A stretch of 64,000 bases of DNA from Acytostelium subglobosum LB1 (lineage: Eukaryota > Evosea > Eumycetozoa > Acytosteliales > Acytosteliaceae): positions 535,862 to 599,861 of the forward strand of contig NW_012236513.1 in the NCBI RefSeq assembly GCF_000787575.1. The letters are read 5' to 3'. The translations under genes and the position numbers were made by a program. Positions 1 to 64,000 of the stretch are shown here, in pieces; the first letter of the stretch is position 1; each line of letters starts with the position of its first letter. A model generated the notes under the pieces. It saw nothing but the letters and a program-made list of their open reading frames with translations, was not told the DNA's origin and searched no databases.

Positions 1-355
1 TGAGCTCTCTAGAGTCAAGACCAAACCATAAATTCAACGAACTATCCTTTTTGGTTCACAACCACACTTGTGCTCATACAAAACTCATGTTTTTCTCATT
101 TTACAACATTCATTCTTTGTTTGTTACCAAAATTGGTTGGTTCATTGAAGTTATGGTTTGTGTCTCGGGATTGCAAGCTCAGGTTTGAAGACAAGATAAG
201 GGCAAACTCAGTCCCTAGATTGAAAGAGTAGACTTGTACAAACCAACCTATCCCATTTCATCTTCATTCAAACAGTCTATTATAAATAGTGTTTCAGAAA
301 TGACATCATTCAAATCATCTAAACAGATAACAATCAATCAATCAAACAAATAACA
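1..355. other. Upstream region of the His/Gln-rich gene
   Basis: No convincing coding sequence. It holds a TATA-like element at 281-288 and then a leader rich in CAAT tetranucleotides that runs into the ATG at 356. The far left is the edge of the window, so an upstream neighbour cannot be judged. Confidence 0.6.
281..288 (+). promoter_or_regulatory. TATA-like box TATAAATA
   Basis: TATAAATA lies 68-75 bases before the ATG at 356, a plausible core-promoter spacing with a short leader. Seen directly; function is inferred from position and match. Confidence 0.45.
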
Positions 356-1717
356 ATGACTTACGAATCAAACTTTAACAGCAGCAGCAACAGCAAAAAT
401 AACAGCAATGTTATAATCAATGAACAACTTGTTCAACCAACAACAACAACAACATCAGTACCAATGTACCCTGGCCTGATGCCCCAGGAGCAGTTCCAAC
501 CAAGAATGCATCATCACATGCATCACCACGGACATCATGGTCATCATGGTCATCACGGCCGTCACGGTGGAATGCACCAAGGTCGCTTCCATCGCCAGCA
601 CAACACCCATCAATGTGGAGCTGATATCAATCAACTCGTACAACCAATGTACAGTGTGACAATCACTCCAACTCCAACTCCAATCTCAGCTCCAGCTCCA
701 GCTCCAGCTCCAGTTCAAGTAGGAGCACCAATCTATCCAGGACAAGTCCCAAACCATGGAATGCACCGTCGTCACCATGGTCATGGAATGCACCAAAGCC
801 ACTTCCATCGTCATCAGCTCCCCAACATGCAGCCAACCGTTCATCAGGGACCCTATCAAATGGGAATGGGATGCAACAACCAGCGCATGGAGAACAGGAT
901 GGTGAGAAAGATCGCCAAGATGGAGATGATGTATCATGGTCCACAGGTCCAAGTGAACCCAAGCTACTCCCAGTGGGGTTGGGGCAACTGCAACAACAAC
1001 ATCTCCCAAGCTTCAGCTCCCGTGCCTGCACCAGCAGCAACAGTCAAACTAGCTCGTGAGGACAACAACATCATGACCAAGCAAGAGAGACAGGCTCAGA
1101 AGATCGAGAAGAAGCAGATGAGACTCAAGATGCTGACGGAGAAGAAGCAAGCAATGATCGAGAGACTCACTGCCAAGCTGGAGATGAGGAGAGCAGCACC
1201 CAACCACAAGTTCCCAAACTGGGAGGCCAGGATCCAAGAGAAGCTCGAGAGGAAGAAGGCTTGCTTCGACAGGAAGATCACCAATGTTCAGTGCAAGATA
1301 GCTGAAATCCAGTCCCGAGCAACTCCAGTGGAGACCATTGCCCCAAGCAAGGTAGTTGTTGGTGAACCCCAACAGCAACCACAGCAGCCCCAGCAGCAGC
1401 CCCAGCAGCAGTCCCAGCAGCAGCCACAACAGCAGCCACAACAACATGGTCATGGTCATGGTCATGGTCGCTGGTTCGAATCAAGAGTGGAGAAGAGGAT
1501 CAATGATATGGTCGAGGAGCATCAAGCTGGTGATATCATTCCAATCAATGATGTCAAGCAGAGAATCATTGAGATGAGGATGGCCAAGATGCAAGAGCTA
1601 ATCAATCAGAACTTTGCCAAGTTGACCCTGAAGAGCACCGATCATTATCAAGTCATGGACAATGGTGACATCAAGGTGCTTCCAAGACCAACCCCAACCG
1701 TGTCTGCCAGTCAATAA
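356..1717 (+). CDS. His/Gln/Pro-rich protein, function unknown
   Basis: A single open frame of 453 residues without introns. I do not recognise a family. The N-terminal half is low complexity: an Asn/Ser start, then runs of His with Gly (about residues 51-70), Pro/Ala repeats, and a second His-rich block. The middle (about 230-320) is a charged, Lys/Glu/Arg-rich helical segment with coiled-coil character. It is followed by a Pro-Gln repeat (about 340-362), a short His-Gly run and a second charged helical tail. A TATA-like box sits at 281-288 and the leader is CAAT-rich, as for other genes here. The His clusters could bind metal, but that is only inference. The length of the frame and its codon use make it a real gene. 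Antisense frames over it are shadows of the repeats. Confidence 0.75.
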   Translation: MTYESNFNSSSNSKNNSNVIINEQLVQPTTTTTSVPMYPGLMPQEQFQPRMHHHMHHHGHHGHHGHHGRHGGMHQGRFHRQHNTHQCGADINQLVQPMYSVTITPTPTPISAPAPAPAPVQVGAPIYPGQVPNHGMHRRHHGHGMHQSHFHRHQLPNMQPTVHQGPYQMGMGCNNQRMENRMVRKIAKMEMMYHGPQVQVNPSYSQWGWGNCNNNISQASAPVPAPAATVKLAREDNNIMTKQERQAQKIEKKQMRLKMLTEKKQAMIERLTAKLEMRRAAPNHKFPNWEARIQEKLERKKACFDRKITNVQCKIAEIQSRATPVETIAPSKVVVGEPQQQPQQPQQQPQQQSQQQPQQQPQQHGHGHGHGRWFESRVEKRINDMVEEHQAGDIIPINDVKQRIIEMRMAKMQELINQNFAKLTLKSTDHYQVMDNGDIKVLPRPTPTVSASQ

Positions 1718-2032
1718 TTTGGCCACATAGATGCTTGAGGCATCTCAACAACTTTCAATCCCGGGTATAAAATAATAACAAAATAATAAAAAAAAATAAT
1801 CTGCCCATATTAGTATATTTGTATTTATTGATTTGAATTATTCCAGAGTGATAGAGTAAATATTAGGAGTGAGGTTTGGGATAGTTCCAATAAATTGAGT
1901 GATTAATTGTTTGAAAGAGTGGATTTGGTATCAAATATACTTGGACCAACCTGGATAAAATCGACAGGTGGCCCAAATAATATTATATAAATTTATTTAC
2001 AAACAACCTATATATTAACAACTATTTGAAAT
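1718..2032. other. Convergent intergenic region
   Basis: Lies between two converging genes. It contains several AATAA-type stretches near 1765-1800 that could serve polyadenylation for the plus-strand gene. Nothing else seen. Confidence 0.5.
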
Positions 2033-3163
2033 TTAGAAACACTTCTTGTGAACTATTGATGGTCCACACTCATCATACTCCTCCTTTGATATCCACATTT
2101 GTTGGAATGTGCTCAATGATGCAAGTATGGAACCTCCAATCCAAACTGAGTACTTGCGCTCGGGTGGTGCAACGATCTTGACACGGATGGTCGATGGGGC
2201 CAGCATTGACAACTCCTTGTGCATCCTCTCAGTGATGCCTGGGTACATTGTCGAACCACCAGACATCACGACATTGCTGTACAGCTCCTTTCTGATGTCC
2301 ACATCACACTTCATGATGGAGTTGTATGTAGTCTCGTGGATTCCACTCGACTCCATGCCGAGGAATGATGGTCTGAATAATGCCTCGGGTACACGGAATC
2401 GCTCGTTTCCAATCGTGATCACCTGGCCATCAGGCAGCTCGTAACTCTTCTCCAACATTGATGAGTTGGCGGCAGTCGCCATCTCGGCCGCAAAGTCTTG
2501 GGCCACGTAGCACAGCTTTTCCTTGATGTCGCGAACAATCTCGCGCTCAGCACTCGTGGTGAATGAGTATCCACGCTCGGTGAGGATCTTGGCTAGGTAG
2601 TCGGTCAGGTCACGGCCAGCAAGGTCCAATCTCATGATGGCATGTGGGAGTGCGTAGCCCTCAAAAATTGGTACTGTATGAGTAACTCCATCACCAGAGT
2701 CCATGACTATGCCAGTTGTGCGACCAGAGGCATACAGTGACAGCACGGCTTGGATGGCAACATACATGGCGGGTGTGTTGAATGTCTCAAACATGATCTG
2801 AGTCATCTTCTCGCGGTTGGCCTTGGGGTTGAGTGGGGCCTCGGTCAACAACACTGGGTGCTCCTCAGGTGCAACACGCAACTCATTGTAGAATGTATGA
2901 TGCCAGATCTTCTCCATGTCGTCCCAGTTGGTGACAATACCATGCTCGATCGGGTATCTGAGTGTGAGCATGCCACGCATAGACTGGGCTTCATCACCAA
3001 CATAACTGTCCTTCTGGCCCATTCCGACCATCACACCAGTATATCTTGGTCTTCCAACGATTGATGGGAACACAGCACGTGGAGCATCATCTCCTGCGAA
3101 TCCAGCCTTGCACATTCCAGATCCATTATCAATTACCAATGCAGTTACTTCGTCGATATCCAT
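2033..3163 (-). CDS. Divergent actin isoform
   Basis: A full-length, intronless actin of 376 residues, the length of dictyostelid conventional actins, ending in the classic KCF. The nucleotide-binding loops ([19 protein letters not shown] near residues 12-30; [13 protein letters not shown] near 155-167) and the C-terminal WISKEEYDE region are intact, so it should fold and bind ATP. It departs from conventional actin at positions that are normally fixed. The usual His before TGVMVGMGQ is Tyr (Y41 here, H40 in muscle numbering). SKRGILTLKYP is read as [11 protein letters not shown], and KLAYVALDF as KLCYVAQDF. It is therefore a paralog rather than a housekeeping actin gene, either specialised or under relaxed constraint. 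A minus-strand TATA-like box lies at 3283-3291. Identity as an actin is certain; its specialised role is not known. Confidence 0.95.
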
Positions 3164-3282
3164 TATGTATGTTGATTGATTGATTGATTAATTAATATTA
3201 GTATTTAGATATATTTGTAGTTATATTATATGTTGTTGTTGTTGTTGTTGTTTGATATATTACCATGGATGTCAATGAATGA

Positions 3283-3291
3283 CTATTTATA
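3283..3291 (-). promoter_or_regulatory. TATA-like box
   Basis: Minus-strand TATAAATAG, about 120 bases before the actin ATG. Position and match only. Confidence 0.4.
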
Positions 3292-3342
3292 AGTTTGTAA
3301 TATCGCCAGGTTTCCAAGTCTTTGAGTTTGAAACATTCCATA

Positions 3343-3357
3343 CACCCACACGCACCA
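3343..3357 (-). promoter_or_regulatory. G-box-like GT-rich element
   Basis: On the minus strand reads TGGTGCGTGTGGGTG, resembling the G/T-rich boxes bound by the dictyostelid G-box binding factor. It lies about 50 bases upstream of the TATA-like box of the actin gene. The match is by eye; binding is inferred. Confidence 0.3.
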
Positions 3358-3749
3358 CTTCAAATCAAACCAATCCAAATCCTTGAATTTGTGGAGAACT
3401 TGTGTGAACTCCCACATTTCGAAACCATGCCTCTCTGATGACTGTGTGTGACTAGTCAGGTGCCAAACAAACCGAGTGAACTTGATGACTTACCCATGGG
3501 TATCTTGACCGACATGTCGCTTGACCAGGGTGAACCACCCTACCTCCACAAATGACAACGGTATTCTACAATAATATGATATAATATGAAGAGGGGATCG
3601 TTTATTAGACAGGGTTGTTGTGGATGGGATGATTGAGTGAATGAATGGAAGTAAAGTTGTACAAATACAAATGTGTAATATATAATATATGTATATAATG
3701 ATGATGCCTGTAAGGTATACTTGCAAAGGGGTGACTGTGGACATAGGAT

Positions 3750-5547
3750 CTAAATGAATACTTCAACTTGTCCAACTGTTTCAATGAATGGATAGAGGAA
3801 GATTCTTGTGAGGAAGTAAAAGATGATTCCAAATGCAATTGATATGGGCAGTGCAGGCAATGCCTTCTTGAATATCGCCAGCAAGATAAGTGTAGCAAAG
3901 AGTCCCTAAGAGTACATCAATCAAACATAACATGTTAGTTCTGGGTGTGATTGCCATGGTAGGCCTTGAAATAATAATATCAATAACTTACAGTAATAAT
4001 GGCAACAAAGCATGTGAATACTGTGCTGATATCGAACAGGGCAGCTCTGCCCATGAGTACACTGTAGAATACAAAGTCGCCAAGACCAAGCTTAAGACTT
4101 CTCTTTGGCTCCTCGACCATCTCCTCGACGACAACTTGATCACCCTCCTGTTGTTGAGCCTGTGGTTGTTGTTGATCCTCTTGTCCCTCACCAAGGTTGT
4201 CTCCTTGAGCTCGTGGTTGCTGTGGTGGCGGTGACTGTTGTTGCTGTTGCTGCTGTGGCTGATCATATGGACGACTTGGAGGCTCAAAGTTGGCGTTGTA
4301 AATCAATGCTGGAATGGTCTCATTCCTCTCCTGTGCAGTCTCAACCAACACTCTCAATGGACCCTTTGGACACAACACAGCAAACAGGTCTAGATGATAA
4401 TGGCCATGGTGTTAGTCAGTCATGTGATTGATGATTGTATTGAGACCAAACATACCATAAATAGAGATGACAGCCAAGATGGTCCAGGTAGTCCACTCTG
4501 GCATCCTGGTGAATGAGATGGCCATCAATGCAGAGATTACCACGAGATAGGTTTGATTGAGCAATGTTGGTGCGTACCAAAAGATTGATATAATGCCTCC
4601 AACACTAAAGTTAAACATTACAAATGCGAATGTGACCCAGTCTAGTGGCAGGTTATTGGCTTCAAGCATTGCCCTGTTGGATATAAGTGTAAGTATGATT
4701 GATTGCTTGATTGATTAAGACCTGATTGAAGTGAACACTTACAGGAAGATATAACCACCTGTTGCACCGAGGAGAATGCCAACTGAGAGGAATAACCATG
4801 TGTAGATAGCCTTTAGACAACGGTATTTGTATAATAGTACAAAGCATACTGTTGTCAATAGAATGATCACCAAGAATACCAATCCATTCAACAGTGACTG
4901 CCATATAAGTGTACCTGTTGAAGGCGATGAACCACCCTCTTCGCCACTATATATAATCACTCCAATGTTGCCTGCCGAGCTATATTACATAATGTGTTAG
5001 TCAATTGAATGATTGATTGAATGGACTATCGGGTGATTCGATTCACTCTTACCCTAGATAGCTGTTGTTGCTAGAGTTCAATGATCTGACTGCCCAGACG
5101 ACCAAGAACATTGTGATTGTTACAGGTTTCTGATTGAGTGAGCGGATGGATTAGTTGAGTTAGTCAATCACATGATTGATTGAATGATTGAATGAGACTT
5201 ACGAGAATGGCGAGGATCATGTTTGAGAAGTCCTCCAAGTCAGCTTCTTCGTCATCGTCATACTCTTGTTGTTGTTGCTGTTGTTGTTGTTGTGAACCAC
5301 CGATCAATGTAGTATTCTCTGATGGTTCATTTATACTATCTGATTTATGATCTACTAATGATATCTCTTCTCCATCTCCATCATCATCATTATCATTATT
5401 ATTCCTATTATTATTGCTACTACTACTACTGCTACCTGAAGCAGCAGTCGTCTGTCTCAACATATATGCAATGCCATCTTGATCTTGATCTTGATCTAAA
5501 TCATTCTCATCCTCTAATGAGAAGAATCCATCATTATTCTTTGACAT
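3750..5547 (-). CDS. psen: Presenilin, catalytic subunit of gamma-secretase
   Basis: Six exons rebuilt by hand: 5203-5547, 5053-5129, 4743-4979, 4456-4673, 3992-4389, 3750-3905, joining in frame to 476 residues. It is a multipass intramembrane aspartyl protease. The first catalytic Asp is in TM6, [16 protein letters not shown] (about D293); its codon is split by the fourth intron. The second is in TM7, [12 protein letters not shown] (about D397), with the GxGD signature. The PALP motif is near residues 442-445. The N-terminal 115 residues are acidic with Ser, Asn and Gln runs. The cytosolic loop between the two Asp residues is Gln/Pro-rich (about 335-375). All active-site elements are present, so an active enzyme is expected. 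Whether this is the psenA or psenB ortholog cannot be settled by eye. Confidence 0.93.
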
Positions 5548-5886
5548 ATTTATTATATGTTATATATCTCTATATATATATATATATTACAACTAACTAA
5601 CTAACTTAAAAGAGATATTATAACAATGTCATAAGATAAGTTAAGTGTGAGTGTGTTAGTTTGATTGTCCAAGATGTTGCCAACATTGCAAAACACTCTA
5701 ATTGTTCAAATAATCTCGAATTTCATTTTATTTAACAAATTGAGAGTTTTGAGGGTGTTGTCGAAAAGACGAGTCCTTCGTTTCTTTGTCAATCACTCAC
5801 TCATTCACACATTCACTCTTGACGACAACTACTTATATACACATTCATAGATATACATATAGATATATTTATTTAGTTAATAAGTT
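5548..5886. other. Divergent promoter region, presenilin / RRP12
   Basis: A+T-rich spacer between two divergently transcribed genes, with a TA repeat near 5570-5586. A GAGTTTTGAGGGTG stretch lies near 5743. No open frame that looks coding. Confidence 0.5.
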
Positions 5887-8800
5887 ATGGTTGTCAATAT
5901 ACCTATTAGCGAAATATTCCCTACTTTGTCGGCAACTTCAGAGTCTGAATCAACAAAGAGATTATTGGTAGTACTCAATGCAGTCACTGATGTGATCAAG
6001 GCAAAGAATGCCCCAATTCAACCAACATCATACTTTGCTCTATTGTTAGCATCACTCAATGAGAACTCTTATAAACAAGGTCAGAAGCATGATCTACTCA
6101 AGTTACTATCACTCGTAATCACAAGGTATATCACCTCAATCAATCAGTCAATCATTCGATTATTCATATTAACATGCAATCATGATCAATCAATAGAATA
6201 TCGATAGGAGTTGTTAGAAGTCATGGAGATAGTATTATACAGATGATGTCAAAGAATATAGAGTCAGAGTTGGTGAATGAGAATGTGGTCAAGCCATCGT
6301 TGGTGTTGATTGGACATGTGTTGACACATGCCGATGTGGAGAGTTGGAATGCATTGGAGAGACGCCAAGCTCTCAGCCTGTTGCTGAGCAGCGCAGTCGA
6401 TGATAGAAGCAAGGTGCGTCATAGAGCATTGCAGCAGGTGGTCCTCGTGCTGAACAGCATCGGCGTGTCAAACACCCGCAGCGTAGGCCTGAACAAGTCG
6501 ATCGCACAGCTCTGCTGCCAGTTCTGTCTGGAGGTGTTTGAGCACGTCAGCAGCGCCACAATGCAGAAGGCATTCTACACGTTGGCCATCAGCCACGAGC
6601 TCATCCCGCTGCTGCCACCCTCGCTCATCTCGGAGCTGGTCGAGGCCATCATCCGCGTGTCACAGCTGGGCAACAGCGCCATCACGCCCATCTGCTACAA
6701 GACCATCGGTTCACTCTTTATCCGTACCAATCAGCTGCGCGCGCCACACATCCAGCAACTGATCGACGTGTTGCACTCTCAGACACCAAATGGCATTGAC
6801 CATCGCTCCATCGTCACCTACACCGAGCTGCTCACCCTTGCCTACCTGCACTTCCACCGTCTCGACCGCACCCTCTCCAACCAACACATTCACAACTATT
6901 TCAAGAACCTCATGTCCAACTTTAGCTCGGACAACCAAGATCTTAACAGAGTCACAATGGATGGATTTAGAGTGAGTCTCAATCAATCAATCATTGGAGC
7001 TATTCCATCGGATCACTAACATCCCACTCGCCCAACAGAACATCATATTCGAATGCATTAACGAGGATGTTATTGCACAGGCAGACACTCAAGCAATTTC
7101 GCCACTCAAGACTATTGTGGAGACATTCGAGTCTGGCACCAAGTTGACTTATAGACACTCGTGGGAGTTGATTCTCCGCGTGGTCTCTGCGCTTTATGAG
7201 CAGCTTGGACCAAAGGCACACCCTTTGCTCAACAATATATTGGTGGGAGTCGATGCCATGAACCAGGTACACGACGTGCGTTGCCGTCCAGCCATCCACC
7301 AGCTGTTTGGAACGGTCATCTCGGCGATCGGCCCCAAGAACTTCCTGGCCGTGCTGCCACTCAACCTGGACGCGCCACCCCACGGCAAGGAACGTATCAA
7401 CAGAGGCTGGTTGCTTCAGATCCTGCACGACCACATCAAGTGCACCGATCTGCAGTTCTTCATTGACTACTTCCTGCCCATGACCAAGACTATCCGCAAC
7501 AAGTCCAAGGAGTCCGAGTCGGACGGCAAGGTCATCGAGGCCAAGAACCTGATGATCCTCTACCAGCAGATCTGGGAGTTGCTGCCCGGATTCATGAACA
7601 GACCTCGCGATCTGGTCACCTCATTCAAGGCTATCGCCAAGACATTGGGCACTACCCTGCAGGACGAGCCCACGCTGAGAAGCGTTGTGTGCATGGCGCT
7701 CACCCACATGATCAATCAGCTGGTGGAGGCTCGCGACACCAAGTCCATGATGCTGCTGCTGCCGCTCAGGACCAGACATCTGACCATGAGTCAGCAGCTG
7801 GCCGAGGACTCGATCAAGTCCGTAGCCCAGTTCGCCAAGAACTACCTCCCCATCATGTTCAACATATTCCCAGTTTCGACGCACGAGCAGAGGAGTAACA
7901 TCATCGACACAATCGAAGCGTACGTGTCCATCACCGACACCAACACACTAAACTCACTGTTCAAGAACCTGGTCACCAAGCTGTTGGAGGCCCTGGCCGA
8001 GGAGGGCGTCGACAAGAAGGACGACAAGATGAAGGATGACACCGAGGCCAAGACCAAGCCCGAGGAGAAGAAGAAGTCCAAGAAGTACTACCTCACAGAC
8101 TTGACCGTCGGATTCGTCAAGCACTTGGACGAGGAGAACATCAGGACACTGTACAAGGTCATCAAGCCTCAGCTCAAGTGCTCCGACTCTGGCCTGCAGA
8201 AGCGTTCATTCAAGGTGCTGGTCAAGATGTGCGAGCATCACCCACACTTTATCGTGCAGAGCATGGACAAGCTGCGCTCTATCCTCGTCACAGACCTGAT
8301 GCAGTGCGCATCCAACATCAAGAAGACGAGACTAAAGTGTCTGCGTGAGGTCATCGTCACCATATCCAAAGAGGGCGATAAGAACAAGAAGGGCGAGCAC
8401 GACGACGAAGATGAAGAATTGGAAGAGGACAACAAGGAAGCAATGCCACGCAAGCTCAAGACAAGCTGGACACAGCTCAAGAAGAAGTTCATCCCATCAA
8501 TCCTGCCCGACATCTTGCTCTGCACAAAGGAGTCCAACAACAGACTGCGCGAGCTTGCCAACGAGTTGCTGATCGAGTGTGGTAACATTGTTTGTATGAT
8601 TGGCAGCAAGCTGGCCATTCCCAAGCGTGGCGTGTCACTGGAGGACACCATCCATCAGTCACAGAAGGAGTCAATTAGCGAGTACATCACATTGGTGGCT
8701 GGAGGTCTAGGTTCGCAGACACCAGGCATGGTCAGCGCCACCGTTATCGCGCTCACCCGTGTCATCCATAACTTCCGCCGTATGGTGGACAAGGCATTGG

Positions 8801-10042
8801 TGATTCCCATGCTGTCAATGATCATGGTGTTGACCAAGTCACAGAACCGTGACATTGTCAAGGCTGTGTTGGGACTGGTGCGTGTGGTGATGGCCTGTTT
8901 CAAGGACGAGGACCTCATCGAGCAGTACGTACAGACCTTGCTGGACGCCATGGCACACTGGGCCGAGCTGGACAAGAACTTCTTCCGCACGATCATTCAG
9001 ATCCTGTTGGAACGCATGATCAAACGTTATGGATTCGAGAAGATCATTGCCATGGCTCCAAATGATGGCCTNCAAGAAGATTGTCAACAACATCAGACGT
9101 AAGAAGGAGCGCTCCGAGCGCAAGAAGGAGGAGGCCGAGGCCAACATGAACAAGATGGTCGATCCAGTTACAGGCAAGGACGTCAGGTCAGTGCGCGGCA
9201 GCACATACGGCGGCGATGACGACGACGAGCAGATTGTGGGCGACGAGTCAGACGACAGTGACGACGACATTGAGGAGTTCCTTTTCAACGCCAAGAAGGC
9301 CAACAAGAACGCCGATCAGAACAACTTCATCGTGGAGGAGGGCGACGAGCCCATTGATTTCCTGGATAGGAATGCCATGAGCAGGATCGTCTCTACCAAG
9401 TCAGGCAAGCAGGCCGTGTCAGCCAGACAGGTGCCCCTCAACAACAATGGCATGGCCATTGACAAGAAGGCATTCGAGACCAACGACGAGGGCAAGTTGG
9501 TCATTGTCGATGATGAGGAGAAGAAGACAAAGGACAGGAAACGCTCGCGTGGCGCATCCTACCTGGACGAGGTGTTTGACAAGCAGTCACAAGAGTACGA
9601 GGCCAAGGCCGGCTACCGTGTCACCAAGGCCAAGGGCATAAAGAAGCGCGAGCGTGAGGAGGACAGCGATGACGACGAGGACGACGATATCCAGGAGGAT
9701 CTGCGATCGGCCTTCACTCAGAGGACATTCGCCACAGCCAAGACCGGCAAGACCACCCGATCAATGAAGAGCGGCATGTCCAACAAGGACGACTCTCGCA
9801 GCGAGAAGAACCTGCAGAGAATCGCCGCAGCCGCCGAGCGCTACAACCGTGTCAGAGGCATCAACACCAACGTCAACCTCAACGAGATTGGCTCGCAACA
9901 AAAGAAGGGCGACGTCAAGAAGGCCAAGGCCAAGTTCGAGCCATATGCCTACATCCCATTGGACCCAAAGGCGTTGAACAAGCGTACCAAACACAATGCC
10001 AGTTCACAATTCAAGACCATCCTAAAGAAGAGGAAGAACTAG
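5887..10042 (+). CDS. rrp12: RRP12-like ribosome biogenesis and export factor
   Basis: Three exons: 5887-6125, 6197-6971 and 7039-10042. The second-exon start uses the AG at 6195-6196, the one that keeps frame (reading ITR-ISIGVV). Together they encode about 1,338 residues, near the usual length of RRP12 (yeast about 1,230). The body is made of HEAT-like helical repeats with the NUC173 region. The last third is Lys/Arg-rich with acidic runs (DDDDEQIV, EDSDDDEDDD), typical of a nucleolar protein. RRP12 acts in export and maturation of 40S and 60S pre-ribosomes. The frame is broken by an ambiguous base at 9072; removing that one base restores GLKKIVNNIRRKKERSERKK. I treat this as a sequencing or assembly error, not a pseudogene, because both sides are well preserved. 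A polyadenylation-type AATAAA lies at 10124-10129. Confidence 0.92.
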
Positions 10043-10253
10043 ATTGTGTAGTAAGATCAACAACAACAAGGCCAACATGTTGTTGTCTGTCTGTTGCGCA
10101 CGCAGCAGCAGCATCAAGTGGCAATAAAGCAAACCGACCATGTTGCAGTGTGTCCATGATCGGTCTTTCGTTCGTAATACATTGATGAATTGATTGATTT
10201 GATTGATTGAAAGGAATGTAATGGAATCATTCCAATCGTACAATGTATTTACA

Positions 10254-11149
10254 TTACAGCATTCCTTCTTCGTATTCGTCATCCACTTCTTGATTGGTCG
10301 TTGCAGCTGATCTTCTTCGACTGTTGCTGTCATCTTCGTCATCCTTGTGACGACCAGATCTTTCATCATCATAGTCTTCTTCATCATTATGTTGCTCCTT
10401 GTTGTCACCAGTATTGTTCTTGTCATCATAACATTCTCTTCCAATCTTTGTATCATCTTCATCATCATCATTATCAACATCTTTATCATTATCCTCCTAT
10501 AAGGACGATCGATGTGCGTTAGCACAACTGCTACTACTCCGTACTATATTCATAAACTTACAAACTTATCATGTGTCCAAGATAAGTGTTGGTCCAGCTG
10601 CTGTACATGACCTCTTCCTCCTCTACTATCAAACGGATCCATTCGTCCTCCTCCTCGTCTGTGCATTGATCTTGATCCGCCTCCTCCTCTAAGGAAGCTC
10701 TTTGGTGTATGTCCAGTCCTTGAAACATCTCTGCCACCACCACCTCTATAGTGGCTATCTCCTCTGTCTCTGTCTCTATCTCTATCTCTATCATCTCTGC
10801 TATCTCTATTGTCTCTATATCTATCTCTATTGTCTCTATAGTCTCTATTGTTGTCATAACGTCCTCTGCTGCTGATGTTGTTATCACGATGATGATGTGA
10901 TCTACTGCCACTGCCACTACTATAGCCTCTATTAGACTGTCTTCTAAATGATGAAGGCAATGATGATGAAGAGTCGTCGTCTCTGCTGTCACTCTGTACC
11001 CATGACCTTGGTAGGTAGTCACGTTCACCTGATGAACCTCCTCCCTTCTCACTCTTGACCACGGTATGTACACTCTCGTAGTACTTTCTATATTTGTTGC
11101 CCTGTTGATGCTTAGGGATGCTGCCATCCTCCATTGATATATCAGACAT
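10254..11149 (-). CDS. Arg/Gly/Asp-rich protein, probably RNA-associated
   Basis: Two exons, 10562-11149 and 10254-10496, joined in phase 0 to 276 residues. I do not recognise the family. Residues about 60-165 are dominated by Arg-Asp repeats (DNRDRYRDNRDS, DRDRDRDRDRGD) and Gly-rich Arg motifs (RGGGGRD, RRGGGR), the composition seen in RS/RGG RNA-binding proteins. The C-terminal 80 residues are very acidic (VDNDDDEDD) and end in EYEEGML. The conserved-looking N-terminal part contains KYRKYYESVHTVVKSEK and YLPRSWV. A nuclear, RNA-linked role is an inference from composition only. Its 3' end converges on RRP12. The splice sites GTAAGT and TTATAG are good and the frame is continuous. Confidence 0.7.
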
Positions 11150-12201
11150 TGTATCGTATTATATGTATTTGTCTTGAATCTCTCCTAGATCTCAAACGAC
11201 CAACCATCATCACATTGTGTTGTGTGTGAGAGTGAATACCTGGGGCAAGGGTTGACTCGACTCTCACTCACTTCACAAACATGTTCTTCAATTTCAACTT
11301 CTCATGATTTACTTTGAGGGGTTGAGGCTAGGACTAGTGAGGCTTGATCAGGCATCAAAGTATTACCTGTCCCCCATAAAACACTACATTGATTGGATCT
11401 CCAACTAATCAGACTCCGGACTATGAGGATAATGAGGGTATAATTATTAGAAATTATTTCTCTATTTGTTAATGACCCTCACAACATCAACATAATTGCG
11501 TAACCAATAAGTTTTCAATAAATACATTCTAGAACTTATAGTAATCTATAATGTAAAATACACCATCCGCCATCCATACATAAATAGTTATTTATCTTCC
11601 AATCAATCTATCAATCAATCAAATACACTTTCAGAGAGATATAGTTCTAACTGACCTTCGGAACTACCAACCAACCTTGGACTTTGACATCATCTTTGCC
11701 CACCTTCATCTTCAAAATTCGTAAGTTGTGATTGTTTTTTTATATTTTGACAAGAATTCACCTCATTTGAATCGAGGCTTCGACATCAAATACACACCAC
11801 CAATGTCAGTTGGATACCCAACAATTGGCGAGATGGACTTGTGTTGCTACCAAATTAGGAAAGAGACACACAATTCTATACAATGTACAAATCCTACTCA
11901 TCATAAAAAACGACATCTTTTTTTTTTTTCTTCGTCGTTGTTATTGGTATTGTTGTTGCCGGAGAACCCAAAACAACCTACATCTTGATCGATCAATTCA
12001 TATAGTTGATTCTTCAATCATTGTTATCTATTTATTATACATGTACCACCTATATATTATAAAATATTTATACTATTACAATCAATCAATCACTACCTCA
12101 CAATTTATATCAAAATAGTTTATTAATAATATTTTAATATAACAAAAACAACAAAAATATAGATATAGAGATAAAATAAATATTAAAAACAAACAGATAT
12201 T
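11150..12201. other. Long intergenic region
   Basis: About 1 kb between divergent genes. It is A+T-rich, with a run of twelve or more T near 11917-11930. The last 150 bases before the monooxygenase ATG are extremely A+T-rich. A small open frame at 11728-11988 has no protein-like composition. A CCCATAAA stretch near 11373 resembles the upstream element of small RNA genes, but no downstream RNA could be recognised. Confidence 0.5.
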
Positions 12202-13989
12202 ATGGATTATATATCTGAGTTACCCGGACGTGATAGATATGAAGTGGTGATAGTAGGATGTGGACCTAATGGAGCAGTGATGGCAAACTTGCTTGGAAAA
12301 TTAGGTATCACAACATTGGTCGTTGAACAAAGTGCCGAGATGGTCAACATTCCTCGTGCAGCACATCTCGATGACATTGGACAACGTATCCTACAATCAA
12401 TTGGACTGAATGATGAACTTAAACAACAATCATATGTAAGTCCATCATCACTGGAATTATTCCCCATACTAATAATATTTGATCAGAATCTACCAGTCAA
12501 GTTCTGTAGACATTTTAATAGGAAGCATATATTAGATGTCAAGACAACCAATACAGATAATAATCATCCAAGATCAATATTCTTCCATCAACCAGATATG
12601 GAAACTATAATTAGAAATGGAATGAAGAGATACCCAGAATATGTACATTTGATTACAAATCAAGAGGTAAAGGATATCAAGTATGATGAAGTATCTAGGT
12701 TGTCAACATTGACCATTCAAGACAAGTCATCGATGAGCACCATATCAATCAAGACAGACTATCTCATTGGTGCCGATGGCTCTAGTAGCATGGTGAGGAA
12801 GTGGATGTCGACACCATTCACAGGCCACTCTGGACATTTAAAGTGGCTGGTTGTCGATGCCGTGCTCGGTCCCAAGCATCCACCTCTGCCACACTATATG
12901 CAGTTTGTCAATGATCCGTCCCGACCCAAGCTCTCACTGCCCATTCCCCACAATAGATATCGATGGGAGTTTGTGCTCTTCCCAGATGAGGACGAGAAGG
13001 ACATGGTATCTTTGGACAAGGTTACCTCACTCATCACCAAGTGCGGCGCTGACATGGAACACCTGGACATCGTACGAAAGAGTATATATGGTGTCCAAAA
13101 CAGGATAGCTCATCAATGGTACAACAATGAGAACACAATGTTGATTGGCGACGCTGCCCATTGTGTACCACCATTCCTCGGTCTGGGAATATCAAGTGGC
13201 ATGCGCGACTCAATGAACCTGGCATGGAAGATAAACCTGTGTCTCAAAGGCGTGGCACCACCCAGACATCTGCTCAACACATACATGGAGGAGCGCAAAC
13301 CAGATGTTGTTCAGATCAGCGAAAGGTCGACCAATGCTGGCCACATCATCATGACCCACAACCGAGTGGTAGCATTGATAAGAGACATCATCCTATTCTT
13401 CCTCCTTCTGATCCCATTCGTCAAAGCTCTTGCCATGTCATCGGGCATGAAGCCATCCACCAACTTTGCATCGGGCTTCAAACACCCACGCAAGTCAAAG
13501 ACCTGGCGATCACATCTTGGCTCACTAATGTATGGAGACTTCAATGGACACCTGATAGCTCAGCCACGCGTCGTCCATGGTGAGCGAGTGAAACTCCTGG
13601 ACGAGATACTTGGTCTTGGCTTCTCAGTCCTTCTGTTCAACTTTAACAGGAAGGATGGAACTGTTTGTGACTCGGCTGCAGTAATGTTGGACCAGCTCAA
13701 GGTGGACGATATGCTGTGGAAGAAGTTGAGTACGAGCTTCGTCCAAGTGGTCAAGCCAAACATCCATGCTCTACATTGGACACGTCTGCATCCAAGCTGC
13801 AACATTGTGGAGGACATTGATGATCATCTGGACCAATACTCACGTGGCTCAACACCAATGGTGATTGTCGTGCGACCTGACAAGTACATCTATGGTGTGT
13901 TCCATGGTGATGAGATCGAGCAGGCATTCCAATCACTCAGTGACGCAATCACCTCAGGATCTTCAACAACATCATTGTTAGTCAACTGA
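12202..13989 (+). CDS. FAD-dependent aromatic-ring monooxygenase (MhpA/PheA-TfdB type)
   Basis: One open frame of 595 residues. It has the three flavin-hydroxylase signatures: the dinucleotide-binding VVIVGCGPNGAVMANLLGK near residues 15-33 with the acidic VVEQ strand end, the DG motif DYLIGADGSSSMVRKWM near 185-201, and the GD motif MLIGDAAHCVPPFLGLGISS near 314-333. The C-terminal part resembles the thioredoxin-like tail of MhpA-type 3-(3-hydroxyphenyl)propionate hydroxylases. The expected reaction is NAD(P)H-dependent hydroxylation of a phenolic or aromatic acid; the substrate is unknown. Residues about 375-400 add a hydrophobic stretch, VVALIRDIILFFLLLIPFVKA, unusual for the soluble family and perhaps membrane-associated. 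The gene has no required intron while most neighbours have several, and the family is commonest in bacteria, so transfer from bacteria is possible. A 51-base in-frame segment at 12436-12486 looks like an intron. Confidence 0.88.
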   Translation: MDYISELPGRDRYEVVIVGCGPNGAVMANLLGKLGITTLVVEQSAEMVNIPRAAHLDDIGQRILQSIGLNDELKQQSYVSPSSLELFPILIIFDQNLPVKFCRHFNRKHILDVKTTNTDNNHPRSIFFHQPDMETIIRNGMKRYPEYVHLITNQEVKDIKYDEVSRLSTLTIQDKSSMSTISIKTDYLIGADGSSSMVRKWMSTPFTGHSGHLKWLVVDAVLGPKHPPLPHYMQFVNDPSRPKLSLPIPHNRYRWEFVLFPDEDEKDMVSLDKVTSLITKCGADMEHLDIVRKSIYGVQNRIAHQWYNNENTMLIGDAAHCVPPFLGLGISSGMRDSMNLAWKINLCLKGVAPPRHLLNTYMEERKPDVVQISERSTNAGHIIMTHNRVVALIRDIILFFLLLIPFVKALAMSSGMKPSTNFASGFKHPRKSKTWRSHLGSLMYGDFNGHLIAQPRVVHGERVKLLDEILGLGFSVLLFNFNRKDGTVCDSAAVMLDQLKVDDMLWKKLSTSFVQVVKPNIHALHWTRLHPSCNIVEDIDDHLDQYSRGSTPMVIVVRPDKYIYGVFHGDEIEQAFQSLSDAITSGSSTTSLLVN

Positions 13990-14286
13990 ATAAATAGGTA
14001 ACATTACACATATACGTGGTATAGGGGATGGTAATCGGTTTGATTGATTGATTGTAGTTGGATTGGATTGGATTGAGTGGAGTGGAGTCGACGGGGATTG
14101 GAATATGCTGTGTTATCCACAAAGCAATAGTCAAAGTGTGTTTGAACTCGATGGCATGATTGATTGCGATACCATTGTTGATCGCGCTTGATTGTTTGAT
14201 TACACCATTGCACCGCTAGTGAATGGTGATTGGCCTTGATATATACATTAAATGATTGAGTGACTGACTGATTGGATTATTGGTTA
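13990..14286. other. Convergent intergenic region
   Basis: 3' flanks of the monooxygenase and longin genes. It has repeated TGATTGATTG and GGATTGGATTGGATTGAG motifs. An AATAAA-type signal directly overlaps the stop of the monooxygenase. No gene seen. Confidence 0.5.
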
Positions 14287-15162
14287 CTAGTTGTAACATC
14301 CTTGGAATAAGAATCCTTTGCATGATATCGCGACCAGAGTGTATACGCATGCCTAGAGACCAGAGATGTTAATTAGACCATATCATGAATGAATGAATGA
14401 AATGAATCAATGGAATGACTTACAATGAGGAATATGACCAGGAGTAGTTTGAATAGGAGTGAGAAGTTAAGAGCAATGTGTCCACAGCAACACATGTTGA
14501 ACTTTTGTGTTGGCTCTGCTTCGTAACCTTGGATACCAATTAGACGCACACTCTCATCTCTCTCCTCAGGAGGCATATGAATATGCATGCTTGATGACTC
14601 CTCCATAAAGTTACTGACGCCAGACTCCAAACTACCTTCCTCAATCGTTTCATAAGAAGGCATATCCGCAACATGTTGATATCCACTATTCTCTTCTGAT
14701 CCAAAGCATCTCTCTGAGTATTGTTGCTGAGTGACATATGTGTCAGTGAGTTGAATGAATGGATTGAATCAATGGAATGAATGAATATCATACCATCTTC
14801 TTGTTGAGCAATGTTTGGAATGAGTCTGTTAGGGATGTGTACTTGGTGTCAGTCTTTAGATGGTTGACAAGTGAGTAGCTGTGACTCCATTCATTGGATA
14901 TGTCTACTAGTAGTTCAAATGCCACATTAGAATCTGAAGAACTATCGCTTATACACATGAATGAAGCATTGTTGGCAGGTGACGGTAGATAATGTATATA
15001 GTTGTTGGCATATTTATAAGACTTCTTATTTGTCAATTGTTTACTCTGTAGCAATTTCAATATCTTTCTAGTTATCAATGTTAATGCTGGTGAATAAACA
15101 TCATTACTCTCCACCAACACACAGCCAGTTGAGTACTCTGCCACTAAACTATAAATGATCAT
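14287..15162 (-). CDS. Longin-domain membrane protein without a SNARE motif
   Basis: Three exons, 14794-15162, 14424-14726 and 14287-14352, giving 245 residues. The start MIIYSLVAEYSTGCVLVE matches the first strand of longin domains of VAMP7, Sec22 and Ykt6, and the domain fills about residues 1-122. The middle (about 124-200) is Ser/Glu-rich and lacks the heptad pattern and central Arg of an R-SNARE. The last exons give a hydrophobic segment, LNFSLLFKLLLVIFLIACVY, near residues 211-230 and a short Cys-rich tail. This is the layout of phytolongin-like, non-SNARE longins and also recalls SEC22A/C. A trafficking role in the secretory or endosomal pathway is inferred from the domain. It could instead be a very diverged VAMP7. 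The splice junctions are all in phase 0. Confidence 0.75.
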
Positions 15163-15550
15163 TATTAGTTTAGTTGTTGTTGTTATTACTTGTTGTTATA
15201 ACATCAACATGGAAGTATGAATGAATGAATGAACGAGGTTACCACCTCTACCGACCCCCTAGCTAGCTTTGCTTTGACACCTCCCCCTTGGAACTTGCTT
15301 ATTCTAAAGGTTAACACTAAAGTGTATGTGATGGAAAATTAGACATGTCGCCCGACTTCTCAATGGCGCTTGACTATGAGGGACTTTCCGTCTAACTTTG
15401 CAGCGAGCTTTCTTTGATCTTTGCATCAAGATCAAAGTCATGGTGAACTTAACTTTTCCAAAGAAACCTCAATGGAATCCTGATCATTCATTCTTGTTTT
15501 ATCATGTTTATTATCTTTAGATAATGATTTGAATGATATGATTATTGTCT
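15163..15550. other. Intergenic region
   Basis: Upstream of the longin gene and downstream of the HMG-box gene, both minus strand. It includes TGAATGAATGAA repeats near 15216-15230. Nothing coding recognised. Confidence 0.45.
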
Positions 15551-16087
15551 TTAGTATTCCGAAGTAGTAGGTTGGTTCAATTTGGTCTGTTGGTAGACTT
15601 TGAATTCTCTCTCCCATCTTTGCTTGTCTTGAAGAGCAATCTTGAGATACTTCTCTCTTACCGAAGGCTGGGCATTTTCCCAAGCTACGGCCGAAAGACG
15701 AGCAATATCTTCAAAGGTTGCATTTGGGTTCTCCTCTTTGACTTTTGGACGAACATCTTTTATGAAGTAAATAAATGCAGATAAATGTCTTCTCGGACAA
15801 TTAGTTGTTGTGGTCGTTATCTCTTCAGGTTCGCATAGATAATCATATGCTTCATTTTGTTTCAACTCCCTATTGGATAACTCCACTTTTATGGCCTTGA
15901 GTAGTCTCTTAAGATGGTCATCAGTCATAGAGTTCAGAACTAAATCAATTGGTATGGGTATTTATTATAAATAAATTAAATAATATATATTTTATATCTC
16001 CTTATAAACATTGTAAATATAATTACCTTCAGTCAATGAATCAGGTTGATCAATAGTACATTGCAAACTAGTCTTGATTCCTTCCAT
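15551..16087 (-). CDS. Small HMG-box protein
   Basis: Two exons: a 61-base first exon, 16027-16087, that encodes MEGIKTSLQCTIDQPDSLTE, and 15551-15939. The intron phase (G|TT) gives a continuous protein of 149 residues. The HMG box covers about residues 73-138: PRRHLSAFIYFIKDVRPKV, then a helix with EDIARLSAVAWENAQP, then REKYLKIALQDKQRWEREF. This gives the usual three helices with the conserved Trp, Tyr and Lys positions. HMG-box proteins bend DNA in the nucleus or mitochondrion; I see no clear targeting sequence. Starting at the internal ATG at 15928 would lose the first 25 residues. The upstream exon is preferred because its splice sites (AAG|GTAATT, TTTAG) preserve frame. Confidence 0.8.
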
Positions 16088-16231
16088 TTATTATCTGTAG
16101 AGTATAAATAATTAATAATAGAATGAAATGAGCTCCATTGGTGTGTCTCAATGTCTAAGGATTAGTGAGTTTGTAAACAATCTAATTTCTTCGAAACAAC
16201 CAATATTGGTTGGTTGATATTATTTGTTTGT

Positions 16232-18797
16232 TTATTCAGAATCAGAATCACTGCTGCTGCTACTGCTGTCATCGTCATCACTACTCTTGGTAGTGGTTTT
16301 TGAAGTAGTGGTAGTGGACTTGCCTTTCAGCGGCTGCTTCTTATCCTTCTCGTCCTCAGATTCAGACTCGGACTCAGATTCTGACTCTGACTCCTCCTTG
16401 TCCGACTCCTTGTCCGATTCATCACTTGATGAATCCGAATCTGAGTCACTCTCGTCGTCCTTCTTCTTGTTGTCCACGACCATCTTGTCCTTCTTGACAG
16501 CAACGGCCGTCTTCTTTGTGTCCTCGCCATCAGAGTCAGAGTCAGAGTCTGAATCCGAGTCAGAGTCGTTATCGTCTTTGCTCTCGCTGTCACTGCTATC
16601 CTTCATCTTCTTGTCCTTCTTATCTGTGGTGGAGGTGGTCTTCTTCTTTTTATCACTGTCACTCTCGCTCTCGTCGTCCGAGTCGTCAGAGTCACTATCG
16701 CTGTCACTGCTCTCCTTCATCTTCTTGTCATTCTTCTCGGTCGTCGTTGTAGTCTTCTTCTTCTTGTCACTCTCGTCGTCAGAGTCATCGTCCTTCATCT
16801 TCTTGTCGTCCTCCTTCTCATCCTCTGATGAGGAGAACTTGTTGTCGTAGGCGGCAGCATTCAGCCTCCTCTCGCGCTCCTCTCTCTTCTTGACACGCTG
16901 CACCATGTGGAAGTCGGTGCCCAGTTGAAGGTTGCAGGTCTTCTTGAAGAGGATGGGCACTACGTGGCGGTGCTCCTCCAGATGCTCGGCCAGCTCGGGA
17001 ATCAGCTGCAGGTTGTGATGTGTGGCAAAGTTGAGCACCTCGACGTAGTGGGCCTTCCTGTAGCCTCTGGTCACGCGGTATGTGTACTGCTCAAGTGTGA
17101 GTGGCAGGGCAAAGTTGATGATACGACCCAGCTTCTCAAACTGGTATTCGCGTGGGATGATGTCTGTGGTCAGCAGCAACTTCTTGTCGCTGCGCTTGAA
17201 TGTCTCGAGCACGTTGTCGATCTCGTCCTGCTCCATCTTGCCGTGGATCATCAGGTATGACACTCTCTTCTTCTTGATTCTGACTGAGGCCTGCACCAGA
17301 TGCTCGATCTGGTTGAAGAACACCACGGTCTTGACCGTGAGTGGCGATGGGCGGTCCTCGCGCTTGAACAAATGTCTCATCTTCTTGGCGAACTTCATTC
17401 CACGTGTCTTCTCCTCGATCATATCGAAATGCTATGGTGGAAGTTAGTTAATTAATGTTGCTGTTGGAGATTGATTGATTGATAGATGCTCAACATACCT
17501 GCTTGACTTGATTGAGCTCGCTAAGGGTCTCGGAGCCACTGTTGAGCTTGAAGTATGGGGCCTTAAGCCACTCACTCTCGAGCTCCTTGATGGCGTCTGA
17601 GCTGGTGAGACTGAAGAGGAGGGTCTGGGCATCGGGTCTGATCTGTGTCTTGATCATCTTGACCTTGTAGACGAGGTCCAGCTGTGCCATCTTCTCAATG
17701 CGATCGACCACCAACATTGTGACACCGTTGAGGTTCATCACTCCCATGTCGATGAACTGGACGATGCGCTCAGGCGTCGAGATGATGATGTGTGGCTTCC
17801 TTGCCTTGATATTATCGATCTGTGCCTGCTTGTCGACGCCAGAGTAGAGTGGGTATGACGTGATACCCAGGTTGTTGTCCATCTTCTCAGTCAGCAGGAA
17901 GGTCTGACGCACCAGATCCTTGTTGGGCAGCAGGATCAGCGTGCATGGGCTGTCGGCCACGAACGAGTTATTCTTGACGCGGTCAAATATGTGCGAGATC
18001 ATTGGCACGAGGTAGGTGGCCATGCGGCCAGAGCCCAGGGGTGACACCGAGACAAAATCGCGGCCAGTGAGGATGAGTGGCCAGCCGTGCTGCTGCAGCT
18101 GGGTTGGGCGCAGCGAGCCGATCTTCTTCAGGAAGACCTTGGCCAACTTGTGCAGTTTGTCCCAGTTGTCGTCGGTGGCAATGGGGATCTTGGTGTCCTC
18201 AAAGAAACGCTGAGGGCCGGGGTCGCTCAGCTTGATCTCGCCCAGGATGTGATCGGGGATTGTGTACTCCTTGGTCTCGGTGATGGCATCGAGCCCGTTG
18301 AACTTGAGGAAGTTCTTCTTGAACTTGAACAAGTCGTCGTCGTTGAACTTGACGGGCTTGAGCACAACCTTAATCTTGATGGTCTCCTCGAACTTCTCCT
18401 CGACCCTCAGAAGCGAGTTGAGCTCGACGGCCTTCTTATGCTTCTTGATCATGTGCTTGGTTGGCTGGGTGTTCTTCTCCTTCTTGGCAGCCTTGAGCTG
18501 CTTGATCTCCGCCTTACGCTCCTCGTGCTTGCGCTTGAGCTCGGGGTCGGCCTCCAACTTGGCCTTGAACTCCTCCTCGCGCTGCTTTGCCAATGCCTTA
18601 CGCTCCTTGTTTCTATCCTTGTTCTTGTTGTACTTTGTCTTGTCCCTCTTTGCACGTTGCAAGGCCATATTAATCTCCTTCTGTGTCTGAAGCTTCTTCT
18701 TCACCTCCTTCTTTGCAACACGCTTGGCCCTCCTATTCTGTCTGACCTCCTCCTTCCTCTGCAACTGTTCTGGTGTCTTTTTTAACTTCTTTGGCAT
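16232..18797 (-). CDS. DEAD-box-like protein with degenerate helicase motifs and acidic tail
   Basis: Two exons, 17499-18797 and 16232-17431, encoding 832 residues. The N-terminal 120 residues are Lys/Arg-rich and coiled. A two-lobe DEAD-box fold follows (about 165-620). The motifs that catalyse ATP hydrolysis are altered. Motif I reads SPLGSGRMA (about 252-260), so the P-loop Lys is Arg and the following Thr is Met. Motif II reads VVDRIEKM where VLDEADRM is expected (about 363-370). Motif III is SLTS. Motif VI reads YRVTRGYRKA instead of HRxGRxGR (about 551-560). Structural motifs such as STPER (340-344) and PTQLQQHGWPLILTGRD are kept. The C-terminal 180 residues are Ser/Asp/Lys repeats such as DSDSDSDSDSDG. 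It is probably a nucleolar pseudo-helicase acting as a scaffold; this role is inferred. The frame is intact over 2.5 kb, so it is not a pseudogene. Confidence 0.88.
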
Positions 18798-19075
18798 TGT
18801 TAAAAACTTTATATATTATATATAAAATAGTGAATATATATATATATATAAATGTATATGTATGAAGTAATAATGTGATTAGTATTGTTGAATACTTGAG
18901 AATGAAATTGAGTGTGTCTCATCATTCAATCTTTCGTTCGTTTTTTTGATTTTTTGAATTAAAATTAATTTTGGTGATTGATTGATGTGCGAATGGATGT
19001 TGTGTTGGATTGGATGTTATTATTTATTATTGTTATGATTGATTAGGAAGTGATGAAGTGATGTCAGGTCTGGTC
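18798..19075. other. Intergenic region
   Basis: A TA-rich repeat at about 18835-18850 lies just upstream of the DEAD-box-like gene and probably belongs to its promoter. The rest is the 3' flank of the colossin-like gene. Confidence 0.45.
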
Positions 19076-22000
19076 TCAAACCGGAACATAGCTACAGATT
19101 TGTGTCATGATCTTTGTTGGGGCAGTGGTCAAGTTGATGTCGAAACAGTACTTTCCATTCTCATACTTCATATCTTTACCCAAAGGTCCATAATTGTAAC
19201 TGTTTGATTCATTAAATTGAATGATTAGTTTAGTTTTAAATGAATTGATTGATTGATTGATTGAATATCAATGATACATACTCCTTCAATGGACCAAACT
19301 CTCCACAGTACTTGCCCTCTGGAAGGTCTGGCATGCTGATGGCGTCATATTTCACACCATCATTGACTGGATTCTGCTCCTTGATCAAAGTGGCACCGGT
19401 CGAGTCAAAGAGCTTGAAGTAGTAGGCGTAGAGGTAGGCCTCACCGGTGTCGTCCTCTCCATTCTTGTTGGAGTCAGTCCATGCACCACCACGTAGTTTG
19501 AACTTGTTTGTCGTGAATCCAGCCTTGATCTGAATGACGTTGGAGTCTGTGGGCATGTCTTTATCATTCACATTGAAGCACTGCTGGTTCTTCTCCATCT
19601 TGTTGTCTGTGCCCAGGATGGTGTTGATGTAGGCGGGTGGTGTGTTCTTGTCGGTGATCTTGATGCAGTAGTCGCCACTGTCAATGATGGGGAAGTTGAT
19701 TGACTCGGCTCCCTTGGTCTGGTCCAACGCCATTGTGCCCACGACAGTGCCATCCTTCTTGGTCAAAGTGGCAGTGAGGCCATCCGATATATCATCATCT
19801 CCAGCTTCCTTGATTCCATTGGCATTGACATCATTCCAGGCGAATCCCTTGACCGACTTTGGACCTCTGACAACCGACATTGGTACACCGAGCTCGCCCT
19901 TGGCGTTGGCTGTTGTGGAGTCAAGAGTGACACACACCTCGCCATTCGAGTCGATCTTGCTGCTTACGCCCTGCTTGCCAAAGAGGTAGAGGCCCTTGGT
20001 GTCGGCTGCCTTGATGCAATATTCGCCCGGTGCCAGATTCTTAATGTCATATCCGTGGGTTTTGCCGGCAGCGTCGGTCAAGAATGTTCCAACCTCCTCC
20101 AACTTATCGCCATTCTTCTTGGAGACGGTACCCTTGATACCGCCGACGTATGGCTCGCCATATTGGTCCTCGCCATTGTCATTGAGGTCATTGTAGGCAT
20201 AACCAAACAAAGTGAACTTGTTCAACAAGAAGCCAGCGGATACCACGAGCTCGTTCTTGTCGTTGACAGTCGAGCCGTCCAAGGAGAAGCAGCGGATGCC
20301 AGAAGAGTTGAAGCCATTGCTGATGACGATATACTTTTGAGCTGGGTCCTCCATCTTGAGACAGTAGCCGCCCTGCTCCAGGTCGGGAATGCTGTATGCA
20401 TCGGCGAGCTTGGCGGCATCAGTAGTGAATGTGTTGACCTCGACTCCCTTGCCGTCTCTGTCCATCTTGTAGAGAGTGCCCTTGATGCCGCCCAAGAACT
20501 CCTCGTCCTTGTTGTCACCATCCTTGTTGGCATCAATCCAGGCGAATCCCTTGACTGTGTACTTGGGTGGGGCGGGCGCTTCGTTGAAGCCGGCTGGGAT
20601 CTCGACCCTGTTGTCGCTGTTGGCGGTGGAGCTGTCAACGGAGAAGCAGCGGATGCCTGATGAGTTGAACTTATTGGTGACACCCATTGGTCCGATGATG
20701 TACTTGTTCTGGGGGTCGGCAATCTTGATGCAATAGGCACCCTGGTCCAAGTTGTCAATTTTGAAGCCATCATACTTCAAAGAAGCATCGGTGGTGAAGG
20801 TGTTGAGCTCCTTCAGTGTGCCTTCCTTGTCCATGCTGTACAGAGCGCCCTTCATGCCGCCCAACCATGGCTCGCCACTGTTGTCCTGGCCATTCTTGTT
20901 GCTATCAATCCAAGAGTAACCAGCGATGGTGTACTTGGGTGGGGTGGGTGCTTGGTTGAAGCCAGCTGCCACCAAGAACTCATTCTTGGCGTTGACGGTG
21001 GAGCTGTCGACTGAGAAGCAGCGGATGCCAGAGGAGTTGAACTTGTTGGTGACGCCCATTGCTCCAATTATGTACATGGACTTGGGGTCCTCAATCTTGA
21101 CACAGTATTGGCCTTGATCAAGGTTCTCAAAGCGGAAGGCATTACTGTTCAAAGATGCGTCGGTTGTGAAGGTTTGGATCTCGGTGGTCTTGCCCTCCCT
21201 GTCCACACTCAGCAGACTGCCCTTCATGCCTCCCAAGTATGGCTCACCACTGTTGTCCTCACCATTGCCATTGGTATCAACCCATGCGTATCCGTTGATT
21301 GTGTACTTTGGTGGGACGACAGGTTGCTTGAAGCCACCTGGGACCAACACTTCATGCTTGTCATTGGCAGTCGAGTCATCGACAGAGAAGCAGCGGATGC
21401 CAGATGAGTTGAACTTGTTGGTGGGGCCCATTGGACCGATCTCATAGGTGTTGGTGGGGTCGGCCAGCTTGATGCAGTATGCGCCGCCGTCCAGGTTCTC
21501 AAAGCGGAAGCCATCATATTTCTTTGAAGAGTCGGTGGTGAACTCCTCAATCTGGGTCATATCATCTTTGTTCATGCGGTAGAGTGTGCCCTTTATGCCG
21601 CCTAACCATGGCTCGCCACTGTTGTCCTGGCCATTCAGGTTGGAGTCAATCCAAGTGTATCCGTGCAGGATGTACTTGGTTGGGGTGGGTGGTGCCTTAA
21701 AGCCAGCTGCCACCAAAAACTCATTCTTGGCGTTGACAGTGGAGCTGTCGACAGAGAAGCAGCGAATGCCAGATGAGTTGAACTTGTTGGTGACGCCAAA
21801 TGGTCCCATCTGGTACTTGCCAGTTGGGTCCTCAATCTTGACACAGTATTGACCTTGGTCGAGGTTCTCAATGCGGAAGCCATCATACTTCAACGATGCG
21901 TCGGTGGTGAAGGTTTGGATCTCGGTGGCCTTGCCCTCCCTGTCCACGCTCAACAGACTGCCCTTCATGCCTCCCAACCATGGCTCGCCACTGTTATCCT

Positions 22001-25000
22001 CGCCATTCAGGTTGCTATCGACCCATGAGTATCCGTGGATCGTGTACTTGGGTGCGGTTTGGCCCTCAGCGAGAACGAATCCAGCTGGGAGTAACACCTC
22101 ATGCTTGTCATTGTCAGTGGTATCATCGATTGCGAAGCAGCGCATGCCCGTCGAGTTGAACTTGTTGGTGACGCCCATTGGTCCGATCGTGTATGTGGCC
22201 GCGGGATCGGCAATCTTGACGCAGTATGCGCCCTCGTCCAAGCCCTCAATGCGGAAGCCATCATATTTCTTTGATCCGTCGGTTGTGAATGTGTTGAGCT
22301 CAGTGAGATCGTTGGTGTCCTTGTTCATGCGGTAGAGTGTGCCCTGCATGCCGCCCAACCATGGCTCGCCACTGTTGTCCTGGCCATTCTTGTTGGAATC
22401 AATCCATGCGTATCCATGCAGAGTGTACTTGATTACAGGGCTATTGTTGACTCTGACGAAGCCTCCTGGAATCTGGAAGTCGCCCTTGGAGTCGACGGTT
22501 GTAGAGTCGAGGGAGAAGCAGTACTTGCCATTGGCGTCCAACTTGTTGGACACGCCGATGGGGCCAACAGCTCTGACGCCACTGGGGTCAGACATCTTGA
22601 TGCAGTAGGCTCCCTGCGACAAGTCTGTCTGCTCAAAGGCTCTGCTACGCAAGGATGAGTCCGTGGTGAACTTGGCAATCTCCTGGAGCTCGTCTGCACC
22701 TCGGCCCTGGCGGTAGAGTGTGACATCAATTCCGCTCAAGTATGGCTCACCATAGTTATCCTCACCGTTCTTATTGGTGTCGTTCCAGGCGTAGCCGTGC
22801 AGTTTGAACAAGGGTGGATTGGCGGCTTGGAGGAATCCGGCTGGCACCAAGAACTCGTGCTTGCTGTTGGTAGTGGCCGCGTCCAATGAGAAACAGTACT
22901 TTCCAGTCTGTTGGTCCAATTTGCTGCTGACGCCTTTTGGACCGTTGGGGTAGTTCTTCTTGGGATCTGTGATGGTGATGCAGTAGCCGCCCTGTTCGAG
23001 GCCCTCCTTTCGGAAGCCATCCATTTTCTTTGACGAATCGGTAGTGAATGTTGCGACGGGTTTGTCATCGATGGTGGTCAGCACAACGTTCATTCCGCCC
23101 AAGTATGGTTCACCACCATTGTCCTCGCCGTTGGCATTGAGGTCGACCCAAGCGTAGCCATGGATGGTGAAGACGGGGGCGGGAGTGCCCACCTTCAAAG
23201 TCTTGCCAATTGGTACTAACAGCTTGCCGTTGGCATCGACGGTGGTGGCGTCTAGTGAGAAACAATAGCGATTGGAGGAGTCGAACTTGTTGGTAATGCC
23301 AATGGGGCCGGTGATGTATGTGCCGGTCGGGTCGGTGATCTTGAGGCAGTAGCCGTCGGGCGATAGTGCAGGGAATTCGAAGCCGTCGCTACGCTTTGAG
23401 GCATCGGTGGTGGCGGTTGAGACCACGTGGCCGATCGAGTTGGTCAACTCAACGTTCATGCCGCCCAAGTATGGCTCGCCACTGTTGTCCTCTCCGTTCA
23501 GGTTGGTGTCGATCCAAGAGTAGCCGTGGATGGTGAATGTCTTGGGCTTGGTGTCGTCCACAGGGACGAAGCCTCCTGGAAGGGTCAGTTGCTTATTACT
23601 GTTGGTGGTGGCATCGTTGAGGGTGAAGCATTGGTGACCATCGGCCTCAAACTTGGTTGATACTCCCATTGGTCCAATCTTGTAGTTGTTCTTGGGGTCC
23701 TTCAAAGTGACACAGTAATCATCCGCTGGCAACAGGGCCGACACAAAGGCCTTAGACTTCTTGGTGGCATCAGTTACAAATGACTCCAATGGTGCATTGG
23801 CCAACACAGCCCTAGACACTCTCTTGGACTTGATGGTCATGTATTCAGCCTTGTTATAGAGTGCACCTTCAATGCCTCCCAAATATGGCTCGCCATAATT
23901 ATCTTCACCATTCTATTAATGATTGATTGATTGGGTGAGTGAGTGAATGTGATTGTATGATGAGATTGATCACATTGATTGACTTACCTTGTTAGTATCA
24001 ATCCATGTATAGACTATGACTTGGTACAGTTGGTTTGGCGAAGTAGTTGTGGCTGTCGTCGTTGGAGCGGTAGTTGTGGCCGTTGTCGTTGGAGCGGTTG
24101 TGGCAGTTGTGGCGGTTGTTGTGGGCGCGGTGGTAGTTGCGGTGGTAGTTGGCTTCGATGTGGTGGTGGCCGTGGTCGTCACAGTTGTGGTCGCTGTGAT
24201 GGAGCTGGCTGGGGAGGTAGTTGAGGCCGTAGTGGTAGCAGTAGTGCTGACTGTAGTCGAGGCTCCGGCAACAGTGCTGGCAACAGTGGACTGAGTCGAG
24301 ACTGTGGTCGACGTTGGCACCGAGGTAGTGCTGGTCGTGGCAGTGGTAGTTGGCCTCGAGGTGGTCGTTGCCGTGGTCGTCGCTGTTGTTGTTGCAGTGA
24401 TGGTGCTAGCTGGCGAAGTGGTGGACGCTGTCGTGGTGACTGTGGTAGTGGCAGTGGTGCTGGCCGTGGCAGTGGTAGTTGGCCTGGAGGTGGTCGTGGC
24501 CGTGGTCGTCACTGTGGTGGTGGCCGTGATGGTGCTAACTGGCGAGGTAGTTGAGGCCGTAGTGGTAACAGTGGTACTGGCCGTAGTCGACGAGGCACCG
24601 GCTACAGTGCTGGCAACAGTGCTGGCTACAGTGGACTGAGTCGAGACGGTGGTCGTGACGGTAGTCGAGGCACCAGTGGTAACACCAGTGGTGGTGGCGA
24701 CAGTGCTGGCAACAGTACTGGCTACAGTGGACTGAGTCGAGACGGTGGTCGTGGCAACAGTCGATGAAACGGCAAATGTAGTCACAGTGGTACTGGCCAC
24801 AGTAGATTGAGTGGTAACAGTAGTGGATGCTGAGGTGCTAGTGGTCTGGCCTTGACAATAAGGATTGCCAAGAGCATCAATCAGGCAAGAACCCTGTTGG
24901 CACCTCTGATAAAATAAACATTTACTAAAGCATTTGGCTGGCAGATTAAGGCTGGGCTGGCAACAAACCGATCCCAAAGGACATTGAATGGAACATGAAT

Positions 25001-25192
25001 GTGATTGATGTTGTGCCCCTAATTAAATATTATATATATAATATTAAATTTATTATTAATATTATTATATTAAATTATTATCCATGATCATAATTAATAC
25101 TTACCAATTATGGAAATACAAAACATTAGGATGATGACCATTGCCATAAGGCCATGGCCTCTTCCAATGCTAGTGGCTGTGATTTTGAACAT
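19076..25192 (-). CDS. Colossin-like secreted protein with about 13 SdrD-B-type repeats
   Basis: Four exons: 25105-25192, 23988-25018, 19282-23912 and 19076-19199, in frame to 1,957 residues. The first exon supplies a hydrophobic signal peptide, MAMVIILMFCISIIG, cleaved before AQHQSHSCS. A Cys-rich segment follows, then about 270 residues of Thr/Ser/Ala repeats (TTVTTTA types), mucin-like and probably O-glycosylated. Then come about 13 tandem repeats of about 118 residues. Each opens with HGYxWIDxNxNGEDNSGEP, includes FTTDxSxKYDGF and QGxYCVKIxDP, and closes with CFSVDSSTVN. This is the SdrD B-like (Cna-B-type) repeat of dictyostelid colossins; the DxNxNGxxD pattern is a likely calcium site. 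The final repeats are more diverged. The protein is extracellular, probably a matrix or sheath component. Paralog identity (colA-D) cannot be decided. Neighbouring repeats are very similar at DNA level. Confidence 0.9.
19490..23950 (-). repeat. Tandem coding repeat array, unit about 355 bases
   Basis: The SdrD-B-like domains of the colossin-like gene form a DNA-level tandem array. Units between about 20,530 and 22,410 share long near-identical stretches, for example the GCAGCGGATGCC segment recurring about every 355 bases. Units at both ends are more diverged. This pattern suggests recent duplication or gene conversion in the centre of the array. It could also cause assembly collapse, so the copy number should be taken with care. 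Confidence 0.8.
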
Positions 25193-25626
25193 CACAAACA
25201 GGTTGTTGATTTTTTGAAAGGTGTTGTAGTTGTTGTTGTAGCTGGTTGAAGGGAGGTCTCTTGGACTTCCTTCCTGGGAATATTAAACAAAGAATAATAA
25301 AAATAATAATATATCTAACTTATCAAAGTTATATAAATCTTTGTAAATAACAAACAAACAAACAAAATAAACAAACAATAATACAATATGTTATGGTGGA
25401 GTCCACGCCACAGATGCAATTAAACAAACATTGTAATTGTAGAATGGGAGAGGGAGAGGGATGAGTGGGTGATTGATTGATCAATGACTGCGCCTTTTAC
25501 ATACTCTCTCCTCTTCCTCCATCTGAGTCATTCACCTGTTTCTGGGGTTGCCTAACCTTGCAACCCTACATACACCTTCTTCCATCATTATTGCTTGCAA
25601 TGTTGTTGTTGTTACTGTTTGTTGAT

Positions 25627-25655
25627 TGTGTGTGTATGTGTGTGTGTGTGTGTGT
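25627..25655. repeat. TG dinucleotide microsatellite
   Basis: About fourteen TG/GT units with one A interruption. Intergenic. Confidence 0.85.
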
Positions 25656-25761
25656 TTCTGTTAAGTTGATCAAGTATTGCCGTGGGTAGCCAGCTTCACC
25701 TGTTCGAGACCCTTGGCGTAGCAGTTAGTTAGTTATTATTTTGATTTTTGCGAATTAAGTG

Positions 25762-25815
25762 TGTGAGGGTATGTCTGTGAGGGTATGTCTGTGAGGGTAC
25801 GTCTGTGAGGGTATG
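25762..25815. repeat. 14-base minisatellite, about four copies
   Basis: Unit TGTGAGGGTATGTC at 25762, 25776, 25790 (one C for T) and 25804 (last copy truncated). It lies about 40 bases beyond the stop of the exonuclease-protease gene. Confidence 0.9.
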
Positions 25816-25857
25816 ATGTCTCTTATGTGTATCTATGATTGTTATTTATTGGTTATG

Positions 25858-28800
25858 TTATATTGTAATGTCATCACTCTGAGAAAGAGAGTTTAGATAG
25901 GACTTGCGTGCATCCTCTGGCCTAACACGTGGTAGTTTGAATGACCGAGGATCAAACTTCAATATGTTAACGAGGGACAGGGGCAACAGCGATTGGTGGT
26001 TGGACAAGATCCATTGTAGGTAGGACAGCACGAATACACCACAGTTGATAGTGTCCTCTGAGTGTTGATGACCAGTGTATATTGTGTTGCCGTGTGCACG
26101 CGAGATGTTATCAGTGCCAAATGTCAGATTGCTGATAATGAGGTTGCGGTACGTGTCGTCGATGTTTGCTGTTGTAGTGGGGCCATTCTTTTTATGCGCA
26201 AAGCTATCGACAATGAGTACTTCCACGTCCATCCTCTTGGGTGGAATTATGATCATGCAGAGGAGCCAGTGATAATTATTGTTGAGAGGAACAATGATTA
26301 CCTTTCCACGATGTGACGATATATCAAAACGCTNTACTGTCCAGTCTGGCTCACCAAAGAATAGGTGGTTTGGTTGACTCTGTAGACCGTCTTTCGTGAA
26401 CTGTTGGCAAAGAATCAAACTGATGATATGGGAGAAATGGGATGACTTGAGCCAACCAGCTTCGAGACGTTGGCGATAATCGGGATCGTCCAAGCCACAT
26501 GAAGTGAACTTGGATGATAGGCTAGGCATTGTTGAAGGTGTTCGTGAAGCCTTCGCGTCAGGGTTGGGACCAGCGTCGCCAGTGATCATTAAGTCGTCAG
26601 AGTCAATGGACAGTGGGGTGGGCAGAGGAATGGCAGAGGCGGTCTTGGCGGACTTTGAATCAACAACAGGCTTGCTCTTGCATGTTGTCTTGTTGTGGCC
26701 TGTTTGTTGGCAATTTCCACACCTGTTGGGCTTGCCTCTCTTGTTCTGTTTGTTGTCGTTCTTCTCGTTCTTCTCGTTCTTCTTGTTCTTCTTGTTCTTG
26801 CTGTGTTGTGGCTCTTCACCAAGCACAACGGACTCTTGTTGCTCGGGAATATCTTTGTGAAGGTCGTCCATCTCGTTTTGTTCCTCCTTTCCATTCAATG
26901 TCCTATTCCGCTGTGGTGCTGCCATCTTGGATCTGATATATAACAGGTGATCCCAAAACATCGTTGCAGGGATGTCCTCTGGGGCTAAGGGATGATCCTT
27001 CCAGAATGGATTCTGAGGGTCCAGGTACATCTCCTCGATCACTTTGATCAGTGTGATCACATCGGAAAGGGCTCGGTGTGGAAGTTGATTCACAATATCG
27101 TAGTGTTTGCTGAGGGTGCTCAACTGACGATTGGGCAATGCCAACCAGTTGGTATGATCGAGGGTTTCAATCATTCTGATATTGATTGGTATGGCAACAT
27201 TGTAATGTGCAGAGGCCTTGATCAGCATGTGCGAGTCATAACCCTTGATATTGTGACCAACCAAGTAGATGCGTTGATGAGGATGGCGTCTCAGAGCTTC
27301 CAACCAACAGAAGAAAACTGGACCAACTGTTTGCCAATCGTACTTGAGATTAATAACCTCTTTAGAAGGGACAGCGCAGTGATTGAATCTGTGGAGGACA
27401 CCTATTATAATATTAGAAGAATGTTAACAGGTTGTCCATTGTGTGATTGAATGATATGAAATGAATGAGTATGAATGAGTGACTGATTGGAGTAATTGAG
27501 TGATGATAGTGTGTGGGGTTGGACTTACCCTTTCCAGGGTGGATAAGAGTTGAGAATGATCGTGAGGATTGGAGACAAACAGCTGCAATCTCACAAATGC
27601 CAATGTTTGTCCCCTCAAGGTCAATATCTACAAAGATATCACCATCGATGTGAGATTCAGGTGATTCACCTTCAGGTTGGGACAGCTGGTATCGTTGAAG
27701 GATACTGAGCTCACCATCAACGATAGATGGGTCAGATGGTGCAGTGGCCGATTCTTGAAGCTGCACTTGATCGCTCTGGGTGACATGGAGCTCGGTGCAA
27801 AGGTCTTCATGGTCTATCTGGGAAGGGTCTTGAACTTTCACCTTTTCAAGCTGTGATCGTTCTTTGTAGGCACATGTGTCAATGAGTGTGTCTGCATCGG
27901 CGTAACTCCATGAATGACTCTCTACTAGATGCTTCTTGAATCTGTTGACATAGATGTATATCTTTGAACACGACTCATCAGGGCAAGGATGTCCTCGGGT
28001 CGTCTTGCTCTGAGTAGGGTCCAAGTTGCATGTTGATTGCCTGTAGGTGAGCCTCCTTCTCATACATGGATATGCCTTGGCAAACAACTTGAGGCTTGAG
28101 GTATCTAGCTTCTTGTTTGATGGACCTTGGGTTGATGGCTCTTGGACAGAGTGCTGGTCCTGTGTGGTTGTGGAAGCACTACCAGCGTTCCCTGTGTTCG
28201 GTTGAACAGCATTCTTGTTACCCGCGGGTGCCCCTACACCCTTGTCTCCAGTGTCGGCGGCGTTAGAGCGGCTGTCCAACTTGGATTGGTGACCTCTCGT
28301 GAACTTTGGAGTAAGCGCGGTGAGCAACGCTTGACAGAAGGACAGATCTTGATTTGAGTTGTAGTTGCGGGTCGTGTTGAAAACATTCTTATGTCCTTTG
28401 TATCTCGAGTCAACATTGTGCTTCTTGATGAGCTCCAATAATGCTGCCCTCTGATACTGATAGAACGACATGAAGTTGGGCTTGAAGACCTTCCTCCGCA
28501 CGGTACTGAAGTACCACTCGACGGCATTTGTGCCCAGATGACTGATCTTGGTGAGTGCTGGAGATTGTGGGAAATGTTTGTTGTGCCATGCTGCGAGATT
28601 GGTGAGACCATCTATAGTTGTCTGCAGGTGGTCCTTGAACGCTTGGGAAACATTCTCAATTGAATTGAAGTACCGCTTGATCTCCTCTAGCTTGGTAATG
28701 CGATCTCCAAGTGTGATCGCTTTACCATCAATGCCATTGTGCTTGTCAAAGATCTCGTAAAACTCTCTGACATGCACAAGGTACCGTGATAGTCTATGGA

Positions 28801-29463
28801 GATGAGCATGCGTCACATGTGTCAACTTGTATCGATGGTTTGTGAATGAGCTTAGCAATACAAATGATAACATAGCATTAATAATGAAGTGTAGATTGAA
28901 TCAAACGAATGATGACAATGTAAAGGTAGATTGTGATTAGCAACAACAACATGAGATGAAATGGAACATGATTAATATGTGACAATGTGAATAGTAAACA
29001 CGATGATAGTTACAGGTAGGTATTTGATGTTGTCTCTAATAACGAATGAATTGAGCCCAAAGCGTAATCGTAGTCTGTAGAAATTGCTTGGAGGTATAAC
29101 CAACTCTCCCTTGATATTCGTGGTCACCATCCCCTCAATCTTGTGTTTGATGCAGAGTTGATTGAGATCCTCTAACGACATCAAATGAGGGCTATTCTCG
29201 TCTAGCTCTAATTGGAGTTGAGACAAGAGGGGCTGATCGCACCAGAGTTAGAACATATATACGATATTATATTATCGCAACATGATACAAACCTCAAGAA
29301 ACATCCAGAGAGCATCATTGTATTCATTTCGCGTCTTGGTAGCTGCCAAGATGGTTTGAGTCTTGACGTCTCTAATGTTGATGTTACTAGTGAATGTATT
29401 CTTTGGTCGCTTTGTCTCATTCTCCTCTTGAGATGAGGAGGTCAATACACGCTTCTTCTCCAT
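25858..29463 (-). CDS. C2H2 finger - DEDDh exonuclease - CCHC knuckle - Ulp1-type protease fusion
   Basis: Four exons: 29293-29463, 29014-29232, 27529-28825 and 25858-27401. All junctions are in phase, giving 1,076 residues. Domains in order: an unassigned N-terminal region with AVEWYFSTVRRKVF and FYQYQRAALLELIKK; a C2H2 finger (about 411-434, C-x4-C-x12-H-x4-H); a DEDDh 3'-5' exonuclease with ExoI FVDIDLEGT (about 527-535), ExoII LVGHNIKGYDSHML (about 612-625) and ExoIII HRALSDV (about 670); a Lys/Asn-rich linker; a CCHC knuckle CGNCQQTGHNKTTC (about 785-798); and a Ulp1/C48 cysteine protease with NNNYHWLL (His about 940), VLIVDSF (Asp about 959), GHQ (Gln about 1008) and NCGVFV (Cys about 1015). 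All catalytic residues are visible. Such mixtures are typical of large mobile elements or domesticated copies. No inverted repeats or target duplications were found. One ambiguous base (26334) lies within a codon and does not break the frame. Confidence 0.82.
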
Positions 29464-30007
29464 TATATATAGTCATGTAATAATATAGTAATGTATGAAT
29501 GAACAACAAATAATATAATACTCAACACGCAATGATCACCATCAGAGGGTAGGTCAACCTAATAATAAATGATTTATGGGACTATAAAAATGAAATAATT
29601 CAAAGTTGCTAAATGCTATGCCTCATTGTATGGTGACAAGAGAAGCTTGCCATTGTGTTCAGGTGTTTTTTTGTGTGTGGACCACAAAGGATACCGATTT
29701 TTTCTGTTTTAAGGTTGATTGGTTTTGATGTGTGAATGAAAAAATCGCAGGTCAACCACCTCCTCATTGTATTGATCAATACAGACACCCCCTGGCCTCG
29801 CACCTCATCGATCATATTACCACACAATAGAAGATATAGATAGATAGTGATAGTGATAAAGATAGGGATAGTTAGATTAGATAGTTAATAGAAGTGAGTG
29901 TGTGGAGTGTTAAAAGTCAGACGAATAACACTCAAATATCTTGATAAAAGAAAGACTACAATGCTAGGTCTCTGAGACCAGCCCAGCCATCAACATACAC
30001 AGCTATT
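29464..30007. other. Divergent intergenic region
   Basis: Shared promoter region of the exonuclease-protease and RasGEF genes. It holds a perfect 14-base palindrome, GTATTGATCAATAC, near 29767-29780. No coding sequence accepted; the antisense frame at 29609-29827 looks random. Confidence 0.5.
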
Positions 30008-33000
30008 ATGTCTCATACCAACAGCAACAACAATAGTAATAATAGTAATAATAGTCGACCAATTGAGAAGGTGGCTACATTGGCAACCAACCCCGCCACT
30101 GCAACTTCAACTCAAGCATTAAGGTCAACATTCAGCAGCCATCATAATCATAATCACCATCATCATGTGGCAGACATGTCATCACCACCAAAGAAGTTAA
30201 CAACGACACAAGTAGTGCAACATGTTGAATCAGATAACACACCACCAACCGTTGTACAATCCGCCAAGTCAATGTTCAACATTGGTAGCAAGGCATCAAC
30301 ATCATCAACACAAAACATCGACCAAGACAACAACAGCAGCAGTACAAGTACAAGTAGTAGTGGCAACGATAGTAATAATAGACCAGGATCACCAAGTGTT
30401 AAACTTCTTGGAAAGGCATTCGATACAACGATCGATAAGCATCTCCATCAACAGTTCATCTTGACCAAGAACTCGTCGTCTCAATCACCGACCAAGCCAA
30501 ACTTTGTAATCAATCGTAACAGGAACACTTCAACCACAGTCTCTGTCGTTGGTAAGCCCCAGCTCTCGACATCCCCCAGCAGCAGCAATTCATGTGGAGA
30601 AGCACAGACATCCAACAAAGATGAGACCAAAGTGGAGTCTTCCCAATCCCCAACTGTAGCTCAACCCCAGCCTCAGCCCCAGCCCCAGCCCCAGCCCCAG
30701 CCCCAGACTCAACCTCAAACACAGACTTCATTACCAACTCCTACATCTCTGCCACTGGGACTTGGACAACAAGTTGGTTCACCAGAGAAGAAACAGCAGG
30801 TATCGATTCATGATCAAGTTCGTTTCGTACCTTATGTTGAGGAGCAGGAACAACAGCAACCTGTACAATCTGAGGTGGAAACAACAACGACAACAAAGAC
30901 GACAGAGCCAGAGCCAATTCAATCTACTACACCACCATCTACCAGCTCTGGAAGCATACACAACATACCCACTGCTATCAAGAAGCGCTCATGGATGCAG
31001 TCGTCCCCACCAACGACTCCACCACATTCTCCATCATCATCTCCTCCTCCAAGTAGACTCAGTGGACAATTCCGTCATACACATGTCGCTACCACACCCA
31101 TTGCCACTGCCACAACGACAACGACAACTCCATCATCGACGATGACAGATCATCTGACAAGGGTCAACCCGGTTACCACTCCACTGTCACTGCCAACTCA
31201 ATCATCTCCCTTGGCAAAGTACGACTCGTTATCATCATTGTCATCGACCCCTTCGACTCCTTCGACACCTCTGTCACCCACGCAACAAGCAACATCTCCG
31301 CGAGCTGACGACTCCCCTCGTCGCAACTACCAATCACACCGCGTTGCAGGCGATTGGAAGAAGGACATGTTTACCAAAGGTGTCACCAGCAACCTTGTAT
31401 CCAAGGAAAGACGAGCCTTGATTGGATCACGTGACTCATCTCCATCATCCCCATCATCAAGTTCAGTGCCCAGCCTCGATGTAAGCTAACTAATTGATTG
31501 ATCGATTGAATGATTGACTAACACAATCACAACCATCCAGATGTCTACCTCACCACCAACATCATCTATGTTGTCGAGTGCCGTTCAAATGCGCGATGAC
31601 CATTCAACAACATCGACAACATCATCGACAGGTTCAGGTGCAGGATCAGGATCAGGTGTGTTGGACGACCCGGATATCAACGGACTGGTCAGCAAGTTCC
31701 AGAAGAGGAATGGTGGAGGCAGTAAGCTGAAACTGTCCACGCAAGACGTAGAGTGGATCACAACAAAGTTCTACGAGGACAGCAACAAGGAAGCTTCCAT
31801 CACTATCAGCCCAACACGTGCGACACAACAATCAGATGTTGCTGTTGTTGGAGGTGGTGCCAATGTTAACTCATCTGCAGTTGGTGGCGGCGACAAGAGC
31901 AAGCAACTTCAACAACAACCACAGCAGCAACAACACCAACAACAGCAAGGACAGCAATTGACCACAAGTGTTGGTACACACCTCTGCAACAGTCCATTGA
32001 AGACTAGCTCAATCAAGAAGTATAGGGCACAAGGCAACTCGAACAACAGCAACAGCAAGGGCAACTCAATAGGTTCGTCCAAGCCCTCAACGGCCGATTC
32101 GAGCGATGACGAAGATGAGGTGTGCAACCCCAACAACTACCCAAGCTACAGGTATCTGGAGGAGGTGGGCAAGCGACGACACATCCCCGCCGAGTGCAGT
32201 CGCCGACCAGGCCTCAAGTCGCCGCTGTTCCTCAGCATCCCCTCGTTGGCGCAGCCGACACAATTCCACACGCACTCTCCCGAGAAGCTCGGCTCCAACA
32301 TCTCCACATCGGTCGAGGAGAACAGTCATCAAGATCAATCATTGCTCTTCAACAATCAGATCCTCAACAGGGTGGCTCACGACAAGGACCTCACGCTGCT
32401 GTTCTTCCCCGTGCTCAAGAGCTCGACGAGGATCGTGGCGCAGCCAAGCGGGCTCTCGAGTCAGCCCAGCAACAAGAGCAACGGTGTTGCTGTGCCCAAC
32501 AATGGCACCAACAACAAGGCCATCAACACTTCGGCCACCAAGCCCATTTCATCATCGGCCAAGTCAGACTCTGGTGAGAGCTCAGCATCATCGCATCACT
32601 CTTTCATGTCCATGTCATTGTCCCCGGGAACACCCTCTCCACCCCAGTCATTCTCGCCTCTCTCAGAGTCAATCAACTTTGTAACGGCATCAGTGTCACG
32701 AGCGAATGAGCAGCGTAGGTCTTACTGGCCACATCGATCAACGACGAGCAGCAACGACAGCAAGTCACCTTCGCCCAGCTCGCCATCGGCCACGCCACCA
32801 GGCCTTGCTGACTCACCACCTTCAATGTCACTGGATAATCATCATCACTCCCCATCATCGGCGCAAGCATCGCCACAGACACCCTCACCAGTGTCCAGCG
32901 CTGGTGCGAACGATCAGCCCAAGCCAATATCTCCACCGGCGGCCGTCACCCCGCCGCACCCCTTCGAGGAGGAGTTCAAGGGAAGAACCGACATCTACTT

Positions 33001-34403
33001 TACGACGCACGAGGCGTCGCACAAGAAGTTCGCCAAGATCAAGTGTGGCTCATTGGACGCGCTGGTCGAGATCCTGACCTACCACAACGTACAGGTGCCC
33101 AACTTTGTCGAGACATTCCTGCTCACTCACAAGACATTCACAACATCAGAGATACTGCTGCAAAAGTTGATCGACAAGTACAATGAGGAGCCAGTGCACG
33201 ACGAGGAGGACGAGAACAACATGAGCAGTGAGCAGATGGAGAAGCTGTCGCAGATGTCACGTTCCATCAAGCTGAGGGTGTGCAGCATCCTAAAGATCTG
33301 GATCGATAAGCACTTCTATGACTTTGAGCGCAATCCAGAATTGTTCCAACAGTTTCAAGAGTTCATCGAAGGCACACTCTGCGAGGATGGCATGGAGAAG
33401 ATATCACAAAACATTCAAAAGACCATAAAGTCAAAGGTATGTCATCGTTGCGTTGGCAACTTGAAGTTGGAGTTGTGGCGACACTAACTAACTCAATCAA
33501 TCACTGGAACTTTCCCATTCAACAGCAGAGCAATGACAACATGGACAAGAGCATAAAGACAAACAAACAACCTATACCAATTGTACCAACACTCAAACAA
33601 GATCAAATGAGTAAGTCGATGGATGATGGATGGACTTGCACTGGCAAGGGCACACACTTACTGACTGACTGGCCCTCATCAACTACTTAGTCACACTATT
33701 CAGTATGGATGATCTGGAGATTGCCAGACAACTGACATTGATTGAACATGAAGCATACTCATTGATCAAGCCGAATGAATGTATTAATTTAGCATTCAGT
33801 AAGGCTGGCAAAGAGGAGAATGCTCCAAACATCACAAACATTATCAAGCGATCCAATACGATTCCCTTGTGGGTGGCCACCGAGGTGGTCCAAGAGGAGA
33901 GGATCGCCCGCCGCGCCAACATCATCAAGAAGTTCATCAACGTGGCCGAGCACTGCAAGAACATGAACAACTTCAACGGCGTCATGGAGATCCTGTCCGG
34001 CCTGAACCTGACGCCCGTGCATCGCCTGAAGCGCACATGGGAGACGATCCCCAGGAAGTACCTGGCCATGTTCCGCCACCTCAACTCATTGATGGCCTCC
34101 AAGCACAACTACAAGGTGTACCGAGACATCCTGCATACAAAGAGTCCGCCCATCCTGCCATTCCTCGGTGTCTACCTCACTGACCTTACCTTTTTGGAGG
34201 AGGGCTCGCCCGAGACCCTGGAGGGTGGCCTGATCAACATGGTCAAGCGATACCAACTGTCGGCCATCATACAAGAGATACAACAATTCCAACAGATGTC
34301 CTATCCCTTTGTTGTTGTGCCCATCATTCGAGAATTCCTTCTCCAGTCCAATGGTCTACAATGGAGTGGTCTATTGAAACATTCAAGGATATTGGAGCCC
34401 TAA
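30008..34403 (+). CDS. Ras guanine nucleotide exchange factor (REM + CDC25 domains)
   Basis: Four exons: 30008-31480, 31541-33436, 33526-33610 and 33691-34403, encoding 1,388 residues. The first 970 residues are low complexity: Ser, Thr, Pro and Gln runs, with a PQ repeat near 219-240. The RasGEF N-terminal (REM) domain spans about 975-1125 (YFTTHEASHKKFAKIKCGSL, VPNFVETFLLTHKTF, LRVCSILKIWIDKHF). The CDC25 catalytic domain spans about 1155-1388 (FSMDDLEIARQLTLIEHEAY, IKKFINVAEHCKNMNNFNG, PPILPFLGVYLTDLTFLEEG). The protein loads GTP onto Ras proteins at the membrane; dictyostelids have many such genes controlling chemotaxis and development. No other signalling domain is visible in the long N-terminus. 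The specific gef ortholog cannot be named. Confidence 0.92.
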
Positions 34404-35696
34404 GGTATTCTCCCCTCCCAGGCATCTTGACCCAGGTCATAGCACTGATCAACCTCCAACTTAACTGTACTTGTAAAATATTAATAATAATAATAATTAT
34501 TGAATGTTATTATTATCACAATCAATCGAACGAATAGTTTAAACTAGAGTTTGAAATATTGCTAGACTAATGTGGAGTCAATGATTGACACTCCCTGGAG
34601 GCCTTGGCCCAGGCCTGATGTCCAGCCCATAATTGGTGAAAAAGTGCACGAATGGATGATGGTGCGAGAATTGGGTTGTCGACAGGATCGCCCCGATGTG
34701 AGCCTAATAAGGTGATTTTCAAACTAATATTTAAATTAGGATTACATCTATCATGATGTTTTTAATTTGAATGGTTTGCACACACACACAACATTGCTTC
34801 TCCATCCAACAATCCATCTATCCTTTCATTCTAGAGGCGAAAGAAAGTAGTAGGTAAAGGTAAGTCCTTTCATTATTTGAAGTTGTTGGTCACACCCCTC
34901 TGGTGTGCTTGCCACTACCTCACACCAAGAGTAATAACACGCACACACACACTACTCCAATTCATTCTTTCATTCATTAATTCAAGCTCGCCCAGACCAG
35001 ACTAACAACACAACTCACCACTACCACCTCATACATCCAAACCAAGTGGGGGTTGTTGTAGTAGGTGTCCATCCCTAGTTTGGTTAGTCGTCTCACATGA
35101 CTGGTTGACCGCCAACAATATTAATACACGACATTATCATCACTGTTCACACTTTGTTATACTCAAACCAATTCACTGTTCCAATTCATACACATATATA
35201 CAGATACACTCATAATTACACATTTTAAATACTGAAGGACTACTTGAAGTCGTCATTCTTTTAAAGTACATATTTGTAAATTCCCTCGTACTCTACCTAC
35301 AACTACAATAACAATATTCTCAAACAAGAGAGACTAGCAAACTCAAACTCATATCAAGATATAATTAATTACATCGGACTGATACACGTATAACCTTAAT
35401 CTCCGTATTCACCACTCACACAAACTCCCCCACAAACCACCATTCGTCTGTGTTGTGATCGACCACATACACACCAATTCAATCAATCAATCACTGGAAA
35501 CAGTACTCCAGAATCAATCTTGTAATCAGTAACACATCTTCACTATCCAACGTCCAACCAATCATTCAAACAACCAACTCACTCACTCACTCACTCACTG
35601 AATCAGTCAATCAATCTATCTCTATTTATATATACACAACAATAACACTATCAAGATAATCTTGTTATTCGAATAACCAAAGAATAATATACAAAT
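34404..35696. other. Long intergenic region / leader of the TMEM86-like gene
   Basis: Nearly 1.3 kb without an accepted gene. The right half (about 35,100-35,696) is C/A-rich and T-poor, with CACT and CAAT tetranucleotide runs, such as CACT repeats at about 35,577-35,599. It probably includes a long 5' leader. A GTAAGT donor-like site near 34,860 could start a leader intron. Confidence 0.4.
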
Positions 35697-36590
35697 ATGT
35701 TGGAAGCAATATCTACAATGCTGTTGGACAGCATCGATCAGAGACTACCAAATATCAACATGGATATAGAGGGCGAGAACCACAAGACTGTAAAGGATAT
35801 GTGGTGGAAGCTACTGTATACTCTGTTCACGGCCACAGCCATCGGATACCTATACGCCAAGAGAAAGGACAATAGAATGTTCCATCTCATCAAGCCCATG
35901 CCAGTCATCATTCTCGGATACGTCGTGTTGCTCTGGTGCTCCGTCCATAACATCCCTATCAAGTCACTGTGGCAACTGATAGTGCCACACAACCCCTCGG
36001 ACTATGCCATCTACGTGTCGCTTGGTCTGTTCCTCTCGGCTATCGGTGACCTGTTCCTGATCTGGGACGAGGCACTCATTCCAGGTATTATCTTCTTCCT
36101 CACTGCGCATCTCTCTTTCATCCTGGCGTTCACTGCCGATAGCAACAGTCTGTCTCAGTTCTTCACGCCACTGGTCGTGCTGTTCCTCGTTGCATTCAAC
36201 ATCTTCTTTGTCTATCTGTTCGTCACACAGCTAGTGCCAGTGTTTAACGAGAATACCAACAAGCGTCCAGTTGCTGTAGTCCTATTCTTCTACTTTGCCG
36301 TCATCCTGACAATGTGCTACACTGCCTCGGTCAAGGCGTTGACCAAGATGGTTGCCCACTGGCATCTGAGTGCAAACTGGTCAACACTGGCAATATACTC
36401 ATGGTGTGGCGCTATTGGTGCAGTGATCTTCTTTATCAGTGACCTGATGATTGTAGTGCGCGAGCTCAATGCCCTCAAAGCCAACAAAGTGTCAACATTC
36501 AGAAAGTTCCTGGGCAATGGTGACGTGGGCATCATCACCTACTGGGTAGGCCAATTCTGTATTGCACTCAGCGTGGCATCGATCTTGTAA
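35697..36590 (+). CDS. tmem86: YhhN/TMEM86 family lysoplasmalogenase-like membrane protein
   Basis: A single open frame of 297 residues with about eight hydrophobic segments after a 35-residue N-terminus. The signature stretches of the YhhN/TMEM86 family are present: KPMPVIILGY (about 63-72), LGLFLSAIGDLFLIW (about 109-123), FFLTAHLSFILAF (about 132-144) and FFISDLMIVVRE (about 245-256), with the conserved Asp residues. Family members hydrolyse the vinyl-ether bond of lysoplasmalogens, releasing an aldehyde and glycerophospho-ethanolamine or -choline at intracellular membranes. The length matches the family plus a short extension. No intron. The gene converges on an FNIP gene 120 bases away. 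Confidence 0.87.
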   Translation: MLEAISTMLLDSIDQRLPNINMDIEGENHKTVKDMWWKLLYTLFTATAIGYLYAKRKDNRMFHLIKPMPVIILGYVVLLWCSVHNIPIKSLWQLIVPHNPSDYAIYVSLGLFLSAIGDLFLIWDEALIPGIIFFLTAHLSFILAFTADSNSLSQFFTPLVVLFLVAFNIFFVYLFVTQLVPVFNENTNKRPVAVVLFFYFAVILTMCYTASVKALTKMVAHWHLSANWSTLAIYSWCGAIGAVIFFISDLMIVVRELNALKANKVSTFRKFLGNGDVGIITYWVGQFCIALSVASIL

Positions 36591-36709
36591 AGATGATTAA
36601 TGAGTGAAGGCTTCATTGCCATCCTAGATCCTTTACATACTATTATATACTTCACTTTGGAGCATCATACTGCTCTATATTTAATAAACTCGCGCGAAAT
36701 ACATCGATA

Positions 36710-38056
36710 CTATATTACAATACATGTTGTTGGTTTGTTGCCGTCCATTGTCTTGGCCACTTCCACTGGACCATGGAAGTTGGTAACATAGCGAATAGTT
36801 GATTTTCCAGACCTCCTAGACACACGGAATGACTTGTCCACATCCGTTCCCTTGTAATGAATATGATCCTTGTTGTAGCGTAGGTAGAGGTTGGCTACAT
36901 TGGGCATCGCTGATACCATCAGCTTGATATTTCTGTGCATGTTCACATTCCAATCAATAGCATAAGGATTGATTTCTCGATGGATATGAACTGATTCAAG
37001 ACTATTGTTGAATCGATAAGTGTGGCCATCCTTGTGTAAATCGATATAGCTGTCCTCTGGTATGAAGTGAACATGCTTGACACTTGGCGGCATACTGATG
37101 AATCGTTTGATCTCTTTGAATGTGAGAGTCAGAGTGTGGACATTGCTTGGTATGAGGTTGAATATATGCTCAAATTGCTCGCCAAGGTCTAGCTCTGTCA
37201 GCGTTTGAGGGAACATGCCCTCGATTATAGGCTGTCTAAACCCATCCATCTTCAATCTTGTCAATGACATCATGTTTGTGAAGTACAAGGGTCCAATGTG
37301 ATAGTCAATGCCAATGTGCAGCTCTGTGATTGTTGGTGGAAGTTGGACTGAAAATATGGATGATGCCTGTATCCCTTTCAATGTTTTAAGTCGAATTGGT
37401 AACACACCTTCTCCAACTCTCTGGTCGAATCGATGTCCAACTGTCAGCGATGTTAGAGTCGACGGTAGTGAACCCGGCTGCAATATTTGATTGAATGAAT
37501 GGCCCAAGACCAATGACTGCAACGAGGGCGGGAGTACACCAGGTGTCAAAGTGCGATCAAATGAATTGCCAAGTACAAGTGATATGAGGCAGGGTGGTAG
37601 CGATCCAGGCTTTAGACTCTGGGCAAAGTGATCGCCAAATGTAAGTGATGTGATAGACTTGGAGACGATTGGAAGAACCTTGACTCTTCGGCTGCGTGTG
37701 TTATTAAGTGTCAATGAATGAATGGTTGAGGGAAGTTCACCAAGAGGTAGTTTGAATCCAGCTGCCAACTCCAATGCCGTAACAGAGTCTGGTAACAACC
37801 CATTGGTGATTGGTTGGCTGTGAAGAATGAGTGTTGACACTGATGCAGACACCAATGATTCTCTTGTGAATGTGATTGTAGGTGTTTGAACAAACACCGT
37901 CTCCAACTTATGTCGCTCCCTTAACAGTATCTCCTCTAACATCTTTAAGAAGGTTGAATGATGTCTCTTACATGTCATACCAAATACGATCTTGTCCGCA
38001 TCATCATATAATAGCATTAATATATACTTCAATACTAGTGGAGGTAATGATTCCAT
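36710..38056 (-). CDS. F-box-like / FNIP-repeat protein
   Basis: One open frame of 448 residues. The N-terminus, MESLPPLVLKYILMLLYDD then MTCKRHHSTFLK, resembles a short F-box. The body carries about eight FNIP-type leucine-rich repeats, each about 22 residues with the core GxLPxSLxSLxLG (for example PGVLPPSLQSLVLGHSFN). FNIP proteins are a large expanded family in dictyostelids. An adaptor role in ubiquitin ligases is inferred from the F-box-like start. The repeats decay after about residue 270. A paralog lies at 53873-55567 in the same window. Confidence 0.85.
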   Translation of the reverse strand: MESLPPLVLKYILMLLYDDADKIVFGMTCKRHHSTFLKMLEEILLRERHKLETVFVQTPTITFTRESLVSASVSTLILHSQPITNGLLPDSVTALELAAGFKLPLGELPSTIHSLTLNNTRSRRVKVLPIVSKSITSLTFGDHFAQSLKPGSLPPCLISLVLGNSFDRTLTPGVLPPSLQSLVLGHSFNQILQPGSLPSTLTSLTVGHRFDQRVGEGVLPIRLKTLKGIQASSIFSVQLPPTITELHIGIDYHIGPLYFTNMMSLTRLKMDGFRQPIIEGMFPQTLTELDLGEQFEHIFNLIPSNVHTLTLTFKEIKRFISMPPSVKHVHFIPEDSYIDLHKDGHTYRFNNSLESVHIHREINPYAIDWNVNMHRNIKLMVSAMPNVANLYLRYNKDHIHYKGTDVDKSFRVSRRSGKSTIRYVTNFHGPVEVAKTMDGNKPTTCIVI

Positions 38057-38438
38057 TTCATTGTGTATTTGAAAGATTGATTGATTGAATGATTGAAGTT
38101 GACATCAAGAATGAAAGGATGTGTAGACTGATTGATTGATTGATGTGACCTGGAACGCCACCTCATTCTCTGAATGTTGAAAGACTTTGAACTGTTTTAC
38201 ATTCTTTCCAACATGGAATCATTCTGTAGAACAATGATCTTGAATGTGTATTTGATTGACACTCTACCAGGTATAACCTTATACTTATGTTTAGTAATCA
38301 ATCAATCTAGTTAAATGAATTGAATGAACAAGTTATTGCGATGAAGGGCTCACTCTTGACCATTTCCCATTTTCACGGAAGCGAACGATTCAAACAGATA
38401 GATAGTGATATATAAATATATAGATACAGACAACAACA
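38057..38438. other. Divergent promoter region
   Basis: Between the FNIP gene (minus) and KTI12 (plus). Contains TGAT repeats near each start, and TATATAAATATATA just before the KTI12 ATG. Nothing coding. Confidence 0.5.
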
Positions 38439-39421
38439 ATGCCTTTGATAGTAATGAGTGGTCCACCCTCAAGTGGAAAGGTAATGAATGATCATGTATA
38501 GATTATGAATGAATGAATGAAACTGACACATTAGTATACGATCGATATAGACAACTAGAGCCAATGATATATCAAAGCACTTTACAGAACTGGGCAAGAA
38601 GGTCATTATAATCAATGAAGAGTCAATGCTCATCAATAAGAATGCTGGTTACAAAGGTATGAATGGAGACAGGCACAGATAGACCTCGCAAGGCAGACTC
38701 ACTCATATACTCAATCAATCAATCAATCAAATCGTTAGACTCTGTATCAGAGAAGATGACAAGAGGAGCATTGAAGGCAGCAGTAGAGAGAAGTTTGACA
38801 AAGGATACAGTTGTTATATCAGACTCTTTGAACTATATAAAGGGATATAGGTATGAGTTGTTCTGTATTGCAAAGGCGGCAGGCACTCGTATACTGTTGG
38901 TCTACTGTCTGACACAGAGGGAGCAGGCCAAGCAGTGGAACCTGGCTCGCGACCCTGCCACCGCCTTCACAGACAGTCTGCTCGACGAGCTGACCAACCG
39001 ATTCGAGGTGCCCAACCCCAAGAATCGATGGGACTCCCCACTGTTCACGCTGGAGCCCCAGCATGAGCTGCCATTCGACATGCTGCACAAGACGCTGTTT
39101 GAGGTGCAGGAGCTGCGTCCGAACTACGCCACGGCGCCCCAAGCGCTGTCGCCCACCAACTTTGTCCACCAGCTCGAGGCCGTGACGCAGGAGATCGCCA
39201 ACGTCGTTCTAGACGCGTTGCAATCTTCGTTGCCGGGCGACAAGATCAAGGTGCCTGGTACAGAGAAGCGCGTGGCACTACACAGTCGACTCAATGCTGC
39301 TGAGCTAAGGAATCAACGTCGACAATTCTACAAGTTTGCTCAACTACATCCACCTCAACAGAATCAAATAGCCGAATACTTTGTAGACTTCTTAAACTCT
39401 ACAAGTTCAGGAAGTAGTTAG
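38439..39421 (+). CDS. kti12: KTI12, Elongator-associated P-loop protein
   Basis: Three exons: 38439-38480, 38551-38656 and 38739-39421, giving 276 residues, the normal KTI12 length. The tiny first exon encodes MPLIVMSGPPSSGK, the start of the P-loop, and the intron falls directly after the catalytic Lys. The second exon continues TTRANDISKHF. Further KTI12 features are VVISDSLNYIKGYRYELFC (Walker B region), the CLTQREQAKQWN stretch, and a C-terminal NQRRQFYKF region. KTI12 is an ATPase that binds tRNA and is needed for Elongator-dependent modification of wobble uridine. An internal start at 38663 would remove the P-loop and is rejected. Confidence 0.93.
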
Positions 39422-39967
39422 TTAGCTAATACATAATTGATTGATTGATTGATTACTCATGGATGATTGATTGATTGATTGAGTGTTAGAGCGAAATTTA
39501 CTTCAATACCAGCCATCTTTACAACCCGATAAACAAAGGTTGGCATCCCATCATTGGCCCGATGATACAGGAACAATCGTTGTTCCCTATTTCACCTCCA
39601 GCCGACTCACCAAACACAAAGATCAGAATTTTGAGTGAATGTGTGGGGTTACTTTGGCCCCTGTTGATCAGGTTCGTTGGACATTCATCACACAACACGA
39701 TGCCATCAACAGGCATAAGGTGCCTTGGGGCACACCAATAACTCAAATTTCCACACTAACACACAATCACAACGAGTGTGGCGTTTGTTTAAGACTGTGT
39801 GTCGCCTGGTTGAATGGATGTATGATGAATGAATGGATGGATGTTGTCCATAGTCTCAACCTTTGACAACTTGAGTATTCACTCTCTATTTCTCTCCCTA
39901 TCTCTATCTCTCAAACAAATACACAATTGTTATACACTACATACATAATAACATTTAATAGTATTAA
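39422..39967. other. Intergenic region
   Basis: 3' flank of KTI12 (TGAT repeats at 39430-39485) and promoter of proline dehydrogenase. The middle, about 39,500-39,740, is less A+T-rich and has open frames on both strands, but none has a recognisable domain. It could be a gene remnant. Confidence 0.4.
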
Positions 39968-41747
39968 ATGTTTAGAACAACTAGATATATTATAAATACA
40001 CCAAGATGTAATAGTAGTGTTGTAGTTGGAAGACTGCCACTGCCACTGCCACTGCCACTACTGCCTCAGCCCTTGCTAGCAACAACTTCCACATCACACT
40101 TCTCCACCACAACCACCACACTTGTAACAAAGACACCATCTTCACATTTCACAACAACTACATCATCCCATCTTCTGCCACTGCCTCAGCCTCATCATTC
40201 AAACAGATACTCCTATCTCAACTACAGTACAACAAACATCAACAACTCGAACGATCGAACAAACTATAACAACAACAACAACTCAAACAACAACAACAAC
40301 AACTCAAACAAGGACAACAAGGACAATAACAACAAAAAGAATGGTAATGGTGGATACAAGGTAATGGTACCATTGTTGGCTGCAGGCTTTGCCATTCCAC
40401 TTTGTATATTGGCTGTTAATGGAAATGGAACAACACCGCCCAATGTCGATGTCCAGAAGATCTACGCCAACAAGTCTACATCAGAGTTAATCTTCAACTA
40501 TGTCATCCTCAAGATATGCAGCATGAAGATACTCTCTGACAATGGTCTATTCATCATTGAGACTGCTCAGAAGTATGTGTCTATCCCTCAATCACTCATT
40601 CAATCATATATACTAACTCAAACATTCAATCAATCTTAGACTTGGACTAAGCAGACCATTGTACTGGGTCGTCAGGAACACGTTCTTCAAACAGTTCTGT
40701 GCTGGAGAGACTATTGAGGAGACAGAGGAGTTCACAAATAGATTGAATCTACAGGGTATTGGAACGATATTGGACTATAGTGTGGAGGATAGTGAGGGTT
40801 CGCCAGAGTCGTTTGATCATGTGGCCACGATGATCAAGCGCACCATTGCCATGGCAGCCAAGCACCCCGAGAAGTCATTCAGCTGCGTCAAGGTCACTGG
40901 CCTGACCAACCCCAAGCTGCTCGAGAAGCTCAACACAATCATTGCCGCACATCCCAAGTACACGGCCGAGTTGCTCAGGGACCCCATGGCAGTGTACTCG
41001 CAGGCCGGCACATTGTCGCAGGCCGAGCTGGTCGAGCTGCAGCAGCTGGTCTCGCGTCTCGACTCCATCTTCTCTGAGTGCTATCGCACCAATGTGCCGG
41101 TGCTGGTCGACGCCGAGCAGACCTACTACCAAGCGGCCATCCATCATCTGGCAATGGCCTTCTCAGTCAAGTACAACACCAACAGACCACTCATTTACAA
41201 CACCTACCAGATGTACCTTGTACAGGGACTGGACACGCTCAAGGATCACATGGGCCTGTCCAAGGAGCAGTCCTTCCATCTGGGTGCCAAGCTGGTACGT
41301 GGTGCCTACATGAGCAGCGAGCGCAAGCGCGCACTTGAACTCGGTCTCGCCGACCCCATCCAGCCCACCATCCAAGAGACGCATCACAACTACTTCACAG
41401 CGATGGAGCTGTTGCTCAAGGAGAGCCCCAACGTCGGCGTGATGTTTGCCACACACAACGAGCAGTCGATCCAGTTTGGTGTGGACAGGATCAAGCAGCT
41501 CAACCTGGATCCCGCCAACCCCAACCTGCAGTTTGGCCAGCTCTTTGGCATGGCTGACTTCCTCTCGTTTGGCCTCGCCAGCCAGCACCAGCGCGTGTTC
41601 AAGTACGTGCCCTTTGGACCAGTGCAAGAGACGCTGCCGTACCTCGTGCGCCGCATGCAAGAGAACCGTGGATTCGTTGGCTCCAACAGCGCCATCGAGA
41701 CTGGCTTGCTCATGAAGGAGATCAAGAGGAGATTATCAATCTTCTAA
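39968..41747 (+). CDS. prodh: Proline dehydrogenase, mitochondrial
   Basis: Two exons, 39968-40572 and 40640-41747, encoding 570 residues. The N-terminus is Arg/Ser/Thr-rich and free of acids (MFRTTRYIINTPRCNSS), a likely mitochondrial presequence. It is followed by an Asn-rich linker (about 85-125). The catalytic barrel begins near residue 200 (RPLYWVVRNTFFKQFCAGE). It includes LVDAEQTYYQAAIHHLA, LGAKLVRGAYM, VMFATHNEQSI, FGMADFLSFGLA, VFKYVPFGP and YLVRRMQENRG, which form the FAD and proline site of PRODH. It oxidises proline to pyrroline-5-carboxylate and passes electrons to the respiratory chain. An FAD-contacting Arg pair (YLVRR) is intact. Confidence 0.94.
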
Positions 41748-41864
41748 AGGGAGTGAGTGGCGTGACGTGACGTGCACACATCTGATCGATCTAGATATAT
41801 ATATATAATACGCATAAAGACTTAGACTTATGTCCATTCAAACATCAATACATTCATTATATCT

Positions 41865-43108
41865 CTATTGAGCTGGAGCTTCCTTTGTAAGGTCCTCCTC
41901 TGTTGGCACGAGGATCACCTTGCCAATGTTCTTGCGCTGCTCCATGTACTTGTGAGCCTCGCCAGCCTGCTCAAAGGTAAACTCCTTGCTGACGATCGAC
42001 TTGAGCTTGCCTTGATTGTACAGCTCGATGATGTCCAACATCTCCTGTCGCAACATCTGGACGAGCACTGGCATGAACATATGACCCAAGTGCACACCAG
42101 ACACAGTCTTGTTCTGATCCATCAATGACATTGAGCTGAATGATGGTATCTTCCAGTATTGCTTGAGTATATTGAATATGCTCCTTGTTGATCCATTCAC
42201 CATGTTGGCAGCGCCAAAGATAACCAGATGTCCACATGGATTCAACATGTCATAGCTTGTCCTATTGATTGATTGATTGATTAGGGAGGCGTGTGTGTTA
42301 GTCTAGTCTAGTCCAGGGCCATGGCAGGACATTGCCAAGTACACCAACAACATACTTGAAATCACCAAGTGGATCAAGGATGATGTCAAGGCCACGCTTT
42401 CCTTGTGGCTTGTCTTTGAGTATTTCGGTGATCTCTGTCTTGTAGTCCTTGGTGTTGTAGTCGATGGGATGAGTGCATCCAAGGTTGCGAATAAAATCAT
42501 GCTTGCTGGCTGATGCAGTACCAAACACTGTGACATTCTCGACAGTCTTGAGCAACTGGATGGCGGCAACACCAACTCCACCGGCGGCCATGTGCACCAG
42601 CACTTGATCACCAGGACGCACGCGGGCCACGTGGAACAGCATGTGATAGGCAGTGAGGTAGTTGACAGGGATTGAGGCGGCCTCGGCAAATGACAAAAAG
42701 TCTGGGATGAGGAACACCATCTCTCTGTTGGCCACCACAACCGAAGCATGACCGCCAAACTTTGTCATTGCGGCCACACGCTGTCCAACCTTGAACTCAG
42801 TCTCATCTGCATTCACCTCTGTGACCACACCAGCCACCTCATATCCCACTACACAAGGTAATGGAGGTGCACCTGGGTATAGTCCCTGTCTTGCCATCAC
42901 TATATTCCAATCGTCAGTCACTCATTCATTCATTGGATCAATGATGTCTCGACACCAGATGACAACATTACATACATTCAGAGAAGTTTAGACCACATGC
43001 CTTGACAGCGATCTTGACAGTATTTGGCTCTAGAGCAGGGTCTGGACGCTCACGTACCTTGAGCACATCATATGAGCCATTGGCTGTTATAACTATTTCT
43101 TTTACCAT
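41865..43108 (-). CDS. VAT1-like quinone oxidoreductase (MDR family)
   Basis: Three exons: 42976-43108, 42356-42899 and 41865-42261, giving 357 residues. The restored junction reads CGLNFSE-LMARQGLY, the hallmark N-terminal motif of VAT-1 type proteins, and a later one reads LGDFK-TSYDMLNPCGHLV. The NADPH-binding motif is AAGGVGVAAIQLLK (about 155-168). There are no structural or catalytic zinc ligands, as expected for the quinone-oxidoreductase branch of medium-chain dehydrogenases. The likely role is NADPH-dependent reduction of quinones or other carbonyls; animal VAT1 is linked to vesicle and mitochondrial membranes. The exact substrate is unknown. Confidence 0.9.
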
Positions 43109-43858
43109 TATTATTTATGTTGTTAATATGTATATTTAGTTGTATTTGATCAATGAATGTATGAAGATAGATACTTGTGACTTGACTTGTTAGACTTTTG
43201 AACACAGTCTCTCAATGTGACGATAGTAGTTGTTGTCATTGCCAGAGAACGACCCGAAGAAGTGTTGGTCGATTCTTTTCGAACATAGATTCAGCCCAAG
43301 ACCATTCCCCAATGCCCATTCATTAATTAACCCCCATTCTAAGATATTAATGGAAACTATCCTTTAATGTTCAACAAAGATAAACACAGGTGCCTTGACT
43401 GACATCACCATGGTCCTTGAGGAGGAATTGTGTGTGTGAATGTATGTAGTTGGTTCTCTCTCTCTCATAACCATTATGATGATGACAGTCAAAGATTAAT
43501 CTTGATGATTGACAACAATAACTTCAGTTAAACTTATGCATGTGATTGACCTACTTTTTCATCTTATCTATCTCTTTCCAAAAAAGGAATCGCATGATTC
43601 AATTTCAAATTCAATAACGATTATCGGAGGATGAATGAATGAAATGAATGAATGAATGAAGGAGGAATGAATGAAGGTGGTTGGGTGGGTCATGTTTACA
43701 AAGGACCAGGATGGTGTTTGTTGTTATTGTTGTGTGTGAGTTAATGAAACTCAACCCATCATCCATCAATCAAGCATCCATCAACCAAACATCAATCTTT
43801 CATTCACTCTTATCATAATTATAAATTAATAACTACTATACATACAATATATACAACA
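43109..43858. other. Divergent intergenic region
   Basis: Between the VAT1-like and HSDL2-like genes. It contains a GAATGAATGAAT run at about 43,632-43,660 and a TATAAATTA element at 43,820-43,828 ahead of the HSDL2-like ATG. No coding sequence seen. Confidence 0.5.
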
Positions 43859-44901
43859 ATGTCATTGAAGGGAAAGACTATATTCATTACAGGTGCATCA
43901 AGAGGCATTGGAAAGGAGATTGCCTTAAGGTATGATCATACTCAGATCATCGCAATGACAGAAAGTGAAGTGAAGCGCAAACTCTAACAACAACACAATG
44001 ATCATATCATATTGTACAGAGCTGCTAAGGATGGTGCTAATATTATTATTGCCGCCAAGACTGCTGATACCAACCCAAAGCTGCCAGGTACTATCTACTC
44101 GGCACAGAAGGAGATTGAAGCCGCTGGTGGTCAATGTGTTGCATGTGTCTGTGACATTAGAAGTGAGGAGCAGATCGAAGCTGCTGTTCGCAAGGGTGTT
44201 GAGAGATTCGGTGGTATCGATATCCTCATCAACAACGCCAGTGCCATCTCTCTCACCGGTACACTCGAGACTCCATCAAAGAAGTTCGATCTCATGGTAT
44301 GTTCGATCCATTGATTGTGTCGTGTAATGCATCACTCACTCATTCCAATCACAATCAATCAATCAATCAATGTCAATCAATGTAGATGGGCATCAACACA
44401 AGAGGAACATACTTGACAACTCAGAAGTGCCTGCCATACTTGCTAAAGTCGTCGAATCCACATGTGTTGAACATCTCTCCACCACTTAACATGAACAGCC
44501 GTTGGTTCAAGAATCACACTGCCTACACGATGGCCAAGTATGGAATGTCCATGTGTGTGCTGGGCATGGCCGAGGAGTACAGAGGCCAGATCGCATTCAA
44601 CGCCCTCTGGCCAAGAACAGCCATCTTCACCGCCGCCATGGAGATGTTGGCCGGACACAGCCAGGAGATCAAGAGCGAGTGCCGCAAGCCTGCAATCATG
44701 TCGGACTCTGCCCACTGGATTCTGACCCAGCCACAGGCCAGCGTCACCGGCCAATTCTTCATCGACGAGGACATTGTCAGCAACCGTCTCGGTGTCAAAG
44801 ATCTAGACATCTACGCCTACGTCCCAGGTCACGCCCTCATGCTCGACTTCTTCCTTGAGGAGGAAGGATATGCTCATCAACAAATGAAGTCCAAGCTCTA
44901 A
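43859..44901 (+). CDS. hsdl2: HSDL2-like short-chain dehydrogenase
   Basis: Three exons: 43859-43929, 44020-44296 and 44386-44901, encoding 287 residues. It is a Rossmann-fold SDR. The cofactor motif ITGASRGIGKEIAL is near residues 8-21, the NNASA motif near 101-105, and the catalytic YTMAK motif near 165-169. The order KTADTNPKLPGTIYSAQKEI and the MGINTRGTYLTTQKCLPYL region are distinctive for hydroxysteroid dehydrogenase-like protein 2. Animal HSDL2 carries a C-terminal SCP2 sterol-carrier domain that is absent here. No peroxisomal SKL-type tail is evident (it ends MKSKL, with SKL as the last three residues when read to the stop, so a PTS1 is in fact possible). An AATAAA lies at 45123-45128. 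Confidence 0.9.
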
Positions 44902-46359
44902 AGTACCAAAGCTTTTTTTAGACATTGACATTGACATTGATTGGTTTGATGCGACTGATTGATCGAGTGATAGATTGATTGATTGATTACAAGATGGGGA
45001 ATAATGGTTTGATCGATCGGGGAGGTGAGGGGATTCACAAACTACGGAGAAGGAAGCAGAACCAGGAGATGGAAGCGTGGTGTAAGTCGTCATCATCAAC
45101 AGACAATGGCGATTGTATCATCAATAAAGACCACACATTCACACCTTTGGTGTGTATGGCAAGTGATCAATCATTACTCAGTAGGAGTGTATGTAAAGAC
45201 GATGTTTACTAGAGCGTGTGTTAGATTTAGCAGATGGTTTCTTCTAGCACACACTCATACATACATACTGTGTATGTGATGATGTGTTGTCCTCTATGGA
45301 GATAGATAATCACTTTTGCAAAGGGCTGAATGACAACTCATCATCACATACCCCTCCTTCAGTGTTGTGTGTATTAATACACTTCCGATCTGATGTAGTC
45401 ACTCACACACTTTCATTCACTCAGCTACCCCCACTCCATCCAATCAGAATCCCTTTTGGATAAAAATAACACAACAGATATGACCCAAAAGCGATGGCAT
45501 CATCACACAACTACCTGGTAATCATAACGAAGTATACAACATCGTCACACTCACGGTGTGTATGATGAGCTGCAAGAGAGTATGCTTGAGTGTGTCTTCA
45601 CAACGAAAGGTCGCTCACCACATCCATTTTTTTTAATATTTTGATTTTTTATTATTATTCAAATGAGTGTGTGTTGTTGATGGATGGTTGACAACGCTTG
45701 TTTTGAATGAGTGTGTGTGATAAATGATAGTGATGGACGGATGGATAGATGAATGTATGCAACGCTCTCTCACAGAGACAAAGTAGTCATTTATTTGCAC
45801 GATCTTTGATGTGTTTTTGTTTTGTTTTTGTTTTTTTTTTATCTCACAACACAAACAAGCTCAGCGACAGTGCGCCCGCCCGCCTGCTTGCCAGACAGAC
45901 CCAACGCAAGACACACCCATCCAACTCCTTCTTCTCTCTCTCACTCTCACTCTCTCTTTATCTATCTACCTCACACAACTATTGTTTTAATCACTCTCAC
46001 TCTCTCACACACTTCTTCTTTACTTTCTATCACTCTCGTTGTACCAACAATCAATCAAACAAACATAATAATACATACCATCATAATATTTATATATAAA
46101 TATATAAATATATAAAATCATTTATAAATTTATTCGACTGTATTAATATATACATTATTTATTTAATCAATACAGTTAGTTAGTTGGCCAGATATTATTA
46201 TCTCTCAGGACAATCAATCATACGCACACATCAACACACCCTTGTATAGCTATCACACAGACACACTCAATCAATCAATCAACAATCAATCAAACAGACA
46301 GTCACTTTGGAAGGACACACACACACGCCACATAACAGACACATTGAAGTCATTCGAAA
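44902..46359. other. Long intergenic region / 5' leader of the MrfA-type gene
   Basis: About 1.46 kb. The left part is the 3' flank of the HSDL2-like gene. From about 45,840 the plus strand is rich in C, A and T with few G (CTCTCTCTCACTCTCAC, CAATCAATCAATC), which looks like a long leader. A very A+T-rich TATA-containing stretch sits at 46,090-46,165. Open frames here are simple-sequence artefacts. Confidence 0.45.
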
Positions 46360-49300
46360 ATGATGAATCCAGAGTCAACAACATTACATCAATCAACGTC
46401 ATCGATGACCGAGATCAAACTGGAAAAGAATGATATGATCAATGGTTATACAAATGGAAATGGTCATATCCATATAAATGGAAATGGTAGCAGTAATAAT
46501 AATAATAACAATAACATTAATAATAGTAATAGTAATAATGGCAGTGGGATCGATCTCGTGCCAAGTCCATTCGACACTTCAGCCCTGACCCGAGGAGGTC
46601 CGCTCTTTAGCGATATTCTTTATACATCAGCATCAACATCATCATCAATCAACACACATCAAATGCCTTTTCTGCATCCACATATCGTACCATCATCTCA
46701 AATGCCATCATCACTGCCGGCACTTAATGCTGACAGTCAATCAACATCGACAACAACAACAAATAATAATAATAATAGTTCGACATTGAAGTTATCAACA
46801 AATAACAATAACAATGGTACACTTAATAATAGCAAGCAGGGTCAGAAGACTGGACGCGAAGATACTCTGACCTTCCCACACAAGAAGACTCGCGTCTACC
46901 TCTTGGAGAGCAGCCATCGCTTCAACTGGATACCATACTGTTCCAGCTACTGGCACAAGATCAACAACACAGACAGTCAACAATTACTGTAAGTTTGGAA
47001 TGTTTGATCGATCAAAAGGTCCAAAAAGGACCCACATGAGGCTAGGCTAGGCGAGGCTAACCCCCACCCACTCACGCACCCACACAATTTAGCGACCCTC
47101 CATCACTTCGAGTCAACGCAGAGAAGGGATTCCAGTTCTCATCGGTGGACAATGCCTGGGTGTACTATCGCAGGAATCACTTCCAGTTGAGCGTGACGGT
47201 GCAGCACTCGTTCAAGTTTGAAGAGGCCAAGCCGACGTTGGAGATTGGCGGCAGCAGCTGCCCGGTCGAGGGCCTGTACATTAGCATTCGCGGCATCAAG
47301 CACAACAACACTCTGGCGCCGACGGACGAGGTCGAGGTCGGCCTCTACCAGACAAACTCAAAGCGCGAGAAGTCCGAGGAGAAGGCGCCGCCCGTCATTG
47401 CCATGACGTCCACCGAGCACGTGACGTTCACACGTCTGCACTTCCGCAAGGCCACCAACAACAACGCACGCAAGCACAAGCAGCCCAACCCTCAGCAGGA
47501 GTACTTCCGTCTGGTGATGACTGTGTCGGGCCGCTTCCAGGGCCGCGACTACTGCATCTGCTCCTACATCTCGGACCCGCTGATTGTGCGTACCGGCCAT
47601 CCAAGTGACTCACAGGCGTCCGCCAGCGCCGAGCCACTCACGCCCTCATCCTTCAACGAGCCCGACTCGCCCATGTTTTCATTTTCCGCTACGCCTGCAC
47701 TGGCTTCGTCGCCGCGCACGCAACACATTCTTCGCCACAGCAGTGGCGCATCGCCACTCAACCACCACATGTCCATCGATCTGGCCTCTTCCTCATCACC
47801 GGCACAACCCATCGTACCTGCCAGCAATGACTCTTTATCATCCAATATGCTCATTAACAATCAACAACAACTTCAACAACAACAGCAACAGCAGCAACAA
47901 CAGCACGGCATGCACCCACTGGGCATTCCTTCGTCAGTTGTTGTTGTTGGACCAAACAAACAATCATTGCAACAGCAGATGCAGATGCAACAACATGTGG
48001 TTGCGCAACAGCAACAACAGCAAATGCAACAGCAACAGCAGCAACAACAGCAACAACACTTCTTGCAACAACAGCAACAATCAATTTTGAACCAGCTGCA
48101 CCAGCAGCATCCTTCCTTACTCTACTCTATACATCAGGACGACATCACCGGCGCACGTCCTCTCAAACTCCCCACCCACCCACTCCAACAACAAAGCAGC
48201 AGCAACGGCGGCAACACCCCCTTTGGCATCCCCTCGCACCCTCAGATGGTCGTCACTGCCGCCCCGCCACAACAACAAATGCAACACATTCCACAACAAG
48301 CACTCAATTGCTTGACTTCAACTTTAGATCTACCTCAACAACAACACATCTTCCAACAATCACCCAACCCATCACCCTTGTCTACGAATGGCGCGACACC
48401 TACGTACCAGGACATGACGCCGCCACCATCGTCCGTGTCGGGAATGGACGAGTCGGCGAGTCTGTGGAACCAGAACGAAATGGGCGGCCTGTACCATTAC
48501 GGCAACGTGGGCGTCAACAATCCGAACCCAGCCGAGTCGCTGTCGGTCAACGGCAATGTGTCGATCACGGGCATTATGTTCACGCCGTCGGACGTGCGTG
48601 TCAAGACCGAGATCCGCCCAGTCGACACGTCCGAGCAGCTGGACAACATCAAGCGTTTGAAGCTGTACGACTACCGCCTGATCAAGCCGTGGACCGACAC
48701 GACCGGCGTCACCGAGCCGAACGACCGCGGTGTCATTGCCCAGGAACTCCAGACCGTGATCCCGGCCGCCGTCAAGCAGACGGGCGATCGCTCGCTCAAC
48801 GACGGCACTGTCATCAAGGACTTCCTCATGGTCAACAAGGATGCCATCTTCATGGAGAACATTGGCGCCACTCAAGAGCTGTCCAAGAAGGTCGACAACG
48901 TCGTCATTGAGCTCGACATCCTCGACAAGAACAAAGAGCAAGTCATGAGCAAGGTTGATGAGCTTGAGCGCGAGATTGAGAAGCACAAGAGGAGAAGTAA
49001 GTGTCCAGCCCCCACCACACCCCGCGCCCCACCCACTATCCCAGACACTAACAAACTCAAACTCAACCCTCAAACTCAAATTTCAAACTCCAAACAGAGA
49101 AATACTTTATCATCGCAGCGATCGTTGTGGTAGTGATCGTGCTGTTGCTGATTGGTACCTCGTTGTTCTTTGGAATTTATAAGCCCAAGTTTAGTAATCC
49201 ATTGTCGGACCCTTCGTCGCCAGACTATTTGGCCACGAGTGGTTCTTGCGATGGCTCTATGGCCACGGCCAACTGTACGGAGAATGCCACGACGACGCCA

Positions 49301-49435
49301 TCAACGACGGGTCAAGTCACACTGCCTCCAACAACATCCACCACCTCCATCTCCACCACCTCCACCACCACAACTACATCCTCTCCCACCACATCAAAGT
49401 CAGTACTTCTCGAATCAATGGGAGAAGGATCATAA
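46360..49435 (+). CDS. mrfA: MYRF/MrfA-type membrane-bound transcription factor
   Basis: Three exons: 46360-46988, 47093-48996 and 49098-49435, encoding 956 residues. An Asn/Ser-rich N-terminus precedes an NDT80/PhoG-like DNA-binding domain (about 167-380: KKTRVYLLESSHRFNWIPY, AEKGFQFSSVDNAWVYYRRN, PLIVRTGHPS). Long poly-Gln tracts follow (about 460-540). An intramolecular chaperone domain then starts at SDVRVKTEIRPVD; its Ser (about S709) and Lys (about K714) match the autoproteolytic Ser-Lys dyad, and GVIAQEL is present. A coiled coil (about 780-845) and one transmembrane helix (about 849-871, IIAAIVVVVIVLLLIGTSLF) follow, with a Thr-rich lumenal tail. By family knowledge the protein trimerises at the ER, cleaves itself and releases the nuclear factor; D. 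discoideum MrfA drives prestalk genes. Confidence 0.93.
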
Positions 49436-49765
49436 TCTACTCATCCTCCACAACTTGGCCAGTTGCCAATCACAATTCAATCAATCAAGTGGTGTACATA
49501 TACATTTATGCTTATAAGCTTGTAGCTTGTTTGTTGTAGTAATTTAATTTAAACAAAACAATAATATATCGTCATCATTTGATCATGGATGCTCAATTAT
49601 TATTATTGATTCATTCGCTCATTAGATAGATTCATCGACAGCCATCATTAAATTATATATATCTCATAGTATTAGTTGTTTAATATTATTCATCTAGGTT
49701 GTTATGCTTGTATTTTGATTGACTTTATATATTGCTGTGAAGTTTTTAAGAGATGGGTAAAGTGA
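49436..49765. other. 3' flank of the MrfA-type gene
   Basis: A+T-rich, with many TTATT and ATAAT motifs. No coding sequence seen. Confidence 0.5.
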
Positions 49766-49966
49766 TCATGGTTGGGTCTCATCAGTGTCTAAGGTGTCTT
49801 CAGATGGTTCATCCATACCACCTGGACGGTTTGAGGAAGTGAGGATATTGAGTGGTGCTACTATGGATGACCGGGAAACGCCATTGGTGGTAGTGGTCTG
49901 AGCTTGGTTGTTGTTCTCTGAGCTAGAGGTCATTCCAGAGAGGTCATTGTTGTTTACAGTGGTCAT
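49766..49966 (-). CDS. Possible small Thr/Ser/Asn-rich protein, 66 residues
   Basis: Starts MTTVNNNDLSGMTSS and ends DTLDTDETQP. I prefer the ATG at 49966 over an in-frame one at 50128, because the extra N-terminal codons overlap an A+T-rich promoter-like stretch (TATATATATAAATATTTATA just upstream on the minus strand). Composition is dictyostelid-like (Asn, Thr, Ser). There is no domain and no known relative that I can name. It may be a real small gene or chance. Confidence 0.4.
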   Translation of the reverse strand: MTTVNNNDLSGMTSSSENNNQAQTTTTNGVSRSSIVAPLNILTSSNRPGGMDEPSEDTLDTDETQP

Positions 49967-52028
<2,062 letters not shown>

Positions 52029-52181
52029 AGGAGTAGTAGTAGTCCACAAAATGGTATTATTCATTCCATGTACTCAATAAATACATTGCAAGGAATCCAA
52101 AGATTGGATCTTCATTATTTTATCCGCTCACGATCTAATCAATCAACTAAAACACTTCAAAAGAGATAGAGAGATAAGTAG

Positions 52182-53792
52182 ATGGAGATGGACAATAATG
52201 AAGAGGAGTCAACAAGGGGTTGTGAGAAACACAAGTTAAAGATAGAGATTATTTGTTTCGATTGTGATCTGTTGTTGTGCTCTGTTTGCTCGGTGAAGGG
52301 ACACAATGGTCACAAGATTGATCATGTTGTCAACATCAAACAGAGTATCAACGAGATGGATACCGAGTCATTATGGTGCACATCAAGATTGAATCATCTT
52401 TGGACAACACTTCAACGTTATTCAACAACATATCAATCATTGCAAGAGACACATTCAGAGGTGACTGAACACTTTAAACAGTTGATCAAAGTGATCATGG
52501 CTCAAGAACATCGAGCAAAGACACCGATCAATCAACAGATGGCACACATTCAAGCAACAATCAATGAGATCATCAATGAGATCAAACAGATCAATCATAT
52601 CAACAACAACAACGCTTTGATGTTGACAACTGATGATGGTTCAAGTAACAACAGTAATGATAATGATGATTGCTCAACAGAGGAATTCACACAATTGATT
52701 GAATCAATCACAACATGCACATCGATCGATGAGTTCGCCAAGAGTGTTGCCGTTGAAGACAACCTTATCAACAATGACAATCAGACACAAATCAATGATC
52801 ATGAATTATTGTCAATGATCGGTCGTCATGCCAAACACATGAAGATTGTACCATACGATAAGGTACCGCAAGCATGTCAAATTAACGTTGATGTCGAGCA
52901 GCTGAGTCGCGTCAAGAAGCAGATCGAGGCAAGCTTTGTACTCATCAACGAAGAGGCCCAACGACACGAGTATGATGGCCAGATAATTGCATTTAACTCA
53001 GAGGGAGGGGGTATCTCATCATTCTCACTGGAGACACTCAAATGGACACCGATCGAGACCAAATTTGAGGAACTACCGGAGAATTCCTATCACTCGTCGG
53101 TCTATGCTCGAGGTAGCATCTATTCATTCGGAGGATTATTCCTCCCGAACGTATACACTCGCTACTCATTGGCCGAGAAGAAGTTATATCAATCATACAT
53201 TGTCGGAGCAAATGGAGGATTCTTTATATCAGTTTGCTTCGATGGCGAAAAGTACATCTACCTCGTTGGTGGAGCCGACTTGGACAATGAGCAAAATATC
53301 GTGTTATCATTTGATCGCGTGGATCGCTTTAACATCGAGACTGAGCAATTTCAACATGTCGAACAACATCTTAACTTTGGTCCTATGGCATACTCCACAA
53401 CGTTCTTCCACAACAACTTGCTCTATATTGTGAATGGATATGACATTTCATCATTCAATGTCCAGACTAGGGTACACACCAAGATTACCACCCATGAAGT
53501 CAAACATCATACCCACAGTTGCTACGATGGCATTGACAATGTCTACACCTTATCAAAATCGCAGTTTACACGATACACTCTGTCCACCAAACGTAGATCT
53601 CAACTTCGTAGGAGTCCAATTAATCTGGAACATTTGATGTTTGTGTATGATGGAACCGGGGGCATTCTAATCATTGGTGGCACAGGCAAGAATCACCGAT
53701 ACTCCTTTCAAGATAACACATGGACATTGCTCAATGATAATGATACTGTTGTCAAACGTTTAATGGATGGAATTTGTTTGATCCGCGACTGA
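52182..53792 (+). CDS. B-box zinc finger / kelch-like protein
   Basis: One open frame of 536 residues. A B-box is at about residues 13-50 (CEKHKLKIEIICFDCDLLLC, then CSVKGHNGHKIDHV), with the expected Cys/His ligands. A coiled-coil region (about 60-150) leads to an acidic Asn-rich linker. The C-terminal half (about 275-530) has kelch-like beta-propeller motifs (SIYSFGGLFLPNVYTRY, YIYLVGGADLDNE, LLYIVNGYDI, GGILIIGGTGKNHRYS). This layout is a repeated dictyostelid family. No RING finger is present, so it is not an evident ubiquitin ligase by itself. Function unknown. AATAAA occurs at 53817-53822. Confidence 0.85.
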   Translation: MEMDNNEEESTRGCEKHKLKIEIICFDCDLLLCSVCSVKGHNGHKIDHVVNIKQSINEMDTESLWCTSRLNHLWTTLQRYSTTYQSLQETHSEVTEHFKQLIKVIMAQEHRAKTPINQQMAHIQATINEIINEIKQINHINNNNALMLTTDDGSSNNSNDNDDCSTEEFTQLIESITTCTSIDEFAKSVAVEDNLINNDNQTQINDHELLSMIGRHAKHMKIVPYDKVPQACQINVDVEQLSRVKKQIEASFVLINEEAQRHEYDGQIIAFNSEGGGISSFSLETLKWTPIETKFEELPENSYHSSVYARGSIYSFGGLFLPNVYTRYSLAEKKLYQSYIVGANGGFFISVCFDGEKYIYLVGGADLDNEQNIVLSFDRVDRFNIETEQFQHVEQHLNFGPMAYSTTFFHNNLLYIVNGYDISSFNVQTRVHTKITTHEVKHHTHSCYDGIDNVYTLSKSQFTRYTLSTKRRSQLRRSPINLEHLMFVYDGTGGILIIGGTGKNHRYSFQDNTWTLLNDNDTVVKRLMDGICLIRD

Positions 53793-53872
53793 TTGATTGA
53801 TTGGTCGCAACACTTAAATAAAGTGGCAATTATACATCCTATATAAATATTGTGTTATGATTAATTGTTTGA

Positions 53873-55567
53873 TTAGACATTAACAATGTACATTTTATTG
53901 TTGGGCAACAAAGACAGGATCATGGATTGATTGATATGTCTGAAGCTACAATGGAGTTGTTGATCATTTCGGGAAAGGTCCAAGTGGTAGGTATTGACAT
54001 TTGGAAACAATCTTGAGACCAGGGAGAAAATCTTTAGACAAATCGTATTGTTGTCCATGTTTTTTGGTTTCACAAAGAAATCGACGCTAATGTACAAGTG
54101 ATCCAATCTGCGCTTGAAAGGAGTTGATGATTCGATGAGATCCTCCCAGGACACATTGATGTGGACCTCCTTCAATGATTCACCAACTATGGCATCACAA
54201 TAGTAAAGATGATCCAATGAGGAGAGGAACAGCGTGTTGAGGTTTGGAGGGAGCACAACTTTACCAACATCAACCATGAACTCTATGCCCAGAACAAGAT
54301 GCTTGAGTGAAGCTGGCAATGTGCCTGCAGGCAACGGATGATCGAACATTTGTCCCAAGTCCAGGTCAGTCAGGGCATTGGGTAGTACGCCAACAGGTAT
54401 CATTGTTTGGTAGTTATAACCAAAGGTAAGATTCAACAATGATGCAGGCAACACTCCAGGTTTGATGCATTTGTTGAATGATTGACCGAATTCCAGAGTG
54501 GTTAAAGATGGTGGAAGTACACCTGGTTCGATGTCCTGATTGAAGTTTGAAAAGTAATGGAACGCCAACAAACGTAGAGTCTGTGGAAGGACACCAGGCA
54601 ACAACTTGGCAGTGTGTCCGTCGCCCAAACACAGGCTGGTTAGAGTAGGCGGGAGTGCTTGTGGACTGAGTGGAGCTATTTGTTTATATCCTTCATCTAC
54701 ACCAGCCATTTTCAAATAGAGTATCGAAGGAGGAAGAACTCCAGGCGTTGCCGTGAGAGGGGAGTTGCCTGCATTGAGCTCAATGAGTGAGTTTGGCAGT
54801 AACCCCGGGGTAATCAGATCCGCAAAGTGATCGCCAAGTATTAACGCTTTGAGCTTGTTACCCAGCACGCCATGTACAATCTCTTGACTGAATTGTTTGC
54901 CAAACTCCAAATAAATGAGTGAGAAGGGCAGAGAGCCAGGGACCAGAGGCTGATCAAACCTTTTCCCAAAGATCAGTTCGGTAAGCGACGATGGTAGCAT
55001 CCCAGGGACTAGAGGCTGGTCGAAGTATTTACCAAAGGAAATGTGAGCGATTGAGTCGGGTAGGGAGCCAGGCACGATTGGTTGGTCGAAATGGGTATGA
55101 AACATAAGAATGACGAGGTGATTGGGGAGTGATCCGATCGGCAGCATCTTATCAAAGGAGAGGCTAAACACCAATTCCGTGAGTGACTCGGGTAGTGTAC
55201 CAGGCTCGATGCCATGGTTGAAATCATAGCCAAGATCCAAAGAGGTGATTGATGATGGCAGTGTACCATGCTCCAACTTGCTGTTGTACTTCTCACCAAG
55301 GTTCAATCTAGTGAGAGTTTCAGGTAATGAACCAGGTATTATAGTAACATAATCATCATCTAATGTTAATGATTGAAGTGTTATATTCATAGATGATGAT
55401 CTATCAATCAGATTGAATCGTGATTGAAACTTTGTTATTGTTGAAACAATTGTATTATATCTCTTGCAAGTGAGTGCGAAGCATGCTATATCAATGATTC
55501 CATCTTCTTTTTTCCTATCCAGTGTACTCAGTATAGACTGAATGATCAATGTTGGTAGTTTATCCAT
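53873..55567 (-). CDS. F-box-like / FNIP-repeat protein
   Basis: I start at the ATG at 55567, giving 564 residues that begin MDKLPTLIIQSILSTL, aligned with the start of the other FNIP protein in this window (MESLPPLVLKYILMLL). An in-frame ATG at 55690 would add 41 residues of uncertain relevance. After the F-box-like segment (CFALTCKRYNTIV), about sixteen FNIP leucine-rich repeats run to about residue 460, each with the core PGxLPxSLTxLxFGxxFDQP. The C-terminal 100 residues are non-repetitive. The repeats are more numerous and regular than in the paralog at 36710-38056. A substrate-adaptor role is inferred from the F-box only. Confidence 0.86.
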   Translation of the reverse strand: MDKLPTLIIQSILSTLDRKKEDGIIDIACFALTCKRYNTIVSTITKFQSRFNLIDRSSSMNITLQSLTLDDDYVTIIPGSLPETLTRLNLGEKYNSKLEHGTLPSSITSLDLGYDFNHGIEPGTLPESLTELVFSLSFDKMLPIGSLPNHLVILMFHTHFDQPIVPGSLPDSIAHISFGKYFDQPLVPGMLPSSLTELIFGKRFDQPLVPGSLPFSLIYLEFGKQFSQEIVHGVLGNKLKALILGDHFADLITPGLLPNSLIELNAGNSPLTATPGVLPPSILYLKMAGVDEGYKQIAPLSPQALPPTLTSLCLGDGHTAKLLPGVLPQTLRLLAFHYFSNFNQDIEPGVLPPSLTTLEFGQSFNKCIKPGVLPASLLNLTFGYNYQTMIPVGVLPNALTDLDLGQMFDHPLPAGTLPASLKHLVLGIEFMVDVGKVVLPPNLNTLFLSSLDHLYYCDAIVGESLKEVHINVSWEDLIESSTPFKRRLDHLYISVDFFVKPKNMDNNTICLKIFSLVSRLFPNVNTYHLDLSRNDQQLHCSFRHINQSMILSLLPNNKMYIVNV

Positions 55568-55777
55568 GATCCAATATCCATTTGATGACAAAGATGTTGA
55601 AAGAATGAAGCTTGAGCAAAGTTCAAACAAAACACAATGCCGCCAAAATTCAAATTTTCTCCGAACTAGTAAAACATTGGTTGTCTTCATTCAACTTCAT
55701 TCATTAATTCTACTTCCACAACTACAATTACAACAACACATATAGACATAATATAGACTTATATATACCCAATAACA

Positions 55778-57065
55778 ATGGGAATAAAAAAGTTAACAGA
55801 GTTGATTGAGGATAATGCTCCAACATGTTTAAAGACAAATGAACTAAAGAATTACTCTGGTCGTATTGTGGCCATTGATGCGAGTACAAGCTTGTATCAA
55901 TTCTTGATAGCCATCAATACAGAGATGGGTGCATCATTGATGAATGCCAATGGTGAGACTACAAGGTATGTCATGTTATCAATCAACATCAATCATATTC
56001 ACCTATTCATTCATACGTAACTAACTCAAACTCAGTCATTTACAAGGTATGTTCTACCGTACTATCAAGCTAGTCTCTCGTGGTATCAAGCCTATATATG
56101 TATTTGATGGTAAAGCACCTGTATTGAAGAGTGGAGAGTTGGCCAAAAGATATGCAAGGAGAAGAGAGGCACAGGAGGCTTTGGAAGAGGCCAATGAGAC
56201 TGGAACCAAGGAGGAGGTACAAAAGTTTCAAAAGAGGACAATCACAGCGACAAAGAAGCAGAATGAGGAGTGTCAGAGACTGCTCAAGTTGATGGGCGTG
56301 CCCATTGTTCAGGCGCCCTGCGAGGCTGAGGCACAGTGTGCAGAGCTGTGCAAGGCGGGCAAGGCATGGGCCACTGGTTCAGAGGATATGGATTCTCTCA
56401 CGCTGGGCACACCAGTATTGCTGCGTAGACTCTGTATCTCGGAGAGCAGGAAGCTGCCCATCTTGGAGATAGAGTTGTCGCGTGTACTGGACTCACTGGG
56501 AATGACCAGAGACAAGTTCATCGACCTCTGTATCCTGCTCGGCTGCGACTACTGCGACACCATCAAGGGTATTGGACCCAAGAAGGGCTTTGACCTCATC
56601 CAGAAGCATGGCAGCATCGAGGAAATCATCAAACATCTCGACAAGACCAAATACCCTGTACCCGAGTCCTTCCCAATCGAAGAGGTTCGCGAGCTATTCA
56701 AGAACCCATTGGTCACACCAGCAGACCAGATTCCAGAGGTATATTACAAGATCAATGTCCGCCCATTCACTCACTTACTCACTCAATCAATCACTTAGTT
56801 CGAATGGAATGCACCTGATGAAGAGGGTCTGAAGAAGTTCTTGGTGGATGAGATGGGATTTGCAGAGATTAGAGTGACTCAAGGTATCGAGAAGTTGAAG
56901 AAGCATAGAGATAGTGGAGTGCAAACAAGGATCGACACATTCTTTGCCGTGTCAAAGAGACCTAGAGAGGAGGAGGACAAGAATGTCAAGAAGAAGCAAA
57001 AGACCGTGGCCAAGCCAGGCAGGGCCACAACAAAGAAGCCAGCAGCAAGAGGCGGGAAGAAGTGA
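55778..57065 (+). CDS. fen1: Flap endonuclease 1 (FEN1)
   Basis: Three exons: 55778-55965, 56036-56738 and 56799-57065, encoding 385 residues, normal for FEN1. The N-terminal nuclease region begins MGIKKLTELIEDNAP, with VAIDAS (Asp near 34). The I region contains YVFDGKAP, then APCEAEAQCAEL and ATGSEDMDSLTL with the metal-binding acidic residues, and the helix-two-turn-helix LGCDYCDTIKGIGPKKG. The tail has the PCNA-binding box QTRIDTFF (about residues 338-345), then a Lys-rich nuclear tail. FEN1 cleaves 5' flaps during Okazaki-fragment maturation and long-patch repair. Residues at the splice join read TTSHLQGMFYRTIK, as in other FEN1 proteins. Confidence 0.96.
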
Positions 57066-57244
57066 TCGCCTTCAAGCGTGTTGAAGCTCTCTAGAATGGA
57101 TATATGGATGGACGATGATGATGGATTGAATGAATGAATGACGATGCGACTCAAGGTCAGCATCGAATGTACACCTTTCTTTTTGTGAACTACCAAATGC
57201 GTCGACACTGTATTGATTGATTGAATGAATGGATGATGAGGATG

Positions 57245-59652
57245 TTACAAGTCCAGCAATGACTGAGATGCCTTTGGCGATGAAGAGTACTCGCTTCCAC
57301 TTATGGACTCGATGATGGGCGTCCTTGGGTTGCTGTGAGAGGACTGCTGTGGCGTCAGGGGAATAGTCATGCTGTCGCTATTGTTGTTGACGGATTCCAT
57401 GATGGGCGTCCTTGGATTGCTGTGAGACTGTTGTGGTGTCAATGTGATGGGGATGTTGTTACCAGATCCCGACATCGACATTGACATACTCATACCATGA
57501 TGGATATCGCCAGTGCTATCTGTTGTGTTGCTTGTGTTGATATTGTTACTGCTGTTGCTGTTGTTGTTGCTGCTGTTGTTGTTTTGATTGGATGTTGACA
57601 AGGTACGATCGATTAGTTGTGAATTGGCATTGATAAATGATACGCTAGGTGAAGATGACGTCCATGAGGGCATCCGGCTCAACGCTGGCGAGGACGACAA
57701 TGAAGACGCCTCTGATGAGAAGCCAGACATCTTTGATCGCAACAGATTGTTCTCAATCACCAATCGCTTATAGTCCTCCAACAACTTGGATACCTGTCCA
57801 ATCTTCAAATCATCTGCTTGGCATTGCAAGAACTCGTACTTCTACACGTTGGTTTGTTAGGACTATGGTCGGGGTGAAGCATGTGCGAGTATGGCACTTA
57901 CCCTCTCATCGATATGATCATCGCTCTGTAGGTCAAAGTCCTCTTCGAGGAATGGTGACTGGCTGACTGGGGTGTTGCTGATGGACAGATGCCTTGTGTG
58001 CTTTGTTGGTCGTGGCGCACTCTTTGGATGCTGTAACATTATGTTTGATTGTGGTTGTATCTGTGGCTGTGACTGTGGCTGTAATGAATGATGTTGCTGT
58101 GGTTGTTGTTGATGTTGTTGATGTTGTTGTTGCTGTGGCTGTTGATTCTTCTGTCCATGACCATGACCATGTGGAGTCTTTAGTGCATTCAATCTCTTTA
58201 GTATATCAGGATGAAGTTTAAGAGGAAGCTCAGCTTCGCACTTGTCCTTTAGTCGATGGAACTCCTCTGGATCGATTGTCAACTGCGCTGGATCAAGGTT
58301 CTCGATAAATGTCAACGCTGACACCAAATGAGTAAAGTAGCAGCCAGTCTCTGTCGACATCCTCGCTGGATTCCTGAATGTTGATATATATCTATTGTGT
58401 CCCAACAAGAGTGATTGAGTGAGAGTCAGTTGAGTGTGATCACGTGACACATGTGACAGACAGACTGACACTTACTGGATGTTTGATTGAAGCATTGGAG
58501 GGTTGGACTTGAGGACTACGTAGATGAGGATGGGGAGGAAGTCGTCGGCGCCAGAGGGTGTGTTGTTGTTTAGGTTGGACAGGAGTTTGAATATCACTTT
58601 GCAACTGTTGTAGATACAGATCATCTTGTCACGGGGTGTCTTGTAGATGTTGAGCTTCCTGAGTTCAATCATAGACTTCTCCACCAGCTGACCATTGTTC
58701 TGTACAAATTTCTGTATGTCCAAATGAGCAGGCGTGATGAAAGCCAATGTCATTATCAACTTGAACAACTTAAGATCCTCCTCTGTCGCCACCAATCCTT
58801 GCTCTGGTACAATGTTTCCATCACTTGGTTCCAATCCACCAAGACGAGCTGGCATGAATGTACTGTTTGTTGTTGATTATGTTAGCATGAACTATCGCTC
58901 GTTCAATCAATCAATCAATCAGTCGATAGTTTACCAATGAAACACTTTCATCATGATGTACTTCTCGATACCATCTCTGATTCCCTCGACCTCTGCCTCA
59001 TTGGCATTCTCCCATAATGAATTAGACATGACCCAGTTCTCCAACTCTCTTGAGTAGTTGACAATAGTGTGTCCCTGCTCTTCAAGTTTACCTGGTCCAT
59101 TAGTCGCGAACTGATGTGCAAAGCTATGTAGTTATCGATTGATCGATTGATTGATTGATTGAGTTAGTGATTGATTGAATGAGTCGATGTCAATCAAACA
59201 TACTTTAAAAGACTCTTTCTAATGTCATTGGCTTTGGGACTCTTGAGCTTGGCGTAGAAGCTAGCCTTCTCTCTTGCACTGTCCTCCACAGTCACAATGC
59301 CACCACCTCCACCTATCTTTACACCATCACTCATACTGATGTTGTTGTTATTATTCTGCTGTTGTTGTTGATGTTGTTGTTGACTGGATGATGATGACCT
59401 TGAGTTTGATGATGGTGGAGTATCGAGTGATGACAATGAATCAAATGAAGATGAATTAACAAGATTCGATGATATACTGCTTGATCTAGGTATTGATGGT
59501 GTTGATGATGATGCGTTGTTATTGTTATTGTTATTATTTGAAAGACTTAAATCATTATGTTGTTGTTGTTGATGTTGTTGTTGCTGATGTTGTTGAATCT
59601 TTTGTTGAGGTATTGGTGTAGCAGTTGTAGTATTGATTGAAGGGAACCACAT
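57245..59652 (-). CDS. Rabex-5-like VPS9-domain Rab5 exchange factor
   Basis: Five exons: 59204-59652, 58935-59123, 58476-58862, 57902-58391 and 57245-57841, in frame to 703 residues. A Gln/Asn/Ser-rich N-terminus (about 1-110) leads to a helical bundle and VPS9 domain (about 150-370). Signature stretches are KTPRDKMICIYNSCKVIF, ADDFLPILIYVVLKSNPP, LQSNIQYISTFRNP and GCYFTHLVSALTFIENLD. They hold the acidic finger (ADD) and the Tyr used for Rab5 exchange, as in Rabex-5. A Gln/His-rich linker and a Ser/Asn-rich C-terminus with a short helical segment follow (YEFLQCQADDLKI). No ubiquitin-binding zinc finger of the animal protein is visible at the N-terminus. Predicted role: activating Rab5 on early endosomes or macropinosomes. 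Confidence 0.92.
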
Positions 59653-60820
59653 GTTATTATGCTTTGTTGTATACGAGATATATCTGTTCTTTTCTTTTCT
59701 TTATAATGTACACAATGATTGAATAATGAATGAAATGGACAAGTGAGTGGTGTATTTATTTGATTGGCCCACACTCTGATTTGATTGGTGAATTCGGGTG
59801 GGTGAATGTTCACAACTGCAACCGAGATAATAATACAACAGAGTCGGAGAAGGAAAAAGACAATTCAAATAGATTCTAAAATGTCAAATATCAGTCACAG
59901 TATCTAAGTATACTTTGGTTGATTAATACTAAGTTTTCAAATTGATACTGAGGGTATCTACAGTTACTCAAACGAGTTCATTAGAACTTCAACAAGGGTG
60001 AAACAAAGCTATTTATTCCTTTCTCCAACAATCAGTCTACTCATCTACTTCATAATTTAAATGTTTGTATGAATGGTATCCAAAATGACCTAAAATCAAT
60101 CAAGTGCTTTGTGGACCTATGATGCTATCAAAACAATGTTTTTTTTTTTGTTACAATCAAAATCAGATATGTGTTTTTTTCAAAGATCCATCCACAAAAA
60201 ACGTACAAATCTTATGATAATCAATGTCCTATCAATACTCAACAAACATCATCAGCAACAAGCAACAGAGGAAACAAAACAACAGCAGTAGCATCAATCA
60301 GCCAACTAAAACACGATTGTCACACGACGTCTAAAATAATCAATTAATCAATCAATCAATCAATCATTAAAGTTACAGAAGTATATAAATATATCATCAC
60401 GTTGTTCATTTATTTCTAACTAAATAGTATCACTCAATCAGCTGATTGTCATTATCAATCAATCAATAACTAGTTATTGCCATCACTCATTCAAAGGCCT
60501 GCCGCTAACCTAACATCAAACACAACATCATTCATTCATTCATTCATTCAACCCAAGCACACTCATTCATTCATTCACTCACACCCAACTAAGCATTCAC
60601 TCTCGCGACACCTGCCACTAACAACAAAAAACAAGAAGTAAGTTGTTGAAGAAAGCAAGCAAGCAACCACATCGCGTCGTCGTCGAATGTCCACTAACTA
60701 ACATGTTCACCAAAAGGACAAGACTCGAATAGACTGATCCATATATAACAAACAAACAAACAAACAAACAACGTCCACAATTCTCTTTGACAAGATCAAA
60801 CATATATACATAATATAACA
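59653..60820. other. Divergent intergenic region / Rab leader
   Basis: Between the VPS9 gene (minus) and the Rab gene (plus). The right half, about 60,300-60,820, is C/A-rich with CAAT and CATT tetranucleotides (ATTC runs near 60,525-60,575) and probably holds the leader of the Rab gene. An (AAAC) run lies near 60,750. No gene recognised. Confidence 0.45.
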
Positions 60821-61745
60821 ATGGCTCCTGAACAGTAAGGATAATAATAATACGTTTGACAGAATTGGTGGAATATTATACTGATCTTCATTCGTTCATT
60901 CAACCATTGTAGCGATTTCTTCTTCAAGATTCTACTCATTGGAGACAGTGGAGTAGGCAAGAGTTGTCTATTGCTTAGATTTGCTGTATGTTAATTATCA
61001 TTTGTTGTACAAATCCTTGCACTTATAATCGTACTTACACCTTGCACCTCTGACATAGGATGATTCATGGACCGACACTCATATCAGTACCATTGGTGTT
61101 GACTTTGTAAGTACCCATCATTCATTCACTCAGACGATATTCGCAAGTCCAATGGTCCACTAACCTTGACTCTATCAAACCAACAGAAAATCAAGACTCT
61201 GACCCTTGATGGCAAGACTATCAAGCTTCAAATCGTATGATTGACAATCACCATTCGCGAATGAGACACTTGATTGGACACGACTAACATTGATCATTAT
61301 GATTATACAGTGGGACACTGCAGGACAAGAGAGATTCAGAACAATCACATCGAGTTACTATCGTGGCGCTCAAGGTATCATATTGGTGTACGACTGCACC
61401 GACCAGGACTCATTCAACAACGTAAAGCAGTGGATGGGCGAGATCGATAGATACGCCTGCGAGAACGTCAACAAGCTGTTGGTCGGCAACAAGACCGATC
61501 TGGCCAGTGAGAAGGTTGTGGACACCAACCAGGCCAAGGGCTTTGCCGAGAGCATGGGCATCCCCTTCATCGAGACCAGTGCCAAGAACGCCACCAATGT
61601 CGAGGAGTGTTTCATCTCCATGGCCAGAGACATCAAGAACAGACTGGCTGACATCAATCAGGATGGCGGCAAGAGCGAAGGTGGCATAGCAATCAATCCA
61701 TCAGTAAAGTCTGGTGGCAAGAGGAAGAAGATTTGTCTCATCTAG
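60821..61745 (+). CDS. Rab1-like small GTPase
   Basis: Five exons: 60821-60834, 60913-60985, 61059-61106, 61187-61234 and 61311-61745, encoding 205 residues. The first exon holds only four and two-thirds codons (MAPEH). All guanine-nucleotide motifs are intact: [25 protein letters not shown] (switch I), [12 protein letters not shown] (switch II), LLVGNKTDL and [23 protein letters not shown] and [16 protein letters not shown] place it in the Rab1/Rab8 group. The C-terminus ends KRKKICLI, with the only terminal Cys third from the end instead of the usual CC, CXC or CAAX. It probably acts in ER-Golgi or post-Golgi transport; the exact subfamily member is undecided. Confidence 0.93.
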
Positions 61746-62057
61746 ACGCTCCTCTCGACACTCGATCGCGACTTTGATCTCTGATCTAGGCTCGACAATG
61801 ACATCGACTCGACACGATAACACTTTGAATCAAGAGTAAATAGCCTCAAAGAATCAGGCATATTCTCTCCTCTCTCCTCTCGCTCATTCATTCATGCAAG
61901 ATCGATCGACCAATCAATCAATCACTGGATGAGGTTGGCTTCCATTACAAATGATGATTTACTATTCTTCCATGTTTATTTCCAAAGGTTAAGGCGCAAG
62001 CAAGCAACCAGTTGTGTGTTATTCATCCAACTTGGTTGTGTGATAGCATCATGAACC
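61746..62057. other. Convergent intergenic region
   Basis: 3' flanks of the Rab and enoyl-CoA hydratase genes. An alternating GATC/TCGA-rich block lies near 61,745-61,820. No coding sequence seen. Confidence 0.5.
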
Positions 62058-63301
62058 TTATTGGTTGTGCCATGTTGGGTTTCTCTTCTCTACAAATGCG
62101 CTCATACCCTCCTTCTGATCATGCTGTTGGATGGTTGATTGATTGGAATGGTGGCATGGAGTGGAGATGTAAGTACTCTCTCTGTCAAGTTGTTGGCAAG
62201 CTTCAGCGGGTCGTCCACCGGTGGACGCCGGCGCTATCCAATCAATTCTACGATACTTACAGTTCCAAAGGTGGCGTGGAAAAGTCTACGCTCGAATCTA
62301 ATTCCCTCTGCAAGGGTCAGCTCGTAAGAGGCGTTGACGGCCTCCTTTGCCATGGCAACTATGATTGATTGATTGGAATGGTTCCAGTGATGATGGGTGT
62401 TAGTGATACGTCATTCTCCAATTTAGTATTCGATTCGAGATTCCATCCTACCTGTGAGTTGAGAGTATGAAGCAATCTTTTCGGCAGTCTTGATGGCCTC
62501 TGGCAACAGCTCCTCGACTGGCACCACTCTGCTGACAAGACCAGCCTTCTCGGCCTCGACGGCAGTCAGGTTGTTTCCGGTAAGGACCAACTCCATTGCC
62601 TTAGACTTGCCAATGGCTCTGATGAGACGCTGCGTACCACCACAGCCTGGGATGGTGCCCAGCTTGATCTCTGGCTGGCCAAAGACGGCCTTCTCACCTG
62701 CAATGATGATGTCACACATCATGGCCAACTCACAGCCACCGCCCAGGGCGTAGCCGTTAACAGCGGCGATGATGGGCTTGGACATCTTGGTGAGGTCGTG
62801 CCACTGAGCCAACATGTTTGTGTTGTAGGCCTCTGAGAGAGTCTTTGGTGCCATCTCCTTGATGTCGGCACCGGCGGCGAAAGCCTTCTCGCTGCCAGTG
62901 ATGACGATCGAGCCGACGTCCTTATCATCTTGGAACTGTCTGACGGCTGTGTTAATCTCGCCAATCAATCCATCAGAGAGAGCGTTCAATGCCTTTGGGC
63001 GGTTGAGTGTAACAATGCCAACCTTTCCCTTCTTCTCTGACAAGATGTATTGGAATCCACCTGTGCCTAAAGATGATTGATTGTGTAATTGTGTGTGAGT
63101 GAGTGTGTGTGATTGATCAATCAATCAATCACGTGACATGATGGATCACTCCCATGTATAATGATCGTCCATCATGATGATCGAATGAATGAGTTTGGAT
63201 GGATGGAGTGAGTCCATACTTGTGCAGTATCCATTGAGTTGGAATTGCTGTCTGGCAATGGTTGACAGGCTGTTTGTTGATCTGAACACTGACTTGAACA
63301 T
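62058..63301 (-). CDS. echs1: Enoyl-CoA hydratase, mitochondrial (ECHS1 type)
   Basis: Four exons: 63220-63301, 62452-63066, 62261-62358 and 62058-62123, encoding 286 residues. The N-terminus, [20 protein letters not shown], is a basic, Ser-rich mitochondrial presequence. The crotonase fold includes [28 protein letters not shown] (oxyanion hole), [18 protein letters not shown] and [20 protein letters not shown] (catalytic Glu). The last exon, [19 protein letters not shown], matches the end of ECHS1. It hydrates 2-enoyl-CoA in fatty-acid and branched-chain amino-acid oxidation. Both catalytic Glu residues (in GGGCELA and GQPEIKLG) are present. Confidence 0.95.
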
Positions 63302-63675
63302 TCTATATAACTTTATATAATTGATTGTATGTGTATATATGATTGTATTGTTAGAAGTGAAGGAGTAGTCCAATAGGTATCATAATGATGATGATGAAGT
63401 GGATGATTTGTTTGCAAAAACAAACAAATAATTTAATAAAAATAGTTGTTGTTGGGGCGTTTTGGTGTGTTTGGGGCTTTGATCGTCACTCGTGTTTCCC
63501 ACTGATGATTGATGGGAACGTAGATTGTCAGATACTAAAGGCGAGGAAATTTGGAGTTCCATATCGTGCTCCAATCGATTGCCGAGAAGCATCGCATCGC
63601 ATCCTATCCCATCATCGCGGTGTTGGAAGTTGGTGAATGAAAGACTACAAAGGACTTTTTAACTACTTTTTTTGT
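63302..63675. other. Intergenic region
   Basis: Upstream of enoyl-CoA hydratase and downstream of the partial gene at the window end, both minus strand. An open frame at 63,385-63,636 has no protein-like features. A CATCGCATCGCATCC short repeat lies near 63,590. Confidence 0.45.
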
Positions 63676-64000
63676 TTATTTGGTGTAAGAATATACATTG
63701 GAGTGGAGGTGGAGGTTGGTGGAGTGATGATGGTTGATGTTGTTGTTGCCTGGTTGTTGATCCTTGGCCGGTGAAACTGGTGGTGAGACAGCGTTGGGTG
63801 AGGAGGAGGAGGAGAGATGTTGATATACAGATGATGGTGAAAAGACGGGTGCAAGCGAGGACAGTGACGGCGAGTTCTTGTTGGTGAGGCGCGATGACAT
63901 CATGATGGGATTGCTCATGCCGCCGCACCACTGCTACGATCACGACCATGTACAGCGTGTTATCATCATTAACACACCTTCCTTGTATCATCATCTGACT
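63676..64000 (-). CDS. 3' end of an unidentified Ser/Pro-rich protein (partial)
   Basis: The last exon at 63676-63930 and the end of the previous exon (63978-64000) can be joined in phase across a 47-base intron (AAG|GTGTGT ... GTAGCAG|TGG). The result reads SDDDTRKWCGGMSNPIMMSS, then Ser/Pro-rich sequence (SSSSSPNAVSPPVSPAKDQ) and an Asn/His tail ending SNVYSYTK. The gene continues beyond the window, so its identity cannot be given. The short intron and low complexity make the structure uncertain. Confidence 0.4.

Follow-up and report, generated by a model that had tools for sequence, protein, structure and literature searches.

The gene at 25858-29463 of the window (by which we mean the whole analysed stretch of 64,000 nt, C37:535862-599861, on contig NW_012236513.1 of Acytostelium subglobosum LB1) fills a repeat of about 4 kb, which very probably is a DNA transposon, young, present in few copies and bounded by 17-bp terminal inverted repeats. 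We read it, from sequence, as a DNA transposon because the repeat is multi-copy, has terminal inverted repeats and is flanked at one copy by an 8-bp duplication. The preliminary description had seen in the predicted protein a novel machine for nucleic-acid trimming and SUMO cleavage. That claim is not borne out, since the gene belongs to a multi-copy element bounded by terminal inverted repeats and each of its two enzyme types has already been published in DNA transposons. The parts of the element in the window are the following.

25681..29647, minus strand (coding): putative DNA transposon copy with an intact left terminal repeat and six remaining bases of the right one
25681..25697, plus strand: left terminal inverted repeat CGTGGGTAGCCAGCTTC, 17 bp, exact
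25762..25815, plus strand: tandem repeat in subterminal position, 3.9 copies of a 14-bp unit (score 101 in Tandem Repeats Finder), shared by L022 and L023
29642..29647, minus strand: right terminal repeat remnant, GAAGCT on the plus strand; L021, L022 and L046 continue the repeat where the window diverges

When the genome (30.7 Mb, 56 contigs) was searched with 985 of the 1,076 residues, ten matches came up. Nine lie on C37 (the window), C55, C35 and C43 at 89-100% identity, the tenth on C32 at 27%. The C32 match was rejected as a copy of the element, as it resembles a bacterial exonuclease. At locus L029 (C32:53000-62900) an uninterrupted DnaQ-type exonuclease frame lies amid bacterial-looking frames, and the C32 contig may be bacterial DNA within the assembly. 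When 14 fetched loci (numbered L0xx) were aligned to the window, four shared the repeat in blocks of at least 144 bases and at 96.4-99.7% identity: L021 (C55), L022 (C43), L023 (C35) and L046 (C44). This count leaves out short alignments (30-35 bases) that fell on simple or tandem repeats, four of them in L025 and three in L046.

The borders of the copies are sharp. The right side was reached by three of the four aligned copies, all ending at 29647, and on the left side the alignments begin at 25669, 25676 and 25681, the last being where the terminal repeat begins. With up to two mismatches CGTGGGTAGCCAGCTTC was found at 13 places in the genome, as compared to one for the pattern read backwards. 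Seven of these places, the window included, were exact (C16, C35, C37, C43, C44 and C55 twice), one had a single mismatch (C43), and the five with two mismatches were set aside before copies were counted. Both ends are assembled in only two copies, L021, where the repeat is exact at both ends and inverted, and L022, where both ends are inverted and one carries one mismatch. L022 is flanked on both sides by the 8-bp duplication GTATTTCC, which would instead be 6 bp (TATTTC) if the repeat began one base earlier; the base before CGTGGG varies among copies. The rearranged copy L021 is without a duplication, having TTAA before and TTAT after. No terminal repeat pair was returned by an inverted-repeat search of window 23000-33000, because the right repeat of this copy is lost.

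The 14-bp units of the subterminal tandem repeat might, as a guess, be transposase binding sites. Over the whole window the unit pattern with three mismatches is not above chance (6 seen vs. 3.14 expected, with 10 of 100 shuffles reaching 6). A sixth locus, L045 (C16), has no more than a stub of the right end of the element, some 30 bases at 4234-4263, which is perhaps the remnant of an internally deleted copy.

The flanks of the inspected copies are unrelated by eye. Around the window copy, an adjoining colossin-like frame on the minus strand (19236-23912) has eleven SdrD B-like stretches, and a RasGEF frame lies at 33669-34403. The colossin family is a listed expansion in A. subglobosum according to the genome paper, which also gives an A+T content of 55.0% and a gene number of 12,722, with a density of 410 per Mb (PMC4334915); the G+C of the window is about 45%.

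Within the element, the reading frame (29463-25858, minus strand) consists of four exons encoding 1,076 aa, one of them an X owing to an ambiguous base; a single ambiguous base lies near 26335, inside the protease region. The frame was recovered as in the preliminary description, which had proposed four in-phase exons for one protein; its three introns measure 60, 188 and 127 nt and each runs from GT to AG. The gene is laid out as follows.

29293..29463, minus strand: exon 1, aa 1-57, of doubtful standing in the protein; L021 lacks the start region and has a stop at codon 48
29014..29232, minus strand: exon 2, aa 58-130, likewise of doubtful standing
28811..28812, no strand: suspected internal deletion junction, where L021 continues with 1,265 bases and then a 100-N gap
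27529..28825, minus strand: exon 3, helix-rich region, C2H2 pattern and first part of the exonuclease
27402..27528, minus strand: intron 3, splits the exonuclease
25861..27401, minus strand: exon 4, rest of the exonuclease, CCHC knuckle and Ulp1-type protease
25858..25860, minus strand: stop codon, ends the exon 4 frame

Exon 4 is a single open frame in which D618, H671 and D676 of the exonuclease are followed by the CCHC pattern and the entire protease, and the joining of the two enzymes is therefore independent of splicing. The first two exonuclease residues, D532 and E534, are joined to the rest only via removal of intron 3. In the L021 block over this intron (window 26361-28635) the only indels are three bases lost and one gained, all of them intronic, and there is some support in the sequence for intron 3 being real. 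Exons 1 and 2 are doubtful as part of the protein, because L021 has lost the start region and has the stop at codon 48, and because the end of intron 2 lies 13 bases from the suspected deletion junction.

The following patterns and domains were assigned in the protein, the last acidic residue being a candidate discussed below.

28517..28519, minus strand: Glu233 in LGTNAVEWYFSTVRR, candidate for the final acidic position of a DDE transposase
27914..27985, minus strand: C2H2 finger pattern, aa 411-434, by spacing only
26989..27643, minus strand: DEDDh exonuclease region in exons 3 and 4, Pfam RNase_T, with D532, E534, D618, H671 and D676
26680..26721, minus strand: CCHC zinc-knuckle pattern, aa 790-803, by spacing only
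25861..26517, minus strand: Ulp1/C48-type protease region, Pfam Peptidase_C48, with H940, D961 and C1016, and Gln1008 at Cys-8

Pfam scans were made with the whole 1,076-aa protein and with eight separate pieces (six from the window, two from the L021 insert), which exclude the inter-domain linkers. As a separate piece the exonuclease matched RNase_T just above the cut-off (24.9 bits vs. 24), and in the whole protein below it (20.9 bits). All five DEDDh active-site residues are present, with HRALSDV carrying the His typical of DEDDh, so that the complete exonuclease of the preliminary description was borne out. Peptidase_C48 likewise matched the separate C-terminal piece just above its cut-off (23.6 bits vs. 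20.7) and is absent from the whole-protein listing, E up to 5. Both catalytic domains thus pass a profile search as separate pieces and neither does so in the whole protein. Of the protease claimed earlier, with His, Asp, Gln and Cys in place, the His-Asp-Cys triad is present, but the Gln stands at Cys-8 rather than Cys-6, where the window protease has a Ser. Among the frames that had a Gln within the nine residues before the Cys, to which this comparison was confined, the Gln was at Cys-6 in four host-type Ulp1 genes of the genome and at Cys-7 in a viral-type protease (L006). The C2H2 finger and the CCHC knuckle that had been described are present as spacing patterns and had no Pfam match in the separate pieces; the former also arises in 88 of 20,000 shuffles of the protein and the latter in 5 of 20,000. 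Structure prediction, which had been proposed as a check, was run from single sequence for two regions and gave unusable models, with a mean pLDDT of 33.1 for the protease region and, for aa 131-292, an all-helical fold of low confidence at 51.1.

Searches of PDB sequences (E up to 10) gave a single match for the protease, ubiquitin-like-specific protease 2 at E 0.084, and two matches, named 'exodeoxyribonuclease III' (E 0.07) and 'DnaQ' (E 0.11) for the exonuclease. Profile searches of the genome gave 14 matches for PF02902 and 8 for PF00929, none inside the window; the window exonuclease is split by an intron. The PF02902 matches fall at ten places, by eye five viral-type proteases and four host Ulp1 genes, with the tenth place on C49, and the search with the window protein listed none of the other Ulp1-type places. 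The viral-type C48 proteases (SHWV...YYDSFGDDPS) at L024, L025, L026, L028 and L031 (C25, C46, C21, C53 and C45) are alike, and a second common frame (GYAGSAANLAKWRE) lies near the protease in the first three; we take these five loci to resemble integrated Polinton-like or virophage-like elements. Viral contigs scanned with the protease, the exonuclease and aa 131-289 gave no confirmed relative. When genome contigs were scanned with the exonuclease, a single stretch out of 19 was confirmed. It lies in Paenibacillus, matches at 32% over query residues 73-150, and is taken here for an ordinary exonuclease.

No transposase Pfam family was found in the whole protein or the eight pieces, the latter being also without an integrase or Mutator transposase match, and a genome search with aa 131-289 (E up to 10) returned no divergent relative. 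Around Glu233, LGTNAVEWYFSTVRR may resemble a P-element-like DDE transposase at its last acidic residue, a reading that had no profile match in Pfam. A C/DxxH motif at residue 84 was dismissed as chance, since 10,414 of 20,000 shuffles contain one. As compared to the P, hAT and MuDR superfamilies, the 8-bp duplication of L022 fits the size of about 8 bp, and the number of domain matches was zero. As these scans found no DDE core, what we say of superfamily and mechanism is inferred.

The copy L021 may explain why no core was found. Between the positions that correspond to window 28635 and 28812 it continues for 1,265 bases that look like part of a gene, and then comes a gap of 100 N, in which the DDE core could lie. 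The window copy would then be without an internal piece carrying the transposase core, and presumably no longer moves by itself. Capture of a host gene was rejected as the origin of the L021 insert, as a genome search returned the insert alone besides 77 short simple-repeat matches, and a search with the longest coding piece of the insert (E up to 10) returned nothing but that piece.

That same lack of further copies of the insert, simple repeats aside, can be turned around. The window protein would in that case be the complete second gene of a DNA transposon, the 1,265 bases of L021 would be unrelated DNA or misassembled, and the gene for the transposase would lie outside the assembly. The insert does adjoin the 100-N gap, with single ambiguous bases nearby, and the window frame crosses the suspected junction without a stop. 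The insert nevertheless reads, by eye, as spliceable exons in the orientation of the element, and window 28636-28811 would fall within the L021 gap; we regard a second gene as somewhat unlikely. An internal deletion in the window copy remains our preferred reading.

L021 has an inverted end piece, is without its start region, has the stop at codon 48 and, being alignable only from 26361 on, lacks the protease triad. In L023 the protease has lost 2 nt, and L022, L023 and L046 run into N, so that no complete copy is assembled. In the main block, window and L021 differ by 4 synonymous and 12 non-synonymous codon changes, 7 of the latter in one odd contiguous patch, and the second block has a single change, to a stop. 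In the patch (L021, about 5521-5542) seven codons (SHLGTNA) are replaced by a Phe-rich stretch, which is either a sequencing error or a real change. As compared to the window, L022 has one and L023 two non-synonymous changes, both with no synonymous ones, and L046 has none in codons. These changes are what would be expected of young copies without selection, with no sign in the sequence of selection on the protein.

One could still argue for domestication of the window copy, as a transposon gene that was fixed after loss of one terminal repeat and whose protein serves the host. Its right terminal repeat is mostly gone and it alone has a frame that is fully assembled and open, in line with such a fate, L021 being without the triad and L023 with its 2-nt deletion. 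However, recency alone could explain an open frame in a copy that is 96.4-99.7% identical to the others, and synonymous changes are not in excess, which makes domestication improbable. An ordinary host gene spread by recent segmental duplications without transposition would fit the small number of copies, several of them partial, but is highly improbable given the sharp common borders at inverted repeats, the differing flanks and the one 8-bp duplication.

For the DNA transposon that we favour, the most likely mode of movement is cut-and-paste with 8-bp target-site duplications by a DDE-type transposase, the DDE core being hypothetical. Towards its C-terminus the element protein would carry, in this order, a C2H2 finger, a DEDDh exonuclease, a CCHC knuckle and a Ulp1-type protease, which bears out the domain order of the preliminary description. 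We tentatively suggest that the exonuclease trims 3' ends exposed in excision or gap repair. The protease might, on a similarly tentative view, strip SUMO or a related tag off either the transposase or host repair factors, or else cut the long polypeptide itself. That DDE core, DEDDh exonuclease and Ulp1-type protease form one transposase polypeptide, and so define a new lineage, perhaps a superfamily, of eukaryotic DNA transposons, is an idea we consider unlikely as it stands; if true, end processing and control of SUMO-type tags would be built into one transposition protein.

The preliminary description had stated that such nucleases and proteases recur in large DNA transposons, and the literature bears this out, as each type is published there (PMC9587614, PMC3706591, PMC2836005, PMC3212892). 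The DEDDh (DnaQ) exonuclease of KolobokD is proposed to digest DNA intermediates starting at the 3' end, and KolobokD, of a DDE lineage, pairs a DNA transposon with a DEDDh exonuclease as this element does (PMC9587614). Kolobok has TTAA duplications and 5'-RR...YY-3' ends (PMC9587614), whereas this element has 5'-CG...CG-3' ends and, in L022, the 8-bp duplication given above, though L021 does have TTAA in front of it; the words 'Ulp1' and 'protease' are absent from the main text on KolobokD (PMC9587614). Some Dada elements (Laccaria, Ectocarpus) have a DnaQ-like exonuclease inside the transposase and a C-terminal CCHC knuckle, so that exonuclease and knuckle are common to them and this element (PMC3706591). 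In contrast, the Dada exonuclease is DEDDy, as compared to DEDDh here, and Dada lacks the terminal inverted repeats seen here and makes 6-7 bp duplications in small-RNA genes; 'protease' is absent from the main text (PMC3706591).

On the side of the protease, Ginger1 has a Ulp1 domain C-terminal in the transposase polypeptide, the same position as here (PMC2836005). It differs by its 4-bp CCGG/CCGT duplications, integrase-like core and TGTNR ends, this element having an 8-bp duplication and no integrase match, and the main text is without the word 'exonuclease' (PMC2836005). Some Mutator elements also carry Ulp1, with no exonuclease named for them there (PMC2836005). CryptonF and CryptonS provide a further case of a C48 peptidase in a eukaryotic DNA transposon (PMC3212892). 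Cryptons are described as tyrosine recombinase elements, unlike the DDE type proposed here. To our knowledge they are also without terminal inverted repeats of this kind.

Searches of one open-access library showed no DNA transposon with both an exonuclease and Ulp1. DNA transposons bearing either one are separately published, and the new part is the joining of both enzymes in one element; a polypeptide with both would be a first as far as that library was searched. The genome paper lists one DNA transposon for A. subglobosum, and the family would extend the known mobile content of this species if it is not the one listed (PMC4334915). With both enzymes in one polypeptide, it would be a compact system for asking why transposons recruit them.
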